Below, one piece after another: positions 1-64,000 of a stretch of DNA of 64,000 nucleotides. The DNA comes from Fodinicurvata sediminis DSM 21159 (GTDB taxonomy: Bacteria; Pseudomonadota; Alphaproteobacteria; Kiloniellales; DSM-21159), in the NCBI RefSeq assembly GCF_000420625.1, contig NZ_ATVH01000011.1, positions 1 to 64,000 of the forward strand. The letters are read 5' to 3'. Every line of letters starts with the position of its first letter. The stretch's first letter is position 1. A model generated the notes under the pieces. The model was not told the DNA's origin. It did not search any database and worked only from the letters and a program-made list of their open reading frames with translations. The translations under genes were made by a program, and so were the position numbers.

Positions 1-261
1 CACCCGGGCAAACTCGGGCAGGTTCGGTTCCAGGCCCGGCAGCTGTCCTGCGCGCGCCTGGCGGCGCCAGCTCGAGAGGTGCTGCGGGCGCAGGCCGTGG
101 CGCCGCGCCACCTCGGCAACGCGCGCATCCGGCTCAAACGATTCCGCGACAATCCGCGCCTTGGCCTCCTCCGTCCAACGCCGCCGGCCCGTCGGGCCCT
201 CCAGCACATCAAGGCGCTCGACACTATGGTCGAACTCCTCCACTAACAAATGTTGGTCCAT
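1..261 (-). CDS. tnpA: IS66 accessory protein TnpA, N-terminal 87 residues (partial)
   Basis: This is the first 87 codons of a small helix-turn-helix protein that runs off the left edge. The segment GPTGRRRWTEEAKARIVAES followed by an EVARRHGLRPQHLSSWRRQAR-type helix-turn-helix is the characteristic start of the IS66-family TnpA (IS3/IS66 OrfA-like) protein. In IS66 elements TnpA is one of three genes (tnpA, tnpB, tnpC) needed for transposition, with tnpC encoding the DDE transposase. The start chosen is ATG at 261, preceded by a weak GGGA ribosome-binding site. Base composition is more GC-rich than the chromosomal genes to the right, as expected for a mobile gene. Confidence 0.85.
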   Translation of the reverse strand, partial: MDQHLLVEEFDHSVERLDVLEGPTGRRRWTEEAKARIVAESFEPDARVAEVARRHGLRPQHLSSWRRQARAGQLPGLEPNLPEFARV

Positions 262-347
262 TTGGTATCCCGTATTTCGATAACACTGGGACCAACAGTA
301 ACCTATACAAACCCGCTACTGGAGTATGGGGCTCTCGCACCGCTTAC
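1..347 (-). mobile_element. IS66-family insertion sequence, one end only
   Basis: The left edge of the window lies inside an insertion sequence of the IS66 family. The evidence is the start of its tnpA gene on the minus strand and a candidate terminal repeat: read on the minus strand from 347, the sequence begins GTAAGCG, which matches the conserved tips of IS66-family inverted repeats. The element would therefore occupy everything left of 347, and the following eight bases (348-355) would be one copy of the target duplication. The other end is outside the window, so the duplication cannot be confirmed. The tnpA part is clearly richer in GC than the flanking chromosome. The exact boundary is inferred, because an open frame on the plus strand runs across it. 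Confidence 0.7.
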
Positions 348-425
348 GTCGTTATCCCTGCTGCGAGAATTGATACGGAGTACGGGCTCAATTGGATGAG
401 TTGGGCTGTGCGAAAATTTCAGTAA
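348..425 (+). pseudogene. Possible 3' remnant of a gene interrupted by the IS66 element
   Basis: Directly after the inferred IS end an open frame runs for 25 codons to a TAA at 423-425, ending in residues LNWMSWAVRKFQ. The same frame stays open leftwards through the IS end as far as the tnpA start region (around 249), with a low-complexity, Asn/Thr/Gly/Tyr-rich translation that looks protein-like. Either the last codons of a disrupted host gene are preserved here, or the frame is open by chance. No family is recognised. The rest of the interval up to glyQ (426-606) shows no gene and presumably carries the glyQ promoter. Confidence 0.3.
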
Positions 426-606
426 CTATAATTTTCAATATGTTATGCCCTTATGCCCATGTGGAATCACTGAATTGAGTGGTTCTTTGCCACCACCATG
501 AACTGCATATCTGACAGGGGTGCAGGGAACCTGTGTACGGCTTGATTTGGCGACCTGCTCTCTATAGGGTGCGCTCGCCTTCAGACGCGCAATTCCGATT
601 GTTTTC

Positions 607-1530
607 ATGCCCAAGATCGCCGCCGACCCGACGACCTGTTTTCAGAGTCTGATCCTCAAGCTGCAAAGCTATTGGGCTGAACAGGGGTGTGTCCTCCTGC
701 AGCCTTACGACATGGAGGTGGGAGCCGGAACTTTTCATCCGGCCACGACCTTGCGCTCGCTCGGCCCTGAGCGGGACTGGAATTGTGCCTATGTCCAGCC
801 TTCGCGGCGTCCGACTGATGGCCGCTATGGCGAGAATCCCAACAGGTTGCAGCATTACTACCAGTTCCAGGTACTGATGAAGCCCTCCCCAGCAAATATC
901 CAGGATCTCTATCTTGGCAGCCTGGAGGCCATGGGGATCAATCCACTGGAACATGACATTCGCTTCGTCGAGGACGACTGGGAAAGTCCGACCCTGGGGG
1001 CCTGGGGTCTGGGTTGGGAAGTTTGGTGCGACGGTATGGAGGTCACGCAGTTCACCTATTTCCAGCAGGTAGGTGGCATCGACTGTGACCCTGTTCCTGT
1101 TGAATTGACCTATGGTCTCGAGCGCCTGGCCATGTATGTCCAGGGCGTGGACAATGTCTATAACTTGGACTGGGATGGCTTGTCGGAAAGCCGGGGAGGT
1201 AAGTGCTATGGCGATGTCTTTCTGCAGGCCGAGCGCGAGTTCTCGGCCTACAATTTCGAGCATGCCGACACCGAGCGCCTGTTTCAGCATTTTTCAGATG
1301 CCGAGGCTGAATGCGCCCTGTTGCTGAAGCAGAAGCTCGCTTTGCCAGCCTATGATCAGTGCATGAAGGCAAGTCATCTCTTTAACCTGCTGGATGCCAG
1401 GGGGGTCATCTCCGTTACCGAAAGGCAGGCTTATATCGGCAAGGTCCGGGCCTTGGCCAAAGGCTGTTGCGAGGTCTGGGTTGGAAGCTTTTCCAGCGTG
1501 GAACAGGCGCAGGAGGCGACAGGTGCCTGA
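607..1530 (+). CDS. glyQ: Glycine--tRNA ligase alpha subunit
   Basis: This is the alpha chain of the bacterial heterotetrameric (alpha2beta2) glycyl-tRNA synthetase, which carries the class II catalytic core that activates glycine and charges tRNA-Gly. The 307-residue length is normal. Near the N-terminus it has the near-invariant stretch [21 protein letters not shown], followed by [14 protein letters not shown] and, later, [19 protein letters not shown] and [13 protein letters not shown], which are GlyQ hallmarks forming the class II active site. There is no clear Shine-Dalgarno before the ATG. The beta-subunit gene follows with an 8-base overlap, so the two chains are translationally coupled. 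No T-box leader is apparent upstream. Confidence 0.97.
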
Positions 1531-3610
1531 GTTGCTGCTTGAATTATTCGGCGAGGAAATACCGGCCCGCATGCAAGCGCGGGCCCGAGATGACATGCAG
1601 CGATTGCTGTCCGACAAGCTAAACGAAGCGGGCCTGGCGTATGAAGAGATCGAATGTTTCGTGACTCCACGCCGCCTTGCCGCCGTGGTGCGCGGCTTGC
1701 CGGAACAGCAGCCGGATGTGACAGAAGAGCGCAAGGGGCCCAAGGTTGGCGCACCCGACAAGGCCGTTGAAGGCTTCCTGAAGGCCAATGGCCTTGAAGA
1801 CATTTCCCAGGCTGAAGTCCGGCAAACAGCCAAGGGCGATTTCTATTTTGCCGTTCGCCATATCGAAGGGCGCTCCACGCGTACGGTGCTGCCCAGTGCA
1901 ATTGCTGCGGCACTTCTGGGAATGTCCTGGCCTAAGTCTATGCGCTGGGCCAGCGGGCAGGGGCGTTGGGTTCGCCCCCTGCACAGGGTTATGGCAATCT
2001 TCGAAGGAGAGCCACTTGGTGACGCGATACAGCTGGCTGATCGCGGGTTTGACGTTTCCCACAGCAGTGTCTTGGGGCACCGTTTCCTGAGCCCCGAGCC
2101 CTTTGAGGTCGGCTCCTTCGAGGAATACCGGGACAAGTTGCGCAAGGCCTATGTCATCCTGGATCAGGATGAACGCCGGCGCATCATCGTAGAACAGAGC
2201 GCCTCGCTTGCGCATTCCGCTGGATTGGCGGTGCGTCCGGATCCTGGCCTTGTCGATGAGGTGGCGGGACTTGTGGAATGGCCGGAAACCCTGATTGTCC
2301 CCATTCCCCGGGACCTGATGGAACTGCCTCCTGAGGTCCTCATTACAGCGATGCGCAGTCATCAGAAGTATTTTGCGTTGGTCAAACCGGATGGGGCGCT
2401 GGCGGATCGTTTCCTCCTGGTGACCAACATGGAGGCGCCCGAAGGCTCGCAAATCCGGGATAACATTGTCTCCGGCAATGCACGCGTACTGCGTGCTCGC
2501 CTGGATGATGCGCGTTTCTTCTGGGACCAGGATCGCAGGGACAGCCTGGAAAGCCGGGTACAGGCGCTGTCCGACATGGTCTTCCATGCCCGATTGGGTA
2601 GTCTGGCTGACAAGGTTGGGCGTATTGAAGCGCTGGCCGTCGGGCTTGCACATCGCATGGATGACGTGGATGTTGATCGTGTGCGCTCGGCGGCACGGTT
2701 GTGCAAGGCCGACCTGACCACCGAGATGGTCGGGGAATTCCCTGAGCTGCAGGGCATCATGGGGCGCTACTATGCGGACCAGGACGGTGAGCATGAGGAG
2801 GTGGCCCAGGCCATAGCCGAACACTATTCTCCTTTGGGGCCCAATGACGCCTGTCCTTCGGCCGGTGTTTCCGTGGCCGTCGCGCTGGCCGACAAGATCG
2901 ATACACTGGTCGGCTTCTGGGCTATCGACGAGAAGCCGACAGGCTCCAAGGACCCCTATGCACTGCGTCGAGCGGCTTTGGGTGTTATTCGCCTGATCGT
3001 CGAGAACAACCAGCGCCTCCCCTTGCTTGAGGTCTTCAGGGAAGCTGAGGCAACTTTCAAGGAACTGAAAACCGAGCAGGTGGAAGAATCCCTGCTTGAA
3101 TTCCTGGCAGACCGCCTGAAGGTAACCCTGCGTGACCGTGGTGTGCGTCATGACCTGATATCAGCGGTCTTTTCACTGGGGGATGAGGATGACCTGGTTC
3201 GCCTGCTGGCTCGGGTCGAGGCCCTGGAGACTTTCCTGCAAAGCGAGGACGGGGCAAACCTGCTGACCGCCTGGCGGCGGGCAGCGAATATCGTTCGAAT
3301 CGAATCCAAGAAGGATGCACGTGTTTTTGAAGGCGAGGTGACAGAATCACGCCTTGAAGAAGAGGCAGAGGCCAGTCTTTACAAGGCGCTGGAAAAAGCG
3401 TCGGCCGATGCCAGAACGGCTCTGGGGAGGGAAGATTTCGCAGAAGCTATGGCGGCCATGGCGGCCTTGCGTCGTCCGGTGGACGCCTTTTTCGACAGCG
3501 TGACGGTGAATGCAGAGGCCAGTGGGATGAGGGAAAACCGCTTGAACCTGCTGGCCCGTATTGGCCTGACGCTGTCCGAAGTGGCTGATTTTTCGAAGAT
3601 TGAAGGATAG
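1523..3610 (+). CDS. glyS: Glycine--tRNA ligase beta subunit
   Basis: This is the beta chain of glycyl-tRNA synthetase, needed for tRNA-Gly recognition. An earlier ATG at 1394 is in frame but lies deep inside glyQ. The preferred start is GTG at 1523, which gives the typical N-terminus [18 protein letters not shown] and has a perfect AGGAGG six bases upstream. The resulting 695-residue length fits the family. The middle part carries [12 protein letters not shown] and the C-terminal part a DALR-type anticodon-binding region. It overlaps the end of glyQ by 8 bases, so both subunits come from one mRNA. ppdK follows 43 bases downstream on the same strand, the usual alphaproteobacterial order. Confidence 0.96.
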
Positions 3611-3653
3611 ACGCGGCGCAGCTGTGCGCCGACTATCGGGAGAAAGTGTCAAG

Positions 3654-6326
3654 ATGTCCAAGTGGGTTTACAACTTTGGCGGCGGAGACTCCGAAGGCCG
3701 TTCGGATATGCGCAACCTTCTCGGCGGCAAGGGGGCCAATCTTGCCGAGATGGCGTCCATCGGCTTGCCCGTGCCGCCCGGTTTTACCATCACGACGGAA
3801 GTCTGTGCTCACTTCACGCAAACATCCGAGTACCCGAACGAGCTGACCACTCAGGTCGAAGAGGGACTGAAGCACATTGAAAAGATCACCGGTGCGAAGT
3901 TTGGCGCGCCAGACAATCCCTTGCTGGTCTCTGTTCGTTCGGGTGCGCGGGTTTCCATGCCCGGCATGATGGACACGGTTCTGAACCTTGGCCTGAACGA
4001 CAGCACGGTGGAGGGGCTGGCCCGTCACTCCAACGATGAACGTTTCGCCTATGACAGCTATCGCCGCTTTATCCAGATGTTCGGGGATGTGGTTCTGGGC
4101 GTGGACCACTATCACTTCGAGGAAATCCTGGAACTGGCCAAGGAGGACCGGGGCGCCCACCTGGATACGGAGCTGACGGCCGAGGACTGGAAAGGAGTCA
4201 TCGAGCAATACAAGGCGAAGATCGCCGATGAGATCGGCACGCCTTTCCCGCAGGATCCCAAGGACCAGCTCTGGGCGGCCATCGCCGCTGTCTTCCAGTC
4301 CTGGACCAACCAGCGTGCCGTGACCTACCGGCGCCTGCACCAGATTCCCGAAGCCTGGGGCACCGCCGTGAATATCCAGGCCATGGTCTTCGGCAACATG
4401 GGCGATGACTGTGCGACCGGCGTGGCCTTCACGCGCGACCCCTCCACCGGCGAGAACGAATTCTATGGCGAGTATCTCGTGAACGCCCAGGGTGAGGACG
4501 TGGTCGCCGGTATCCGCACGCCGCAGAATATCACCGTGCGTAGCAAGGAAAAGCAGGGCTCGGACATGCCGGCCATGGAAGAGGTCATGCCGGACGTCTT
4601 CCGCCAGCTGCTGGAGGTGCGGGGCCTGCTGGAACGCCATTACCGCGACATGCAGGACATCGAATTCACCGTTCAGGGCGACAAGCTGTACATGCTGCAG
4701 ACCAGGGCCGGTAAGCGCACGGCCAAGGCCGCTCTCAAGATTGCCGTGGACATGGTGAAAGATGGTTTGATCAGCGAGGAGGAGGCCGTTCAGCGCATAG
4801 ATCCGGCTTCTCTGGATCAGTTGCTGCATCCGACGCTGGATCCAAAGGCCGAACGCAAGGTCATTGGCCGCGGTTTGCCGGCATCCCCGGGCGCGGCCTC
4901 AGGAACCATCGTCTTCACCGCCGATCAAGCCGAGAAGCTGGCCAATGACGGGCAAAAGGTCATTCTGTGCCGCATCGAGACCAGCCCTGAGGATATTCAC
5001 GGCATGCATGCGGCGCAGGGCATCCTGACCACGCGTGGGGGCATGACCAGTCATGCGGCCGTTGTGGCGCGCGGCATGGGGCGTCCCTGTGTTGCCGGTG
5101 CCGGTGAGCTGCGCATCGACTACAAGGGGGGAGTCATGCGTGCCGGGTCCGTCGAGTTGAAGGAAGGTGATCGGATCACCATCGATGGGGCTTCCGGCGA
5201 GATCATCCAGGGCGACGTACCTACGGTTCAGCCCGAGCTGAGCGGTGACTTTGCACGCCTGATGGAATGGGCCGATCGCACGCGCACCTTGAAGGTCCGC
5301 ACCAATGCGGAAACGCCCACCGATTGCCGGACTGCAGTTCAGTTCGGGGCTGAGGGGATCGGCCTGTGCCGGACCGAACACATGTTCTTTGAGGCCGATC
5401 GCATCATCGCCGTGCGTGAGATGATCCTGGCTGAAAGCGAAGCGGGGCGCAGAAAAGCACTCGAGAAAATCCTGCCGATGCAGCGTCAGGACTTCATCGA
5501 CATCTTCCGGATCATGAAGGGTCTGCCGGTCACCATTCGCCTCCTGGATCCACCGCTCCATGAATTTCTGCCGAACGGTGAGGCGGAACTGGAAGAAGTG
5601 GCTCGTTCGGCCGGCGTGCCGGTAGAGCAGACACGGGCGCGCATGCTGAAACTGCATGAGGTCAATCCGATGCTGGGACATCGCGGATGCCGCCTGGGGA
5701 TCACCTATCCCGAGATATACGAAATGCAGGCCCGCGCCATCTTCGAGGCTGCGGTTGAGGTTCACAAGCAGGATGGCGATACCATCGTGCCGGAAGTCAT
5801 GATTCCTCTTGTGTCCGTGAAGAAGGAACTGGAGATCTTGCGCGCCCTGGTCAAACGGGTGGCCCAGGAAGTCATGGACAGTCATGGGCAGAAAATCGAA
5901 TACCTGATTGGCACGATGATCGAGTTGCCGCGTGCAGCCCTGCGTGCGGCGGAGATTGCCGAAGAGGCCGATTTCTTCTCGTTCGGTACGAACGATCTGA
6001 CCCAGACGACATTTGGCCTGTCCCGTGACGATTCCGGCAATTTCCTGCCGGCCTATCAGGCTCAGGGAATCCTGGAGCAGGATCCCTTCATCTCCCTGGA
6101 CCGTGAAGGTGTCGGCGAACTGGTTGGTATTGCGACGGAACGTGGCCGCGGTGCCCATCCGGATATCAAGCTTGGTATCTGCGGTGAGCATGGTGGGGAT
6201 CCGGCCTCGATTCGTTTTTGTCACGAGACCGGACTGGAATATGTCAGTTGTTCCCCATTCCGTGTTCCGATTGCGCGCCTTGCAGCAGCACAGGCAGCCC
6301 TGAAAGAAGCCGAACGCGACGTATGA
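3654..6326 (+). CDS. ppdK: Pyruvate, phosphate dikinase
   Basis: This enzyme interconverts pyruvate, ATP and phosphate with phosphoenolpyruvate, AMP and pyrophosphate in the cytoplasm, linking glycolysis and gluconeogenesis. The order is an N-terminal ATP-grasp domain (LLGGKGANLAEM near the start, VSVRSGARVSMPGMMDTVLN around residue 100), a central swivelling phosphohistidine domain with the catalytic histidine at about residue 467 in GGMTSHAAVVARGMGRP, and a C-terminal PEP/pyruvate barrel with FGTNDLTQTTFG and the catalytic cysteine near residue 843 in GICGEHGGDP. The start is the ATG at 3654 giving MSKWVYNFGGGDSEG; this yields 890 residues, the normal length, whereas an upstream in-frame codon at 3600 overlaps glyS. 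It probably shares an operon with glyQS and ends at a strong terminator. Confidence 0.96.
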   Translation: MSKWVYNFGGGDSEGRSDMRNLLGGKGANLAEMASIGLPVPPGFTITTEVCAHFTQTSEYPNELTTQVEEGLKHIEKITGAKFGAPDNPLLVSVRSGARVSMPGMMDTVLNLGLNDSTVEGLARHSNDERFAYDSYRRFIQMFGDVVLGVDHYHFEEILELAKEDRGAHLDTELTAEDWKGVIEQYKAKIADEIGTPFPQDPKDQLWAAIAAVFQSWTNQRAVTYRRLHQIPEAWGTAVNIQAMVFGNMGDDCATGVAFTRDPSTGENEFYGEYLVNAQGEDVVAGIRTPQNITVRSKEKQGSDMPAMEEVMPDVFRQLLEVRGLLERHYRDMQDIEFTVQGDKLYMLQTRAGKRTAKAALKIAVDMVKDGLISEEEAVQRIDPASLDQLLHPTLDPKAERKVIGRGLPASPGAASGTIVFTADQAEKLANDGQKVILCRIETSPEDIHGMHAAQGILTTRGGMTSHAAVVARGMGRPCVAGAGELRIDYKGGVMRAGSVELKEGDRITIDGASGEIIQGDVPTVQPELSGDFARLMEWADRTRTLKVRTNAETPTDCRTAVQFGAEGIGLCRTEHMFFEADRIIAVREMILAESEAGRRKALEKILPMQRQDFIDIFRIMKGLPVTIRLLDPPLHEFLPNGEAELEEVARSAGVPVEQTRARMLKLHEVNPMLGHRGCRLGITYPEIYEMQARAIFEAAVEVHKQDGDTIVPEVMIPLVSVKKELEILRALVKRVAQEVMDSHGQKIEYLIGTMIELPRAALRAAEIAEEADFFSFGTNDLTQTTFGLSRDDSGNFLPAYQAQGILEQDPFISLDREGVGELVGIATERGRGAHPDIKLGICGEHGGDPASIRFCHETGLEYVSCSPFRVPIARLAAAQAALKEAERDV

Positions 6327-6356
6327 TTGGATGAAAGGTCAAGGGGCCTTGGGCCG

Positions 6357-6390
6357 GAAAACGCCCGGAGCACTGCTTCGGGCGTTTTCT
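6357..6390 (+). terminator. Rho-independent terminator after ppdK
   Basis: An 11-base perfect inverted repeat (GAAAACGCCCG and CGGGCGTTTTC) flanks an 11-base loop and its right arm ends in a T run. It sits 30 bases after the ppdK stop and closes the glyQ-glyS-ppdK transcription unit. Confidence 0.9.
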
Positions 6391-6513
6391 GATTCGGGAT
6401 CCCCTGACCGGCCGACAACAAGGCTGGAGCGATATCTTGGAACTTCCGTGTTCGGGCAGTAGGCTGCTGCAACAAGGGTTTATCAACCAGCTTGGCCCGG
6501 AAAGATGATCTGA

Positions 6514-7461
6514 ATGACTAAAGGTTATAGGGACCACAGCCAGATAAGAGGAAAGGCCGCTATCGCGCAGGCCTTGGCCGCCGTCGAGCGCCATGCCGAT
6601 GCTGTGGAAACTCGGCAGATGCTTGCCGAAGCATATCGTGCGCCCAAGGGGCATGTGATCGGTATCACGGGCCCCCCTGGGGTCGGTAAATCCACATTGA
6701 TAAGAGGTCTGATCGAATCCTTCCGACAGGAAGGGCTGAGCGTGGCGGTGGTCGCCGTGGATCCCTCGTCTCGTCAAAGCGGAGGTGCCTTGCTGGGTGA
6801 CCGCGTGCGTCTGGGCGGAAATCCGGAGGATTCCGGTCTGTTCATACGTTCCATGGCGGCCCGGGACCGTCTGGGCGGATTGGCGGATGTGACCTGGGCT
6901 GCAACAGTCTTGCTGCGGGCACATTATGAACGGATCCTCGTGGAGACCGTTGGCGTCGGGCAATCGGAAACCGACGTGGCCAATCTGGCTGATAGCGTGG
7001 TCTTCTGTGTACAGCCTGGAAGCGGGGACGTACTTCAATTCATGAAAGCAGGAATTGCGGAAACCCCGCATCTGGCGGTGGTTACCAAGGCGGACATGGG
7101 CTCTGCAGCTCACAAGACCGAAATGGATTTACGAGAAGCCCTTCCACCCCGATCAAGAGATGGCAGTGAGGTCTCCATTCTGCGCCTGGCCTTGCAGGAA
7201 CCCGATGGTATCGAGCCCTTGCGGATGGCATTGGAAAACCGCTGGGCGACTCTATGCTCCAGGCCCGACAGGCTGGCCATCAAGCGGTTGAATCAGGCTG
7301 AGCACTGGCTGGAAGACGCTCTGCGCAACCGCTTTGGCCGTGAGGGCGTGAAGCGCTGCGTGAACCTGGAATTGAGTGAGGAAGAGGTGCCTTTCGATCG
7401 CTTGGCGGAGCTCAGCGCGAGTCTTGCCAGAAATTGGCCCAATCAGGTTGACGGGGCTTGA
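6514..7461 (+). CDS. meaB: MeaB/ArgK-type GTPase chaperone
   Basis: This is a 315-residue G3E-family P-loop GTPase of the MeaB (MMAA) group, which protects and reloads adenosylcobalamin-dependent methylmalonyl-CoA mutase. It shows the Walker A motif GPPGVGKST at about residues 53-61, then VDPSSRQSGGALLGDRVRL (switch region typical of MeaB), the VETVGVGQSETDVANLAD segment and a VTKAD guanine-specificity motif. The mutase genes are not in this window, so the partner must be elsewhere in the genome. A related family member could serve isobutyryl-CoA mutase instead. The last 50 bases overlap the 3' end of the convergent ygfZ gene. Confidence 0.92.
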   Translation: MTKGYRDHSQIRGKAAIAQALAAVERHADAVETRQMLAEAYRAPKGHVIGITGPPGVGKSTLIRGLIESFRQEGLSVAVVAVDPSSRQSGGALLGDRVRLGGNPEDSGLFIRSMAARDRLGGLADVTWAATVLLRAHYERILVETVGVGQSETDVANLADSVVFCVQPGSGDVLQFMKAGIAETPHLAVVTKADMGSAAHKTEMDLREALPPRSRDGSEVSILRLALQEPDGIEPLRMALENRWATLCSRPDRLAIKRLNQAEHWLEDALRNRFGREGVKRCVNLELSEEEVPFDRLAELSASLARNWPNQVDGA

Positions 7462-8320
7462 GCTTGGCATCGCCGGCTTCAAGGAGTGGGTTGTCCTCCT
7501 TCTTGAAAATATCCAGTCGCAGCAGAGCAAGCGCACGCCCGTTGGCAGAAGAGCGAACTTCGCCCACCTGTTTCCCATCCAGTGTAACGGCAGTGCCGAT
7601 TTCAGGCAGAGAACCTTCCACCTCAACAGGCATCAGGCGTTTTTTCACCAATCCACGGTACTTGGTGCGCGCTGTCAGTTCCTGTCCCATGTAACAGCCT
7701 TTCTGCCAATCCACGCCGCCAAGCTCGTCGAATCCGTTCTCGAGCAGGGTTGCACGCTCGGCCTCCATGTCACGGCTGCCATCGGGAAGGCCCAGGTCTA
7801 TGCGCTGGCTGTCATAGTCCTCCCGCGTGCCGGTTTTTGCATTGAGTGACGACAGCAACTGGGTGGCCTGGTTCGCCGGGGCAACGAGACGCAGGCCGGC
7901 AGCAGGGTGGCGGGGATCGCGCATCAGGATACCATCGCCATAGGACAGGCTGGCGCCTGCTTGCGTGGGCAGGTCCAGATTTTCAGGCAGTTCTCCGTAA
8001 AGGGCATGGACCTCGAACGCCTCACTCAGATCCGCCATCTCGACTTTGGAGCGGAGCTTGTACATGCGCAGACGCTTCATGAGGTCTGCACGGCGTGCCG
8101 CTTCCACGTCCATCCAAAAGGTGTCTTCCGCGGGCTGGGCGATGAAGAAATCGTACAGGTACTTACCCTGGGGGGTCAGGAAAGCGGCCCAAATGGACTG
8201 GTTCGGGCTGACACGGTTGACATCATTGGAGACAATTCCCTGAAGGAAATCCCTCAAATCCGGGCCGTTCAGGGCCAGGAGGCCACGTTCTTCAAGTTTT
8301 ACGGCGAAAATTCTGCTCAT
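7412..8320 (-). CDS. ygfZ: Folate-binding protein YgfZ (GcvT-like, Fe-S maintenance/tRNA modification)
   Basis: This 302-residue cytoplasmic protein belongs to the YgfZ/IBA57 family, which binds tetrahydrofolate and assists assembly or repair of some Fe-S enzymes, including MiaB in tRNA thiomethylation. The signature KGCYMGQELTARTKYRG, which contains the conserved cysteine of the family (K-G-C-Y-x-G-Q-E), is present at about residue 195-210. The N-terminal part has the GcvT-like fold pattern ALNGPDLRDFLQGIVSNDV. It is convergent with and overlaps meaB by 50 bases, and divergent from the glycosyltransferase gene, with about 100 bases of shared promoter space. Confidence 0.93.
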   Translation of the reverse strand: MSRIFAVKLEERGLLALNGPDLRDFLQGIVSNDVNRVSPNQSIWAAFLTPQGKYLYDFFIAQPAEDTFWMDVEAARRADLMKRLRMYKLRSKVEMADLSEAFEVHALYGELPENLDLPTQAGASLSYGDGILMRDPRHPAAGLRLVAPANQATQLLSSLNAKTGTREDYDSQRIDLGLPDGSRDMEAERATLLENGFDELGGVDWQKGCYMGQELTARTKYRGLVKKRLMPVEVEGSLPEIGTAVTLDGKQVGEVRSSANGRALALLRLDIFKKEDNPLLEAGDAKLKPRQPDWANFWQDSR

Positions 8321-8417
8321 GCTGTTATCCTTCTTCCGCTGACCTAGGTAAGTGGCCGGGCGAGTCGGAACAAGAAGGTTCCTGGTGAAAAGACCCGGTT
8401 CTCAGTGGGGGCGTTGC

Positions 8418-9527
8418 ATGCGCATAATGCACATCGCCGATTTCGGCCGTGATGAACCGGAATTGTGCGCACTTTTTGCCAGGATTTGTACCACCTTTCA
8501 CGACCCCGTGTGGCGTGACGAGGTCAGCCAGCAGATCCTGATTCGCAAAAATGCAATGCCTACATCCGACCTGGAGACCATGGGGTTGAACCTGGAAAGC
8601 CTGCCATTTCGTCGTTGGCTGGATTTTTCCACGCCTACGCGGGTAGCCGATAGTCTGCAGGTCTATCGTCCGGATATTGTGCTTGTCTGGCGAGCGGAAG
8701 CCATGGGTGCGCTCAGGCTGGAGACTCACCGTTGTCTCATTGGAATCGCAAGTGATTACGGGCCAGTTTCTCGCTGGCGGGCCTGTCGCCGATTGATTGC
8801 CCTGAACGAGGATTTGGGAGAGGCCGTTCGGGAGCAGGGCTGGTCCGATGATCATATCGATCTTCCGAGCATGCCTGTCAGCAACGAGATCGTTCAGCCT
8901 TTTCCGCGCAAGGGCCTTCACACGCCCTTTGAAGCTGATCTTGTGGTCAGTACGCCTTTGAAGACTGGAGATACCGGCGGCTACGGCCTGATCCGGATGC
9001 TTGCCGAGATGAAGGACATATTCCTGTGGATGATTGCACCCAGGCGGGATCACAAGAAACTGATGGCCTTTGCCGATCGAATGGAAACGACCAGCCGATT
9101 GCGGTTGCTCGAGCCGCGACTCGACCACAGGGCATACTACGCAGCGGCGGATGTGGTGGTCGCTGCCAGCACGAAGGATACCATTGGCTACAGCGTCATC
9201 GAAGCCTGGAGCCAGAGTTGCCCGATTGTCGGCGCTGGAGCGATTGGTCCGGCCTGTTTGATACGGCATGGCGACAGCGGCATGCTGAGCAGCAGCGGAG
9301 ATGACAAAGCCCTGCAACGCACCTTGCGTCGGATCCTGCAGGATCCCATCCTGTACGATCGCCTTGCCGCGGGCGGCAGGCGGGTCTATGAGACCCACCA
9401 TCAGGAAAGTCTGGCAACGGACGGTTGGCTTGCCTGTTTCTACCGTGCACTGGGACAGGCTGTTCCCGTGAGTTCGACGACACGAACGGCGGATGATCAA
9501 GGCAAGCATGCCGACATTACCGCCTGA
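8418..9527 (+). CDS. Glycosyltransferase, GT4-like
   Basis: The translation resembles a GT-B fold glycosyltransferase of family 4. The C-terminal half has an RLLEPRLDHRAYYAAADVVV stretch and then GYSVIEAWSQSCPIVGAGAIGP, the usual nucleotide-sugar-binding region with a conserved glutamate in an EAWS segment. It is then followed by the typical loop about losing control of an index (DDKALQRTLRRILQDPILYDRLAAGGRRVYE). Sugar donor and acceptor cannot be told from sequence. The start chosen is the ATG at 8418 (MRIMHIADFGRDEPE), which follows a G-rich stretch; an in-frame ATG at 8352 is possible but gives an atypical N-terminus. It stands alone between ygfZ and the dihydroorotase gene, 23 bases before the latter, so it may be cotranscribed with it. 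It could modify lipopolysaccharide or a secreted polymer. Confidence 0.8.
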   Translation: MRIMHIADFGRDEPELCALFARICTTFHDPVWRDEVSQQILIRKNAMPTSDLETMGLNLESLPFRRWLDFSTPTRVADSLQVYRPDIVLVWRAEAMGALRLETHRCLIGIASDYGPVSRWRACRRLIALNEDLGEAVREQGWSDDHIDLPSMPVSNEIVQPFPRKGLHTPFEADLVVSTPLKTGDTGGYGLIRMLAEMKDIFLWMIAPRRDHKKLMAFADRMETTSRLRLLEPRLDHRAYYAAADVVVAASTKDTIGYSVIEAWSQSCPIVGAGAIGPACLIRHGDSGMLSSSGDDKALQRTLRRILQDPILYDRLAAGGRRVYETHHQESLATDGWLACFYRALGQAVPVSSTTRTADDQGKHADITA

Positions 9528-9550
9528 GTATGTGAACCGGAGAATTTATA

Positions 9551-10900
9551 ATGACATCTACATTCGATTTGCTCCTCAAGGGGGGAACCGTCTTCACGCC
9601 AAACGGACCAGCAGAATGTGATGTTGCGGTTTCAGATGGGCGCATTGCGGCACTTGGCTCCTTCGAGCCGCGCTCCGCCAGGGAAGTTCATGACCTGAAA
9701 GGACTGACGGTGCTTCCGGGCGTGATAGACAGCCAGGTGCATTTCCGGGAACCTGGCTTGGAGCACAAGGAAGATTTAGAAAGCGGGACCCGTGCAGCCG
9801 TGTTGGGTGGGGTCACCGCCCTGTTCGAGATGCCCAATACCAACCCCTCGACCCTGACGGCAGAGGCCTTGAACGACAAGCTGGCGCGTGCAGAAGGCCG
9901 GGCCTGGACGGACTTTGCATTCTATATGGGTTCGGCCGAGGAAAACGCAGACAAGCTTGCAGAACTGGAGATGCTCCAGGGCTGTTCAGGCGTGAAGGTC
10001 TTCATGGGATCTTCAACGGGTAGTCTTCTGGTCGAGGATGATGACTCGCTGCGGCGTGTCCTCGCCTCCGGGCGCCGCCGCGTTGCCGTCCATGCCGAGG
10101 ACGAGGCGCGATTGCGCGAGCGGTTGTCCGTGATCGAGGAGGGAAGTGGTTCCGAGATGCATCCGGTTTGGCGCGATGTGGAAACGGCGGTCCGGGCGAC
10201 AAAGCGCCTGCTGGCCTTGTCGCGGGAGACGGGACGGCGTGTTCATGTCCTGCATATCACCACGGGTGAGGAAGTGGCCTTGCTGGCCGAGCAGAAGGAA
10301 CTGGTGACCTGCGAGGTCACGCCCCAGCACCTGACCCTTTCTGCCCCTGAATGTTATGAACGCCTAGGGGCCCTGGCCCAGATGAATCCCCCGATCCGCG
10401 ATGCAGAGCACCGCGAAGCTCTGTGGGAAGGTGTGCGCCAGGGTGTGTTTGACGTCCTGGGGTCGGATCATGCGCCTCATACGCGAGAGGAAAAAGAGGG
10501 AACCTATCCGCGGATTCCCTCTGGCATGCCCGGTGTTCAGACCCTGCTGCCCCTGATGCTCGATCATGTGAATGCCGGCCGCCTGACCTTGCAGAGACTG
10601 GTGGATATGACCAGTGCCGGGCCGCAACGGATATTCGCAATCGCGGGAAAAGGACGTATTGCGCGCGGCTATGATGCCGACTTCACGGTCGTCGATATGG
10701 ACCGCGTCGAAACCATTGAGTCGAAATGGCTCGCATCCAAATGTGGTTGGTCCCCCTTTGAGGGAATGAAGGTAAAAGGGTGGCCTGTGATGACCATCAT
10801 TCGTGGTGAAACGGTTATGCAGGATGGTGAACTTCTCAAGCAGCCATGCGGACAGGCCATTCGCTTTCAGGAAACGATACCGCCGCGGCCGTCTGAGTGA
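9551..10900 (+). CDS. pyrC: Dihydroorotase (class I type), pyrimidine synthesis
   Basis: This 449-residue amidohydrolase is of the dihydroorotase group, which closes carbamoyl aspartate to dihydroorotate. It has the family N-terminus DLLLKGGTVFTPNG, the block VHFREPGLEHKEDLESGTRA, the carboxylatable lysine in GVKVFMGSSTG, metal-binding histidines in VAVHAEDE and VLHITTGEE, and the catalytic aspartate in LGSDHAPHT. The first histidine of the usual HxH motif is replaced by glutamine (SQVHFREPG). As far as I recall, this is seen in some proteins annotated as alphaproteobacterial dihydroorotases. An allantoinase or hydantoinase-like role is less likely given the REPG and MPNT motifs. No other pyrimidine gene is adjacent. 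Confidence 0.88.
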   Translation: MTSTFDLLLKGGTVFTPNGPAECDVAVSDGRIAALGSFEPRSAREVHDLKGLTVLPGVIDSQVHFREPGLEHKEDLESGTRAAVLGGVTALFEMPNTNPSTLTAEALNDKLARAEGRAWTDFAFYMGSAEENADKLAELEMLQGCSGVKVFMGSSTGSLLVEDDDSLRRVLASGRRRVAVHAEDEARLRERLSVIEEGSGSEMHPVWRDVETAVRATKRLLALSRETGRRVHVLHITTGEEVALLAEQKELVTCEVTPQHLTLSAPECYERLGALAQMNPPIRDAEHREALWEGVRQGVFDVLGSDHAPHTREEKEGTYPRIPSGMPGVQTLLPLMLDHVNAGRLTLQRLVDMTSAGPQRIFAIAGKGRIARGYDADFTVVDMDRVETIESKWLASKCGWSPFEGMKVKGWPVMTIIRGETVMQDGELLKQPCGQAIRFQETIPPRPSE

Positions 10901-10917
10901 TCCCTCGCGATCAAACT

Positions 10918-11440
10918 TTATCTCGGGTGGCCAAGGACAACGGTCCACAGGGGGCTCGGTATAGCGCTGTTGTCGTGGGCGAGAATTGAAAGACCGATCT
11001 GCGTTGCCTGCTCCAGGCGAAGATTCCTGCGGTGATCGGGGCTTTGATCCCAGGCTTGCAGGACTTGAGGGGGTGTCGCTTGCCCCGCTGCCAGGTTTTC
11101 AGCCCAAAGGCGTGCTGCGTAGCCTTCGGATTGCAGGCGGGCCTTTCAGGCAAATGTCATCCGGCGAGCAATGCGCAAAGAACCCATCCACTGCCATGTC
11201 GTTGTTGTGCCGCGCTGCGACACGGTCCAGTTTGTCGACCCTTTCCAGGAATGGCAAACCTACCTGCTGACGATAGGCATTGATCAGTTGATGGAGGGTA
11301 TCCAGAGGTTCACCAGCAGTAGGCGCTGGGAAAACCAGGCTCAGCGCGAGAATCACACCGATCCAACCAGACCAGCCCTGCCGTCGGCGAGGGGTGGAAT
11401 TCCCATTCCATGCAGGATATGTGAGGGAGACAATATTCAT
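10918..11440 (-). pseudogene. CAP-domain (SCP/PR1) secreted protein, frameshifted
   Basis: Read on the minus strand, an open frame from ATG 11440 encodes a signal peptide (WIGVILALSLVFPAPTAG) and the first half of a CAP domain (LINAYRQQVGLPFLERVDKL, then FFAHCSPDD). It then hits a stop at 11099 in a nonsense tail. Removing one A from the AAA around 11144-11146 restores a continuous frame to a TAA at 10918-10920. The restored half contains LQSEGYAARLWAENLAAGQ, SPDHRRNL and LWTVVLGH, which are the remaining CAP signatures. The corrected protein would be 173 residues. CAP proteins are secreted and bacterial ones are of mostly unknown function. The single-base insertion is either a real inactivating mutation or a sequencing error. 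Confidence 0.85.
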
Positions 11441-11511
11441 GATTCGGCACAGTGTCTGGACAAGCTGTTTCAGACTGAGCCCATATCAGAGACTGTTTCA
11501 AGGAGAGTTGA

Positions 11512-11826
11512 ATGACCTGGCATAAGGTTGCGTCCAGTCACGATGTAGAGGACGGCAAGGCGATCGAGGTAAAGGTGGGAGAAATGCCCATCGCACTCTA
11601 CAACCTCGATGGTGAATTCTACGCAACGCACAACATCTGCACACACGCCTATGCCTGCCTGCATGAAGGCTATGTCGATGGTGAAACCATCGAATGTCCG
11701 CTACATCAGGCAGTGTTTGATATCCGCACAGGCGAAGCTCTGGAAGGCCCGGTGGAGGAGCCTGTCGCAACCTATGACGTCAAGCGTGAAGGTGACGACA
11801 TCTATATTGAAGTTCCTGAAGAATAA
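11512..11826 (+). CDS. Rieske-type [2Fe-2S] ferredoxin
   Basis: This 104-residue single-domain Rieske protein has the cluster ligands C43-T-H45 and C62-P-L-H65. The spacing is that of the soluble ferredoxin components of ring-hydroxylating dioxygenases and of the NirD-like group. Such proteins pass electrons from a reductase to a terminal oxygenase. No oxygenase or reductase gene is nearby, so the partner is unknown. A good ribosome-binding site (AAGGAG) precedes the ATG. The gene ends at a strong bidirectional terminator that it shares with the convergent mlaC. Confidence 0.9.
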   Translation: MTWHKVASSHDVEDGKAIEVKVGEMPIALYNLDGEFYATHNICTHAYACLHEGYVDGETIECPLHQAVFDIRTGEALEGPVEEPVATYDVKREGDDIYIEVPEE

Positions 11827-11838
11827 CTTCGCAAAGCT

Positions 11839-11874
11839 GCCGGCATGCATGGACTGCTTGCATGCCGGCTGTTT
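11839..11874. terminator. Bidirectional terminator between the Rieske gene and mlaC
   Basis: A 10-base perfect inverted repeat (GCCGGCATGC and GCATGCCGGC) with an 11-base loop is followed by TGTTTG on the plus strand and preceded by an A-containing stretch. It lies between two convergent stops and probably serves both. Confidence 0.8.
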
Positions 11875-11876
11875 GT

Positions 11877-12491
11877 TCAGTCGGGTCGAAAAGCACCCTG
11901 GTCGAGCTTCTGTTTCAGGGCCTCGATCAGGCCGGAAAGCCCGCCGCGCTGATTCATCACTGACCCATACTCGTCGCGCAGGGTGAGCGCCATACTGGCC
12001 CCCTCGGCACGAACGTCAAGAATGCTGAATGTGCCATCCTGGTTGCGGACACGCCACTCAGTGTTCACCGTATCGCCTTGTTGCCGATCAAAGTTGACCC
12101 TGACCCAGGAAAGGCTCTCGTTCTGGGCATCCGTACGGCTGCCGTTGGTATGAAAGGTTTCCCCCTGATATTTCTCAAAAAGGGGAAGGAAACGCTGGAT
12201 CAGATAATCCTCGAAAACCTGGATGAATTCCTTTCGCTCCTCATCGCTGGCACTGCGCCAGTGGCGGGCGATGATGAACTGGCTAATGGAGCGCAGATCA
12301 AAACCTTCCTGTAGCAAGCTGCGGAACCTCTTTTCCCGCTCGTCCGAGGAGATGGATTGATCCGTCAGTTCTTCCAGGGCTTTTGTGCCGAAGTCCTTTA
12401 TGAACTGCTCAGCATTATCCTGTGCGGCCGCCGGAGCACAAAGGCCCAGAAGCAAGAATACGACGGAAAAATATCTGGTCACTGATTTCAT
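11877..12491 (-). CDS. mlaC: MlaC-family phospholipid-binding periplasmic protein
   Basis: This 204-residue protein has a cleavable signal peptide (YFSVVFLLLGLCAPAAAQ) and the MlaC/Ttg2D fold pattern: FIKDFGTKALEEL, then REKRFRSLLQEGFDLRSISQFIIARHWRSAS and FEDYLIQRFLPLFEKYQG, and a C-terminal SILDVRAEGASMALTLRDEYGSVM segment. MlaC shuttles phospholipids across the periplasm between the outer-membrane lipoprotein MlaA and the inner-membrane MlaFEDB transporter. mlaA is directly upstream on the same strand, 65 bases away. The ABC transporter genes are not here and must be elsewhere. Confidence 0.92.
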   Translation of the reverse strand: MKSVTRYFSVVFLLLGLCAPAAAQDNAEQFIKDFGTKALEELTDQSISSDEREKRFRSLLQEGFDLRSISQFIIARHWRSASDEERKEFIQVFEDYLIQRFLPLFEKYQGETFHTNGSRTDAQNESLSWVRVNFDRQQGDTVNTEWRVRNQDGTFSILDVRAEGASMALTLRDEYGSVMNQRGGLSGLIEALKQKLDQGAFRPD

Positions 12492-12556
12492 GGGCTCCCC
12501 GCGGGCAAAATCGGTTGCACAGAGGTGTGATTGTAGCAGCGCTCATATAAGCTGGG

Positions 12557-13465
12557 TCAATCGATACCTTCGATCTGATTGTCTCGGTTCTCGATCTGAT
12601 ATTGCCTGTTCTGTCGCCAGAGCGAACGGAAACGTGCGTATGGGTCAACGGAATCCTCGGCGATTTCATCGAAGTTCTCGATATTGCGCGCCCTGAAATC
12701 AATACCGCGCAACCCACTGCGCGCAATGCTGACTTTTCTTGCTTCATCTCCGTTCAGTAGATAGGTCAGCGGATCAAAGAACATGTCCACGACACGCCCA
12801 CCGGTGTCACGCAGGGAAGACGGTCCAAGGACCGGAAGAACAAGGTATGCGCCTTCTCCGACGCCATAGCTTGCCATGGTCTGCCCGAAATCCTCGTCAT
12901 GATAGGGGTGACCGAGCTCGCTTGCCGGGTCGAAGAAACCAAGTCCGAATGCAGTGTTGATGAAGAATCGAGCGGCCGTGTCGCTGGCGCGATCCGGGTT
13001 GCCCTGTAGGAAGTCGTTTGCCAGCACAACCGGCGTGCTGAGATTTCTCAGGAAATTGCGAACCGAATCCTTGACCGGATCCGGGAAGAGGTCCCGGTAG
13101 GTTACCGCTATGGGGCGGATCAGGATCACGTCCAGGGCCTCGTTGAAGGCAAATACGAAGCGATTGAGGAGTTCCAGGGGGTCGTCACTGATGACCTGGG
13201 TATCTGTACCGTAAATTGCAGATGCGTCCTCGTCACTCAGATATCCGTCATCGTCGCTGTTCTGTGCATACTGGACAGAGCCGGGAGAAAGAAGGTCCAT
13301 GGGCTGACCGCTGACCTGTCTGTGACCATCCGGAATTTGGCCACAAGCGGAGAGGAGCATCGTGACACTCACCAGGACGGCTGACGCTGTGATCCGTATC
13401 CTGCGGATACTGCAAGGGGCTGATGAACAACCCTTTGCTTGTTCTAGAGTGATCTCAGATTCCAT
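12557..13465 (-). CDS. mlaA: MlaA (VacJ) family outer-membrane lipoprotein
   Basis: This is the outer-membrane channel component that removes misplaced phospholipids from the outer leaflet and hands them to MlaC. A lipobox (LLSAC) follows a hydrophobic stretch, so it is a lipoprotein. The MlaA core is clear: DPLELLNRFVFAFNEALD near residue 85, FLRNLSTPVVLANDFLQGN, TAFGLGFFDPASELG and GVGEGAYLVLPVLGPSSLRD. The start is uncertain among three in-frame ATGs; 13465 is chosen because it has a GGGG stretch at good spacing. The first gene of the mlaA-mlaC unit. The last approximately 30 residues are rich in charged and Gln residues, of unknown role. Confidence 0.92.
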   Translation of the reverse strand: MESEITLEQAKGCSSAPCSIRRIRITASAVLVSVTMLLSACGQIPDGHRQVSGQPMDLLSPGSVQYAQNSDDDGYLSDEDASAIYGTDTQVISDDPLELLNRFVFAFNEALDVILIRPIAVTYRDLFPDPVKDSVRNFLRNLSTPVVLANDFLQGNPDRASDTAARFFINTAFGLGFFDPASELGHPYHDEDFGQTMASYGVGEGAYLVLPVLGPSSLRDTGGRVVDMFFDPLTYLLNGDEARKVSIARSGLRGIDFRARNIENFDEIAEDSVDPYARFRSLWRQNRQYQIENRDNQIEGID

Positions 13466-13711
13466 TATTTGCCCCATGTTGCCAGCTGGCCACAGCACGA
13501 TTGCTTCAATCCAGTTTCAATGTCTGCAGGTGGATGTGCATGCGACTGGCAAGCCGCACCCCTGCTCACATCATCCCCCCGCATTATAATGACTTGAATG
13601 AATGTGAGTAAGAACTAGTGCCCAAGTATCATATGGAAAGGTTAAACGCTAGTTATCGTGCGCGCTTTGGGCAACAGGTTATGGCTGTGTGTCTCGATTG
13701 CACCGGCCTTA

Positions 13712-14656
13712 TCAAGGCGAGTCCTCGCTTGCTGGCAAAAGGTGACGGTAAAGTGGGACACAGAGGGCGGGCAGCATGTACATGGGAAGCTGCGCAAGGG
13801 CAAAGAACAACGCAACATCGTAATCCGTGGTCTCTGGCAGGGATGCAAGCAATAGTCCCATGTTACAGTTTCCGCTCATGAGTCCAGCCGTCAGTGCCCG
13901 GCTGCGCCCGAGTTTGAAAAAGACCAGGAAAGCGGAAACCTGAAGCAAGGGATTGGCGATGAAAGCCGCGGCCACCCAAAGGGCTACGGTATAGGGTCTC
14001 TGGAAGAGTGTAGCCGTTACCCCGTCCATGATGCCAATGGCAAAGACAAGCATGACCAGAACGATCGCGCCGTCGATTTCTCTTGCTGCAGTACGTAGCC
14101 GATAATTGCCAGCAAGCTTGCGCACTACAAGCGAGGCCAGGAATGCGCCTCCAACGACCATGCCCATACGTAACATGAACTCGTAGGTGCTGACGTCCAG
14201 TTCCACACCCAGCAGCCAGAAAGAGACTGGCGGCACGGTGAGCGGCGCCAAGAGGGTTGCTATCAACCCCACGACGATGGCGAGCGCCGCATCCAGGCCG
14301 ACGAGCAAGGCTATGGCGCTGGCTCCCAGGATAGGAGGGGCAGCTGCCATCAGGATCAAGGCGGTTTCCAATGCCTCAGGCAGGGGGAATGGCAAGAGCA
14401 AGAGCATGATCAGGGCGGGAGAGATCACCAGAAGCCAGACCAGCAGGGCTACCAGGCTGAAAGGATGCCTGAAGTAGCTGCTCATCGTTTGCCACTCGAT
14501 GCGTAGCAGTGAGAAAAACAGAAGGATACCGACAATCGGGCCAATATGCGGGCGCAGCAAGGCAGCCAGGTCGGGAGCGGCAAGCCCCAGGAAAACACCA
14601 ATAAACAGGACCTTGGGTCCGTGGCCTCCGCAAAAACTCAACACGGAACGTATCAA
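13712..14656 (-). CDS. BASS/SBF-type membrane transporter
   Basis: This 314-residue, very hydrophobic protein has about nine to ten membrane segments. The pattern resembles the bile acid:sodium symporter (BASS/SBF) superfamily: a FSLLRIEWQTM loop, then LILMAAAPPILGASAIALL and LTAGLMSGNCNMGLLLASLP, the latter like the conserved crossover helix of SBF proteins. Substrates in bacteria are mostly unknown organic anions, pantoate or pyruvate. It is a single gene, divergent from the pentapeptide-repeat gene. The 246-base gap to mlaA (13466-13711) shows no gene; a TATAAT-like sequence at about 13575 lies upstream of mlaA. Confidence 0.7.
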   Translation of the reverse strand: MIRSVLSFCGGHGPKVLFIGVFLGLAAPDLAALLRPHIGPIVGILLFFSLLRIEWQTMSSYFRHPFSLVALLVWLLVISPALIMLLLLPFPLPEALETALILMAAAPPILGASAIALLVGLDAALAIVVGLIATLLAPLTVPPVSFWLLGVELDVSTYEFMLRMGMVVGGAFLASLVVRKLAGNYRLRTAAREIDGAIVLVMLVFAIGIMDGVTATLFQRPYTVALWVAAAFIANPLLQVSAFLVFFKLGRSRALTAGLMSGNCNMGLLLASLPETTDYDVALFFALAQLPMYMLPALCVPLYRHLLPASEDSP

Positions 14657-14871
14657 GACGTACCCCCCACTTTATCATTTGCTCATGAACGCTATCTTCT
14701 TTTCCTGGGCACGGCCATTGCACCAGGCACGCTTTTCCACGAAGGCAGGCGTTCTCAGACTGCAATGCTTTCCCGGCCATTTGGCTGGAATGGGATAAAC
14801 GGTGGCCTTGATGGAGGTCTGCTCTTAGTGTGATGTATCATCCTGTTGGATCAAAAGGCTCTTTTTTCCTG

Positions 14872-15372
14872 ATGCGAATTCCGTTCCTGGCAGCGCTGGC
14901 ATTGATGTTATCTCTGGCAAATCCCTCTCTAAGCCAAGCCGGTTGCAGCGATCCGCCTGTCGAGGGGGCGGATTGGCAGAGATGCTCGTTTGACGGGCTC
15001 GACTATTCCGGTGTGAACATGCCGGACTCCCGATTGCGAGAGGCCAGCTTCTTTCGTGCCGATTTTTCTGAAGCCGACCTGTCGGGTATAGATGGCTACA
15101 AGGTGAAATTTGTCAGTGCGAATCTGCAGGCTGTGAATCTGACAGATGCTGATCTGGTGAATGCCGATTTCACGAATGCGGATTTGAAAGGGGCAAGTCT
15201 TTCAGGGGCCAATTTGCGGGATGCCCGCTTCTACAGAGCCAATCTGCGGAATGCGGACCTCAGTGGCGCCACCTTGGACAATACAGACTTTTCCTTTGCC
15301 GATCTGTCGGGTGCGACCTGGACCGATGGTGAGTATGTATGCCGGGAAGGGTCCGTTGGCCGCTGCAATTGA
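14872..15372 (+). CDS. Secreted pentapeptide-repeat protein
   Basis: The mature part is built from about 20 A(D/N)LXX-type repeats, e.g. ADLSGIDGYKVKF, ANLQAVNLTDADLVNADF and ADLKGASLSGANLRDARF. These predict a right-handed quadrilateral beta-helix. A signal peptide (MRIPFLAALALMLSLANPSLSQA) precedes, followed by a CSDPP segment, and four cysteines in the mature protein could form disulphides. The start at 14872 is favoured because it begins exactly at the signal peptide; an alternative GTG at 14830 adds 14 residues. Function is not known; most such proteins are uncharacterised, and this one would act in the periplasm. It is flanked by minus-strand genes on both sides. Confidence 0.85.
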   Translation: MRIPFLAALALMLSLANPSLSQAGCSDPPVEGADWQRCSFDGLDYSGVNMPDSRLREASFFRADFSEADLSGIDGYKVKFVSANLQAVNLTDADLVNADFTNADLKGASLSGANLRDARFYRANLRNADLSGATLDNTDFSFADLSGATWTDGEYVCREGSVGRCN

Positions 15373-15439
15373 CAGGAGGCGTGGGACTTGCTTTTCAGCA
15401 AAAGAAGTCTTGATAGCGAGACTGAGTGGCTTCCTTGCC

Positions 15440-15958
15440 CTATTCGATCACGGCACAGGCAATGCGACGGCCCGCGTCGCCCGAAGGTTGGCTCTCGTAA
15501 TCATCGGCATCAGCGTGAATGACCAAGGCACGACCTCGTATACCGTTGTCCGTGTCATCAAGAGTAACGAGATGGTTGAAGATCTCGGCACGAAGTTTTC
15601 CATCGGGCTGAACCTGTTGATTGGGCAAGTCGCCGGCATGGGGGCCATCAGGGGAATAATAGCCGTGAGAACGATTGTCGGGATTGAAGTGACCGCCAGC
15701 TGAGTCAAAGACACCGGCCGGGTCGCACTCTCCGTTCTCATGAATATGGACTGCGACCCAAGTCGCTTCAGGCAGCCCGTCAACGCTGAGATCAAGCAAT
15801 ATGCCCGAAGGGGTCTCCTCGGCCGTGGCGTTTCCGATTTCGGTGCCGTTCACATTCAAGAAGATTGCGGTTGCGGTAGACGATTCTTCTGCCACTGCAA
15901 TTGAGGTGACCAAAAGCCCCATGCCGGAAAGAAGAAGACTCGGGAATTGTTTCTTCAT
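15440..15958 (-). CDS. sodC: Periplasmic Cu,Zn superoxide dismutase
   Basis: This is a 172-residue SodC with a signal peptide (SLLLSGMGLLVTSIAVA). It converts superoxide to hydrogen peroxide and oxygen in the periplasm. Copper and zinc ligands are visible: the VHIHENGEC motif (two histidines), GGHFNPDNRSHG (histidines of the zinc site), and VIHADADDY. The two cysteines in GEC and IACAVIE are positioned for the structural disulphide. The start chosen is the ATG at 15958, with a GGGAG ribosome-binding site; a longer frame from 16003 adds 15 unlikely residues. Upstream, 15959-16250 is an AT-richer divergent promoter region with no gene. Confidence 0.95.
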   Translation of the reverse strand: MKKQFPSLLLSGMGLLVTSIAVAEESSTATAIFLNVNGTEIGNATAEETPSGILLDLSVDGLPEATWVAVHIHENGECDPAGVFDSAGGHFNPDNRSHGYYSPDGPHAGDLPNQQVQPDGKLRAEIFNHLVTLDDTDNGIRGRALVIHADADDYESQPSGDAGRRIACAVIE

Positions 15959-16250
15959 CGTCAAACTCCCTGATGCTGGCAGACTGTTCTGAACAGCCTG
16001 CATAAGGAAAAAATATGTTTCCCAGTCAATGAGGCTAATAGCTATATGAATTCTGGCCAGTGTTATTTTTCGATCATCATGTAGAAACGACGTTTTGTCT
16101 GTTGGGCATCACGATTTCGGAGAATGATCACTACTTTCGGGAAAATATTTCCTGTAGAAGCCAGAGAAAGGTCACAAGCTTATCCTTTGATACGAAGCTC
16201 TGGTTCACGAAATGGAAAGTGTTCTACTACACGTACAGGAGGACCTGGAA

Positions 16251-16487
16251 ATGGCCAGATGCGATCAATGTGGCAATGACTATGACAAGGCATTCCAAGT
16301 CACCATGCAGGGACAGAGCTCTACCTTCGACAGCTTTGAGTGTGCCATCCGCGCCTTGGCGCCTGTCTGTCCCCAGTGCGATTGCCGGGTAATCGGGCAC
16401 GGTGTCGAGAGCGATGGCAAGGTTTTCTGCTGCGTTCACTGCGCTAAGGAAGCTGGTGCGGGGAGTGGACTCGCAGACAGGAACTGA
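16251..16487 (+). CDS. Small cysteine-rich zinc-ribbon/metallothionein-like protein
   Basis: This 78-residue protein has nine cysteines, in CDQC near the start, FEC, CPQCDC and FCCVHC. It has the histidine-containing spacer RVIGHGVESDG between the last groups. The layout suggests two metal sites, either a double zinc ribbon or a metallothionein-like fold. Small proteins of this kind are known in many bacteria but without assigned function, as far as I can recall. AGGAGG lies eight bases before the chosen ATG, so the start is well supported. It lies beside sodC, which could hint at metal or oxidative stress, but that is inference only. Confidence 0.8.
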   Translation: MARCDQCGNDYDKAFQVTMQGQSSTFDSFECAIRALAPVCPQCDCRVIGHGVESDGKVFCCVHCAKEAGAGSGLADRN

Positions 16488-16491
16488 AGGC

Positions 16492-17001
16492 TCAGGACGT
16501 TTCCCGGGAGGTAGTAGCCAGTTCCTGTAGGCTGTCCCCCTCGAGACGATAAGGCAACCAGTCGGACTGGTGACGGAATCCCAGTTTTTCATAGAAACTG
16601 CGGGCAGGATTCCAATGAAGGACCGAGAGGTCGAGGCGCGGGCAGCCTCTCTGTCGAGCGATGATGGCCAGCCGGGTGAGTAATTGTCTGCCCACCCCAA
16701 GGCCACGCGCACTTTCGCGAACATAGATGTCCTCGAGATACAATCCAGGGCGCCCGGCGAAGGTCGAGTAGCTGTGAAAGAACAGGGCGAAGCCCAATGC
16801 AGTTGGCGGTGATTCGGCGACTTCATGGTCGTCTTCGGCAAAAAGGCATTCGAAACGGGGGGAGGGGCCGAAGCCATCTCGTAGCAAGTCTTCTTCACTT
16901 GCGTGCACCTGATCCGAAAGTCCTTCAAAAGCAGCCAGTTCCTTTATCAGCTGCAGGATCTGGGCACAGTCCTCCTTGCAAGCAGGTCGTATGCTGATCA
17001 A
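16492..17001 (-). CDS. GNAT acetyltransferase, SSAT-like
   Basis: This 169-residue GNAT-fold protein has the acetyl-CoA loop RESARGLGVGRQLL and the segment YLEDIYVRESARG, followed by RLDLSVLHWNPARSFYEKLGF. These match the spermidine/spermine or thialysine N-acetyltransferase group, which acetylates primary amines. The actual substrate is not evident. Its start overlaps the stop of the upstream GNAT gene by four bases (ATGA), so it is the third cistron of a coupled unit with an aspartoacylase-like hydrolase and a second GNAT. Confidence 0.85.
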   Translation of the reverse strand: MISIRPACKEDCAQILQLIKELAAFEGLSDQVHASEEDLLRDGFGPSPRFECLFAEDDHEVAESPPTALGFALFFHSYSTFAGRPGLYLEDIYVRESARGLGVGRQLLTRLAIIARQRGCPRLDLSVLHWNPARSFYEKLGFRHQSDWLPYRLEGDSLQELATTSRETS

Positions 17002-17510
17002 GAGCCACTCTCCATTTTGGTGAAGTTCATCAGGGCTGGGCCCTCGATCCGATAAACATCTTCGCCAGGGTGCTGGAATCCGCAGCGCTGATAAAAGGCT
17101 ACGGTTTCCGGATTGTCACTGCGGACGTTCAGTTCCACGCGAGCAATGCCTTGCTCGACGGCCCTACTACTGGCCTGCCTAAGCAGCAAGCGCCCAAGGC
17201 CCAGTCCACGCGCCGAGGGCCTTACGTAAAGGTTTTCCACCAATAGCACGGGGCCACCCAGGAAAAGCGAGAAGACCTTGTAGAAGGCGATATAACCAAG
17301 CCTTGCTCCATATGGTCCTGCAAGGAGAGCACCGAAGGGCGGCGGCGTCTGCCTCAGCCAGCTTTCAACCCTGTCAGGATTCAGGTGCTCCAATGCCGTT
17401 TTTCCTTCACTGGCGGCCAGTTCCCGGATCAGTTCGGAAAGATCGTCTGCATCCTGTGGGCCTGCCAACTGGATCTCTGTTCGGGCTGTCGGGTCGAATG
17501 CGCTAGTCAT
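16998..17510 (-). CDS. GNAT acetyltransferase
   Basis: This is a second GNAT-fold acetyltransferase, about 170 residues, with LVENLYVRPSARGLGLGRLLLRQ as the acetyl-CoA binding region and VAFYQRCGFQHPG near the end. It is of the same SSAT-like group as its downstream neighbour and may be a divergent paralogue. The start is taken as the ATG at 17510, which overlaps the stop of the upstream hydrolase gene by eight bases; an in-frame ATG at 17675 would extend deep into that gene and is rejected. It is the middle cistron of the coupled three-gene unit. Confidence 0.85.
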   Translation of the reverse strand: MTSAFDPTARTEIQLAGPQDADDLSELIRELAASEGKTALEHLNPDRVESWLRQTPPPFGALLAGPYGARLGYIAFYKVFSLFLGGPVLLVENLYVRPSARGLGLGRLLLRQASSRAVEQGIARVELNVRSDNPETVAFYQRCGFQHPGEDVYRIEGPALMNFTKMESGS

Positions 17511-18645
17511 CAAGCAGTAAGCCTTTACGTTCGGGCAATGGATCTCGTCCGGCAATCTTGGCAATGCTTTCACCAGCTTGAACATATTTTCTAAGGCGCC
17601 GGCACAACAGCAGCCCGGAGGTTCCGGCCCGGATGGATTGCCTATTTGTCGTATCGTCTTCAGCTTCAGGATCAACCAACTCTGCTATGACGGTATCGGA
17701 GGTTACCTGCTGACCCAGTTCAGCCTGATAGACCACGATACCCGTGGCAGGTGCCCTGAGAATTTCACAGGCCTCCAACGCGGTTGCCTCGCATTGCAAG
17801 GCTGGTATGTCTTCCGCTTGGCCTTCCACCAGTCCCGATCTTTGCAATTCCCTGAATATGGCCTGGGCGTCTTTTGCAGCAAGGTGGTCGTCGACGTCTG
17901 CCTGGCCACGCAGTTCGATAGTTGCGGAAAAACAGCCATCTCTCGGGATCGGCACGTCAGGAAAGACCTCGGCCAGTCGCGGCCAGGGCGTGGAGAAAGC
18001 TTCGTCAAACGATCCGCCTCCGGAGTCCTCGGCCAGCAGAACTGCTGCACAGGCCAGGTCCGCTGCCAGACCCTGGCCCTCCGGCCAATGATGAGGGGTG
18101 AGGTAGAGGTGCATCAGTGCATCGTCATCGCAGTGCAGATCCAGGACAAGATCGGCATCACAGGCCTCCAGCGCCAGAAGCTGCTTGAGATGTCCGCTCT
18201 CGCTTCTTGGTTCCATGCTGGCGAGGGCCGACCTCATGGCCTTCCGGATGGTATCCCTGTTCTGCTCTATATCGTGACCTAGCTTGCCGCTCAGTTCCTC
18301 CAGGGCCAGCTCGAAAAGATCCGGCCAGGATCGATTGAAGTTGCCGCCTTCTCCCAGATCATGACGGCCCAAGTGCACGCCGTTGATGAATTGGGAGAGT
18401 CCTATCGGGTTTGCGTAAGGGACAAGCGTGATCTGCCCCTGGATCCGATTTGCCGATGACGCAGCGTGCAGCAAGGTCAGTAGATGTTGTGCCACGAGCA
18501 TTGCAGGCGTTTCATCTGCGTGTAAGGAGGCCTGTATGTAGGCTTTCCTCTTCGCGTCGGAAGGCCCGAAGCGGTGAATCAGCAGCTGATGCTCTGTGCC
18601 TGGTGGACTGCCTTTAAGGATCTGGCGTTCAATGCTATGTGACAT
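17503..18645 (-). CDS. Succinylglutamate desuccinylase/aspartoacylase-like zinc hydrolase
   Basis: This 380-residue enzyme is of the AstE/AspA (M14-related) deacylase family. Such enzymes remove acyl groups from N-acyl amino acids with one zinc ion. The HxxE zinc motif is in SLHADETPAML and the third histidine in VLDLHCDDD. The C-terminal 90 residues, EILRAPATGIVVYQAELGQQVTSD followed by GTSGLLLCRRLRKYVQAGESIAKIAG, look like a barrel-sandwich domain, as in many members of this family. It is the first gene of a unit with two acetyltransferases, so it may deacylate what they acylate, or a related compound. DoeB-like N-acetyl-diaminobutyrate deacetylation is one possibility that would need testing. 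Confidence 0.8.
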   Translation of the reverse strand: MSHSIERQILKGSPPGTEHQLLIHRFGPSDAKRKAYIQASLHADETPAMLVAQHLLTLLHAASSANRIQGQITLVPYANPIGLSQFINGVHLGRHDLGEGGNFNRSWPDLFELALEELSGKLGHDIEQNRDTIRKAMRSALASMEPRSESGHLKQLLALEACDADLVLDLHCDDDALMHLYLTPHHWPEGQGLAADLACAAVLLAEDSGGGSFDEAFSTPWPRLAEVFPDVPIPRDGCFSATIELRGQADVDDHLAAKDAQAIFRELQRSGLVEGQAEDIPALQCEATALEACEILRAPATGIVVYQAELGQQVTSDTVIAELVDPEAEDDTTNRQSIRAGTSGLLLCRRLRKYVQAGESIAKIAGRDPLPERKGLLLDD

Positions 18646-18774
18646 ATGGTTTCCGTGGAATTCGATATCATGAATAGATGACCGGAGCTGTCTGTCTGGT
18701 CAATACAGGCCGGGAAATCAGCACGCTGCTTCATGTTCCCTGCACTTCACTTGGTAAAGAGCTAGAAGGAAAGC

Positions 18775-21072
18775 ATGTCAATCTCGTCGCCTCCATCCAC
18801 CTCCGCGCAGAATGACAGGGATGCTCTGCCTGCCGCCGTTGCCGAAGGCCTGAACGATGCCCAGCGGAATGCCGTGGAACAGCTGGACGGCCCGGTGCTC
18901 ATGCTGGCCGGTGCCGGTACGGGAAAGACGCGTGCCTTGACCACACGCTTGGCGCACCTGCTTTACAGTGGGAAGGCAGCGCCGGGACAGATCCTTTCGG
19001 TCACCTTCACGAACAAGGCGGCGCGCGAAATGAAGGAGCGCGTGGCCGGGCTGCTAGGGCGCCCCTCTGTTGAAGGCTGGTGGTTAGGAACTTTTCATGC
19101 CCTGGCCGCACGGATCCTGCGTCATGAAGCCGAAGCCGTTGGGCTGAAATCAAATTTCACCATTCTCGACAGCGATGACCAGCTGCGTTTGTTGAAACAG
19201 GTCATGCAGGCCGAGAACATCGACGAGAAGGCTTGGCCTCCACGCGCCTTGATGTCGATCATCGAACGATGGAAGGACAAGGCACTCACACCGGACCGCG
19301 TTTCGGTAGAAGACAGCTCGGAATTTGCGGGCGGGCGCGCACCAACTCTCTATGCGCTCTATCAACGCAGGCTGAGAGAACTGAATGCCTGTGATTTTGG
19401 CGACCTGCTGTTGCACTGTGTTCACCTGTTTCAGACGAATGAGGAGGTCCTGCGACGCTATCAGGACCAGTTCAAGTACATCCTGGTGGATGAATACCAG
19501 GATACCAACATTGCCCAGTATCTCTGGCTGCGCCTGCTGGCGCAGAAACACAAGAATATCTGCTGTGTCGGCGACGATGACCAGTCGATCTATGGATGGC
19601 GGGGGGCGGAAGTGGGAAATATCCTGCGGTTTGAGCAGGATTTCCCTGGAGCTCATGTCATTCGCCTCGAGCGCAACTATCGCTCCACCCCCCACATCCT
19701 GGGTGCGGCCTCCGGCCTGATTTCCCACAATTCGGGTCGTCTGGGGAAAACGCTTTGGACGGATGGTGACCAGGGCGAGCCCATCCGTGTGCGCGGACTT
19801 TGGGATGGAGAGGCCGAAGCCCGTTTTGTGGGCGATGAAATCGAGGCACTGCAGACCAAAGGGCATGCTTTGTCGGAAATTGCCATCCTGGTCCGCACGG
19901 GTGCACAGACTCGCGAGTTCGAAGAACGCTTCGTAACCCTTGGACTGCCGTACCGCGTCGTCGGTGGTCCGCGTTTCTATGAGCGCATGGAAGTTCGCGA
20001 CGCCCTGGCGTATCTGCGGTTGCTGACATCCACGGACAATGACCTGGCGTTCGAGCGCATCTGCAACAAGCCGAAACGTGGGCTGGGGGATGCGGCACTG
20101 AAGACCCTTCACGAAACGGCGCGGGCTGGCGGTTTGTCATTGTTTGGGGCCGCCCGCCGCCTGACGGAAACCGATGAATTGCGTCCCCAGGCACGGCGTG
20201 CGCTCAAGAGCTTTATCGGGCTTTGTGACAAATGGCGTGAAGACATGCTGCAGATGCCGCATCCGGAGCTGGCGGAAACGGTGCTGGAAGAGTCCGGCTA
20301 CACCGACATGTGGCGTCAGGACAAGTCGATTGAGGCGCCAGGGCGGCTGGAGAACCTGAAGGAGCTTATCGACGCGTTGGCTGAGTTCGAGACCCTGGCC
20401 GGGTTTCTGGAGCATGTCAGCCTGGTCATGGAGAATCTTGAGGACAGCAGCCAGGACCAGGTGTCCGTCATGACCTTGCACGCTGCCAAGGGTCTGGAGT
20501 TCGAGACCGTTTTCTTGCCCGGTTGGGAGGAGGGGCTGTTCCCCAACCAACGGGCGCTCGACGAGCAGGCCTTGAAAGGGCTGGAGGAGGAACGACGCCT
20601 TGCCTATGTGGGCCTGACGCGCGCCAAGGTTCGTGCGATCGTCAGTTTTGCTGCCAACCGTCGTCTCTACGGCTCCTGGGCAGCAGCCATTCCCTCCCGC
20701 TTCATCGATGAGCTTCCCGAGGAGCATAAGGTCCAGGAAAGCGACCAGGGTCTCTATGGGGCTTCCGCACAGGCCTGGGGTGGGGGACGCTTCGGTGGTT
20801 TTGACGATTGGGGACAGACAAGGGTATCACCGGGCATGATGCGCGCCCGTGAGCGCTCATCCGACAAGGTCATAGATGTCCAAGCTCAGCCGGTGCAGAA
20901 ACAGACCTCCGACACATCGGGTTTTGCGCCAAAGGCGCGTGTTTTCCACCGCAAGTTCGGTTATGGAACCGTGGATGTGGTGGATGGTGATCGCCTGACC
21001 ATTCGCTTCGATCATGCCGGGGAGAAAAAGGTCATGTCCTCCTTTGTCGTACCGGCAGAGGAAGCAGACTGA
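18775..21072 (+). CDS. uvrD: UvrD/PcrA-family DNA helicase
   Basis: This 765-residue SF1A 3'-5' helicase is used in nucleotide-excision and mismatch repair. Motif I is GAGTGKT at about residues 46-52, motif II VDEYQDTN near 239, QSIYGWRGA motif III, and LERNYRSTPHIL motif IV. C-terminal motifs are VMTLHAAKGLEFETVFLPG and EERRLAYVGLTRAK, and a Tudor-like tail (RVFHRKFGYGTVDVVDGDRLTIRFDHAG) is typical of UvrD/PcrA, where it binds RNA polymerase. It could equally be named pcrA. The ATG at 18775 has an AAGGA site. prmA follows 52 bases downstream and may be cotranscribed. Confidence 0.95.
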   Translation: MSISSPPSTSAQNDRDALPAAVAEGLNDAQRNAVEQLDGPVLMLAGAGTGKTRALTTRLAHLLYSGKAAPGQILSVTFTNKAAREMKERVAGLLGRPSVEGWWLGTFHALAARILRHEAEAVGLKSNFTILDSDDQLRLLKQVMQAENIDEKAWPPRALMSIIERWKDKALTPDRVSVEDSSEFAGGRAPTLYALYQRRLRELNACDFGDLLLHCVHLFQTNEEVLRRYQDQFKYILVDEYQDTNIAQYLWLRLLAQKHKNICCVGDDDQSIYGWRGAEVGNILRFEQDFPGAHVIRLERNYRSTPHILGAASGLISHNSGRLGKTLWTDGDQGEPIRVRGLWDGEAEARFVGDEIEALQTKGHALSEIAILVRTGAQTREFEERFVTLGLPYRVVGGPRFYERMEVRDALAYLRLLTSTDNDLAFERICNKPKRGLGDAALKTLHETARAGGLSLFGAARRLTETDELRPQARRALKSFIGLCDKWREDMLQMPHPELAETVLEESGYTDMWRQDKSIEAPGRLENLKELIDALAEFETLAGFLEHVSLVMENLEDSSQDQVSVMTLHAAKGLEFETVFLPGWEEGLFPNQRALDEQALKGLEEERRLAYVGLTRAKVRAIVSFAANRRLYGSWAAAIPSRFIDELPEEHKVQESDQGLYGASAQAWGGGRFGGFDDWGQTRVSPGMMRARERSSDKVIDVQAQPVQKQTSDTSGFAPKARVFHRKFGYGTVDVVDGDRLTIRFDHAGEKKVMSSFVVPAEEAD

Positions 21073-21124
21073 AGCCGCCCGCCTCTCGCAGTATCGACCT
21101 GAATGGAAGATCAGATAACAGACC

Positions 21125-22003
21125 ATGAACCAGCCAATCTATTGCCTGACCTTTGCGGTGCCGTCACAGACTGTACCTGTTTTTGAAGATGCACTGGAAG
21201 GACTAGGTGCGGCGATTGCCGTGGGCGGCCCGGACCGCAAAGGTGATACGCCCCTGCAGGTTTATCTGGGTGAGGATCATGGTGAAACCGAACTGTTCGG
21301 ACGCCTGGTAGCCGCCGCGCTGGGCTGTGAAATAGACGTCCCGGACTATCGTTACGAATTGATGCCGGAAACCGATTGGGTTGCGGAAAGCCAGGCGGCA
21401 TTGCCACCCTTGCAAGCGGGGCGTTTCTTCGTCCACGGCAGTCATGTCCAGGAAAGGCCGGCAGCGGGGGCCATTCCCTTGCTTGTGGAGGCGAATATTG
21501 CCTTCGGGACAGGCCGGCACGAGACGACGCGTGGCTGCCTTCTGGCTCTGTGCGATCTTGCCAAGCGTGGCCGCAAGACACGCGTTCTGGATTTGGGATG
21601 CGGTTCGGGAATTCTGGCCATGGGGGCAGCGCATCTGTGGCCGAAAGCCAGAATCCTCGCAACGGATAATGATCCAGGCTCGGTTCGAGTGGCCCGTGAA
21701 AATGCCGGGCTCAACCGGCTTTCCAGCAGGGTCCGGAGCTACTTCAGTCAAGGATATGCTCACCCGGCCATCAAGCGCGAAGGGCCCTATGACTTGATCG
21801 TGGCGAACATCCTGGCCGCACCACTTTGCCGTATGGCAACGGATACAGCACGCCATGCTAAGCCTGGCGGACACGTCATACTGTCGGGTCTGCTCTGGCA
21901 TCAGGAGCGCTGGGTGCGCCAGCGTCATCGAGCTGCCGGACTTGTCCTGGAGGCACGCTACAAGCTGGGTGATTGGACCACCTTGCTGCTGCGTGCCCGG
22001 TAA
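21125..22003 (+). CDS. prmA: Ribosomal protein L11 methyltransferase
   Basis: This 292-residue class I SAM-dependent methyltransferase trimethylates ribosomal protein L11. After an N-terminal substrate-recognition part it carries FGTGRHETTRGCLLAL, the SAM-binding motif VLDLGCGSGILAMGAA, an acidic ATDNDPGSVRVARENA motif II, and the VANILAAPLCRMA motif that is typical of PrmA. A further EARYKLGDWTTLLLRAR tail is also typical of the family. It is downstream of the helicase gene on the same strand and convergent with the DUF482 gene, with a 21-base gap. Confidence 0.95.
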   Translation: MNQPIYCLTFAVPSQTVPVFEDALEGLGAAIAVGGPDRKGDTPLQVYLGEDHGETELFGRLVAAALGCEIDVPDYRYELMPETDWVAESQAALPPLQAGRFFVHGSHVQERPAAGAIPLLVEANIAFGTGRHETTRGCLLALCDLAKRGRKTRVLDLGCGSGILAMGAAHLWPKARILATDNDPGSVRVARENAGLNRLSSRVRSYFSQGYAHPAIKREGPYDLIVANILAAPLCRMATDTARHAKPGGHVILSGLLWHQERWVRQRHRAAGLVLEARYKLGDWTTLLLRAR

Positions 22004-22024
22004 CGGGAGACCAGGAACGGAAAC

Positions 22025-23182
22025 CTACACCTTGCGGTAGGGACTTTCCAACTGCAACTGATCGATTGTGTGCCGGACCATTTCGCGCTCGCGTCTCAGA
22101 TAGTTTTCCACGGCATCGTGTAATGCCGGATCCCGTATAAGGTGGGCACTATAGGTTTCCACGGGCAGATAGCCGCGTTGAATCTTGTGTTCACCTTGAG
22201 CGCCGGCTTCCACACGCGCAAGACCATTGGCAATGGCATAGTCAATTGCTTGGTAATAACAGGCCTCGAAGTGCAGGAAACGGAAATCCGCTGCACAACC
22301 CCAGTTGCGGCCGTAGAGGCAATCGTCACTGCGCAGATTCAGGGCGCCGGCCACGGGCTCGTCATCCTGATAGGCAAGGACCAGCACAATCCTGTTGGAC
22401 ATTGACTCGGATAGCTGCAGGAAGAATTCCAGCGACAGGTAGGCCTGTCCCCATTTGCGATCCGTGGTGTTCATGTAGAAGCGGTGAAAGGCTTCCCAAT
22501 GCTCACTGCGCAGGTCATCACCCGTCAGCGTGCTAAGCGTTATATCGCTTTCACGCACACGGGCACGTTCCTTACGTATGTTCTTGCGCTTGCGTGAGGA
22601 GAGGGATTCCAGGAAATCGTCGAAGTCGGCATAGCCCTGATTGTACCAATGATACTGTTGCCCGGTGCGCGCCAGGAAGCCGGCCGAGGTAAGTGCTTCC
22701 CATTCGTCGTGGGGTGGGAAGGTCACGTGCAGGGAGGAAACGCCCGTTTGTTCAGCGACAGAGGAGAGGGCAGAGATCAGGAGGCGTTGAGCGTATCGGG
22801 GCTGTTCGGCTGTCGCAGTCAGAAGTCTTGGTCCTGTGACAGGCGTGAAAGGCACACCGCACTGGAGCTTGGGGTAGTACTGACCACCCGCGCGCTCGTA
22901 GGCGTCGGCCCAGCCCCAGTCGAAGACGTACTCCCCGAAGGAATGGTTCTTCAGGTAAAGAGGGCTTGCTCCCTGAAGGCGCCCGTCCTCATCGGACAGG
23001 AGGATGTGAAAAGGCTGCCAACCCGTTTCGGGTGACACGCAACCGCTCTCCTCGAGTGCCGAGAGGAAGGCATGTGTCAGGAAGGGGTTGTCGGTTCCGG
23101 CGCAGGCATCCCAGTCGGCAGCGGGAACATCGGACAGACTGTGCGTGATTCTGGCATGATAACTGCTGTCGCTTTCGGACAT
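22025..23182 (-). CDS. DUF482/FemAB-like GNAT-fold protein
   Basis: This protein belongs to the family annotated as DUF482 or peptidoglycan-synthesis-like acyltransferases with a FemAB/GNAT fold. It shows NPFLTHAFLSALEESGC, FDWGWADAYERAGGQYYPKLQC, FTPVTGPRLL, SSRKRKNIRKERARV and QGEHKIQRGYLP, which are well-conserved blocks. The family is broad in proteobacteria; the substrate is not established. The start is uncertain: ATG at 23182 is used, but a GTG at 23200 and a frame from 23254 are also open. It is convergent with prmA and precedes the hydroxyproline epimerase gene on the other side, with a gap of about 90 bases. Confidence 0.85.
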   Translation of the reverse strand: MSESDSSYHARITHSLSDVPAADWDACAGTDNPFLTHAFLSALEESGCVSPETGWQPFHILLSDEDGRLQGASPLYLKNHSFGEYVFDWGWADAYERAGGQYYPKLQCGVPFTPVTGPRLLTATAEQPRYAQRLLISALSSVAEQTGVSSLHVTFPPHDEWEALTSAGFLARTGQQYHWYNQGYADFDDFLESLSSRKRKNIRKERARVRESDITLSTLTGDDLRSEHWEAFHRFYMNTTDRKWGQAYLSLEFFLQLSESMSNRIVLVLAYQDDEPVAGALNLRSDDCLYGRNWGCAADFRFLHFEACYYQAIDYAIANGLARVEAGAQGEHKIQRGYLPVETYSAHLIRDPALHDAVENYLRREREMVRHTIDQLQLESPYRKV

Positions 23183-23275
23183 GTCCGTTGAATCACTCAC
23201 TGGTTTTGGTGAACCCTCTATAGCTAAAGAAGACTGTAACGTCTCACCCGCCACGACAAGGGCGTCCTTTTGGGA

Positions 23276-24286
23276 TCAGGCCAGCTGAAAGCCGTGTGCG
23301 TAGGGGTCTCGCGCGTCGACAAAGATGGTGTTCAGTCCGGTCATGCGTGCCCAGCCTTCGATGGAAGGCACAATGGCCGGCGTGTCCGCGATCTGGGTGG
23401 CTTCTTCGACACGGCCTCTGAAAAGGCTGCCGATAATGCTCTCGTGCACGAAGTCGTCGCCGGGCTTCAGAACTCCGCGTGCGACAAGTTGGGCCATGCG
23501 TGCCGAAGTGCCGGTGCCGCAAGGGCTGCGGTCGATGGCCCGGTCACCATAGAAGACGGCATTGCGCGCCTGGGCCCCTTCGGTGCGAGGTTCACCCGTC
23601 CAGAGGATGTGGCTGACGCCGCGGATGGTGGGATCCTCAGGATGTACCACCTCGACAATTTCATTCAGCTTTTGGCGCAGGAGGGGAGATACCTGCAAGA
23701 TCTGGGCGGGTGTGAAACTATCCAGCCCCGGGTAGTTCTGCTGTGGTTCGACAATGGCATAGAAATTACCACCGTAGGCGATATCCACCTTCAGCGGGCC
23801 AAGTTCAGGGCAATCGACCTGCTGATCGGCCACGGCCAGGTAGCTCTTCACATTGCGGATACGCACAGCCTCGACCCGGCCTTCACTGTCCTGTCGATAC
23901 TGGGCATCCACGCGCCCGGCAGGCGTATCCAGCTTGAGTTGGCCTGATTCGCTGGGTTGGACCAGTCCTCGCTCAAGGGCGAAGGTGACAGTCCCTATGG
24001 TTCCATGGCCACACATGGGCAGGCAGCCACTGGTTTCGATGAAAAGGATGGCAATGTCGCAGTCATCGTGCGTCGGGGGCATCAGAATAGAGCCGGACAT
24101 CATGTCGTGTCCGCGCGGCTCGAACATCAATGCCGTGCGAATCCAGTCATAGCGCTTCAGGAAGTCTTGCCGGCGCGCACTCATGCTGTTCCCGTTCAGC
24201 AGGGGCGCACCACCGGCAACCAAGCGGACAGGATTTCCGCAGGTGTGTCCATCAATACAGAAGAAGGTGTTGGGCTTTATCTCCAT
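23276..24286 (-). CDS. 4-hydroxyproline 2-epimerase (proline racemase family)
   Basis: This proline-racemase-fold enzyme is predicted to convert trans-4-hydroxy-L-proline to cis-4-hydroxy-D-proline, the first step of hydroxyproline use. Both catalytic cysteines are present, in PMCGHGTIG and SPCGTGTSARMAQL. That pair separates epimerases from the dehydratase branch, where one is threonine or serine. HTCGNPVRLV near the start and MMSGSILMPPTHDDCD are further family blocks. The start is taken as ATG at 24286 (MEIKPNTFFCIDGHTCG); an in-frame GTG at 24343 would add 19 residues. The other enzymes of the pathway are not here, so the pathway must be completed elsewhere or this enzyme acts alone. Confidence 0.88.
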   Translation of the reverse strand: MEIKPNTFFCIDGHTCGNPVRLVAGGAPLLNGNSMSARRQDFLKRYDWIRTALMFEPRGHDMMSGSILMPPTHDDCDIAILFIETSGCLPMCGHGTIGTVTFALERGLVQPSESGQLKLDTPAGRVDAQYRQDSEGRVEAVRIRNVKSYLAVADQQVDCPELGPLKVDIAYGGNFYAIVEPQQNYPGLDSFTPAQILQVSPLLRQKLNEIVEVVHPEDPTIRGVSHILWTGEPRTEGAQARNAVFYGDRAIDRSPCGTGTSARMAQLVARGVLKPGDDFVHESIIGSLFRGRVEEATQIADTPAIVPSIEGWARMTGLNTIFVDARDPYAHGFQLA

Positions 24287-24364
24287 GGCGAGATTTAGTC
24301 TTATGCCGTTTCGAAGGTCAATCGATGCCGTAGGTTCGGGCACTTTTAGGGTTTTGGAGCCAGA

Positions 24365-25243
24365 ATGAAACAGGATTCAACGCAGCCGCCTGTACATGAA
24401 CTGTTCAGGGGGCATGTTCATCCCCCTGCTGGAAAAGACGAGCAGAGTGTGCCCCTGCATTCGCCGTTTCACTTTCTCCGTCTGTCAGGACAGGCCCCTG
24501 TGCTGATTTTCTGTGATCATGCGTCCCGCCATGTACCTCAAGCCCTTTCCGGTCTTGGCCTGAAAGGGGATGATCTGTTGCGCCATATTGCGTGGGACAT
24601 TGGTGTGAAGGACGTGGCAGGGCCCTTGTCGCGCTTGCTGGATGCGCCGACACTTCTGGCCGGCTTTTCGCGTTTGGTCATAGACCCGAACCGTCACCTT
24701 GCTTCAAGAGGGTCCATTCCCGAGATCAGTGATGAATCTTCTGTCCCTGGGAACCAGAATCTTGACGAAGCTGAGAGGGAGCAGCGCATACAGGCATTCT
24801 TCAAGCCCTATCATGCAGCCGTGGCACGACTGATCGAGGCGCAGATGGCCAAGGGTGTGCGTCCGCTTCTGGTCTTCCTGCACAGCTTCACGCCGGTCAT
24901 AGGAGGAGCCCAGCGTCCCTGGGAGGTGGGAGTTCTGTGGAATGAGGACGATCGACTGGCGCGCCCGGTCATCGAGGCATTTCGTTCATTGGGATATAAT
25001 GTGGGTGAGAACGAACCCTATTCAGGAGCCTCGCCCGAGGATTACAGCTTGCACAAGCATGGCGAAGGGCGCGGGCTTGCGCCTGTATTGCTCGAGATAC
25101 GCCAGGACCTGATCGACAATCGCGAGGGGGCCGAGCAATGGGCCCGAATCATAGCGCAAGCCTTGAATCCGCTGGTCGCTCAGGCAGATCACTTGCAATC
25201 CGGCAGTGATAGGTCACGGCTTGAGACACCGCTGAAGGCTTGA
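24365..25243 (+). CDS. N-formylglutamate amidohydrolase
   Basis: This 292-residue metal-dependent amidohydrolase belongs to the FGase family that cleaves N-formyl-L-glutamate, the last step of one histidine-degradation route. The family pattern is LIFCDHASRHVPQALSGLGL near residue 55, AWDIGVKDVAGPL, FSRLVIDPNRHL, LVFLHSFTPVIGG and LEIRQDLID. No other histidine-utilisation gene is here; many alphaproteobacterial copies sit alone, so another formyl or acyl substrate is possible. It is divergent from the hydroxyproline epimerase across about 80 bases, and upstream of the DUF1244 and gapR genes. Confidence 0.9.
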   Translation: MKQDSTQPPVHELFRGHVHPPAGKDEQSVPLHSPFHFLRLSGQAPVLIFCDHASRHVPQALSGLGLKGDDLLRHIAWDIGVKDVAGPLSRLLDAPTLLAGFSRLVIDPNRHLASRGSIPEISDESSVPGNQNLDEAEREQRIQAFFKPYHAAVARLIEAQMAKGVRPLLVFLHSFTPVIGGAQRPWEVGVLWNEDDRLARPVIEAFRSLGYNVGENEPYSGASPEDYSLHKHGEGRGLAPVLLEIRQDLIDNREGAEQWARIIAQALNPLVAQADHLQSGSDRSRLETPLKA

Positions 25244-25335
25244 AACAAGCTTGGTTCGGGTCTTCATAGGAATGAAGAGCAACACTGTAGACTACGGCGA
25301 ATCACCGCCTGAAATTTTCGAATGGAGGCAAGGAA

Positions 25336-25644
25336 ATGAAACATGATCTCGATTCCCAGACGCGCACCGAGCTGGAAGCCGCCGCATTTCGCAAGCTGTT
25401 GGCCCATCTGGATGAGCGCAAGGATGTGCAGAATATCGACCTGATGAACCTGGCCGGTTTTTGCCGCAATTGCCTTTCTCGCTGGTATCAGGAATCCGCC
25501 CAGGAGAAGGGCATCGACCTGGACAAGGAAACGGCGAGGGAAATCGTCTATGGCATGCCCTATAGCGAATGGAAGGAAAAGTATCAGAACGAGGTGACAG
25601 ATGCGCAGAAGGAAGCCTTCCAGGCCGGAGGTGGAGGCCACTGA
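25336..25644 (+). CDS. DUF1244 family protein
   Basis: This 102-residue protein matches DUF1244, a small cytoplasmic family common in alphaproteobacteria with no established function. The signature is LMNLAGFCRNCLSRWYQESA (two cysteines spaced FCRNC) and IVYGMPYSEWKEKYQ. The start has a good site (AGGCAAGGAA), and the C-terminus is a glycine-rich GGGGH tail. The gene precedes gapR by 141 bases; that interval contains a strong hairpin. Confidence 0.9.
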   Translation: MKHDLDSQTRTELEAAAFRKLLAHLDERKDVQNIDLMNLAGFCRNCLSRWYQESAQEKGIDLDKETAREIVYGMPYSEWKEKYQNEVTDAQKEAFQAGGGGH

Positions 25645-25698
25645 GGGCTGTCGCATTCATGGCCGGAACCCGCTTCCTATTCCGTTGTCCGCAGGAGT

Positions 25699-25749
25699 GT
25701 GACGGAGTAGGTTCGCGGCCGGTCCGCCCGGCGTGGGCGGGTCTGTCAC
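25699..25749 (+). promoter_or_regulatory. Structured 5' region of gapR (nested hairpin)
   Basis: A 6-base perfect stem CCGCCC (25724-25729) and GGGCGG (25735-25740), with a 5-base loop, lies within a wider GTGAC/GTCAC pairing (25699-25703 with 25745-25749). It sits 37 bases before the gapR start. There is no clear T run, so it may be a weak terminator of the DUF1244 transcript or a structured leader. Function is inferred. Confidence 0.35.
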
Positions 25750-25785
25750 GTCTTTCACTACACCATCATTTCAGGAGCCTGGGAC

Positions 25786-26034
25786 ATGAGCGATGTCGGC
25801 GGCGTTGCGGGGGATCGTCTGAAATCCTTCATCGAAAGAATCGAACGGTTGGAAGAAGAAAAAGCTGGTCTCACCAACGATATCCGCGAAGTCTATTCTG
25901 AAGCCAAGTCGGCTGGCTTTGATACCAAGATCATGCGCCAGGTCGTGCGCCTGCGCAAAATGGACCAGTCCGATCGTGAGGAACAGGAAACCATTCTCGA
26001 GGTCTACAAGCAGGCTTTGGGGATGACAGTATAG
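25786..26034 (+). CDS. gapR: GapR (DUF2312) nucleoid-associated protein
   Basis: This 82-residue helical protein is a member of the DUF2312 family. In Caulobacter its member GapR binds overtwisted DNA ahead of replication and transcription and stimulates topoisomerases. The conserved sequence [47 protein letters not shown] covers most of the protein, with many lysine/arginine residues facing one side. The length is typical. The transcript ends at a perfect 9-base-pair hairpin at 26049-26077. Confidence 0.95.
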
Positions 26035-26048
26035 TCAGCATGTGATTT

Positions 26049-26077
26049 CCGGGCTGGAGCACTTGGTGCCAGCCCGG
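26049..26077 (+). terminator. Terminator after gapR
   Basis: A 9-base perfect inverted repeat (CCGGGCTGG and CCAGCCCGG) with an 11-base loop, 15 bases after the gapR stop. The T run is poor (CAGCCTTTC), so termination may be partial. From here to 26383 there is no annotated gene apart from the leader frame listed below. Confidence 0.65.
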
Positions 26078-26294
26078 CAGCCTTTCAGGTCCAGGTTCGG
26101 CCATGAAAAATCGGGGCGGAGTGGTTGGCTATCATGGCTGGGAAGTGCCATGACAATCCAAAAGCATGAAGACTGCTTTAAGGGCCTTTGGCATATTTCC
26201 ACTGACTTATCGTGCATTCGTCGCAAAGGGATTGAAAGGAAATCCGCAGAGGCGACGAGGACTTTTCTTCCTTGCATATGAATGTAACTGATAC

Positions 26295-26307
26295 TGGAAA
26301 CGTTCCA
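26295..26307. promoter_or_regulatory. Possible repressor site upstream of the BCCT gene
   Basis: The 13-base sequence TGGAAACGTTCCA has 5-base arms TGGAA and TTCCA around ACG and is close to the consensus operator of LacI/PurR-type repressors. It lies 77 bases before the BCCT start. No matching regulator gene is in the window, so this is only a candidate. Confidence 0.25.
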
Positions 26308-26318
26308 TTGGGGGAGAT

Positions 26319-26387
26319 GTGAGTGGCGCCCTGTCACAGACGGGGAGGGGCACTTGCACAACAATCAAAGCAAGGGTTGGTAGATGA
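26319..26387 (+). CDS. Possible leader peptide coupled to the BCCT gene
   Basis: A 22-residue open frame starts with GTG after a strong GGGGGAG site and ends with a TGA that overlaps the BCCT ATG (ATGA). If translated, it would couple its own translation to that of the transporter, whose own ribosome-binding site is weak. There is no obvious amino-acid bias. It is unproven and too short for reliable coding statistics. Confidence 0.25.
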   Translation: MSGALSQTGRGTCTTIKARVGR

Positions 26388-27994
26388 TTGCAAAAAGCGG
26401 TCCCTTGAAGGGACTGAATCCGACAGTTGCCATCTGGTCCAAGTTCATCGTCTTTGCGCTGGTGGTTTTCGCCGCAGTTTGGACCGAAACGGCTGGAGGA
26501 GTCTTCCAGGCAATCCAGGATGCCATTCTGCTCGCTCTAAAGTGGTACTATCTCGCAGTTGTTGCAGGTTTTCTGCTTTTTAGCATCTACCTGCTGTTCA
26601 GCCGTTACGGGAATATCCGGTTGGGTGACGATCATGATCGCCCTGAATTCAGCTATTTCTCATGGTTTTCCATGTTATTCGGGGCCGGAATGGGCATTGG
26701 TCTGGTCTTCTGGTCTATTGCCGAGCCGATCTATCATTTCCAGGCAAATCCCTTTATCGGCGAAGGTACAAGCATAGACCCGATGTCGCCGGATGCAGCT
26801 CAGACCGCCATGCGTCTGACATTCTACCACTGGGGTCTGCACCCTTGGGCAATCTATGCGATCGTGGCACTGACCCTGTCGTACTTTGCCTATCGCAGAA
26901 AGCTGCCGCTGACCATACGCTCGGCGTTCTATCCCCTGATCGGAGAACGCATATACGGCCCGATCGGACACGCAGCTGATATTCTTGCTGTTTTCGGGAC
27001 GGTCTTCGGTGTTGCCACCTCCCTTGGCTTGGGGGTGCAGCAGATTGCGACCGGCATGCACGAATTGACGGGCATGTCGTTTTTCGTGACCCAGACGGAT
27101 GACGGGCAGGCCCCGAGCATTCTGGCCATGATGGTGTTGATTGCAGTCATTTCCGCGATTGCCACAGTCTCTGTCATGTCGGGTGTCGGCAAGGGGGTCA
27201 GGATTCTCTCGGAGCTTAACCTCTGGCTGTCCATTGCCATTCTTGTGTTCCTGTTCGCCTTCGGTCCAACGCGCTATATCCTGAACTCCTTCATCCAGAA
27301 TGTCGGCGACTATGTCGGGCATGTGCTCCCCCTCAGTCTCTGGTCGAATGCGCATCAGGATGAAGGCTGGCAGGACGGCTGGACCGCCTTTTATTGGGGA
27401 TGGTGGATCGCCTGGGCGCCTTTCGTGGGTATGTTCATTGCACGCATTTCCCGGGGACGCACCATTCGCGAGTTCATCCTGGGCGTGCTGCTCGTTCCGA
27501 CAGTTCTGGCCTTCATCTGGCTGACGATCTTTGGGAATACGGCAATCTACCTTCAGCTTTTCGAGAATGCCGGCATTGCAGAGGCCGTGAATGAGGATGT
27601 GACTCTTGCGCTCTATGCGACGCTCAATGCGCTCGACCTCGGCATCCTCACGACCATTGCGTCCACTGTGGTAACCCTGCTGATCGCGACCTACTTCATC
27701 ACTTCTTCGGATTCCGGAACCTTGGTGGTGAACACGCTACTCTCCATGGGCGACCCGGAGCCGCCAATGGTGCATCGTGTCATCTGGGGGCTCAGTGAAG
27801 GCGCGGTGGCTGCAGTCCTGCTGGCTGCTGGGGGACTCTCCGCCCTGCAGACGGCCTCCATAACGGCCGCACTGCCATTTTCGGTTATCATGATCTTCAT
27901 GATTATCGGCCTCATGCGCGCCTTGCGTGAAGAGGTGCCGGGTCCTGGCTATGCGGGCAGGGGGCGTACGGTCAAGGGAGGCCTGAACGACTGA
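26384..27994 (+). CDS. BCCT-family betaine/choline/carnitine transporter
   Basis: This 536-residue protein has 12 predicted membrane segments and the BCCT core: SWFSMLFGAGMGIGLVFWSIAEP (glycine-rich TM3 segment), FFVTQTDDGQAPS, and the signature WTAFYWGWWIAWAPFVGMFIARISRGRTIREF. The last is the most diagnostic region of the family. These transporters take up glycine betaine, choline or related osmolytes with sodium or protons. The choline/glycine-betaine subgroup is suggested by the motif, but the substrate cannot be fixed. The gene lacks the long C-terminal regulatory tail of BetP-like proteins. It is preceded by a 349-base intergenic region. It is convergent with the acyl-CoA ligase. Confidence 0.93.
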   Translation: MIAKSGPLKGLNPTVAIWSKFIVFALVVFAAVWTETAGGVFQAIQDAILLALKWYYLAVVAGFLLFSIYLLFSRYGNIRLGDDHDRPEFSYFSWFSMLFGAGMGIGLVFWSIAEPIYHFQANPFIGEGTSIDPMSPDAAQTAMRLTFYHWGLHPWAIYAIVALTLSYFAYRRKLPLTIRSAFYPLIGERIYGPIGHAADILAVFGTVFGVATSLGLGVQQIATGMHELTGMSFFVTQTDDGQAPSILAMMVLIAVISAIATVSVMSGVGKGVRILSELNLWLSIAILVFLFAFGPTRYILNSFIQNVGDYVGHVLPLSLWSNAHQDEGWQDGWTAFYWGWWIAWAPFVGMFIARISRGRTIREFILGVLLVPTVLAFIWLTIFGNTAIYLQLFENAGIAEAVNEDVTLALYATLNALDLGILTTIASTVVTLLIATYFITSSDSGTLVVNTLLSMGDPEPPMVHRVIWGLSEGAVAAVLLAAGGLSALQTASITAALPFSVIMIFMIIGLMRALREEVPGPGYAGRGRTVKGGLND

Positions 27995-28078
27995 CGGCTC
28001 TAAATGCCGGGCCGAATGGTATAATGGGTGCCAGGAGCCGCGCCATCAACCTGGCTGCCTGCCTTTTGTAGGCACCCT

Positions 28079-29839
28079 TCAATAGAGGGACTCCAGTGCC
28101 TTCCTGTGGTGCTCGAGTATAATGTGTCGTCGGATCTTCATTGTCGGCGTCAGCATGTCGTTTTCGACGGTGAAGGGAGTGAGCGTAATGATGAATCGCC
28201 GAACCTTTTCCACCACTGACAGACCCTGGTTCACACGGTCCAGGGCCTTCTTGACCGCCTGATTCATGGCTTCTTGCCCAGTTTCTTCCGTTCCATCCTG
28301 CCGATTCTTCAACCATTCGAGGTCCGGTACGATCAGGGCCACAAGATGAGGGCGTTTGTCTCCATAGACCATGGCTTGCGAAACCTCGGGCTGTAGGTTG
28401 AGAAGCGTCTCGATCCGACTGGGCGAGATATTGTCGCCGCCTGAGAGTACGATGATATCCTTCTTCCGATCGGTGATGCGGATGTAGCCGTCGGCATCAA
28501 TGTCCCCGATGTCTCCCGTATGCAGCCAACCCCCCTGAATGGCCTCTTGCGTTTCCTCCGGGCGGTTCCAGTAACCTTTCATGACGAGTTCGCCGCGCAC
28601 CAGGATCTCGCCATCCTCGGCGGTCCTGACTTCCACGCCTCTGAGGGGTGGTCCCACACTGTCCATCTTGATGCAGTGGGGGCGATTGACCGAGACGACC
28701 GGCGAGGCTTCAGTCTGTCCGTAACCCTGCAGGATCGGCAAACCCAGAGCATGGAAGAAGAGACCCAGATCCGTGTTCAGGGCAGCACCACCCGAGACCA
28801 TCGCCTTCAAGTGGCCACCAAATCGCGCGCGCACTCCTTTACGTACGGTCCGTTCAGCTAGAAGGTCCAGGGGACGTTCCCATAAGGGCAGCACACCCTG
28901 ATGGTATTTCTTGCGGCCAAGCCGTTCTGCCTGCCGGAACAGGTACTTCTTGAGCTGGCCTTCCTTCTCCATCCTGCGGTTGATGCGCTGATAGAGCATT
29001 TCGTAGAGGCGAGGAACGGCAGTCATGATGGTGGGTTGGCTTTCGGAAATATTGGCCAGCAGGGTTTCCACGGCCTCGGCGTAATAGATTTCCGCTCCGA
29101 TGGTCATGGCAAAGACTTCACCCACGGTGTGTTCGTAGGAGTGGGAGAGCGGCAGGAAGGATAGAAATCTCTCCTGGCCCAGTCCGTATTCGGCCAACAG
29201 GTCATAGGCGCCCACGCAGTTGGCCAGGATGTTTCCATGGCTCAGCATCACACCCTTGGGAGCCCCACCGGTTCCGGACGTGTAGATGAAACAGGCGGTG
29301 TCGTCGCGCTTGATGTCCTGGAGAAGTTTCTCAAGCTGCACGCCAGGGGCGCTTTCACTCACGAGTTCTTTCCAAACGTAAAGTGCTTCGGGGGCGTTGG
29401 TGGTGCCCCTCTCAAGCGGCTCGATGGTGATGACTTGCCGGCAGAGGTTGGTTTGCGTGATGGCTTTCAACAGCGGCTTGGCCAGTGTGGCTGTCGAGAC
29501 GATGGCCAGGTCGGCACCGCTGTCTTTCAGCAGGTATTCGTGGTCATCACTGGTGTTTGTCGTATAGGCAGGTACGGTGATTCCACCAGTCGTCATGATG
29601 GCAAAATCGGCAATGAACCACTCGGGCCTGTTCTCGGAGACCAGCAGAACCCGGTCCCCCTTGCTGATCCCCATGGCTTGCAAGGCGCCGGCCAAGGCTA
29701 GGACCTGATTGCGTACCTCCTGCCATGTCCAGGGCTTGTAACTTCCATCGCTCTTGGCCCAGAGAAAAGGGCGCTCGCCCATTTCAAGCGCCTTCTCGAA
29801 AAAGGCGCTCGGTAGGTTCGCAAGCCTGTCGTAATCCAT
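28079..29839 (-). CDS. Long-chain acyl-CoA ligase (AMP-forming)
   Basis: This 586-residue ANL-superfamily enzyme activates a carboxylic acid with ATP and CoA. It has the phosphate-binding motif YTSGTGGAPKGVMLSHGN, where the usual second threonine of TSGTTG is glycine. Further conserved parts are GYGQTEASPV, HTGDIGDIDADGYIRITDRKKD and a C-terminal catalytic lysine in TPTMKIRRH. The closest named type is the FadD15/long-chain group; substrate range is not certain. A GGGGGAGGAG ribosome-binding site precedes the ATG. It is divergent from the M3 peptidase gene; the gap 29840-30000 has no gene. Confidence 0.9.
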   Translation of the reverse strand: MDYDRLANLPSAFFEKALEMGERPFLWAKSDGSYKPWTWQEVRNQVLALAGALQAMGISKGDRVLLVSENRPEWFIADFAIMTTGGITVPAYTTNTSDDHEYLLKDSGADLAIVSTATLAKPLLKAITQTNLCRQVITIEPLERGTTNAPEALYVWKELVSESAPGVQLEKLLQDIKRDDTACFIYTSGTGGAPKGVMLSHGNILANCVGAYDLLAEYGLGQERFLSFLPLSHSYEHTVGEVFAMTIGAEIYYAEAVETLLANISESQPTIMTAVPRLYEMLYQRINRRMEKEGQLKKYLFRQAERLGRKKYHQGVLPLWERPLDLLAERTVRKGVRARFGGHLKAMVSGGAALNTDLGLFFHALGLPILQGYGQTEASPVVSVNRPHCIKMDSVGPPLRGVEVRTAEDGEILVRGELVMKGYWNRPEETQEAIQGGWLHTGDIGDIDADGYIRITDRKKDIIVLSGGDNISPSRIETLLNLQPEVSQAMVYGDKRPHLVALIVPDLEWLKNRQDGTEETGQEAMNQAVKKALDRVNQGLSVVEKVRRFIITLTPFTVENDMLTPTMKIRRHIILEHHRKALESLY

Positions 29840-30000
29840 CTCCTCCCCCGTTATCGGTTCTTGTCTGTGGCCGTAGCCTTGCGCGCAGCCATATCACAGA
29901 GTCCGGAAATGATCTGCATGGCTATTGGTACAAGGCCTTGCCAAGTCTATATGGCGTAACAAGGATCAGACAGTTTCAAGGCAGGAAAAGAACAACCTTC

Positions 30001-31809
30001 ATGAGCGAAGCACAGACTACATCACTCGACAGCCAGCAGGACCTGGGACAATTGCCGGTCTGGGATTTGAATGACCTCTATCCCGGAAAGGACAGCGCGG
30101 AACTGAAGCGTGATCTTTCGGCCTCAGACGAAAAGGCTCGCAGTTTCGAGGCAGATCATGCCGGGCGGCTTGCAAGCCTGGACGGTGACCAATTGGGCCG
30201 TGCGATCGAAACCTATGAAGAAATCCAGGAAACGCTTGGGCGCATCATGAGCTATGCCCAGCTCGTGTATGCAGCAGACATGTCGAATGGGGAAAACGGC
30301 CGTTTCTATCAGTCGATGCAAGAGCAGGCGACGGATATATCCAGCCATCTGCTCTTCTTCGAACTGGAGCTGAACCGCCTTGCAGAATCCCAGCTTCAGG
30401 CGATGCTCGACTCCTCTGAGCGGCTGGACCGGTACACTCCCTGGCTGCGCGATCTTCGTGCCTACCAGCCCTATCAGCTGAATGACGAAGTCGAGCGCAC
30501 GTTGCACGAGAAGCATATAACGGGGCGTGCCGCCTGGACACGGCTGTTCGACGAGACCTTTGCCGATCTGCGCTTCGATCTTGATGGCAAGGCGCTGACC
30601 AGTACGGAGATTCTCGACAAGCTGAGTTCCCCGGACCGGGCACTTCGCGAACGGGCAGCGAGATCCTTCGCGACAGGGTTGAAGGCGAATGAGCGCAGCT
30701 TTGCGCTGGTCACCAACACGCTGGCCAAGGACAAGCAGATCGAGGATCACTGGCGCGGTTTTACGCGCCCTGTTTCTTCGCGCAATCTGGCCAACTTCGT
30801 CGAGGACGAGGTGGTGGATGCTCTGGTGTCTGCAGCCACCGAGAGCTTTCCCCGCCTGTCCCATCGCTACTATGCCATGAAGGCAAAGTGGCTGGGACTG
30901 GACAAGCTGTCCTTCTGGGATCGCAATGCGCCGCTGCCGGAAAACGACGAGCGGATCATTCCCTGGGAAGAAGCTCAGGACACCGTCCTGAACGCCTATT
31001 CAGCTTTCTCGGATGACCTTGCCAAGGTCGGAAAGCGTTTCTTTGAACGGGATTGGATCGATGCGCCGGCTCGCCCGGGCAAGGCCTCGGGGGCCTTTGC
31101 CCATCCCACCGTGCCGGCTGCCCACCCTTACCTGTTGCTGAACTATCAGGGGCATGTACGGGATGTCATGACTTTGGCCCACGAGCTGGGCCACGGCGTG
31201 CACCAGGTGCTGGCTGGGCCGCAGGGCCCACTGATGGCTGATACGCCCCTGACCCTGGCGGAAACGGCCAGTGTGTTCGGCGAGATGCTGACCTTCCGCT
31301 CGCTGCTGGCCTCCACCCGGGATCCGGCAAAACGCAAGGCCATGCTGGCCTCCAAGGTGGAGGACATGCTGAACACCGTTGTGCGCCAGATCGCCTTCCA
31401 CAACTTCGAAACACGTGTCCATGACCGGAGACGTGAAGGCGAGCTGTCACAGCAGGATCTGGCCGACATCTGGATGGAGACGCAGCGCGAAGCCCTTGGG
31501 CCGGCATTTGATCTGGACGACGACTATCGTATCTACTGGTCCTATATACCGCATTTCATACACACGCCTTTCTATGTTTACGCCTATGCCTTCGGCGATT
31601 GTTTGGTGAACTCGCTCTATGCCGTCTACCAGCAGGCTGACGAGGGCTTTGCGGAGAAATACCTGGACATGTTGCGCGCGGGAGGCACCAAACGGCATCA
31701 GGAGCTTCTGGCGCCGTTCGGCCTGGATGCCTCGGATCCGGCTTTTTGGCACAAGGGCCTGTCGGTGATTGAGAGCATGATTGATGAACTGGAAGCGCTC
31801 GATGGCTGA
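30001..31809 (+). CDS. pepF: M3-family oligoendopeptidase F
   Basis: This 602-residue cytoplasmic zinc metallopeptidase of the M3B group degrades short peptides. The zinc motif HELGHGVHQ is at about residues 394-402, followed by the glutamate ligand in LAETASVFGEMLTF. An N-terminal PVWDLNDLYPG start is typical of the family. The chosen start is ATG at 30001; a longer frame beginning at 29725 overlaps the divergent ligase gene. The next gene, the ABC1 kinase, begins 54 bases after the stop and may be cotranscribed. Confidence 0.93.
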   Translation: MSEAQTTSLDSQQDLGQLPVWDLNDLYPGKDSAELKRDLSASDEKARSFEADHAGRLASLDGDQLGRAIETYEEIQETLGRIMSYAQLVYAADMSNGENGRFYQSMQEQATDISSHLLFFELELNRLAESQLQAMLDSSERLDRYTPWLRDLRAYQPYQLNDEVERTLHEKHITGRAAWTRLFDETFADLRFDLDGKALTSTEILDKLSSPDRALRERAARSFATGLKANERSFALVTNTLAKDKQIEDHWRGFTRPVSSRNLANFVEDEVVDALVSAATESFPRLSHRYYAMKAKWLGLDKLSFWDRNAPLPENDERIIPWEEAQDTVLNAYSAFSDDLAKVGKRFFERDWIDAPARPGKASGAFAHPTVPAAHPYLLLNYQGHVRDVMTLAHELGHGVHQVLAGPQGPLMADTPLTLAETASVFGEMLTFRSLLASTRDPAKRKAMLASKVEDMLNTVVRQIAFHNFETRVHDRRREGELSQQDLADIWMETQREALGPAFDLDDDYRIYWSYIPHFIHTPFYVYAYAFGDCLVNSLYAVYQQADEGFAEKYLDMLRAGGTKRHQELLAPFGLDASDPAFWHKGLSVIESMIDELEALDG

Positions 31810-31863
31810 CGGCTTTGATCGCAAGGTTCCAGCAATCTCAAGTTCAACGGAAGCTTCCCTGAT

Positions 31864-33246
31864 ATGACATATGAGGAAGACGACAAGTCTTTCGAGGACG
31901 AGGACCCTCGCTTTTCCCGGCGATGGCGGCGCTATGCCCAGGTCGGCGGGGAAGTGGGTATGCTGGCCGCCCAGTTGGCTGGTGCACGGGTCTTCAAGCG
32001 GCCGCTCGATCGCCAGCAGCATTCCGAAGGCCTCAAGACTGCGTTGGGCGGCCTGAAAGGTCCGCTCATGAAGGCAGCGCAGATCCTGGCGACCATACCT
32101 GAAGCGCTGCCACGCGAGTATGCCGAGGAACTGCGACAGCTGCAGTCCCATGCACCTCCCATGGGCTGGCCCTTCGTACGCCGGCGTATGCGCACAGAAC
32201 TGGGTGCTGACTGGCAGAAGCGCTTCGACAGTTTCGGGAAGGAAGCGGCGGCGGCCGCCTCGCTTGGACAGGTGCATCGCGCCGAGAAGGATGGGCGCCA
32301 GCTGGCCTGCAAGTTACAGTATCCGGACATGGCCTCGGCCGTGGAAGCGGATGTGGCCCAACTGAAATGGGCCTTTCGCGTCTATCGTCAGTATGACAAG
32401 GCCATTGATACCTCGGATATCTATCACGAACTGACGGCGCGCTTGCGCGAGGAATTGGATTACGAGCGCGAAGCCAAGCACATGGAACTCTATCGGCGCA
32501 TGCTGGCGGAAGAAAAGACCGTCCATGTGCCGGAGCCGCTGCTGGACCTGACAACCCGGCGCCTGCTGACCATGACCTGGCTCGAAGGGCAGTCCCTGAT
32601 GGATTTCATCGGGACACATCAAGACCAGGAACTGCGCAACAAGGTTGCCTACAACATGTTTCGCGCCTGGTACACGCCCTTCTATTACTATGGCGTAATC
32701 CATGGGGACCCGCACCTGGGCAACTACACGGTTCGCGAGGACGGCAGCATCAACCTGCTGGATTTCGGATGCATCCGTGTCTTCGATGCTTCCTTCGTGA
32801 AGGGGGTTATCGATCTCTATCATGCCCTGCATGACAACGACCGGGATCTGGCGATTTCTGCCTATCAGACCTGGGGTTTCCAGGACGTGGGGGATCGCCC
32901 CGATCTTCTGGAGGCGCTGAACATCTGGGCTAGATTCGTCTACAGACCGCTGTTGGAGGATAGAACCCAGACAATCCTGGATGATCCCGGTGGAGCCAAG
33001 GGTGCGGAAACAGTCGGACAGGTACACAAGGAATTGCGCCGGCTGGGTGGTGTGAAGCCACCACGGGAATTCGTCCTGATGGATCGTGCCGCCATTGGCT
33101 TGGGATCGGTTTTCATGCACTTGAATGCCGAGATCAACTGGTATCAGTTATTCCATGAAATCATTCAGGATTTTGATTCTTCAGCTCTGGATCGGCGCCA
33201 GAAAGGTCTGCTCCAGGCTGTCGGACTTCCCGAGGAGATTCCCTGA
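31864..33246 (+). CDS. ABC1/UbiB-family atypical kinase-like protein
   Basis: This 460-residue protein of the ABC1/AarF family is related to UbiB and COQ8, which support ubiquinone synthesis. It has the alanine-rich nucleotide loop AAAAASLGQVHRAE, the HGDPHLGNY catalytic loop and a LLDFGC metal-binding motif. The family's characteristic KxGQ motif reads K-A-A-Q (LMKAAQILATIPEALP), a variant I recall in an alphaproteobacterial subgroup. There is no C-terminal membrane helix of the UbiB type in the sequence. The last 86 bases overlap the 3' end of the convergent DUF4434 gene. Role in quinone or lipid metabolism is inference. Confidence 0.88.
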   Translation: MTYEEDDKSFEDEDPRFSRRWRRYAQVGGEVGMLAAQLAGARVFKRPLDRQQHSEGLKTALGGLKGPLMKAAQILATIPEALPREYAEELRQLQSHAPPMGWPFVRRRMRTELGADWQKRFDSFGKEAAAAASLGQVHRAEKDGRQLACKLQYPDMASAVEADVAQLKWAFRVYRQYDKAIDTSDIYHELTARLREELDYEREAKHMELYRRMLAEEKTVHVPEPLLDLTTRRLLTMTWLEGQSLMDFIGTHQDQELRNKVAYNMFRAWYTPFYYYGVIHGDPHLGNYTVREDGSINLLDFGCIRVFDASFVKGVIDLYHALHDNDRDLAISAYQTWGFQDVGDRPDLLEALNIWARFVYRPLLEDRTQTILDDPGGAKGAETVGQVHKELRRLGGVKPPREFVLMDRAAIGLGSVFMHLNAEINWYQLFHEIIQDFDSSALDRRQKGLLQAVGLPEEIP

Positions 33247-34255
33247 GATCAGCGGAATCCAGCTGCGGCCTGGCGTCAGTACAGAGCCATTGCGCTTTTC
33301 GGTATTGCTCATACAGCTGTTTTGCCGCGTCCCCTTCCTTGGGGTCGAGGTAGGGATGAAAGGCAAAGGCAGAGGCCTCAAGATCGTTTTCCCGAACCAG
33401 CGAGAGATTGTCTTTAATCCAACCCCACTCTGCTGATTGAAAGCCCGAGTCTCCCTTTGTTCGGAACAGTTCAGAGATGACTGCAAGCTTCTTTTGGCTT
33501 GCTGACAGCGTAGACTTGAGCGCCTCAAGGTAGAGGGTCAGTTCCTCGCGATTGAGTTTCTCTACACCCAGTCCATCTTGAAAGTAGAGTTTCTCGATAC
33601 CGCTGGTATCGAGAACTTTCTTCCAGAAGTGTCCCCACTGTCCACTTGGCATTTTGCCGTTGGAGAAAGCCGAGATGCTGATCGGTGCATCAGAATGCTG
33701 CCTGATCTGTCTGTAGGCACGAGAGAGGTATGCGATCAGTTGTTCCTGCCGCGCCTCTCCGCGCCAGTTCAGGTCGTCGATCTCGTCCGCTATGTACCAT
33801 CCCTCAAAGCTGTCCTGCTTTGACAGCTCGGAAAGTTCATCCAGCAGAAGGCGCCGCTCGACGTTGCGTTGCTCGAAGTAGACGGATCGATGATGCGGCC
33901 CACCTGAGATCCGTTCCCAGAAATTCGGATCATACTTCAACCCGAGGACAAGTTTGATGTCATTGTTTTCCGCAGCCTTGAAGAGTCTGCCAACCAGTGT
34001 TTCCGGCCCTTTTGGTACAGGGGCAGCGTGAAAACTGATATCTCCATAGCGCGACCACTGCAGGACGATGCGTTCAATGCCAAGGCGGCGCCAGTCATGG
34101 AAGAGCTTGTTCCAGCGTGTTTCATCCCACTCTGATTGGCTTGTGGTCGGTTGCAGGAAGGTTTCCCGAAAGAAGGGAGGGCAGTCATGGGCGTGGGCCA
34201 TGCATGCGTTGAAACCAACGATGCAGAGCAAGAGGAAACTGGATATGCCCTTCAT
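33161..34255 (-). CDS. Secreted DUF4434 (glycoside-hydrolase-like) protein of the Nfr-type locus
   Basis: This 364-residue protein has a signal peptide (FLLLCIVGFNACMAHA) and a DUF4434-type TIM-barrel pattern: ETFLQPTTSQSEWDETRWNK, LGIERIVLQWSRYGD, LVLGLKYDPNFWERI, GWYIADEIDDLNW and EKLYFQDGLGVEK. DUF4434 resembles glycoside hydrolases, and the acidic pair in ADEIDD is placed like catalytic residues. It is the last gene of the coupled glycosyltransferase, TPR-barrel, DUF4434 unit, starting one base inside the previous stop (TGATG). By analogy with exopolysaccharide systems such as Pga it could trim or modify the exported glycan in the periplasm. As I recall, E. coli has a similar protein, YbcH, beside nfrA. 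The last 35 residues are rich in Asp, Pro and Gln, and overlap the convergent ABC1 gene. Confidence 0.8.
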   Translation of the reverse strand: MKGISSFLLLCIVGFNACMAHAHDCPPFFRETFLQPTTSQSEWDETRWNKLFHDWRRLGIERIVLQWSRYGDISFHAAPVPKGPETLVGRLFKAAENNDIKLVLGLKYDPNFWERISGGPHHRSVYFEQRNVERRLLLDELSELSKQDSFEGWYIADEIDDLNWRGEARQEQLIAYLSRAYRQIRQHSDAPISISAFSNGKMPSGQWGHFWKKVLDTSGIEKLYFQDGLGVEKLNREELTLYLEALKSTLSASQKKLAVISELFRTKGDSGFQSAEWGWIKDNLSLVRENDLEASAFAFHPYLDPKEGDAAKQLYEQYRKAQWLCTDARPQLDSADLRESPREVRQPGADLSGADPELKNQNPE

Positions 34256-37200
34256 CAGAAGCTGACCTGGAAAAGCAGCGAGAATCGGGTTGCGGGATCA
34301 CTCCAGGTGGTGTGGAGGTCGCGGCCCAGGCGCAGAAGTGTTTTGCCCTGCGAAAGATAGCCATTGTAGCGGTCATGATTGAAACGCCAACGCGCAGACA
34401 GCCCCATACCGCCTTCGATCCAAACGTCGCCGGTCGTATCAGGGTAAAGGACAACAGTGCGTGTGTTATCCCGTTCATATTCCTCACGGCGCCGTTCAGA
34501 GGATTGCGTGATCTGTCCGCCGCCCCGGACATAACCGAAAGGGAGAAACATGAGTTTCCGGTTTGGCTGCCAGGCCAGGCCGGCCCGTCCCTCAGAAAAG
34601 GCTGATGTCTGATCGTCCTTGGAGAAAAGGCGTGAAGCTTCGCTATGCGTGTGCGCGTAGAATCGGAAAGGATGGTCCGGGCGCTTCCAGTTGTCACCCA
34701 AGCTTTCGGAGAAGCCGACCCGGAGCAGCCAACCGCTTATTGCGGAGTCACCGATTGGCAGTATCCGTTCTGCTCCCAGCCAATAATTCCTGCCCCGGAA
34801 AGGATAGGCCCGGAGGCCCAATGCCGCCTGGGCGGATTCCGAATTCATCATGTTGAAGCCCGGGGCGTTGCTCCAGAACAGGCGTGCCGTGAGTTCGACT
34901 AGATGAGACCAGCGATGCAGGGAGCCCCCGCCCATGGGACGCCAACTCATGGCTAGCTGTCCGTAGGAAAGATCGTGACTGTCGCCGAACGGATTGAGAA
35001 GCCGTTGGCAGGCCATACCTTTGGGAAAACAGAAACTGTTCGTAAGGCTTAGAGAGTAGGGGCGGTCCAATTCCCTGTGCTGGTTCTGCAGTACGTTTCG
35101 AGGCGAAGCCCCGTCAGCATCCTTCGTCGAAATGACGGCGTAGTTTCCTTCATCCATGGCGCGGCGGAAAGCTTTGCCTGCCTGCTCCGTGTGACCGAGG
35201 CGCAGATAGGTAAAGGCCAGGTTTGCTCTGGCACCGGGATAATCGGGGTCTTGTTCGAGGGCCTCGTAAAGGAGTTTGGCGGCCTCCTCATCGTTCTTCT
35301 GTTGGCTGTGCAAATAGGCCTGCTCAACCTTGAAGTCGGTTTTCTCCGGAAAAGCTTTTTCGGCCTTGCCGAGATAATGGAGAGCTTCATCGAGCTCTCC
35401 CGCCTGTTTCAGTGCTGTTACCAGTGAAAGATAGCGTGCTGCTGTGGGGTCAACGTCGAGGGCGTATTTGCGATGAATCAGCCCCAGCTTCTTATGGCCT
35501 CTGTGAAGCGCATGCTCGGCATGCAGGTCATGGTAAAGTCCACTGAACCGTCCAGTAATCTCGTTTGATGCAACAAGTTCCAGGTTCTTCCAGCTATCTT
35601 CGAATTCTCCAACTTGCAGAAGTGAGTTGGAAAGCTTGACCCTGAATTCTGGGCTGTCGCCATAAGCGAGCGCTTCTTGCCAGTATTGGGCGGCCTTGCG
35701 GTGGTTTTCGCTTTCGGCGTGGATATGCGCAAGACTGGCATTGACAAGCCTTTGGTCCGTTCGTGACAGAGAGCGCGCATCCTGGATTTCCTGCAGGTAG
35801 AAGTCCGCAAGGGCAATACGACCGCGTTTCAGTGCCGACAGGGCGAAAGCTAGGCCGGCTTCGGCAAGGTGACCTCTCTGATAGGACAGTTGAAAGTTGG
35901 TCTCGGCCTTCTCGGTGAACTTGATGGCGGCATACCTATAGCCAAGATCCAGCAGTTCCTCCGGACTCTTCCGTACCTTGATAAGCTCTAGCAGAGATAT
36001 TGCCGTTTCCGGACGCTCATGTCGGTCAGCAAGACTTACACCTTCGCGAATAAGGCGATCGGCGCGAGGGTTCTGTTTTGCAAAGCCGTGATAACAGGCA
36101 AAGGCAGAGTCGAGTTTTCCAAGTTCGGCCTGGGTTCTGCAGGCCAACGCCTGGATCTGTTGCGAAACTTTGTGTGGTTTTGATTCCTGCGCAAAGAGGT
36201 TTTCAAGTGCCTTCCAATCCCGAATACGGTGACTGGCCCGAAGGGCTTTCATCCAGCTTTGTTCATCGGGTGAAATCTGGTGCGCCTCAAGATAGGAACG
36301 TGCAGCACTGTCGTGTTGGCCAGCCTGCGCATGGGTTACAGCCTTATCCTGTAGATGGGCGCGGCGTTCTTCACGATTTGGAGCTGTGGTGGCCAGTTGA
36401 TCGTAAAGGGACAGGGCTGTCTGGAAATCATTGCTGCGTCGCAACCCATGGGCAATATCGAGGAGTTGCTTGCGTCCTTCAGGGGACAGCAGAAGCTGCT
36501 CGAAAGCCGGTTGAGCAGCCTCTGCTGCCGGGCTGGAGACAAGCTGCACCATGCAGTCTTGAATGTCAGAGGCTTGTTTCCAGCAGGTCTGGCGGCCAGT
36601 TCTCGAAAGCAGAATTTCCAATGCCCGGTTGGCTTCATTTCTTCTGGCAAGCGAAGTCACAAGTGTCCCTGAACTTGAAGGTCCGGGCAGAATCCCCATT
36701 GCCTTGGTGAAATAGGCTGGAGCAACATCCTTGGCATCCAGCTTGCCCGCAAGGTGGCCAACCATGCTGGCTTTCCGATGGAGCTCGTATGGCAAGGCTG
36801 AATGAAAACGTGCTTCCGCAGTGCTGCCGGTCAGGATCAGAAGTGCGTCTGTGAAGCGCTCTTGTTGTTCGCGGATGACGGCCTGCATGAAGAGGGCTTG
36901 TCTAGCCGTCTTGTCTGCCGTTCTCTCGGACTGTGCCACAGTCTTGAAGAGCTTAAGGGACTGTTCCCGCTGGCCGAGGGCCAGATGACTGTAGGCTACG
37001 ACCAGTTCATGTGCTGGAGACAGGAAAACTTCATCACGTACCTGAACATGGATTCTGACGACATCGCTCTCCCTCTGCTGTGAACGCAGGATGCGGAACA
37101 GTTCCAGTAGACTGTCGTTGAAGTCCTTGGAGCTTTGCCATGCTGAAAGAGATTGGTGGTAAAGATCGGTGACAACCTGATGATTCCTGTCGCCAGTCTC

Positions 37201-37704
37201 CAACAGCAGTCTTGCCGAAATCCGGGCTGCGGGACCGAATTGCGGCACCATCGCCAAAAGCTGCTGGCTTTGTTCTATAGCAGTCCTGTTTTCTTTATGG
37301 GCGATTGAACGCAGAAGGTTCCGGTAGAGCAGAAGAGGATTGGCTGGATTATGTTCATAGCTTGCTGCTATGAGCTGCGCCTGGTCTTGTTCCTGCAGTG
37401 TCTCTGCCAGGCCATCGGTACGTTTTGCCTGGTAAAGATAAAGCATCTCCTTCCATCGTGAAGAGGCTGGGCGGTGCCCGGAAAGGTGCCGTAGGAGACT
37501 ATCGTCACTATTGGCACCAGGGCGTGTCTCCAGCTCCATTTCCTGGACGTCCGCGCCATGCATGCGCAGGTAACGCTTGGTTTCCGTCTGGGATGACGCC
37601 TTGCTGAACTCCAATGTCAGCAGTCCATAGAAAACCAGCAGGATAAAGCCAAGTAACAGACTTCTGCCCACGGCAGACGCGAATGCCACAGTCATGGTTT
37701 TCAT
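34255..37704 (-). CDS. nfrA: NfrA-like TPR and outer-membrane-barrel protein
   Basis: This is an 1149-residue protein, longer than E. coli NfrA (about 990). After an N-terminal hydrophobic segment (SLLLGFILLVFYGLLTL) lie about 800 residues of TPR-like helical repeats, for example YLEAHQISPDEQSWMKALRAS and ALEQDPDYPGARANLAFTYLRLG. The final 300 residues, from about RPYSLSLTNSFCF on, have alternating aromatic and small residues of a beta-barrel and end in phenylalanine (RFSLLFQVSF), the outer-membrane-protein signature. Parts such as GLRAYPFRGRNYWLGAERILPIG resemble the NfrA C-terminal domain. It should export the glycan made by the upstream synthase. It overlaps that gene's stop by four bases (ATGA). 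Confidence 0.82.
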   Translation of the reverse strand: MKTMTVAFASAVGRSLLLGFILLVFYGLLTLEFSKASSQTETKRYLRMHGADVQEMELETRPGANSDDSLLRHLSGHRPASSRWKEMLYLYQAKRTDGLAETLQEQDQAQLIAASYEHNPANPLLLYRNLLRSIAHKENRTAIEQSQQLLAMVPQFGPAARISARLLLETGDRNHQVVTDLYHQSLSAWQSSKDFNDSLLELFRILRSQQRESDVVRIHVQVRDEVFLSPAHELVVAYSHLALGQREQSLKLFKTVAQSERTADKTARQALFMQAVIREQQERFTDALLILTGSTAEARFHSALPYELHRKASMVGHLAGKLDAKDVAPAYFTKAMGILPGPSSSGTLVTSLARRNEANRALEILLSRTGRQTCWKQASDIQDCMVQLVSSPAAEAAQPAFEQLLLSPEGRKQLLDIAHGLRRSNDFQTALSLYDQLATTAPNREERRAHLQDKAVTHAQAGQHDSAARSYLEAHQISPDEQSWMKALRASHRIRDWKALENLFAQESKPHKVSQQIQALACRTQAELGKLDSAFACYHGFAKQNPRADRLIREGVSLADRHERPETAISLLELIKVRKSPEELLDLGYRYAAIKFTEKAETNFQLSYQRGHLAEAGLAFALSALKRGRIALADFYLQEIQDARSLSRTDQRLVNASLAHIHAESENHRKAAQYWQEALAYGDSPEFRVKLSNSLLQVGEFEDSWKNLELVASNEITGRFSGLYHDLHAEHALHRGHKKLGLIHRKYALDVDPTAARYLSLVTALKQAGELDEALHYLGKAEKAFPEKTDFKVEQAYLHSQQKNDEEAAKLLYEALEQDPDYPGARANLAFTYLRLGHTEQAGKAFRRAMDEGNYAVISTKDADGASPRNVLQNQHRELDRPYSLSLTNSFCFPKGMACQRLLNPFGDSHDLSYGQLAMSWRPMGGGSLHRWSHLVELTARLFWSNAPGFNMMNSESAQAALGLRAYPFRGRNYWLGAERILPIGDSAISGWLLRVGFSESLGDNWKRPDHPFRFYAHTHSEASRLFSKDDQTSAFSEGRAGLAWQPNRKLMFLPFGYVRGGGQITQSSERRREEYERDNTRTVVLYPDTTGDVWIEGGMGLSARWRFNHDRYNGYLSQGKTLLRLGRDLHTTWSDPATRFSLLFQVSF

Positions 37705-39164
37705 GGCTGCTTCTTTCCAGGTCGGGGTGGTGGAGGCTTGTCTTTCAGGACCGATTCATCCGGAAAGTTGTGATCTGTCTTGACCCAGGTGAGGGGCTTG
37801 CCCCGAAGGCGAGACCACCAGTACTGCCCATTGGCCCAAAGCAGTGCGGAGTAGTTGATGGCTACACTCCAGCCATAGCGCAGGGGAAGTGTGACCAAGG
37901 CCCCCCAACCATAGAGGCTCCAGGTCCAATAGCCGCGCAACACAAGCCGATAGATCATCAGGCCCAGGTTGGAGAGGAGCAGTATCCAGATGAACTGACT
38001 GGAAGGGAGAAACGCATGCGGCGTATAGCCAAGTTGCGTTTCCATGTGCTTTTGCCATAGCAGGAGAAGCAGAGCGGCGTATGAGGCAGGTGCTGCATGA
38101 GCGCAGAGAAGTGCCTTGCGATCTCGCCAAAGCTGATGGCGAAGCCAGAAGGAACCTGTCCAACCAAGTTGTGACCAGCCCTGCAATCCTATGCCGATGG
38201 TCCATCGGGATTTCTGGCGTACCGCGCGGTAAAAACTGTCGGGGAAGTATTCTCGTGTGGCCACAAGGTCGTGACGTGTACCAATGCCTTTCCGTTGCCT
38301 GTCGTATACACGCGGGAAGCAAAAGCGGGCTCCGGCCTGGTGCAGCCTGAAAGAGAGGTCGTAGTCCTCTGTCAGAGCGCCATTGCGGAAAATGTCCACT
38401 TCGTCGCCAAGTCGAGACAAGGTGGCGGCCGCATAAGCCGTTCCCACTCCTGCACCTGGCACCAGCCCGCTGAACGCGGCGCGAGCAACCAGCTCCTTGG
38501 CGTGCATTTCAGCGAATTCATCCTGGTAGTGCCCGGTGGTCAGGTCGAACCAGCTGCGTGGCAAGGCAACGACTGGCAACTGCACAACGTCATACTGATC
38601 CAGAAAGTAATTGCAGACGCGAAATGCATAAGGGTGCACAACGTCTTCTGCATCCTGCAGGATGAAGGCCTCGAAAGGCTGCTCAACCACGGTGGCACGG
38701 GACTTTATGGCGCTGTAAATATGGTTCAGGCAGTCAGCCTTGTTCGTCCCCCCATCATGCGGGAGGAGAATCATCTCCACATTCGGATATGTCTCAGCCA
38801 GATCTATGGCTTCACTGACAGTATCGGAATCGTTGGGATAACAACCGATGAAGATCTTGTAGTTGCGATAGGAAACAACACTCAAGAGCCGGGTCACGGA
38901 CTTCCGGATAACCGGCGCTTCCTTCCAGGCCGGCATCATTATCGCCAGGGGTTTTTCAGAGGTGCTCTGGGAAAGAAGCTTGTGCAGGTTGTACCTGCGG
39001 CAATTCTCTGCAGGCTTCAAGCCTGCTTTGCAGGCCAGTGCCATCAGGTCCATCATGAGATCATCGATGGCTGAAATCAACTGGATCAGGGCGGCCAGCA
39101 CAAAGAGCGCGAGTATCCAGGCCTGCGCCGTGAAATAGAGATCATAGCTCAAGAAGGGGTCCAT
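37701..39164 (-). CDS. nfrB: NfrB-like family-2 glycosyltransferase (synthase) lacking MshEN domain
   Basis: This 487-residue inner-membrane processive glycosyltransferase has the GT2 signatures of NfrB: EKPLAIMMPAWKEAPVI, the catalytic DAED at 171-174, LTEDYDLSFRL at 264-274, and the QxxRW-type motif QKSRW at 317-321 in AVRQKSRWTIGIGLQG. One membrane segment lies near residues 12-34 and about three follow the catalytic domain, between roughly 355 and 435. It ends about 20 residues after the WVKTDHNFPDE motif, the point at which E. coli NfrB continues into its cyclic-di-GMP-binding MshEN region. The length is therefore about 260 residues shorter than NfrB. It polymerises an unknown sugar, in E. 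coli thought to be ManNAc-based. It is the first gene of the coupled cassette. Confidence 0.85.
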   Translation of the reverse strand: MDPFLSYDLYFTAQAWILALFVLAALIQLISAIDDLMMDLMALACKAGLKPAENCRRYNLHKLLSQSTSEKPLAIMMPAWKEAPVIRKSVTRLLSVVSYRNYKIFIGCYPNDSDTVSEAIDLAETYPNVEMILLPHDGGTNKADCLNHIYSAIKSRATVVEQPFEAFILQDAEDVVHPYAFRVCNYFLDQYDVVQLPVVALPRSWFDLTTGHYQDEFAEMHAKELVARAAFSGLVPGAGVGTAYAAATLSRLGDEVDIFRNGALTEDYDLSFRLHQAGARFCFPRVYDRQRKGIGTRHDLVATREYFPDSFYRAVRQKSRWTIGIGLQGWSQLGWTGSFWLRHQLWRDRKALLCAHAAPASYAALLLLLWQKHMETQLGYTPHAFLPSSQFIWILLLSNLGLMIYRLVLRGYWTWSLYGWGALVTLPLRYGWSVAINYSALLWANGQYWWSRLRGKPLTWVKTDHNFPDESVLKDKPPPPRPGKKQP

Positions 39165-39196
39165 GGCGCAGCCCTGAACAGCTTTTCATAGCGAGA

Positions 39197-39216
39197 TAAT
39201 AACTATACAGTTATTA
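39197..39216. promoter_or_regulatory. AT-rich perfect dyad upstream of the nfrB-like gene
   Basis: The arms TAATAACT and AGTTATTA are perfect complements around a 4-base spacer (ATAC), in the 99-base gap between the AraC-family gene and the synthase start. The dyad is 33 bases upstream of the synthase start, so it is well placed for an operator. It could also be a weak terminator of the araC-like gene. The gap is otherwise AT-rich, unlike neighbouring DNA. Confidence 0.5.
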
Positions 39217-39263
39217 GTAGCATGCAATTTAAGGAAAAAATCAATAAAAATCTTTAAATCATA

Positions 39264-40337
39264 TCAGGCAGAACCATTACCGCGTACAAGCCTTTGGAAT
39301 CGTTTCCGATATCTGGCCGGCGTTGTACAAGTTCGCCGCTTGAAGAGGCGGCGAAAATAGACGGGATCTTCATACCCAACAGCGTGTGCAACTTCCTCGG
39401 TTGAGAGGTTGCCGGTCTCCAGTAACTGCTTTGCCTCTTCGATCCGCAGGGCCTGAACGTAGTCTACCGGAGAATAGCCTGTGGCCGCCTGGAAGCGGCG
39501 CTTGAAGGTGCGCTGTGCCAAACCGGAACGTTCAATCATGCAGCTGACGGGATGTGATTCCGCATAGTTCTGCGCGATCCAGGATTGGCAGTGGGCAATC
39601 ACGGCATCCGAATGCTTGCGTGGCTGGGTCATTGCCGCATAGGAGAGTTGACCTTCGCTGCGGTCGCCAAAAAGGAAAATCTTGGCGATATGCAAGGCTT
39701 CTGCCTCACCGCAGAAGCGTGCGATCAGGTAGAGTGCCAGATCCTCCCAGGCAGCCGCCCCTCCACTGGTGACGAGGCGATGTTCCGTGCCAGCCGGGCA
39801 GAGAATGCGTTCGGCCGTCAGTCCTACGTCGGGATAGCACGCGCGAAATGTTTCCACGGCACTCCAGTGCGTGGTTGCCGGTTGCCCGTCCAGAAGGCCG
39901 CTCTCGGCTAGGAAGAGGGAACCAGTACATACGGAAGTCACCATGGCATCATTCCGGAACTGATCTCGGACCCACGCCGTTTCCAGCGGCCAGCGACCCA
40001 TGGGTGACTGTCCTGGCGGGATCACCAGATCTGTCACGACGACAAGGTCGCTCACGCCAATCTCGTCGAGCGTTGCCTGAGGAGTAACCGGTAGGCCAAT
40101 GGCAGAGGTGAAGGGTTCTTTCGTGGCGGCCACGATCCGGGGCGCCATGCGTCGCACGTCATTTCGCTCGCCTGTCAGTTCGCTCCAGGTGACACCCACC
40201 GATAGAAAGACCTCATAGAGGCTGTAGAGGACAGTTGGTGTCGTCTCCGGCAGAGCCAGAAGACTGACGCTCAGCGGTGGAAGAGTCTTGCGCGCATGCA
40301 TGGAAAATAGTGGCACAAAGGCCCTGTTCCTGTCCAT
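39264..40337 (-). CDS. GlxA-type AraC-family transcriptional regulator
   Basis: This regulator of about 357 residues has an N-terminal DJ-1/PfpI-like domain (SVCTGSLFLAESGLLDG, HWSAVETF) and a C-terminal AraC helix-turn-helix pair (MIERSGLAQRTFKRRFQAATGYSPVDYVQ and EEVAHAVGYEDPVYFRRLFKR). The GlxA-type layout is typical of regulators of small-molecule pathways such as amino-acid or betaine use. The start is the ATG at 40337, with a GAGGGG site; an earlier GTG at 40376 is less likely. It is divergent from the methyltransferase gene across 70 bases, which suggests it controls that gene. It lies upstream of the glycan cassette on the same strand, so it could also influence it. Confidence 0.9.
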   Translation of the reverse strand: MDRNRAFVPLFSMHARKTLPPLSVSLLALPETTPTVLYSLYEVFLSVGVTWSELTGERNDVRRMAPRIVAATKEPFTSAIGLPVTPQATLDEIGVSDLVVVTDLVIPPGQSPMGRWPLETAWVRDQFRNDAMVTSVCTGSLFLAESGLLDGQPATTHWSAVETFRACYPDVGLTAERILCPAGTEHRLVTSGGAAAWEDLALYLIARFCGEAEALHIAKIFLFGDRSEGQLSYAAMTQPRKHSDAVIAHCQSWIAQNYAESHPVSCMIERSGLAQRTFKRRFQAATGYSPVDYVQALRIEEAKQLLETGNLSTEEVAHAVGYEDPVYFRRLFKRRTCTTPARYRKRFQRLVRGNGSA

Positions 40338-40407
40338 TGAGCCCCTCGTGCATGGAGGACATCGGGCGTATGTCACGCGCTGTCTTCATGAAACGAAAGG
40401 AAAGAGA

Positions 40408-41493
40408 ATGTCTTCCGCAGAACTTCACTCCATTGCACCGGACCAGGCGCAGGCAGAGGCTTTTGCCGAACAGGTCATGGGCCTGCTCAACGCAGGGGCT
40501 GTGTCCGTCATGATCTCGATTGGTCATCGCGCCAGCCTGTTCGATGTCATGGCCGGCTTGCCGCCAACAAGCAGCGCGGTAATCGCAGAACGTGCCGGCC
40601 TGGCCGAACGCTATGTTCGCGAATGGTTGGCGGTCATGGTGACCGGCGGCTTGGTAGCCTATGATACCAAAATCCAGTACTATCACCTGCCACCAGAGCA
40701 TGCCGCTTGCCTGACGCGGGATGCAATTCTGGGCAATCTGGCGGTCTATGGGCAGCATGTGGCCATCATGGGCGCAATGCAGGAGGAAATCCTAGACAGG
40801 TTCCACAGCGGTGAAGGTGCGGTCTATGGGGATTACCCCTGCTTTCATCAGATCATGGCAGAGGACAGCAACCAGACCGTTACGGGGCAGCTGTTCGATA
40901 CGATTCTGCCGCTGGCCGAAGGTGTGGACGCGCGCCTGGAAGAAGGAATCGACGTCTTGGATGCCGGCTGTGGCCGCGGCTCGGCCCTGATCGCCATGGC
41001 AAGACAGTTCCCCCGCAGTCGTTTCCTGGGCTACGACCTCTGCCCGGATGCCATTGACCATGCCAGCTTCGTAGTGGAGCAAGAGGGGTTGGCGAACATT
41101 CGCTTCGAAGTTCGCGACCTGACAGGGTATGACGAAAAGAACAGATTTGACTTCATCACTTCCTTCGATGCTGTGCACGACCAGAAAGATCCGCAAGCCC
41201 TGATCCAGAGCCTGCATGATGCGCTCAAACCTGGCGGTATCTACCTGATGCAGGACATTGGCGGATCGGCCCGGTTGGAGAATAACCTGGATTTTCCGAT
41301 GGCCTCGCTGCTCTATGCGGTTTCCTGTGTGCACTGCATGCCGGTCTCGCTGGGGCAGGGTGGCAAGGGGCTGGGCACCATGTGGGGGTGGGAAACCGCA
41401 GAAGCGATGTTGAAAGCTGCCGGATTCCGCGAAGTTCAGCGCCATGTCCTGCCGCATGACCCAATGAACGTTTGGTTCGTCAGCCGTGCATGA
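40408..41493 (+). CDS. Class I SAM-dependent methyltransferase with winged-helix N-terminus
   Basis: This protein of about 361 residues has an N-terminal helix-turn-helix-like dimerisation part (LFDVMAGLPPTSSAVIAERAGLAERYVREWLAVMV) and a C-terminal SAM-binding domain with DVLDAGCGRGSALIAMA, FLGYDLCPDAIDHA and FDFITSFDAVHDQ. The N-terminal part resembles small-molecule O- or N-methyltransferases with winged-helix dimerisation domains rather than a DNA-binding regulator. The substrate is not evident. The start at 40408 is preceded by AAAGGAAAGAGA and replaces an overlapping longer frame. It is divergent from the GlxA-type regulator; an MFS gene lies on the opposite strand downstream. Confidence 0.85.
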   Translation: MSSAELHSIAPDQAQAEAFAEQVMGLLNAGAVSVMISIGHRASLFDVMAGLPPTSSAVIAERAGLAERYVREWLAVMVTGGLVAYDTKIQYYHLPPEHAACLTRDAILGNLAVYGQHVAIMGAMQEEILDRFHSGEGAVYGDYPCFHQIMAEDSNQTVTGQLFDTILPLAEGVDARLEEGIDVLDAGCGRGSALIAMARQFPRSRFLGYDLCPDAIDHASFVVEQEGLANIRFEVRDLTGYDEKNRFDFITSFDAVHDQKDPQALIQSLHDALKPGGIYLMQDIGGSARLENNLDFPMASLLYAVSCVHCMPVSLGQGGKGLGTMWGWETAEAMLKAAGFREVQRHVLPHDPMNVWFVSRA

Positions 41494-41574
41494 TGTGCGG
41501 CCGGGAAAAGTCTGCTGCGGTCCATGATGAATGGATAGGGATCAGCCTGCCTCAAGCAGCACAAGGACGGTAGC

Positions 41575-42777
41575 TCAGTTCTTTCCCGCGCCTCTCCGTT
41601 GAGCGGAGTGGACCATTGCGAGGGCGAGGACGGCGGCACAGGCGAGCGCACCATACAGGGGCAGGAAACTGTCGAGTTGGCGGCCAGCAGCCGAGAAAAG
41701 TGCAGGCCCAACCAGCACACCCATGTAGGTCAGAAAGAGGGCGGCAGAGGTCACGTCCCCGGCGCGTCCTTCCGGAGCGCGCCGGGCAACCTCTGCCAGG
41801 AAAATTCCGTTCCAGCTGATCCCCGTTGCGCCTAGCAGCAGGAAGATACCTGTCGTTAGGCTGATTGGCGTGTCTAGCGTGATCTGGGTTACGGCAAGGG
41901 CCGTTACGGCCAGTATGGTCAGCAGGATCAACAGGGTTCCGGCCCCATTTCCGATGCGGTCTGCCAGCATACCCCAACCGATGCGGCCGATGGCACCTGT
42001 CACCTGCACCGAAGCCAGCAGGATACCGGCAAGAATCGGGCTGAACCCCAAATCCTCGACCAGGATTACGACCAGAAAGGTAACGATACAGAGTTGAATG
42101 CCCGCAAGCAGGAAGGCAGAGAGCGATAGCAGGCGCAAGGCGGGTTGTCCGAAGACCAGGCGGATGGCCTCGACAGGCAGTTTGGGGGCCTTGCCCGTGC
42201 TTGCTCGGTCGCTGTCCCATGAGCTGCGCCAGGGCTGGAGTGCGACAGCCAGGACAAATGCCAGCAGAGCACTGAGAAGGACGGGCGCCTGCCAGCCCAT
42301 CCACTCGGCCATGCCAGGTCCGATCAGACCGGCCAGCATGCCCCCCAGTGGGACTCCAGTCTGTTTGAGGGAGAAAATCATGTTGCGTTTTTCCGGATCC
42401 GTAAAACGCATCAGCAGGTGTGCCGCTGCAGGGTTCGGCAAACCGTAGGCCATGCCCAGCAGAATAGAGGCAATAGCCAAGGCAGGCAGGGTAAAGGAGG
42501 GAATGGTTGCCAGGAAAGCAGCAAGGCAGCCCAAAGTTACCAATAGAAGGCCAATCTGGCTGGTGCGGCAGGCACCGAGACTTCGCACCATCGGACCTCC
42601 GTACAGGCTTGCGATCATGGCAATGCCATAGACGAGACTGACCTGCAGCCCAATCAGGGCAGCATCCACATCCAGTGCGCGTGCGGCCAGGGGCGCGATG
42701 GCAGGAAGGATCATTGTTGCCATGGTGCTGATGGTCTGGACCCCAATGGTTCCAGCTATCACGCCGAGCCCGCGCAT
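41575..42777 (-). CDS. MFS transporter
   Basis: This 400-residue protein has 12 predicted membrane helices and a loop after TM2 resembling the MFS A motif (YGGPMVRSLGACRTSQIG). The second half has GRIGWGMLADRIGNG, the repeat of that motif, and LGFSPILAGILLASVQVTGAIG. It belongs to the major facilitator superfamily, but the subfamily and substrate are not clear. It is the last gene of a minus-strand unit with the ketopantoate reductase-like gene (14 bases upstream) and an unrecognised membrane protein. Confidence 0.85.
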   Translation of the reverse strand: MRGLGVIAGTIGVQTISTMATMILPAIAPLAARALDVDAALIGLQVSLVYGIAMIASLYGGPMVRSLGACRTSQIGLLLVTLGCLAAFLATIPSFTLPALAIASILLGMAYGLPNPAAAHLLMRFTDPEKRNMIFSLKQTGVPLGGMLAGLIGPGMAEWMGWQAPVLLSALLAFVLAVALQPWRSSWDSDRASTGKAPKLPVEAIRLVFGQPALRLLSLSAFLLAGIQLCIVTFLVVILVEDLGFSPILAGILLASVQVTGAIGRIGWGMLADRIGNGAGTLLILLTILAVTALAVTQITLDTPISLTTGIFLLLGATGISWNGIFLAEVARRAPEGRAGDVTSAALFLTYMGVLVGPALFSAAGRQLDSFLPLYGALACAAVLALAMVHSAQRRGAGKN

Positions 42778-42791
42778 ATCAGGTCGTGCCT

Positions 42792-43751
42792 TCAGCCCTG
42801 GAATACGGGCTGTTTAACCTGGCGGGACGGACGAAGGTCATGTGTTTCCATGGCATGGATGCTGTTTACCAGGGTCGCATTCACAGGCGTGGCAACGCCT
42901 AGGCGCTTGCCTTCCTCAACGACAGAGCCATTGATATCGTCCACTTCGCTGGGCTTACCTGCCAGACGGTCCAGAAGCATGGAGGGGCGGGCACCGGGAA
43001 TCTTGCGGCCGAAGGCGCGCACATATTCAGCCGGGTCGTCAAAGTCGAGTTTCACGCCCGAAGCCTGCGCAACCTGCCAGGCTTCCTCTGCGCAGGCAGC
43101 CGAGATCTGCCGGGCATGGGGGTCTTCGGCGACTTCACCTATTAGTAGGCCCGTCACGCAACAGACAGCACTGTAAGCGGAATTGCAGACCAGTTTGGTC
43201 CAGATCATGTGATCTGCGTCGGGAGCTGCTTCGGCATTGAAATCTGCGTCCCTCCAGACTTCGGCCACCTTTTGGGCCAATGCGAACTTCTCTGAATTCC
43301 GCGCCGCTACGCGCACGATCTCCCAGCCGGTGTGATCGACATACCCAGGCGCTGGAATGGAAGCTCCAAATCCCCCTGCAATCCCCAGAAGCACACGGTC
43401 GCGTCCAACCATTTCTTCAGCGATGCGCGGTGCATTGAGACCATTCTGCACGCAAAGCACCGCCGTATCGTCGTCCAGCAAGGGATCAATAACCTCCAGG
43501 GCCGAGGCCAGGTCGCGCGTTTTCGTGGCGACTATCACGAGATCACAGGGGCCAACCTCTGCTGTCGTCGTTGTCGCCTGTGGGTGCGCAATCCAGTTGC
43601 CTGTGGCGCCGGAGACCCGCAACCCGGAGTTACGCACAGCATCCATATGCTCAGCCCATCTATCGATAAGCCAGATATCGTTTCCATTGCGGGCCAACAA
43701 TGCTCCGTAAATGGATCCCATGGCACCTGCGCCAAGTATGGCGATTTTCAT
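42792..43751 (-). CDS. Ketopantoate reductase-like (PanE/ApbA family) oxidoreductase
   Basis: This 319-residue NAD(P)-binding enzyme has the N-terminal Rossmann motif MKIAILGAGAMGSIYGALLARNG, and VCVQNG-type (LCVQNGLNAPRIAEEMVG) and AYSAVCC (KLVCNSAYSAVCCVTGL) segments of the family. PanE makes pantoate from ketopantoate for coenzyme A synthesis, but many relatives act on other 2-oxo acids. Its start is the ATG at 43751, with AGGAGG seven bases upstream; the longer frame adds 15 unlikely residues. It lies between an MFS transporter and an unknown membrane protein, which may favour a dedicated catabolic role over vitamin synthesis. Confidence 0.88.
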   Translation of the reverse strand: MKIAILGAGAMGSIYGALLARNGNDIWLIDRWAEHMDAVRNSGLRVSGATGNWIAHPQATTTTAEVGPCDLVIVATKTRDLASALEVIDPLLDDDTAVLCVQNGLNAPRIAEEMVGRDRVLLGIAGGFGASIPAPGYVDHTGWEIVRVAARNSEKFALAQKVAEVWRDADFNAEAAPDADHMIWTKLVCNSAYSAVCCVTGLLIGEVAEDPHARQISAACAEEAWQVAQASGVKLDFDDPAEYVRAFGRKIPGARPSMLLDRLAGKPSEVDDINGSVVEEGKRLGVATPVNATLVNSIHAMETHDLRPSRQVKQPVFQG

Positions 43752-43779
43752 GCTACTGCCTCCTATCCCTTGTTTCGCT

Positions 43780-45288
43780 TTATGGAGTGTTCCCATTTAT
43801 GGCCATCTCCAGCACCCCGACGATCAGGCCAAGACCAGTGCCAGCCGTAATCCAGAACAATAGATTCCAGCGATGTCCAATGACCCAGGGGCCAACGTTT
43901 CCATAGCGTGCGGCGACCAGTACTCCTGCGGTAAAAGGGGAACTGGCAACGGCCATGCACCAGCCGGATGACAGGGCCAGGGCGGCGGGCAGGGTGCTGG
44001 CGCCAGGCAGTGTGGTTTCGGCCAGGGCCGTACCGATAAGAGTCGTCGTGATAATGGGATTCAGTCCTAACTGTCCCATGAGGATCACCAGCCAGATCGA
44101 AGCGGACAGAGTGAGGGGGCGAGGCAGCAGATCGACAACACTTACGAGCCAGTCGTTTGGAATGGCAAAAGCCAAGAGCACGCCTAGTGCAGCCGTGTTG
44201 CCGCTGACGCCGATCTCGGACCGCTGACTTGGCAGGATGCGGGCCAGATAGCGGTGCAGGGTACTGAGCGTATAATTATGGGAGTGCTCGGGATCTTCTT
44301 GCCGTTTCAAGGATATATGGGTTTTGGCGCGCGACTGTCGTATAAGCCAGGCCAGAGCCAGGAAGGGAATAGAAGAGATAACGCCCACGATGATTGCGGA
44401 GTTGAAGATTTCTGATAGGCCGAAGGCCATAATGAAAATCGCTGCAACAAGACCCAGTAGGGGCAGGAAATCGATCCAGCGCCCTTCTTTAGGTGCGCCG
44501 GGCCGGGAACCGGGCCGAGGGCGAGGACTGGTCAGGCGGTCCAGGACCCAGCCCCAAAGCAAGGTCAGCATGGCCAAGCCAAAGCCGGCCAGGATGAAAG
44601 CTGTGGTATCGGTTTGCGGCAAGCTTGCCATGACCACGGCGAAGGAAACCGAAAGCGGGGACCAGATGGAGATTGTGGCGAAGCCGCGTTGGACCGCCGT
44701 AATCATGCGCCGCCTCCGGATGAGGCGGCGTCGCTCAATTTCCTCCGGAGTGCCTTTATCCTCATGTGATGCCAGGGCTCGATGAACCAGTTCTCCCAGC
44801 AGGCTCATGGCTCCGATGCTGAGGAGCAGGGAAATCAGATGGCCGCCGGCGGAAAGCACGATGTATCGCCGCCCTGGCGGCTGATGAACAATGACATCTC
44901 CGCAGTTCGCGATCAGTCGGGAATACTCGGCCACGGCACTCAGCAGGGCCATGACAGCAAACAGCGAGGCAATAAGTGCTCCGCGCGCTCCAGCTTCAAT
45001 GGCCCAGGTCCAAAAGTCCTGATCCTGCAGCCAGCCAAAGGCAATCAGGCAACCGCTGGCAACAATATAGATGTACGGGGCTTTGCGACTGCCGGGCAAG
45101 GCCGTCACTACAAAAACCAAGAAGGAGATAGCCGCCAGGGTTTCGGCGTTGGCTAGGTTGAAGAGACCATCCGCCACGGTTGCCAGTACGCAGGAAAGGC
45201 CAGCAGCGCTGAGAACGACGCGGCGAAGCCTTCCGATGGCTGGTGTGTTTGGGTTGACGATCGGTCTTTCCCGTAATGAGGCAGTCAA
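43780..45288 (-). CDS. Polytopic membrane protein of unknown function
   Basis: I do not recognise this 502-residue protein. It has about ten to twelve hydrophobic segments and a basic, arginine-rich loop near residue 185 (EEIERRRLIRRRRM). The second half has a proline- and arginine-rich linker (SPRPRPGSRPGAPKEGR). The overall pattern suits an ion- or organic-acid transporter, but no conserved signature is evident. It is the first gene of the three-gene unit with a ketopantoate reductase-like gene (28 bases apart) and an MFS gene, so it may move a related metabolite. The gap 45289-45456 shows no gene. Confidence 0.7.
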   Translation of the reverse strand: MTASLRERPIVNPNTPAIGRLRRVVLSAAGLSCVLATVADGLFNLANAETLAAISFLVFVVTALPGSRKAPYIYIVASGCLIAFGWLQDQDFWTWAIEAGARGALIASLFAVMALLSAVAEYSRLIANCGDVIVHQPPGRRYIVLSAGGHLISLLLSIGAMSLLGELVHRALASHEDKGTPEEIERRRLIRRRRMITAVQRGFATISIWSPLSVSFAVVMASLPQTDTTAFILAGFGLAMLTLLWGWVLDRLTSPRPRPGSRPGAPKEGRWIDFLPLLGLVAAIFIMAFGLSEIFNSAIIVGVISSIPFLALAWLIRQSRAKTHISLKRQEDPEHSHNYTLSTLHRYLARILPSQRSEIGVSGNTAALGVLLAFAIPNDWLVSVVDLLPRPLTLSASIWLVILMGQLGLNPIITTTLIGTALAETTLPGASTLPAALALSSGWCMAVASSPFTAGVLVAARYGNVGPWVIGHRWNLLFWITAGTGLGLIVGVLEMAINGNTP

Positions 45289-45456
45289 CTGCCTTGTTAT
45301 AGTGGTTTAGGAACCCTTTTGCGCCTCCTATTGCTAGAGAGGTAGCCGCTTGTCTGCAATTGCCTGAGCCCACACAAGCTTGCATAACGGATCTTCGCGC
45401 AACGCGGGGCGCTCTGTCAGGTTTGCTTGACCCTGGAGATTATAGACTTGGCGCTA

Positions 45457-45738
45457 CTAGTCGTTGTGGCGCTTGCCATCCGGTTCCGGCTCGGGTTCGG
45501 GATTGTTCTCGCGCGCCTGTTCATGATGACGCGTATCATGCCCGCTGCGATTGCTGTAGAACACCAGAGCCATGAGACCGCCGCCAACTAGGAGCGTCAG
45601 GATAACACCGCCTGAAAGCGCGATCCACCCGTGGGCGCCCAAGCTCACGTCTCCCAGATTGCTCCATGTGGTTATGCCGCCAATGCAGGCCAGAACCAGT
45701 ATGAAGCCCAGGACAAGATAGAGAAGGATGTTCTTCAT
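45457..45738 (-). CDS. Small two-helix membrane protein
   Basis: This short protein of about 93 residues has two hydrophobic helices (NILLYLVLGFILVLACIG and ALSGGVILTLLVGGGLMALVFY) and a hydrophilic tail that contains NPEPEPEPDGKRHND. No family is recognised. The ATG at 45738 begins the first helix; an in-frame ATG at 45828 adds 30 residues that lack family-like features. The tail may sit in the cytoplasm. It stands alone, with the tRNA genes on the other side. Confidence 0.6.
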   Translation of the reverse strand: MKNILLYLVLGFILVLACIGGITTWSNLGDVSLGAHGWIALSGGVILTLLVGGGLMALVFYSNRSGHDTRHHEQARENNPEPEPEPDGKRHND

Positions 45739-45819
45739 GATGTTTGAATAGCATCTGAAGGGAGATGCAGCCAGACACTCCTTTCCGGATGCAAAAAAGC
45801 TTTTCTTGCTCTTGTACTT

Positions 45820-45847
45820 TGGCGCCAAGATCGCTAATTAGGCGCCA
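45820..45847. promoter_or_regulatory. GC-rich dyad between the small membrane protein and tRNA-Leu
   Basis: Arms TGGCGCC (45820-45826) and GGCGCCA (45841-45847) are perfect complements around 14 bases. They lie about 40 bases before the first tRNA-Leu gene and about 80 bases before the divergent small membrane-protein gene. It could be an operator or a hairpin; there is no direct evidence of either. Confidence 0.3.
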
Positions 45848-45884
45848 CCATCGAACGGCTTGCCGGTTGATGAAAAATGAGCGT

Positions 45885-45971
45885 GCGGCTGTGGCGGAAC
45901 TGGTAGACGCGCAGCGTTGAGGTCGCTGTGGGGGAGACCCCGTGGAGGTTCAAATCCTCTCAGCCGCACCA
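45885..45971 (+). tRNA. tRNA-Leu (anticodon GAG)
   Basis: The acceptor arms GCGGCTG and CAGCCGC pair perfectly, and CCA is encoded at the 3' end. The D-arm has GGCGGAACTGGTAGACGC and the T-arm GGTTCAAATCC. The anticodon loop TTGAGGT between the arms CAGCG and CGCTG gives anticodon GAG. A long variable arm, as in type II tRNAs, follows. It would read leucine codons CUC and CUU. Confidence 0.95.
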
Positions 45972-46058
45972 AGCATTTGCCTCGGTACAGGTTTTGTTCC
46001 AACCCCGCAAAAAGGGTTTGACAGAGCCGGGGTCGATGGAGTGAAAGAAGGACCTACC

Positions 46059-46078
46059 CTCCGAGCCTTTGCTCGGAG
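46059..46078 (+). terminator. Hairpin between the two tRNA-Leu genes
   Basis: Arms CTCCGAGC and GCTCGGAG are perfect complements around a 4-base CTTT loop, ending 11 bases before the second tRNA. There is no T run. It may be a processing signal or a weak terminator of the first tRNA transcript. Confidence 0.4.
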
Positions 46079-46089
46079 CCTTGATCGTC

Positions 46090-46176
46090 GCGGCTGTGGC
46101 GGAATTGGTAGACGCGCAGGTTTCAGGTACCTGTGGTGGAGACACCGTGGTGGTTCGAGTCCACTCAGCCGCACCA
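46090..46176 (+). tRNA. tRNA-Leu (anticodon CAG)
   Basis: The same acceptor stem as the first tRNA-Leu (GCGGCTG and CAGCCGC) and an encoded CCA. The anticodon loop TTCAGGT between the arms CAGGT and ACCTG gives anticodon CAG, which reads CUG, the main leucine codon in this genome. The T-arm GGTTCGAGTCC is standard. The pair is in tandem, 118 bases apart, and probably arose by duplication followed by anticodon divergence. Confidence 0.95.
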
Positions 46177-46204
46177 ATCCTTGCGAGGCAGCATTTGCAA
46201 GGAT
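46177..46204 (+). terminator. Hairpin after the second tRNA-Leu
   Basis: Arms ATCCTTGC and GCAAGGAT are perfect complements around a 12-base loop, immediately after the CCA of the tRNA. No T run follows, so it may act in 3' processing or weak termination. The remaining 46205-46444 shows no gene and is an AT-richer leader to the DUF502 gene. Confidence 0.5.
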
Positions 46205-46444
46205 CCATGTTTAGTAAGGCTGCCTGACACGCATACACTGCTTAGCCAGGTTGCCATTCCCCTGCCTTAATGTCAGCCTAGCTAATTAATGAATTCTTCC
46301 TTGGTTTCCTGGAGTTGGAAACACGGGCTTAGCTTCTCGTGTGTCTTGCGAAAAGGAAGACACAGGCAAGGATTTCCTGTAACACTTTCAGTTTCCCTGC
46401 GATAGCTCAGGGAGCTAGGCATCTGCTTTGAACTGGGAAGAAGA

Positions 46445-47875
46445 ATGGCGCAAAAGCCCGGTCCAAAAGAATCTCACAAGTCCGATTCCCATACTGAAGA
46501 TGACCCACTGTCCAAGATTGCGCCTCATAGCGGATTCGTAGGGCGGTTGCGCAATTATTTTCTGGTCGGAGTCCTCATTACGGCTCCAATCGCAATTACG
46601 ATATGGATTGCCTGGGGCGTTATAGACTTCTTTGACACCCGTGTGCGCCCGCTTGTGCCTGCGGATTGGAATCCCGAAACCTATCTGCCTTTCTCGGTGC
46701 CTGGACTGGGACTCTTGCTGGTCCTGGTGTTCTTGACGTTTATCGGAATGTTCACTGCGGGCCTGGTTGGGCGTGCCCTGATGGACAGTGGCGAGCGACT
46801 GTTGGCCAGGGTTCCTGTCGTTCGCAGCATCTACGGCTCCCTGAAGCAGGTTTTCGAGACAGTTCTTGCGCAGAATTCTCGCGCATTTCGGGATGTCGTT
46901 CTGGTGGAGTATCCCTATCAGGGGGTTTGGGCCATCGGGTTTGTCACCTCCGAAACGACAGGTGAGGTTCAGCGTTTGACGGAGGGCAGGGTCGTTTCCG
47001 TATTCGTGCCGGCCACGCCCAATCCGACAACAGGTTTTCTGCTGTTCCTTCCGAAAGACGAGGTGCATCACCTGGACATGACGGTCGAGCAGGGCCTCAA
47101 GCTCGTGATTTCCGGCGGAATTGTTGTTCCTCCTCGGGGAGAGCCACGCTCTTTGCCGGAAATGTTCAGGCAACAGAAGACAGTCAAGAGCGGGGGACTG
47201 GGCTTTACGTCTCGCTTGCGAAATTACTTCCTGACAGGCGTGCTTGTGACTTCGCCTGTCGTGATCACCTTCTGGCTGGTTTGGGAAATCATCACCTTTG
47301 TCGACGGCAGGGTAAAGCCGATGATTCCTTTGGAGTTACAACCAACCCATTACCTGCCTGTAGGATTTCCCGAAATACCTGGCATCGGTCTTGTGGTGGC
47401 TATTGCCGGGCTGATCGTCATCGGCATGTTCGGGGCAGGAATCATCGGGCGTGCGGTGCTGCGAACCTCTTCATGGGTGTTCGGGCGTCTTCCTGTAATA
47501 CGCAGTATTTATGGGGCATTGCGTCAGATTGTTGAAACCATTCTGGCCAGCCAATCGGATGCTTTCCGCGAATGCGTATTGTTCCAGTACCCTCGCCGAG
47601 GGTCCTGGGTCATCGGGTTCCTGACGGGCAAGACGGAAGGGCAGGTGCAGGGACTGACCGATGCCAACGTCGTAAATGTTTTCATGCCGACAACGCCGAA
47701 TCCCACTTCAGGCTTTCTCATGTTCGTGCCGAAGGATGAGGTTAGGCCATTGACCATGACGGTGGAAGAAGGATTGAAGATGGTGGTGTCTGGCGGTTTG
47801 GTGGTGCCGCCGGATCGTGGTGCCGCCGAAACGGAAGAGGAGCTTACGGAAGGCAGCCCGCAGGCAGCAAGCTGA
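46445..47875 (+). CDS. Fused tandem DUF502 membrane protein
   Basis: This 476-residue protein contains two complete DUF502 modules in one chain. The first runs from about residue 30 to 240 (RLRNYFLVGVLITAPIAITIWIAWGVIDF, then RVPVVRSIYGSLKQVFETVLAQNSRAFRDVVLVEYP and VFVPATPNPTTGFLLFLPKDEV). The second runs from about 255 to 460 and repeats the same elements (RLRNYFLTGVLVTSPVVITFWLVWEIITF, RLPVIRSIYGALRQIVETIL, FMPTTPNPTSGFLMFVPKDEV). A usual DUF502 protein is about 200-240 residues, so this is an internal duplication. The family is an uncharacterised membrane family, often beside recG as here. Two to four membrane helices are expected. Function is unknown. Confidence 0.92.
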   Translation: MAQKPGPKESHKSDSHTEDDPLSKIAPHSGFVGRLRNYFLVGVLITAPIAITIWIAWGVIDFFDTRVRPLVPADWNPETYLPFSVPGLGLLLVLVFLTFIGMFTAGLVGRALMDSGERLLARVPVVRSIYGSLKQVFETVLAQNSRAFRDVVLVEYPYQGVWAIGFVTSETTGEVQRLTEGRVVSVFVPATPNPTTGFLLFLPKDEVHHLDMTVEQGLKLVISGGIVVPPRGEPRSLPEMFRQQKTVKSGGLGFTSRLRNYFLTGVLVTSPVVITFWLVWEIITFVDGRVKPMIPLELQPTHYLPVGFPEIPGIGLVVAIAGLIVIGMFGAGIIGRAVLRTSSWVFGRLPVIRSIYGALRQIVETILASQSDAFRECVLFQYPRRGSWVIGFLTGKTEGQVQGLTDANVVNVFMPTTPNPTSGFLMFVPKDEVRPLTMTVEEGLKMVVSGGLVVPPDRGAAETEEELTEGSPQAAS

Positions 47876-47880
47876 TGCAG

Positions 47881-49962
47881 CTAGCCTGATCGAAGATAGC
47901 GTACGGCGCTGTCGCGTTCGAAAAGATAAAGAAGCACACGCAGAGCCTTGCCCCGTTCAGTCTCTAGCTGTGGGTCGCGTTGAAGTATCAAGCTGGCATC
48001 GTCGCGTGCTGCCAGCAAAAAATCTGAATGAGCAACCGGGTCAGCCAGGCGAAATTCGGGGAAGCCGCTTTGGCGCGTGCCAAGAAGTTCGCCTGAACCT
48101 CGAAGCTTCAAATCTTCTTCTGCTATGCGGAAGCCGTCGTCACTCTCTCGCAAGACGCGCAATCGTTCGCTGGCAACTTCGCCCAAGGGTGTTTGATACA
48201 GCAGGAGGCACGCGGATTTCCCGGAGCCGCGTCCCACACGCCCCCTTAGCTGATGCAATTGGGCCAAGCCAAAACGTTCCGCATGTTCTATCACCATTAC
48301 CGTGGCTTCGGGTACGTCAACGCCAACCTCGATTACGGTCGTGGCGACAAGGACGAGAAGGCGCCCCTCTGCAAAAGCCTGCATGACGTCGTCTTTTGCT
48401 GTGGCTTTCATTTTCCCGTGAACCAGCCCTACCTTGCCGGGGAATGCCTGGTCCAGTGCTTGGAATCGCTGTTCGGCTGCGGCCAGATCACTGTTCTCGG
48501 ATTCTTCTACAAGGGGGCAAAGCCAGTAAACGCGCGCGCCATTGCTCAATGCCCGCCCAACGGCCTGTACCACCTCGGGCAGGCGTTCCAGGGGCAATGT
48601 GCGCGTATCCACCGCTTGGCGTCCGGGCGGCTTTTCTGTCAGCCGCGAGGATTCCATGTCGCCATAGCTGGTCAGCAGCAATGTGCGGGGTATGGGCGTT
48701 GCTGTCATGACCAGGGTATCGATGGCCTTCCCCTTGCTTGCCAGGGACAGACGTTGGTGCACCCCGAAACGATGCTGTTCATCGATGACCGCCACCCCCA
48801 GACGGTGGAATTTGATCGACTCCTGGAACAGGGCGTGCGTACCAATCACAAGCTGTGCTTCCCCGTGCTCGATCTGTTCAAGCAGTGCGGTGCGGGTCTT
48901 GCCCTTGTCACGTCCCGTCAGAATGACTGTCGAGATTCCCATGACATCTGCCAAAGGCTGTATGGTCTTGTAATGCTGTCGCGCCAGTATTTCCGTTGGG
49001 GCCATAAGAGCGGCCTGGTGGCCAGATTCGATAACGTCCAGCATAGCCAACAGGGCCACAAGGGTCTTACCGCTTCCCACATCGCCCTGGAGCAGGCGAA
49101 GCATGCGGCTTTCGTCAGCCAGGTCTGTGCGAATCTCCGCGAGAGCCGTCTGTTGGCTTTGAGTCAGGGAAAACGGCAAACTTGAAACCGCCAGTTCAGC
49201 CAATCGGCCTGGCACCTTTCTACTGACACCAGCCAATTTCCGCTGATTCAGGCGAATAATGCCTAGCGCCAATTGGTTTGAAAGCAGTTCATCATAGGCC
49301 AGCCTGGATCGTTCAAGTGACAGCGGAGAGAGATCATCTTTGCTCTCCGGATTATGTGCCTTTTCCAGTGAAGCTTTCCAGGTTTTCCAGCCCTGACGTT
49401 GCAGATAGGCGGGATCTTGCCATTCCGGAAGATCCGGGGCTCGCTGAATGGCCTCCCGGATGGCATTGGCCGCAACACGCGGCTTCAAGCCTGCAGTCAG
49501 GGGATAGATTGCCTCGACGAGGGGCAAGCGCGCCTCATCAGAGGGTGGCAGGATGAAATCCGGATGAGCCATTTGCAGGCGTCCATGGAAGCTGTCCAGA
49601 CTGCCGCTGATAAGCCGGATTTCTCCGGGCGGCAGGATGCGCTTGAGATAATCTTCCCTGGCATGGAAAAAGACCAGTTCCAGCTCACCTGAATCGTCAT
49701 GGCAGTCGATGCGATAGGGGTGTCTGGAATTGGCACCGGGACGATGGGCTGCAACGGTAACCTTCAGGGTTGCAACGTGCCCGGGCTCGGCTTGATTGAG
49801 CTTAGGGCGATAGCGACGGTCGATGACATTGACCGGCAAAAGCCAGCAGAGATCGATCAGTTTGTGACCGGCCAGTTTGGAGAAAAGCTTGGCCAGTCGG
49901 CTGCCAACACCGGGCAGCGTTTCCGTTTCCGCGAAGAGGGGATTGAGGATATCCGGGCGCAC
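47881..49962 (-). CDS. recG: ATP-dependent DNA helicase RecG
   Basis: This 693-residue SF2 helicase remodels stalled replication forks and Holliday junctions. An N-terminal wedge/OB-fold domain precedes the helicase core with Walker A GDVGSGKTLVALLA at about residues 292-305, the DEQH box in VIDEQHRFGVHQRLSL, and ATTVIEVGVDVPEATVMVIEHAERFGLAQLHQLRGRVGRG near the C-terminus. The length and layout are standard. It is convergent with the DUF502 gene with only five bases between the stops, and divergent from sdhE across about 80 bases. Confidence 0.96.
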   Translation of the reverse strand: MRPDILNPLFAETETLPGVGSRLAKLFSKLAGHKLIDLCWLLPVNVIDRRYRPKLNQAEPGHVATLKVTVAAHRPGANSRHPYRIDCHDDSGELELVFFHAREDYLKRILPPGEIRLISGSLDSFHGRLQMAHPDFILPPSDEARLPLVEAIYPLTAGLKPRVAANAIREAIQRAPDLPEWQDPAYLQRQGWKTWKASLEKAHNPESKDDLSPLSLERSRLAYDELLSNQLALGIIRLNQRKLAGVSRKVPGRLAELAVSSLPFSLTQSQQTALAEIRTDLADESRMLRLLQGDVGSGKTLVALLAMLDVIESGHQAALMAPTEILARQHYKTIQPLADVMGISTVILTGRDKGKTRTALLEQIEHGEAQLVIGTHALFQESIKFHRLGVAVIDEQHRFGVHQRLSLASKGKAIDTLVMTATPIPRTLLLTSYGDMESSRLTEKPPGRQAVDTRTLPLERLPEVVQAVGRALSNGARVYWLCPLVEESENSDLAAAEQRFQALDQAFPGKVGLVHGKMKATAKDDVMQAFAEGRLLVLVATTVIEVGVDVPEATVMVIEHAERFGLAQLHQLRGRVGRGSGKSACLLLYQTPLGEVASERLRVLRESDDGFRIAEEDLKLRGSGELLGTRQSGFPEFRLADPVAHSDFLLAARDDASLILQRDPQLETERGKALRVLLYLFERDSAVRYLRSG

Positions 49963-50044
49963 GATGCTGATATGGTGCTTGATTGATCACTGACATTGCG
50001 GTTCTGACGGCCTATATCCTAGCCGGAGCAAAGGGAAGCGCAAA

Positions 50045-50323
50045 ATGAAAGACACTGAGGACCTTGAAGCGAAGCGCAAGCGTTTGCGATTTCGCAGCTG
50101 GCATCGCGGCATCCGTGAAATGGACCTGCTGGTTGGAAGCTTTGCGGATAGTCGACTTGCGGAACTGGATGCAGAGCAGCTTTCACGTTACGAAGAGTTG
50201 TTGCTGGAAAGTGATCCGGACCTCTATGCCTGGATGACCGGCCGCGCCGAGCCTCCGGAGGAACTGAACCACGATGTCATGCAGATGATGCGCCAATTCG
50301 AGTACAAGCCGCAACTGGATTGA
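50045..50323 (+). CDS. sdhE: Succinate dehydrogenase assembly factor SdhE
   Basis: This 92-residue protein is a member of the DUF339/SdhE (Sdh5, SdhAF2) family, which helps attach FAD covalently to the flavoprotein subunit of succinate dehydrogenase and fumarate reductase. The diagnostic RGxxE motif is present (SWHRGIREMDLLVGSFAD), followed by ESDPDLYAWMTGR. The stop overlaps the likely TTG start of mfd by four bases (TTGA), so translation of mfd may be coupled to it. The sdh genes themselves are not in this window. Confidence 0.95.
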   Translation: MKDTEDLEAKRKRLRFRSWHRGIREMDLLVGSFADSRLAELDAEQLSRYEELLLESDPDLYAWMTGRAEPPEELNHDVMQMMRQFEYKPQLD

Positions 50324-53300
50324 AATTGAGAGACGATCTTCTGAAAACGCCCGGGCGCAGTACGCTGGGCAATGTGCCCGAAGGCGTGGACGCCTGTGTT
50401 CTGCTTCAGCTTTTGGACAATGCCGTAAGCAAGCAGGTGCCGCTGGTTCATGTCTGCAGGGATGATGCGCGGATGGCGCGTTTGGCCGAAGTGCTTTCCT
50501 TCTTCGCGCCCAACCTGGATATCCTGTCTATGCCCGCATGGGATTGCCTGCCTTATGACAGAGTCAGCCCTCACAGGGACATCGTTTCCCAGAGAATAGC
50601 CGGTTTGAGCCGTTTGATCTCTGACAAGCCTCCTGCAATCGTGCTGACGACAGTCAACGCGCTGCTGCAGCGGCTTCCGCCGCGTGAGTTGTTCGCAGGC
50701 CGCACTCTGTCGGCGCGGCCCAGTGAAACTCTGCCTCCCGAGCAATTGACAGCCTTCCTCAACGAAAACGGTTTTCAGCGCGTCGAAACCGTGGCGGAGC
50801 CCGGTGAATATGCCATGCGCGGCGGCATCATCGACCTGTATCCGGCCGGAGAGGAAAATCCACTGCGCCTGGATTTCTTTGGCGATGAACTGGAAAGCAT
50901 TCGTGTATTCGATCCGCTGTCCCAGCGGACAACAGGTAAGGCTGAACTTCTGACACTGTTGCCGGTCAACGAGGTTGTTCTTGACGAGGAGACGGCCGAG
51001 CGTTTTCGCAGCGGCTACCGGGCCGCCTTTGGCGCAAGAGTCAGCGAGGATCCTCTCTATCAGGCAATCAGCGCGCAACGCCGTCATCCTGGCATGGAGC
51101 ATTGGCTGCCTCTTTTTTATGAAAAGCTGGCATGCCTGACGGACTACTTGTCGGATGCTCCACTGTCCTTTGACCACCAGGCGGAGGAAGCGCGGGACGC
51201 GCGCCTTGAATCCATACAGGATTTCTACGATGCACGCCGGCAGATGGAAGGCCAGGAGCAACTGGATGGTGCACCCTACCATCCCTTGCTGCCTGACAGG
51301 CTCTACCTGACCGCCACTGAATGGGACCAGATGGTCGAAGCGCGGCCCAGCCTGTTCTTTACGCCTTTTGACCAGCCATCCGATGAAGGCCGGCGGGTTG
51401 CTGATGCAGGGGGGCGGCGGCCAGCTGATTTCACAAGCGAACGCAAGGATTCAGAGGGGACTCTCTACAAGGCCTTGGCTCAGTTCATCAGCCAGGAGCA
51501 GAAGGCAGGTCGAAAGGTTCTCATCGCTGGTTTCAGCGAGGGCTCCCGGGATCGTCTGCATACGGTTCTCAAGGAACACGGGCTGACACGTGTGGCGCCC
51601 GTCTCTGATTGGCAGGATGCCCAGGCACTGCCATCGCAGCAGGCCGGTCTTGTTGCCTTGGGGGTGGAAAAGGGGTTCGGTTTTGGGGACCTGACGATTA
51701 TCTCCGAAGCCGATATCCTGGGCGAGCGGATTGTGCGATCGAAAGCGCGCAAACGGCGTTCCGACAATTTCCTGACCGAAGTTTCAACCCTGCATGCTGA
51801 CGATTTCGTGGTGCACGTGGATCACGGTATAGGCCGGTATGAGGGCTTGGAAACACTGGATGTGGGCGGAGCGCCGCACGACTGCGTGAAAGTCATCTAT
51901 CACGGTGGCGACAAGCTGTTTGTCCCTGTTGAATCGATCGAGGTGCTTTCCCGTTATGGTTCGGCTGACACTGTGGCCGAGTTGGATCGCCTGGGACATG
52001 GCAACTGGCAAGCGCGCAAAGCCAAGGTCAAGGAGCGCCTGAAGGAAACCGCGGATCATCTCATTGCAGTGGCTGCCGAAAGGGAATTGAAGCAGTCAGA
52101 AAGCTTGAATCCACCCGAAGGCCTCTATGAGGAATTCTGTGCCCGTTTTCCCTATCCTGAAACAGATGACCAGTTGCGTGCTATCGAAGACCTGTTGAAC
52201 GATCTGGGCAGCGGCAAGCCCATGGATCGTCTGATTTGTGGTGATGTGGGGTTCGGCAAGACCGAGGTTGCACTGCGCGCCGCCTTCATTGTTGCCATGT
52301 CGGGCAAGCAGGTGGCTGTTGTCGTTCCAACGACGCTTTTGGCGCGACAGCATTATGAAACTCTGAAGGAGCGCTTCGCAGGTTTGCCGATACGAATTGG
52401 CCAGCTCTCACGGCTGACCAGCAGCAAGGAGGCAGCGCAGGTCCGCCAGAATCTGAAGGACGGCACCCTGGATATCGTTGTTGGGACACATGCCTTACTG
52501 GGCAAATCCGTCGGGTTCAAGGATCTGGGGCTGCTGATCATCGATGAGGAGCAGCATTTCGGCGTGAAACAGAAAGAACGCCTGAAGGAGTTGAGGGCCG
52601 AGGTTCACGTTCTCACCCTGACAGCTACTCCAATCCCACGAACCCTGCAGCTGGCCATGTCTGGTGTGAAGGAGATGAGCCTGATCGCTACTCCGCCGGT
52701 CGATCGTCTGGCGGTGAGAACCTTTGTTCTGCCCTATGATTCCGTTGTCATTCGAGAGGCCATACTGCGTGAGCACTTCCGTGGGGGGCAGAGTTTCTAT
52801 GTCTGTCCCCGACTTGAGGACATAGCTGGGGTCGAGGAAAAGCTGAGGAAGCTGGTGCCCGAGGTACGTATCGGAGTTGCTCATGGGCAGTTGCCGGGCA
52901 CGCAACTGGAAGAGGTGATGTCCGCCTTTGTCGATCACCGGTATGACGTTTTGCTGTCGACCAACATTGTGGAATCTGGCCTGGATATACCGGCAGCGAA
53001 TACCTTGATCATTCACAGGGCAGACATGTTCGGTCTGGCGCAGCTTTATCAGCTTCGGGGGCGCGTCGGTCGCTCGAAACAGCGCGGCTATGCCTACCTG
53101 ACATTGCCGCAGGGTCGGATTTTGACCAAGAGCGCGGAAAAGCGCCTGGAGGTGATGCAAACTCTGAATACCCTGGGGGCGGGTTTCACACTTGCCAGTC
53201 ACGATATGGACATCCGGGGCGCCGGCAACCTTTTGGGGGAAGAGCAGTCCGGGCATGTGCGTGAAGTTGGGGTCGAACTGTATCAGCAGCTTCTGGAAGA

Positions 53301-53823
53301 AGCGGTGGCGACAGCAAGGTCACGGCAGGAAGATATACAGCCGGACACAGCGGAGGGGGACAGTTGGACACCACAGATCAATCTGGGCACGTCGGTCCTG
53401 ATACCCGAGAGCTACGTCAGCGACCTGCATGTGCGTATGGGGCTTTATCGCAGACTATCGACCCTTGTGGACCGCAGTGAAATAGAATCCTTTGCAGCCG
53501 AGTTGATCGATCGCTTCGGACCTCTACCCGAAGAAGTGGAGAACCTGCTTGAAATCATAGCCATCAAGCAGCTTTGTCGTGATGCCGGGGTCGAGAAACT
53601 GGATGCAGGACCCAAGGGGGCCGTTCTTTCGTTTCGCGGGGACAGCTTTGCCAACCCAGGTGCATTGGTGAATTTCATCGAACGCAATCCTGGAAAGATT
53701 CAGTTGCGCCCGGATCACAAGCTCGTCTACCGACGCGTTTGGGATCAGCCCAGAGACAGGATGAAAGGTGTGCGCCAATTACTCGACAAGTTGGCGCAAG
53801 CCGCGATGAAGCAAGCAGCCTGA
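50320..53823 (+). CDS. mfd: Transcription-repair coupling factor Mfd
   Basis: This 1167-residue protein recognises stalled RNA polymerase and recruits UvrA to DNA damage on the transcribed strand. The N-terminal third is the UvrB-like module, with GEYAMRGGIIDLYPAG near residue 165. A CarD-like RNA-polymerase-binding region follows (DDFVVHVDHGIGRYEGL around residue 490), then a RecG-like helicase with Walker A CGDVGFGKTE at about 641-650 and DEEQHFGVKQKE near 740, and a C-terminal autoinhibitory module. The start is not an ATG: TTG at 50320 overlaps the sdhE stop and gives a natural N-terminus. The alternative is an even later start, but the N-terminal UvrB-like module needs most of this length. 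Confidence 0.95.
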   Translation: MKLRDDLLKTPGRSTLGNVPEGVDACVLLQLLDNAVSKQVPLVHVCRDDARMARLAEVLSFFAPNLDILSMPAWDCLPYDRVSPHRDIVSQRIAGLSRLISDKPPAIVLTTVNALLQRLPPRELFAGRTLSARPSETLPPEQLTAFLNENGFQRVETVAEPGEYAMRGGIIDLYPAGEENPLRLDFFGDELESIRVFDPLSQRTTGKAELLTLLPVNEVVLDEETAERFRSGYRAAFGARVSEDPLYQAISAQRRHPGMEHWLPLFYEKLACLTDYLSDAPLSFDHQAEEARDARLESIQDFYDARRQMEGQEQLDGAPYHPLLPDRLYLTATEWDQMVEARPSLFFTPFDQPSDEGRRVADAGGRRPADFTSERKDSEGTLYKALAQFISQEQKAGRKVLIAGFSEGSRDRLHTVLKEHGLTRVAPVSDWQDAQALPSQQAGLVALGVEKGFGFGDLTIISEADILGERIVRSKARKRRSDNFLTEVSTLHADDFVVHVDHGIGRYEGLETLDVGGAPHDCVKVIYHGGDKLFVPVESIEVLSRYGSADTVAELDRLGHGNWQARKAKVKERLKETADHLIAVAAERELKQSESLNPPEGLYEEFCARFPYPETDDQLRAIEDLLNDLGSGKPMDRLICGDVGFGKTEVALRAAFIVAMSGKQVAVVVPTTLLARQHYETLKERFAGLPIRIGQLSRLTSSKEAAQVRQNLKDGTLDIVVGTHALLGKSVGFKDLGLLIIDEEQHFGVKQKERLKELRAEVHVLTLTATPIPRTLQLAMSGVKEMSLIATPPVDRLAVRTFVLPYDSVVIREAILREHFRGGQSFYVCPRLEDIAGVEEKLRKLVPEVRIGVAHGQLPGTQLEEVMSAFVDHRYDVLLSTNIVESGLDIPAANTLIIHRADMFGLAQLYQLRGRVGRSKQRGYAYLTLPQGRILTKSAEKRLEVMQTLNTLGAGFTLASHDMDIRGAGNLLGEEQSGHVREVGVELYQQLLEEAVATARSRQEDIQPDTAEGDSWTPQINLGTSVLIPESYVSDLHVRMGLYRRLSTLVDRSEIESFAAELIDRFGPLPEEVENLLEIIAIKQLCRDAGVEKLDAGPKGAVLSFRGDSFANPGALVNFIERNPGKIQLRPDHKLVYRRVWDQPRDRMKGVRQLLDKLAQAAMKQAA

Positions 53824-53939
53824 ATTTGTTACTTTCCTGACCCGGCGAAGTCATGGACAAGGCCTTGGGCTTTGCCTACTCTCCGCTGCAATCAGTCCAT
53901 GATCTCCAAACTCCGGCTCACTTCTTACCGAGGCAATTC

Positions 53940-55265
53940 ATGCGCCGTTCAGCTTATTTTCTGCCGACAATGAAAGATACTCCCAAGGAAGCGGAGGTTG
54001 TCTCCCACCGGCTGATGCTTCGTGCCGGCATGATCCGGCAATCCGCTGCTGGTATCTATTCATGGTTGCCGCTTGGGTATCGTGTTCTGCGAAATATTGA
54101 GAAGATCGTCCGCGAGGAGCAGGATCGCGCAGGCTGCCAGGAAATGCTAATGCCGACCATTCAGTCTTCCGATCTCTGGGTCAAGTCGGGGCGCTACGAT
54201 GATTATGGCCCCGAAATGCTGCGCATTCGTGATCGCCACGATCGGGATATGCTCTATGGCCCGACCAACGAGGAATTGATCACCGATATCTTTGCGCATT
54301 CGGTTCGCAGCTATCGTGAACTGCCAAAACTACTTTATCACATCCAGTGGAAATTCCGAGACGAGGTGCGTCCGCGATTTGGAGTGATGCGCGGTCGGGA
54401 GTTCCTGATGAAGGACGCCTATTCCTTTGACGTGGACCATGAAGCTGCATCGGAATCTTATAACAGGTTTTTCGTCGCCTATCTCAGGACATTTGCGCGT
54501 ATGGGCCTTAAGGCCATTCCCATGGAAGCGGATACGGGGCCGATTGGCGGCAACCTCAGTCACGAGTTCATCATCCTGGCCGATACCGGTGAAAGCCAGG
54601 TTTTCTGTGACAGGAACTTTGTGGATTATGATGTCCTCGGCACCGACGTTGATGCCGGAAGTGCCAAGCAGGCGGCCGAAGTGGTGGATTATTTCACACG
54701 CCTTTATGCACGCACGGACGAAAAGCACGATGTCGCCGCCTTTGAAGCGGACGTTCCCGCGGAACGCCGTTATGAAGGACGGGGTATCGAGGTGGGACAT
54801 ATATTCTATTTCGGGACAAAGTATTCCGAGCCACTGGGAGCCTTTTACACCACGCGCGACGGGGAGGAAGCCCCTGTTCACATGGGCTCATACGGCATCG
54901 GAGTCTCACGCCTGGTTGGCGGTATCATCGAGGCTAGCCACGACGATGATGGCATAATCTGGCCGGCATCTGTCGCTCCCTTTGATGTCGGGTTGATCAA
55001 CCTGCAAGTGGATAACGAGGATTGCACGAAAGCTTGTGAAGACGCCTATGCACGCCTGAATGATGCGGGACTGGATGTTCTTTACGATGACCGTGACGAA
55101 CGGGCAGGCGCCAAGTTTGCGGACATGGACCTGATTGGCTTGCCATGGCAACTGACCGTGGGGCCCAGGGGGGTGAAGAAGGGTGTCGTGGAGTTGAAGA
55201 ACCGGGCAACTGGCGAGCGTCAGGAGCTTTCACTCGATTCAGCGCTTGCGCAGCTAGCGGGCTGA
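53940..55265 (+). CDS. proS: Proline--tRNA ligase (short alphaproteobacterial type)
   Basis: This is a 441-residue class II aminoacyl-tRNA synthetase charging tRNA-Pro. It has [19 protein letters not shown] at the N-terminus, the class II motif 2 region [36 protein letters not shown], and a C-terminal anticodon-binding domain with [20 protein letters not shown]. It lacks the large editing insert of the E. coli enzyme, as expected for the short alphaproteobacterial type. The start is ATG at 53940 with a GAGG site; the frame from 53853 adds 29 residues without family similarity. It is followed, three bases later, by lolC/E. Confidence 0.95.
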
Positions 55266-55268
55266 TCC

Positions 55269-56516
55269 ATGGTATTCGGATCCTTCGAGCGCCTTCTTGC
55301 CCTGCGCTATCTGCGGTCCAGGCGGCAGGAGGGGTTCATATCGGTCATTGCCGTCTTCTCCCTGTTGGGTATCGCTCTGGGGGTGGCAACCCTGATCATT
55401 GTCATGGCGGTCATGAATGGTTTCCGCGAAGAACTGCTTAGCCGCATTCTTGGGGTCAATGGCCACCTGACAGTCTATAGCAACCAGGAGCAGATGACCG
55501 ATTATGAGTCCCTGGCCGATAAAATCCGCAGTGTGGAAGGGGTGGAACTCGTCACACCGCAGATACAGGGACAGGTCATCGTCACGTCAGGAGATCGTGC
55601 CATAGGGGCCGCCGTCCGCGGTTTGTCCACCGAGGATCTGCAAGAACGCAGCGTTATAGCCGACAATGTTATGCAGGGCTCGATGGAGCAGTACAGCGAG
55701 CAGTCAGGGATTCTGGTTGGCAGCAGGATGGCGCAGAATCTTCACAAGCAGCCTGGAGATACGCTTACCCTGCTGTCCCCTCAAGGGTCCGAGACTGTTG
55801 TGGGGACCGTGCCGCGCATGAAGGGTTATCCGATATCGGGTACCTTCGAGGTGGGGATGTACGAATATGACAGCAGTTTCATCTACATGCCGCTGGAGCT
55901 GGCACAGACATTCTTTCGCCATCCTGATGCCGTGAATGCCATAGAGGTGTTCGTGAATGATCCAGACCAAGTCTGGAAGGTGCGTCAAGAGATCGCCTCT
56001 GTGCTGGGCAACGACTATCGCTATGTGGATTGGCAGCAGGCCAACTCCAGCTTTTTCAACGCCATCCAGGTTGAACGAAATGTAATGTTCATCATCCTGT
56101 CCCTGATTATCCTGGTGGCTGCCTTCAACATCCTGTCCGGTCAGTACATGCTCGTGAAAGGCAAGGGGCGCGATATTGCCATACTGCGTACCATGGGTGC
56201 GACAAGTGGCATGATATTGCGCATTTTCTTCATGTCTGGTGCTTCCATCGGTCTACTCGGTACTCTAGCCGGAGTCATCATAGGCATTCTGTTCACGGAC
56301 AATATTCAGGCGATACAGAGTTGGGTTGAGCAGCTGTTCGGAACTGCTGTGTTCAATCCGGAAGTCTATTTCCTGAGCAAGTTGCCGGCTGAACGGGATC
56401 CGGCGGAAGTTCTGCAGGTGGTGCTCATGGCGCTTGGCATATCCTTCCTGGCGCCATTGTTGCCGGCATGGCAGGCCGCCCGCCTGGATCCCGTGGAGGC
56501 GCTGCGCTATGAGTGA
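55269..56516 (+). CDS. lolC: Lipoprotein-releasing ABC transporter permease LolC/LolE
   Basis: This 415-residue inner-membrane permease of the Lol system moves outer-membrane lipoproteins from the inner membrane to the chaperone LolA. The N-terminal [44 protein letters not shown] is diagnostic, with a large periplasmic domain followed by three more membrane helices (near residues 270, 315 and 375). Only one permease gene is present, so it is the alphaproteobacterial single-permease type and may act as a homodimer. It overlaps lolD by eight bases. Confidence 0.95.
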
Positions 56517-57198
56517 GCAAACGATTGAACGCCTGAAGCTGGATAAGGTCGTCAAACGCTACAAGCAAGGTGACCGCGGCCTTGAAGTGCTGAAGGGTGC
56601 GTCAATGACCCTGTACAGCGGCGAGATCGTCGCCTTGGTCGGACCGTCTGGGTCTGGAAAATCGACACTCCTGCACATCGCCGGTCTCCTGGAAAAGCCT
56701 GACGAGGGCCGTATAGAGATTGCCGGTCAGGAAACACAGACACTTTCGGATCGTGAACGAACGGCGATTCGTCGACGCCGTATCGGGTTTGTCTATCAGT
56801 ATCATCATTTGCTGCCGGAGTTCACGGCCCTGGAAAACCTGATTGTTCCCCAGATGATTGCTGGACTGAACAAACGCAAGGCAGCCGAGCACGCGCGGGA
56901 GCTGCTGAAGCTGGTTGGCCTGGGCGAGCGTATCGAACACAGACCAGCGCGGCTGTCCGGAGGTGAGCAGCAGCGTGTGGCACTGGCACGGGCAATAATC
57001 AATCGTCCATCGCTTGTGCTGGCTGATGAACCCACAGGCAATCTTGATCCGGAAACCGCCGACAGCGTATTCGACCTGCTTCAGAAACTGGTTCGGGGCA
57101 CGGGTGTCGCTGCCATGATAGCCACCCACAATCTGGAGTTGGCCCGAAGCATGGACAGGATATTGCTTGTCGAGGACGGTCAGCTGGTCGAAGGCTGA
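56509..57198 (+). CDS. lolD: Lipoprotein-releasing ABC transporter ATPase LolD
   Basis: This 229-residue ATPase powers the Lol permease. It has the Walker A motif GPSGSGKST, the signature [17 protein letters not shown], the Walker [13 protein letters not shown] and an H-loop in MIATHNLEL, a family-typical set. The start is the ATG at 56509, which lies inside the permease reading frame, so the two genes are translationally coupled. dnaE follows 66 bases downstream. Confidence 0.97.
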
Positions 57199-57264
57199 CT
57201 TATTATCAAAGATCGGCAGGAATAAACTGCGGATCCTACTGCCCATGAACGGAGTCCAGGTAGC

Positions 57265-60200
57265 ATGGCTCATTCAGATTTTGTACACCTGCGCGTTCAC
57301 AGCGCCTATTCCCTTTCTGAAGGTGCCATTCGGCTGAAGCAATTGATCTCGCTTTGTCGAGATCATGCCATGCCTGCCGTTGCCATGACTGATACCGGCA
57401 ACCTGTTTGGTGCCCTCGAGTTCTCCATGGCGGCAACCGATCAGGGTGTGCAGCCTATCGTGGGAACCGTCATGGGCGTAAGGCTTGAAGCCGCTGGCCC
57501 CTTTGGCGAGCCGAGTGGTGCGCCCTATAAAGTTGTGCTGCTTGTCCGTGACGAGCAGGGGTATCGCAATCTTCTCAAGCTGATCAGCAAGTCTTTCCTG
57601 GAAACACCGGATGGTGACCATCCGCACGTTCTGCTTGATACCCTGATAAAGCATAATTCCGGGCTGATCCTTCTGACAGGCGGTATTGATGGACCGATCG
57701 CGGACAGTCTTCTGGCAAACAGGGGCGAGCAGGCTGAAAATTTACTTTTGCAGCTGCAGGAAACCTTCTCGGATCGTCTGTACATTGAATTGCAGCGTCA
57801 TGGCTTGTCCGAAGAGGATCAGGTCGAACAGCAGTTGGTTGAATTGGCATACCGGCACGAGATTCCGCTCGTCGCCACCAATGATGCCTTCTTTCCCACA
57901 CGGGACCAGCATGAAGCCCATGATGCCCTGATCTGCATTGCTGAAAGCACTTATGTGGTGGAGAGCAATCGGCGGCAATTGACGCCAGAGCACTACTTCA
58001 AGTCAGCCGAGGAGATGCGCGCACTTTTTAGCGATCTGCCGGAAGCCGTCGACAACACCATCGTGATTGCGCGTCGCTGTTCCTATTTCCCGGAAAAGGT
58101 GGACCCCATTCTTCCCGCCTTTCCCAGTGAGGCTGACCGCAGCGAAACCGAAGAACTGAAGGTGCAGTCGCGAGACGGCCTGGAGCGTCGTCTGGAAGAG
58201 CACGTTTTCCTGCCGGATGAAGAGGAATCTGAACGAGGTGAAAAGGCGGAACCCTATCGTAACCGGCTGGAATACGAACTGGGCATCATCGAGCAGATGG
58301 GGTTTCCCGGCTATTTCCTGATCGTGGCGGATTTCATCAAATGGGCCAAGAGCCAGGGCATTCCCGTGGGCCCTGGACGTGGGTCAGGTGCCGGTTCCGT
58401 GGTGGCCTGGGCCCTGACGATTACCGATCTGGATCCCTTGCGTTGGGGATTGCTCTTCGAGCGTTTCCTGAACCCGGAACGCATCTCGATGCCGGACTTC
58501 GATGTGGACTTCTGTCAGGAGCGCCGGGATGAGGTCATAAGCTATGTCCAGCAGCAATACGGAAGTGACATGGTGGCTCAGATCATCACTTTCGGAAAAC
58601 TGCAGGCACGGGCTGTCTTGCGCGATGTAGGCCGTGTTCTGCAGTTGCCTTATGGACTTGTGGACCGTCTCTGCAAGATGGTGCCCAATAATCCGGCCAA
58701 TCCCGTAACCCTGCAGGAAGCCATAGATGGTGAGCCGCGTCTGCAGGAAGCGATGGAGAGCGAAGAGCAGATACGGCGGATGATTGATATCGCGCTGAAG
58801 CTGGAAGGTCTCTATCGCCACGCCTCAACCCATGCTGCAGGTGTCGTCATTGGCGACCGGCCTCTGGATGAATTGATACCTCTGTATCGCGATCCTCGCT
58901 CGGACATGCCGGTAACTCAGTTCAACATGAAGTATGTGGAGCTGGCAGGCCTGGTGAAGTTCGATTTTCTTGGACTCAAAACCCTGTCTGTCCTGGCCAG
59001 GGCAAGAGACCTGATTCAACTGCAGCAGCCCGAATTCGATCTTGAGGGTATGCCGCTTGATGATGTGGGTGCCTATGAACTGATGAGCCGGGGAGAGACT
59101 GTTGGTGTCTTCCAGTTGGAATCCTCCGGCATGCGGGATGCCCTGCGTCGTCTGAAGCCCGACCGTTTTGAAGACGTGATCGCCATGGTTGCGCTTTATC
59201 GCCCAGGGCCGATGGAGAACATTCCCTCCTACATTCGCCGCAAGAAAGGCGAGGAAGAGCCGGATTACCTCTATCCCACGCTTGAGCCCATCCTGCGCGA
59301 GACCTTCGGGATCATGATCTATCAGGAACAGGTCATGCAGATCGCGCAGGAGCTGGCCGGCTATTCCCTGGGCGCCGCTGACATGCTGCGCCGTGCCATG
59401 GGCAAGAAGATCAAGTCCGAGATGGACGCCCAGCGTGAAATCTTCGTGGAGGGCGCTGTCGCCAAGGGCGTGGAGGAACAGAAAGCGCGTTCCATTTTCG
59501 AGTTGGTGAACAAGTTTGCCGGATATGGCTTCAACAAGAGCCACGCTGCAGCCTATGCGCTTGTGGCCTACCAGACGGCTTATCTGAAAGCCAACTATCC
59601 AGTCGAGTTTATGGCGGCGTCCATGACATTCGAGTTGGGCAATACCGACAAGTTGAACGTCTTCAGGCAGGAATTGGTGCGCATGGGGGTTCCATTGCTG
59701 ACCCCCGACATCAACCGCTCGCATGCGGAGTTTTCCGTCGAATTGCTTCCGGACGGGCAGGGGAAGGGAATCCGCTACGCCCTGGGTGCGATCAAGAATG
59801 TTGGCTCCACTGCCATGGAGGCGCTGGTTCAGGAGCGCGAGGCCAACGGCCCTTACCGCTCTCTCTCGGACCTCGCGCAGCGTCTTGATGCAAGACAGAT
59901 CAACAAGCGCGCCATTGAGAATCTGGCCTGCGCTGGTGCCTTTGACAGCCTGAACAGCAATCGCCAACAGGTATTCCTCGCAGCCGAAACATTGGTGCGG
60001 CAGGCGGCCAGTGCCGCCACGGAGCGCGATGCAGGCCAATTCAGCCTTCTAGGTGGAAATGGCGACCAGGCCAATGAAGATATACGACTTTCGCCGGTGA
60101 GCGACTGGCCGGCCATGGAGAGACTCAAGCACGAATTTGAAGCCATTGGCTTCTATCTCTCTGCGCATCCCCTGGATTCCTATGAAAATCTCTTGCAGCG

Positions 60201-60738
60201 CCGTCGCGTCGTTTCTTTTGCGGAATTGCCGCGGGCGATCGCCGGCGGGCAGAGCCGTCAGGCACTTGCTGGTATCATCGTGGCGAAGCAGGAGCGCACC
60301 TCGAAGAAGGGTAGTCGTTTCGCCTTCGTTCAGATGTCCGATGCCAGCGGTGTTTTCGAAGTCACTGTTTTCTCAGAATTGCTGGGGCGTTGCCGGGAGT
60401 TGCTTGAAAGCGGGCGTCCGCTGCTTGTTACGGTGTCCGTCGAGCGGCAGGCCGAAGGCGATGACCTTCGGCTGACTGCGCAGGATTTCGAAGACTTGGA
60501 GGAATCCCTTGCCAAGACGGCGGCTGGATTGAAGGTCTATCTGGAGGGTGAGGCGCCCTTACAGGATCTGCGGAACCTGCTGGATCGGGAAACACGGGGC
60601 CGCAGCCAGGTTACCCTGGTGCTGACACTTTCCGATGGCCGTGAAGTGGAATTGGATCTGCCTGGGGGTTTTTCCCTGTCAGCGGGCGGACGACAAGCCA
60701 TAAAGTCGATACCTGGCGTCGTTGTCGAGGATCTCTGA
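57265..60738 (+). CDS. dnaE: DNA polymerase III alpha subunit
   Basis: This 1157-residue replicative polymerase subunit has an N-terminal PHP domain (LRVHSAYSLSEGAI), the polymerase core with MPDFDVDFCQERRDEVI near residue 410 (two metal-binding aspartates) and VKFDFLGLKTL near 566 (third aspartate), and a FNKSHAAAYALVAYQTAYLKANYP segment near 755. A helix-hairpin-helix region and an OB-fold domain follow (GIIVAKQERTSKKGSRFAFVQMSD near 995). It belongs to the DnaE1 type rather than the short error-prone DnaE2, as judged from length and context. It ends at a hairpin terminator. Confidence 0.96.
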   Translation: MAHSDFVHLRVHSAYSLSEGAIRLKQLISLCRDHAMPAVAMTDTGNLFGALEFSMAATDQGVQPIVGTVMGVRLEAAGPFGEPSGAPYKVVLLVRDEQGYRNLLKLISKSFLETPDGDHPHVLLDTLIKHNSGLILLTGGIDGPIADSLLANRGEQAENLLLQLQETFSDRLYIELQRHGLSEEDQVEQQLVELAYRHEIPLVATNDAFFPTRDQHEAHDALICIAESTYVVESNRRQLTPEHYFKSAEEMRALFSDLPEAVDNTIVIARRCSYFPEKVDPILPAFPSEADRSETEELKVQSRDGLERRLEEHVFLPDEEESERGEKAEPYRNRLEYELGIIEQMGFPGYFLIVADFIKWAKSQGIPVGPGRGSGAGSVVAWALTITDLDPLRWGLLFERFLNPERISMPDFDVDFCQERRDEVISYVQQQYGSDMVAQIITFGKLQARAVLRDVGRVLQLPYGLVDRLCKMVPNNPANPVTLQEAIDGEPRLQEAMESEEQIRRMIDIALKLEGLYRHASTHAAGVVIGDRPLDELIPLYRDPRSDMPVTQFNMKYVELAGLVKFDFLGLKTLSVLARARDLIQLQQPEFDLEGMPLDDVGAYELMSRGETVGVFQLESSGMRDALRRLKPDRFEDVIAMVALYRPGPMENIPSYIRRKKGEEEPDYLYPTLEPILRETFGIMIYQEQVMQIAQELAGYSLGAADMLRRAMGKKIKSEMDAQREIFVEGAVAKGVEEQKARSIFELVNKFAGYGFNKSHAAAYALVAYQTAYLKANYPVEFMAASMTFELGNTDKLNVFRQELVRMGVPLLTPDINRSHAEFSVELLPDGQGKGIRYALGAIKNVGSTAMEALVQEREANGPYRSLSDLAQRLDARQINKRAIENLACAGAFDSLNSNRQQVFLAAETLVRQAASAATERDAGQFSLLGGNGDQANEDIRLSPVSDWPAMERLKHEFEAIGFYLSAHPLDSYENLLQRRRVVSFAELPRAIAGGQSRQALAGIIVAKQERTSKKGSRFAFVQMSDASGVFEVTVFSELLGRCRELLESGRPLLVTVSVERQAEGDDLRLTAQDFEDLEESLAKTAAGLKVYLEGEAPLQDLRNLLDRETRGRSQVTLVLTLSDGREVELDLPGGFSLSAGGRQAIKSIPGVVVEDL

Positions 60739-60750
60739 TCGCTTTCAATC

Positions 60751-60784
60751 GCAAGCTAGAAGCCATTCCCGGCTCTTGCTTTTT
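60751..60784 (+). terminator. Terminator after dnaE
   Basis: A two-part stem (GCAAG with CTTGC, and inner AGCC with GGCT, around ATTCCC) is followed by TTTTT. It lies 12 bases after the dnaE stop. The left arm has an unpaired CTAGA bulge, so the stem is imperfect. Confidence 0.7.
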
Positions 60785-60930
60785 ACCGGTTTCGGCGCTA
60801 TCAACCGCATCGTCTGAAAATCTCACGCAGGCTTCATGCGATCAGGCCCAGTGCATGGGCATCGCTCCGGTGTTCGGGATCTGTTTGACCCGGATCACTG
60901 GCCTGCGGCGGCACAACCGGAGAAATGAAA

Positions 60931-61785
60931 ATGGCAGTACCTAGTTATTCCATGCGTCAGCTTCTGGAAGCGGGCGTGCACTTTGGCCACACGACGCGCC
61001 GCTGGAACCCGAACATGGCCCCGTTCCTGTTCGGTGAGCGGAACGGCATTCACATCATTGACCTCGAACAGACGGTACCATTGCTGCATCAGGCCCTGGT
61101 GTTCATGCGCGAAGTGGCTGCCGGTGGCGGACGTATCCTCTTTGTGGGGACCAAGCGCCAGGCCAGCGAGATCGTTGCTGACGCAGCCAAGCGCTGTGGG
61201 CAGTATTATGTCAACGAACGCTGGCTGGGCGGAATGCTCACAAACTGGAAGACAGTGTCTCACTCAATTCGTCGCCTCAAGGAGCTTGAAGAGATTCTCT
61301 CCCAAGAGCAGACGGGGATGACGAAGAAGGAAAACCTGAACCTGACTCGCGAGCGTGACAAGCTTGAACGCGCTCTTGGTGGGATCAAGGAAATGGGTGG
61401 TTTGCCCGATGCGCTCTTCGTGATCGACACGAACAAGGAGCACCTGGCACTTCAGGAGGCACGCAAGCTCGAGATTCCTGTCATTGCCGTATTGGATTCC
61501 AACAGCAGTCCAAAAGGCGTGGGCTATCCTGTGCCAGGCAACGATGATGCTGTTCGTGCCATCAGTCTCTATTGCGATCTGGCTGCTGACAGCATCCTTG
61601 ATGGCTTGCAGCAAAGCATGGCCCGTCGGGGGGAAGATGTCGGTGCAGCCGAAGAGGTGACTGAGAATTTGCCTGAAGAAAGCGCTGAGGCAGAGCAGCC
61701 GACCCCTGAGACGTCAGCGGCAGAAAGCAATGTGGCGCCCGAGGGCGAGGATTTAGCTGAAGCCGAGAAACATACCGGTTCATGA
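60931..61785 (+). CDS. rpsB: 30S ribosomal protein S2
   Basis: This is ribosomal protein S2, 284 residues, part of the small subunit. The N-terminus [29 protein letters not shown] is diagnostic, as are [16 protein letters not shown] and [14 protein letters not shown]. The C-terminal 50 residues form an acidic extension ([17 protein letters not shown] and on), as seen in many alphaproteobacterial S2 proteins. The ATG at 60931 is chosen because its GGAG site lies at correct spacing; an in-frame ATG six bases earlier is too close. The leader 60785-60930 may hold an S2 autoregulatory site, but I recognise no motif. Confidence 0.97.
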
Positions 61786-61835
61786 GTCGGCAGCCCTGTG
61801 TTGTCACGACAGAATTCGATTTGAGGGATTGAGAG

Positions 61836-62762
61836 ATGGCTGAGATTACTGCGTCGCTCGTTAAGGAGCTACGCGAAAAGACCGGTGCCGGCATGATGGA
61901 CTGTAAGAAGGCACTGAAGGAAACTGAAGGTAACCTGGAGGAAGCGCTGGACTGGCTTCGTAAGAAGGGCTTGTCTGCAGCTGCCAAGAAGGCGGACCGC
62001 ACGGCGGCAGAGGGTCTGGTCGCTATTGCGACGGAAGGCCAGCGTGGAGCCATCCTGGAGGTGAATGCGGAGACGGATTTCGTTTCCCGCAACGAGCAGT
62101 TCCAAGCCTACGTCAGCAAGGTTGTCGGCATCGCCCTGGAAAAAGGGGGTGACATTGATAACCTGGCAGCCGCTGATTATCCGGGCACCGGACGTAATGT
62201 GGCCGATGAACTGACCCAGTTGATTGCTACGATCGGTGAGAACATGAGCCTTCGCCGCTCTGAGGTTCTTTCCGTCGATAAGGGAGTGGTTTCCGGCTAC
62301 ATTCATAGCCAGGTGGTCGAAGGTTTGGGGCGTATCGGTGTAATCGTTGCTCTTGAATCCGATGGAGACGCCGAGAAGTTGTCTGCATTGGGCAAGCAGA
62401 TCGCCATGCACGTTGCCGCGGCCAATCCAATGGCTCTCGACCGTGATGGGGTAGATACGGCTGTTTTGGACCGTGAACGGGAAGTCCTGGCGGATCAGGC
62501 GCGTGCCAGCGGAAAGCCAGAGGATATCATCAACAAGATGGTGGAAGGGCGCCTGCGCAAGTTCTATGAGGAATCCGTTCTGCTTGAACAGACCTTTGTC
62601 ATAGATGGCGAGACCAAGGTCAGTGATGTACTTGAGCAAGCCGCGAAAGACGTGGGTGCGCCAGTGAAACTGACTGGTTTCGTGCGTTATCAACTCGGGG
62701 AAGGCAAGGAAAAGCAGGAAAGCGACTTTGCCTCCGAGGTTGCAGCGGCGGCTGGCAACTAA
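61836..62762 (+). CDS. tsf: Elongation factor Ts
   Basis: This 308-residue factor exchanges GDP for GTP on EF-Tu. The N-terminal signature [34 protein letters not shown] and the block [13 protein letters not shown] near residue 80 are diagnostic. The length is standard for alphaproteobacteria. It follows rpsB by 50 bases, a universal arrangement, and a hairpin separates it from pyrH. Confidence 0.97.
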
Positions 62763-62770
62763 GGAAACTG

Positions 62771-62801
62771 AAAATCGGGCGGCCCAGGGTCGCCCGATTT
62801 T
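62771..62801 (+). terminator. Terminator between tsf and pyrH
   Basis: An 11-base perfect stem (AAAATCGGGCG and CGCCCGATTTT) with a 9-base loop, ending in a T run, lies eight bases after the tsf stop. It is a good rho-independent terminator. pyrH begins only 28 bases later, so pyrH may have its own promoter or depend on readthrough. Confidence 0.85.
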
Positions 62802-62829
62802 GTATGGAGCTGCAGGGAGTGAGCCCCCG

Positions 62830-63561
62830 ATGACTTCTGGCAAACCTGAATACCGCAGGGTTTTGCTCAAGATCTCCGGCGAAGCCCTTATGGGCGAGCG
62901 GGAGTATGGATTGGATTCCGCAACGGTTCAGCGTATTGCTGAAGAGGTGAAAACAGTTCACGAGATGGGCGTTGAGCTCTGTCTTGTGATTGGAGGTGGG
63001 AACATCTTTCGGGGATTGAGTGGTGCTGCCCAGGGTATGGATCGCTCAACAGCTGATTACATGGGAATGCTGGCCACGGTCATCAATTCCCTGGCCATGC
63101 AGAATGCCATCGAAACACTGGGAGTTCCGACACGGGTGCAATCGGCAATCCCGATGTCCTCAGTTTCCGAGCCCTATATTAGGCGCCGTGCAATCCGGCA
63201 TATGGAAAAGGGCCGCGTGGTCATATTTGCAGCGGGAACCGGCAATCCCTTCTTTACCACGGATACTGCGGCGGCCCTGCGTGCTTCCGAAATGAACTGC
63301 AGCGCCCTTTTCAAGGGGACCAAGGTTGATGGCGTTTATGAGGCCGATCCGGTCCAGATGCCGGATGCGAAGCGCTATGACCAGCTCGGGTATCTTGAAG
63401 TGCTTTCAAGAGACCTTGGCGTTATGGACCATTCCGCCATATCACTTGCACGAGAAAACCGTATTCCGGTGATTGTATTCAGTATAGCCAAGCCGGGAGC
63501 CTTTGCCGAAGTTCTCTGTGGCAAAGGTCTCTACACAATCGTAAGCGATGGGGAAAACTAG
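62830..63561 (+). CDS. pyrH: Uridylate kinase
   Basis: This 243-residue hexameric enzyme phosphorylates UMP to UDP and is essential for pyrimidine nucleotide supply. The family blocks [52 protein letters not shown] and [20 protein letters not shown] are all present. The start is ATG at 62830 rather than the longer frame from 62728, which overlaps tsf. frr follows three bases after the stop. Confidence 0.97.
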
Positions 63562-63564
63562 AGA

Positions 63565-64000
63565 ATGGCTGATGATTCCAATATCAAAGAGCTGCGACGC
63601 CGTATGGATGGGGCGCTTGAGGCTCTGAAACGCGAATTCGGTGGGCTGCGTACCGGCCGCGCCTCGACCAGCCTGTTGGACCCGGTAATGGTAGAAGCCT
63701 ATGGCACGCAGATGCCACTCACCCAGGTTGGAACCGTCAATGTACCAGAACCTCGCATGCTGACGGTTCAGGTATGGGACAGGAAGATGATCGGCTCGGT
63801 CGAGAAGGCCATTCGTGATTCCGGGCTGGGCTTGAACCCAGCCTCCGATGGCAGTGTGGTGCGCGTTCCCATACCGCCGCTTTCCGAAGAGCGCCGCAGT
63901 GAACTGGTCAAAATCGCAGCCAAGTATGCCGAACAGGCGCGTATAGCTGTGCGCAACATTCGGCGTGATGGCATGGAAGCTCTGAAGAAACTGGAAAAGG
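63565..64000 (+). CDS. frr: Ribosome recycling factor (partial, runs off the right edge)
   Basis: The first 145 residues of ribosome recycling factor are present; it frees ribosomes after termination together with EF-G. The translation contains [18 protein letters not shown] near residue 17, then [21 protein letters not shown] and the block [21 protein letters not shown], typical of RRF. The usual length is about 185 residues, so roughly 40 are missing at the window edge. The start is three bases after the pyrH stop. Confidence 0.96.

Follow-up and report, generated by a model that had tools for sequence, protein, structure and literature searches.

A probable Nfr-type exopolysaccharide operon in Fodinicurvata sediminis with a synthase of an MshEN-free branch

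The three-gene operon and its conservation

Three genes of Fodinicurvata sediminis DSM 21159 lie together on the minus strand of the window, the whole 64,000-nucleotide stretch of DNA that was analysed. In the order of transcription they are:

37701-39164, minus strand: NfrB-like processive GT2 polysaccharide synthase, 487 aa
34255-37704, minus strand: NfrA-like exporter, 1149 aa, with an N-terminal hydrophobic segment, TPR repeats and a predicted C-terminal outer-membrane barrel domain
33161-34255, minus strand: YbcH-like DUF4434 protein, 364 aa, with an N-terminal signal-like segment

The synthase and exporter genes share four bases (37701-37704, ATGA) and the exporter and DUF4434 genes one base (34255), so that the overlaps given in a preliminary description of this DNA were exact to the base. 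The same 487/1149/364-aa set, in the same order and with the same overlaps, is found in F. fenggangensis (L003), in which the synthase, exporter and DUF4434 protein are 90%, 83% and 78% identical to those of the window and the frames are uninterrupted, with nucleotide identities of 91, 84 and 81%. A neighbourhood survey of related genomes, as the preliminary description had proposed, located the synthase in 4 of the 61 genomes of the order searched (G000, G390, G159 and G389), with the three genes together in all four. A search of genome contigs for related loci, with the synthase alone, recovered F. fenggangensis and an Aminicenantes MAG and nothing else; the wider sample of homologues was taken from the genome search and not from this contig search.

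The gap of 99 bases that precedes the synthase gene contains one further feature, a candidate operator only:

39197-39216, no strand assigned: near-palindrome TAATAACTGTATAGTTATTA

It is the sole near-palindrome in the window and lies inside a 59-base run that is identical in F. fenggangensis. Conservation of this run was not accepted as evidence for an operator, since 94 consecutive bases of the synthase gene are likewise identical between the two species. A promoter scan gave one weak site, inside a gene, and fewer sites than in shuffled sequence.

Homology of the three proteins to NfrB, NfrA and YbcH

The synthase has a GT2 Pfam match of 128 bits and is 36% identical to E. coli NfrB over 476 aa. 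In pairwise comparison it matches NfrB with an E-value of 3e-85, as against 0.001 for PgaC, over 43 residues only, and 0.029 for BcsA. The clear blocks said earlier to be common to the synthase and NfrB are present and, on pairwise and model scores rather than a tree, the synthase does not fall with BcsA or PgaC. Its catalytic motifs are:

38643-38654, minus strand: DAED segment of the active site, residues 171-174, in which D171 corresponds to D169 in the alignment with E. coli NfrB
38364-38372, minus strand: catalytic TED motif, residues 265-267
38202-38216, minus strand: QxxRW motif (QKSRW), residues 317-321

Residues D171, E173 and D174, the whole TED motif, and Q317, R320 and W321 are invariant in 12 of 12 aligned synthases. 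The chain ends shortly past a KTxHxFP segment and the MshEN domain is absent. A PDB sequence search with the synthase returned a chance match only.

Pfam matches of the exporter are to TPRs and to NfrA_C, the latter at 46.4 bits against a cut-off of 25:

34348-34851, minus strand: NfrA_C domain (PF13283), C-terminal part of the exporter

A profile-profile comparison (hhalign) also matched the barrel (96.2%, E 2.4e-9), and the protein ends in the terminal phenylalanine previously noted (...LLFQVSF). An AlphaFold model of the last 290 residues had a mean pLDDT of 28 and was discarded; the predicted outer-membrane barrel consequently rests on the NfrA_C match, the profile-profile match and a count of amphipathic strands. 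By this ad hoc count the exporter has 11 strands, compared with 5.8 ± 2.0 in shuffles, a number reached by 3 of 300. The comparison barrels PgaA and BcsC each gave 11 (reached by 5/300 and 3/300 shuffles), and E. coli NfrA only 10 (19/300); the count was 5 for the TPR stretch and likewise 5 for the DUF4434 protein. Searching PDB sequences with the exporter gave TPR- and PPR-type matches only.

The third gene does encode a DUF4434 protein, as first proposed (152 bits, cut-off 30), which is 33% identical to E. coli YbcH over 235 aa. Three of its acidic residues form an E/D/E triad that is invariant in 12 of 12 DUF4434 proteins from distant genomes:

33782-33784, minus strand: E158, candidate acid/base, which the model puts just past strand 4
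33575-33577, minus strand: D227, which the model puts where strand 6 ends
33470-33472, minus strand: E262, candidate nucleophile, which the model puts near where strand 7 ends (local pLDDT below 50)

The model of this protein, from a two-sequence alignment, has a pLDDT of 52.5 and was used only together with sequence conservation. It is a TIM-barrel with a glycosidase-like fold by Foldseek and VIA-align, many glycosidase families tying at Z 13-16, and it would put the conserved glutamates near where strands 4 and 7 end, in the manner of clan A, at positions that carry the model's low confidence. Taken together, the weak barrel model and the invariant triad suggest that the DUF4434 protein is an enzyme rather than the "putative scaffold" of the published account, and point to YbcH as a possible hydrolase. 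A scaffold without enzymatic activity in the periplasm, the role that PMC8669469 suggests for YbcH, would be in keeping with the motility defect of E. coli described there, which is suppressed fully by loss of nfrA or nfrB and partly by loss of ybcH; we consider this role somewhat unlikely here, given the three invariant acidic residues and the resemblance of the low-confidence model to glycoside hydrolases. A DUF4434 profile scan of viral contigs found no relative.

By sequence comparison, then, the three genes of the window are homologues of nfrB, nfrA and ybcH. None reaches its curated NCBIfam equivalog cut-off (NfrB 362.6 against 1170 bits, NfrA 42.1 against 1223, YbcH 144.2 against 344), and they are accordingly Nfr homologues and not strict equivalogs. 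The preliminary assignment to an Nfr-type cassette thus holds at the level of homology, short of equivalence, and it had overlooked the missing MshEN domain. It is highly improbable that the likeness to Nfr is superficial and the genes belong to another polymer system, of cellulose, poly-GlcNAc or hyaluronan type: the overall layout is that of Pga and Bcs, and there is the weak PgaC match, but the pairwise scores of the synthase lie with NfrB over PgaC and BcsA, homologues of NfrA_C and YbcH proteins stand in the same operon, and no deacetylase or BcsB-like domain was found in the two flanking and eight further window proteins scanned. The likeness to the Pga set drawn earlier extends to layout and not to the synthase, which is only distantly related.

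Absence of the c-di-GMP switch known from E. coli

Two 2021 papers describe the Nfr polymer of E. coli as c-di-GMP driven (PMC8669469, PMC8669472), and the former reports the c-di-GMP-binding MshEN domain on NfrB in 1,705 of 1,841 homologues. Our genome search yielded 33 genomes with a match, of which 21 were used for trees and 12 were left out; locus L088 (G390) was omitted as a repeat of L003, and L035 and L036, found as exporters, lay in fetched stretches without a synthase. A single branch (support 97/91) divides the tree of 33 synthases into 20 that carry a C-terminal extension and 13 that lack it. MshEN was matched in Pfam by 14 of the 20 on one side and by none of the 13 on the other, the window's synthase included, and every one of the 20 extended proteins has G491 and G519 (E. 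coli numbering). Six rows had an unusual amino-acid make-up, and leaving out the long-branch G632 gave the same result. The extension state changes once on this tree, which is unrooted and fits either a single gain or a single loss of MshEN. A recently truncated NfrB was excluded as the origin of the window's synthase, since one supported branch separates extended from unextended proteins.

As the synthase has no c-di-GMP-binding domain, what governs its output is probably transcription, substrate or a partner protein. Control by c-di-GMP might instead have shifted to another protein, either an unrecognised receptor or a diguanylate cyclase that acts as partner. The c-di-GMP dependence of the E. 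coli system and the eight GGDEF matches in the window's genome (one of them weak) speak for such a move, which we nevertheless think quite unlikely: none of the GGDEF matches is on the window's contig, the genome has no MshEN and no PilZ match (controls were positive in 5 of 14 genomes for each), and the MshEN-free state is common to the 13 synthases of the branch and not confined to one species.

Proposed function and comparison with known systems

We think it likely that the window carries an Nfr-type operon for exopolysaccharide synthesis and export, with a synthase of the MshEN-free branch and a glycosidase as its third gene. The synthase would polymerise a nucleotide sugar, likeliest an N-acetylhexosamine such as UDP-ManNAc, and thread the growing chain through the inner membrane. 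In the exporter, the TPR part would guide it across the periplasm to the protein's own barrel, and the DUF4434 protein, as a periplasmic glycosidase, may trim or clear it. In all likelihood this three-gene machine builds a sugar chain of the kind through which phage N4 infects E. coli, and carries it to the cell surface. The genome encodes one WecB-like epimerase, a UDP-GlcNAc 2-epimerase (WecB/NfrC) by its match to TIGR00236 (441.5 bits, cut-off 210), at C11:209223-210260, on the window's contig but outside the window and unlinked to the operon. Within the fetched stretch, a WecB gene accompanies the synthase in 15 of 20 cases on the extended branch and in 2 of 13 on the window's. Across the order WecB was found in 3 of 4 genomes with the synthase versus 20 of 55 without, a difference not beyond chance (Fisher p 0.29), and the Nfr-bearing draft genome G389 gave no WecB match.

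In a sphingomonad-like family, 272 of 298 genomes carry a related synthase gene. Prophages and IS1595-type elements have split this gene on repeated occasions, an observation that ties the synthase family to recurrent insertion. Eight of 12 stretches were compared with Rfam and gave no match, and hence no known intron; an ORF scanned in L155 (G1009) had no Pfam match, L151 has an ambiguous 7-base repeat, and the region of one inserted element had no match in plasmids. We offer, as a tentative view that is less likely than not, that c-di-GMP-switched and switch-free synthases split early, that the window keeps the full switch-free cassette with an active glycan hydrolase, and that the sphingomonad-like gene is cut where loss of a phage receptor pays. 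If true, recurrent insertions are what would be expected for a polymer widely used as a phage receptor. Like the window's, the sphingomonad-like synthases lie on the MshEN-free side of the tree and end after the GT domain in the eight loci read; unlike in the window, no DUF4434 gene was found in these loci. The protein next to the synthase ends in F there, with no Pfam match in two scanned, locus L079 being an exception in the family with a 537-aa NfrA_C protein.

The pgaABCD and bcsABZC systems, too, pair an inner-membrane synthase with a TPR/barrel exporter and a periplasmic hydrolase, as in the window, but their synthases are only distant relatives, and the likeness is one of layout and not of membership. 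The Nfr kind itself is already known, and according to PMC8669469 Nfr systems occur "occasionally" in alphaproteobacteria; the difference here is a synthase without the c-di-GMP switch.

The nfrBA-ybcH operon of E. coli K-12, which makes the glycan receptor of phage N4, has three homologous genes in the same order as the window. Common to both are the active-site motifs of the synthase, a TPR/barrel exporter with NfrA_C and a DUF4434 protein. The exporter has 1149 aa in the window and 990 aa in E. coli, and the synthase has 487 aa without MshEN as against 745 aa with it; the link to c-di-GMP in E. coli was not found for the window's operon. A complete switch-free operon on its own side of the tree is a natural comparison for what the MshEN domain adds, and lets the activity of the GT domain on its own be asked.

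The operon and its homology to E. coli Nfr

The operon comprises three minus-strand genes, and their coordinates agree with the overlaps of four bases and one base given in the preliminary description:

37701-39164, minus strand, synthase ORF, overlapping the exporter ORF by four bases
34255-37704, minus strand, exporter ORF, with a one-base overlap with the DUF4434 ORF
33161-34255, minus strand, DUF4434 ORF

Fodinicurvata fenggangensis DSM 21160 (Alphaproteobacteria, Rhodospirillales, Rhodovibrionaceae) carries the same three-gene set, with equal lengths and overlaps and protein identities of 90, 83 and 78% (synthase, exporter and DUF4434 protein), which places the window's genome within Fodinicurvata or very close to it. 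A convergent ABC1-kinase gene (31864-33246) meets the DUF4434 gene tail to tail with an 86-base overlap (33161-33246), and in F. fenggangensis too a convergent ORF overlaps by 86 bases (15919-16004 of its fetched locus, L003). Upstream of the synthase by 99 bases, in the same direction, lies a gene (39264-40376) for a DJ-1/PfpI plus AraC-type regulator, FtrA-like but under the cut-off; this position holds a 370-aa ORF in F. fenggangensis and a different ORF in the fetched locus L037.

Over 476 residues the synthase shares 36% identity with E. coli NfrB; the exporter, which has an NfrA_C domain, shares 23% with NfrA over 297 residues, and the DUF4434 protein 33% with YbcH over 235 residues. The DxD-type, TED and QxxRW residues are the same in all 12 aligned synthases. 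These homologies and catalytic residues bear out the claimed Nfr-type cassette; PgaC and BcsA gave no more than marginal matches to the synthase. Two NCBIfam 'glycosyl transferase family' models scored highest for the synthase (388.6 and 363.6 bits), with the NfrB model third (362.6 bits). Because none of these three reached its curated cut-off, we would class the operon, from its sequence, as an Nfr homologue with an Nfr-like layout and not as a strict equivalog.

The exporter's predicted outer-membrane barrel, also part of that description, is backed by an NfrA_C match of 46.4 bits (cut-off 25) and by a profile-profile match (96.2%, E 2.4e-9) in which the last 290 residues of four exporters of the family were compared with those of five NfrA proteins. 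An ad hoc count of amphipathic strands came out raised for the exporter and likewise for PgaA and BcsC; two negative controls showed no such rise, and for E. coli NfrA itself it was less clear. AlphaFold gave a failed model of the barrel part.

For the DUF4434 protein, an AlphaFold model from a two-sequence alignment (pLDDT 52.5, pTM 0.55) has an alternating strand/helix barrel. Foldseek ranks 4h41, a putative fucosidase, first for this model (E 1e-9), and the same entry is the protein's top PDB sequence match (profile, E 6.7e-5); in VIA-align it scores Z 15.8, on a par with mannosidases and mannanases of GH164 and GH5. All 12 DUF4434 sequences compared, E. coli YbcH among them, share residues E158, D227 and E262, which lie just after strand 4, just after strand 6 and about strand 7 of this low-confidence model. 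Glutamate, aspartate and glutamate at those strand ends are the pattern of retaining clan-A glycosidases. The barrel and these residues would agree with a putative hydrolase-like role for the third protein. The term 'DUF4434' was not found in the literature searched; in the available text of PMC8669469, a YbcH paper, YbcH is termed a putative scaffold, and 'hydrolase' does not occur in the main text.

Absence of the MshEN domain and distribution of relatives

The available text of PMC8669469 and PMC8669472 reports that c-di-GMP activates E. coli NfrB via its C-terminal MshEN domain, and that of PMC8669472 that N4 killing is abolished by G491L and partly abolished by G519S. The window synthase terminates shortly past its KTxHxFP segment, where the MshEN part would start. 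Neither MshEN nor PilZ gave a match in the window's genome, each search being positive in 5 of 14 control genomes; GGDEF gave eight matches (one weak, 8e-6), none on the window's contig, C11.

In a tree of 33 synthases a single branch parts the 20 with a C-terminal extension from the 13 without (support 96/90; 97/91, with one change of state, when the long-branched G632 sequence was removed). On this unrooted tree MshEN may equally have been gained or lost. Pfam MshEN matched 14 of the 20 and none of the 13; all 20, including the six lacking a Pfam match, have glycine at the positions aligned to G491 and G519. YbcH homologues occur at 8/20 loci with the extension and 4/13 without (window included). 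PMC8669469, in the text available, finds the MshEN domain conserved in 1,705 of 1,841 NfrB homologues, and a minority without it is therefore already implicit in print.

NfrA_C was found in 13/385 alphaproteobacterial genomes; for the 12 beyond the window's own, a synthase adjoins in 10 fetched stretches. With an NfrB profile (E up to 1e-60), 4/61 genomes in the window's order matched, every one from two genera of its own family and with an open frame of 494-499 aa; for the phylum as a whole the figure was 33/398, and family f14 accounted for 17 of these. We take f14 to be sphingomonad-like, partly from gene order and partly from one synthase whose best match is a Sphingomonas parapaucimobilis plasmid (44%; the other nine listed of 18 records were at or below 37%). 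A dedicated f14 search (E up to 1e-15) found an NfrB homologue in 272/298 genomes. MshEN is absent in the eight f14 loci read, and the listed open frames, mostly of 460-600 aa, suggest the same for the remaining homologues. At seven of the eight (L080-L085 and L087) the protein after the MshEN-free synthase has 327-556 aa as called and a terminal F; Pfam gave no match for the two scanned, and these seven proteins are possibly another exporter type.

One WecB-like gene lies outside the window on the same contig (209223-210260), beside what we take to be AlkB-like and Elm1-like genes; it permits, and does not prove, UDP-ManNAc as the sugar. WecB occurs in 3/4 Nfr-bearing and 20/55 other genomes of the order (Fisher p 0.29), and none was found in the draft genome G389, whose operon sits on a contig of 7.7 kb. 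Near MshEN-free synthases it adjoins in L086 and is about 4 kb off in L079. The available text of PMC8669469 states that every species with nfrB also carries wecB, linked or elsewhere.

Interrupted synthase genes

In eight distinct IMG/VR contigs the NfrB-related gene is in parts, each starting or stopping around residues 210-222 (window numbering), where the conserved HYxDEFAExH segment is encoded; the junction was read in seven, leaving out 2518645547_000007. Both gene parts with the element in between are present in 2597490171_000003 and 3300026487_000012. Adjoining the break are tyrosine integrases in L039, L040 and L045 and large serine recombinases in L041 and L044, and L039 and L043 carry capsid, portal and terminase genes. 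Across the phage contig stretches (L039-L046 and L111-L118), contigs end in or span the split nfrB-like gene, with tyrosine and serine integrases at the site. No report of prophages in nfrB was found in the literature searched.

Among f14 genomes, 19/272 (counted by eye) matched in two partial stretches, the better of them scoring weakly. These and three with a single partial match (22 in total) were re-searched, leaving out weak single matches in G862, G1030, G1039, G1046 and G1062. Five loci (L149, L150, L152, L153 and L154) each carry an inserted element of 3.5-4.4 kb, either at window residue 134 or at 156-157. The inverted ends of these elements are similar, direct repeats of 8-10 bases accompany them, and when the two flanks are put together the gene again reads as an open frame, of 462-513 aa; the three transposases scanned (L150, L153 and L154) are all IS1595-type. 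Larger recombinase-bearing elements lie near residues 210-220 and further on: the gene is interrupted near the HYxDEFxE segment in L156 (serine recombinase) and L157 (tyrosine integrase), and further on in G1076 (L158, read in part). Five of the 22 (G805, G999, G1037, G1058 and G1059) look like frame breaks, not insertions; several others lie on separate contigs.

As a control, NhaA was found in 254 of the same 298 genomes, with a best match weaker than 1e-100 in three (by eye). The same criterion gave 13/272 for the synthase (Fisher p 0.02); two partial matches (19/272) set against the same 3/254 gave p 0.0008, from unlike criteria. The excess of broken synthase genes is only suggestive, because breaks in NhaA can be masked by its paralogues, both counts include incomplete drafts and the two models are of unequal length.

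Comparison with the E. coli system

The preliminary description was right in its Nfr call and overlooked the absence of the c-di-GMP domain. E. coli NfrB has MshEN at its C-terminus, whereas the window synthase is without it. The system is of a kind already known, here seen in one more host; the real difference is that the synthase lacks the c-di-GMP domain and groups apart from those with the extension on the tree.
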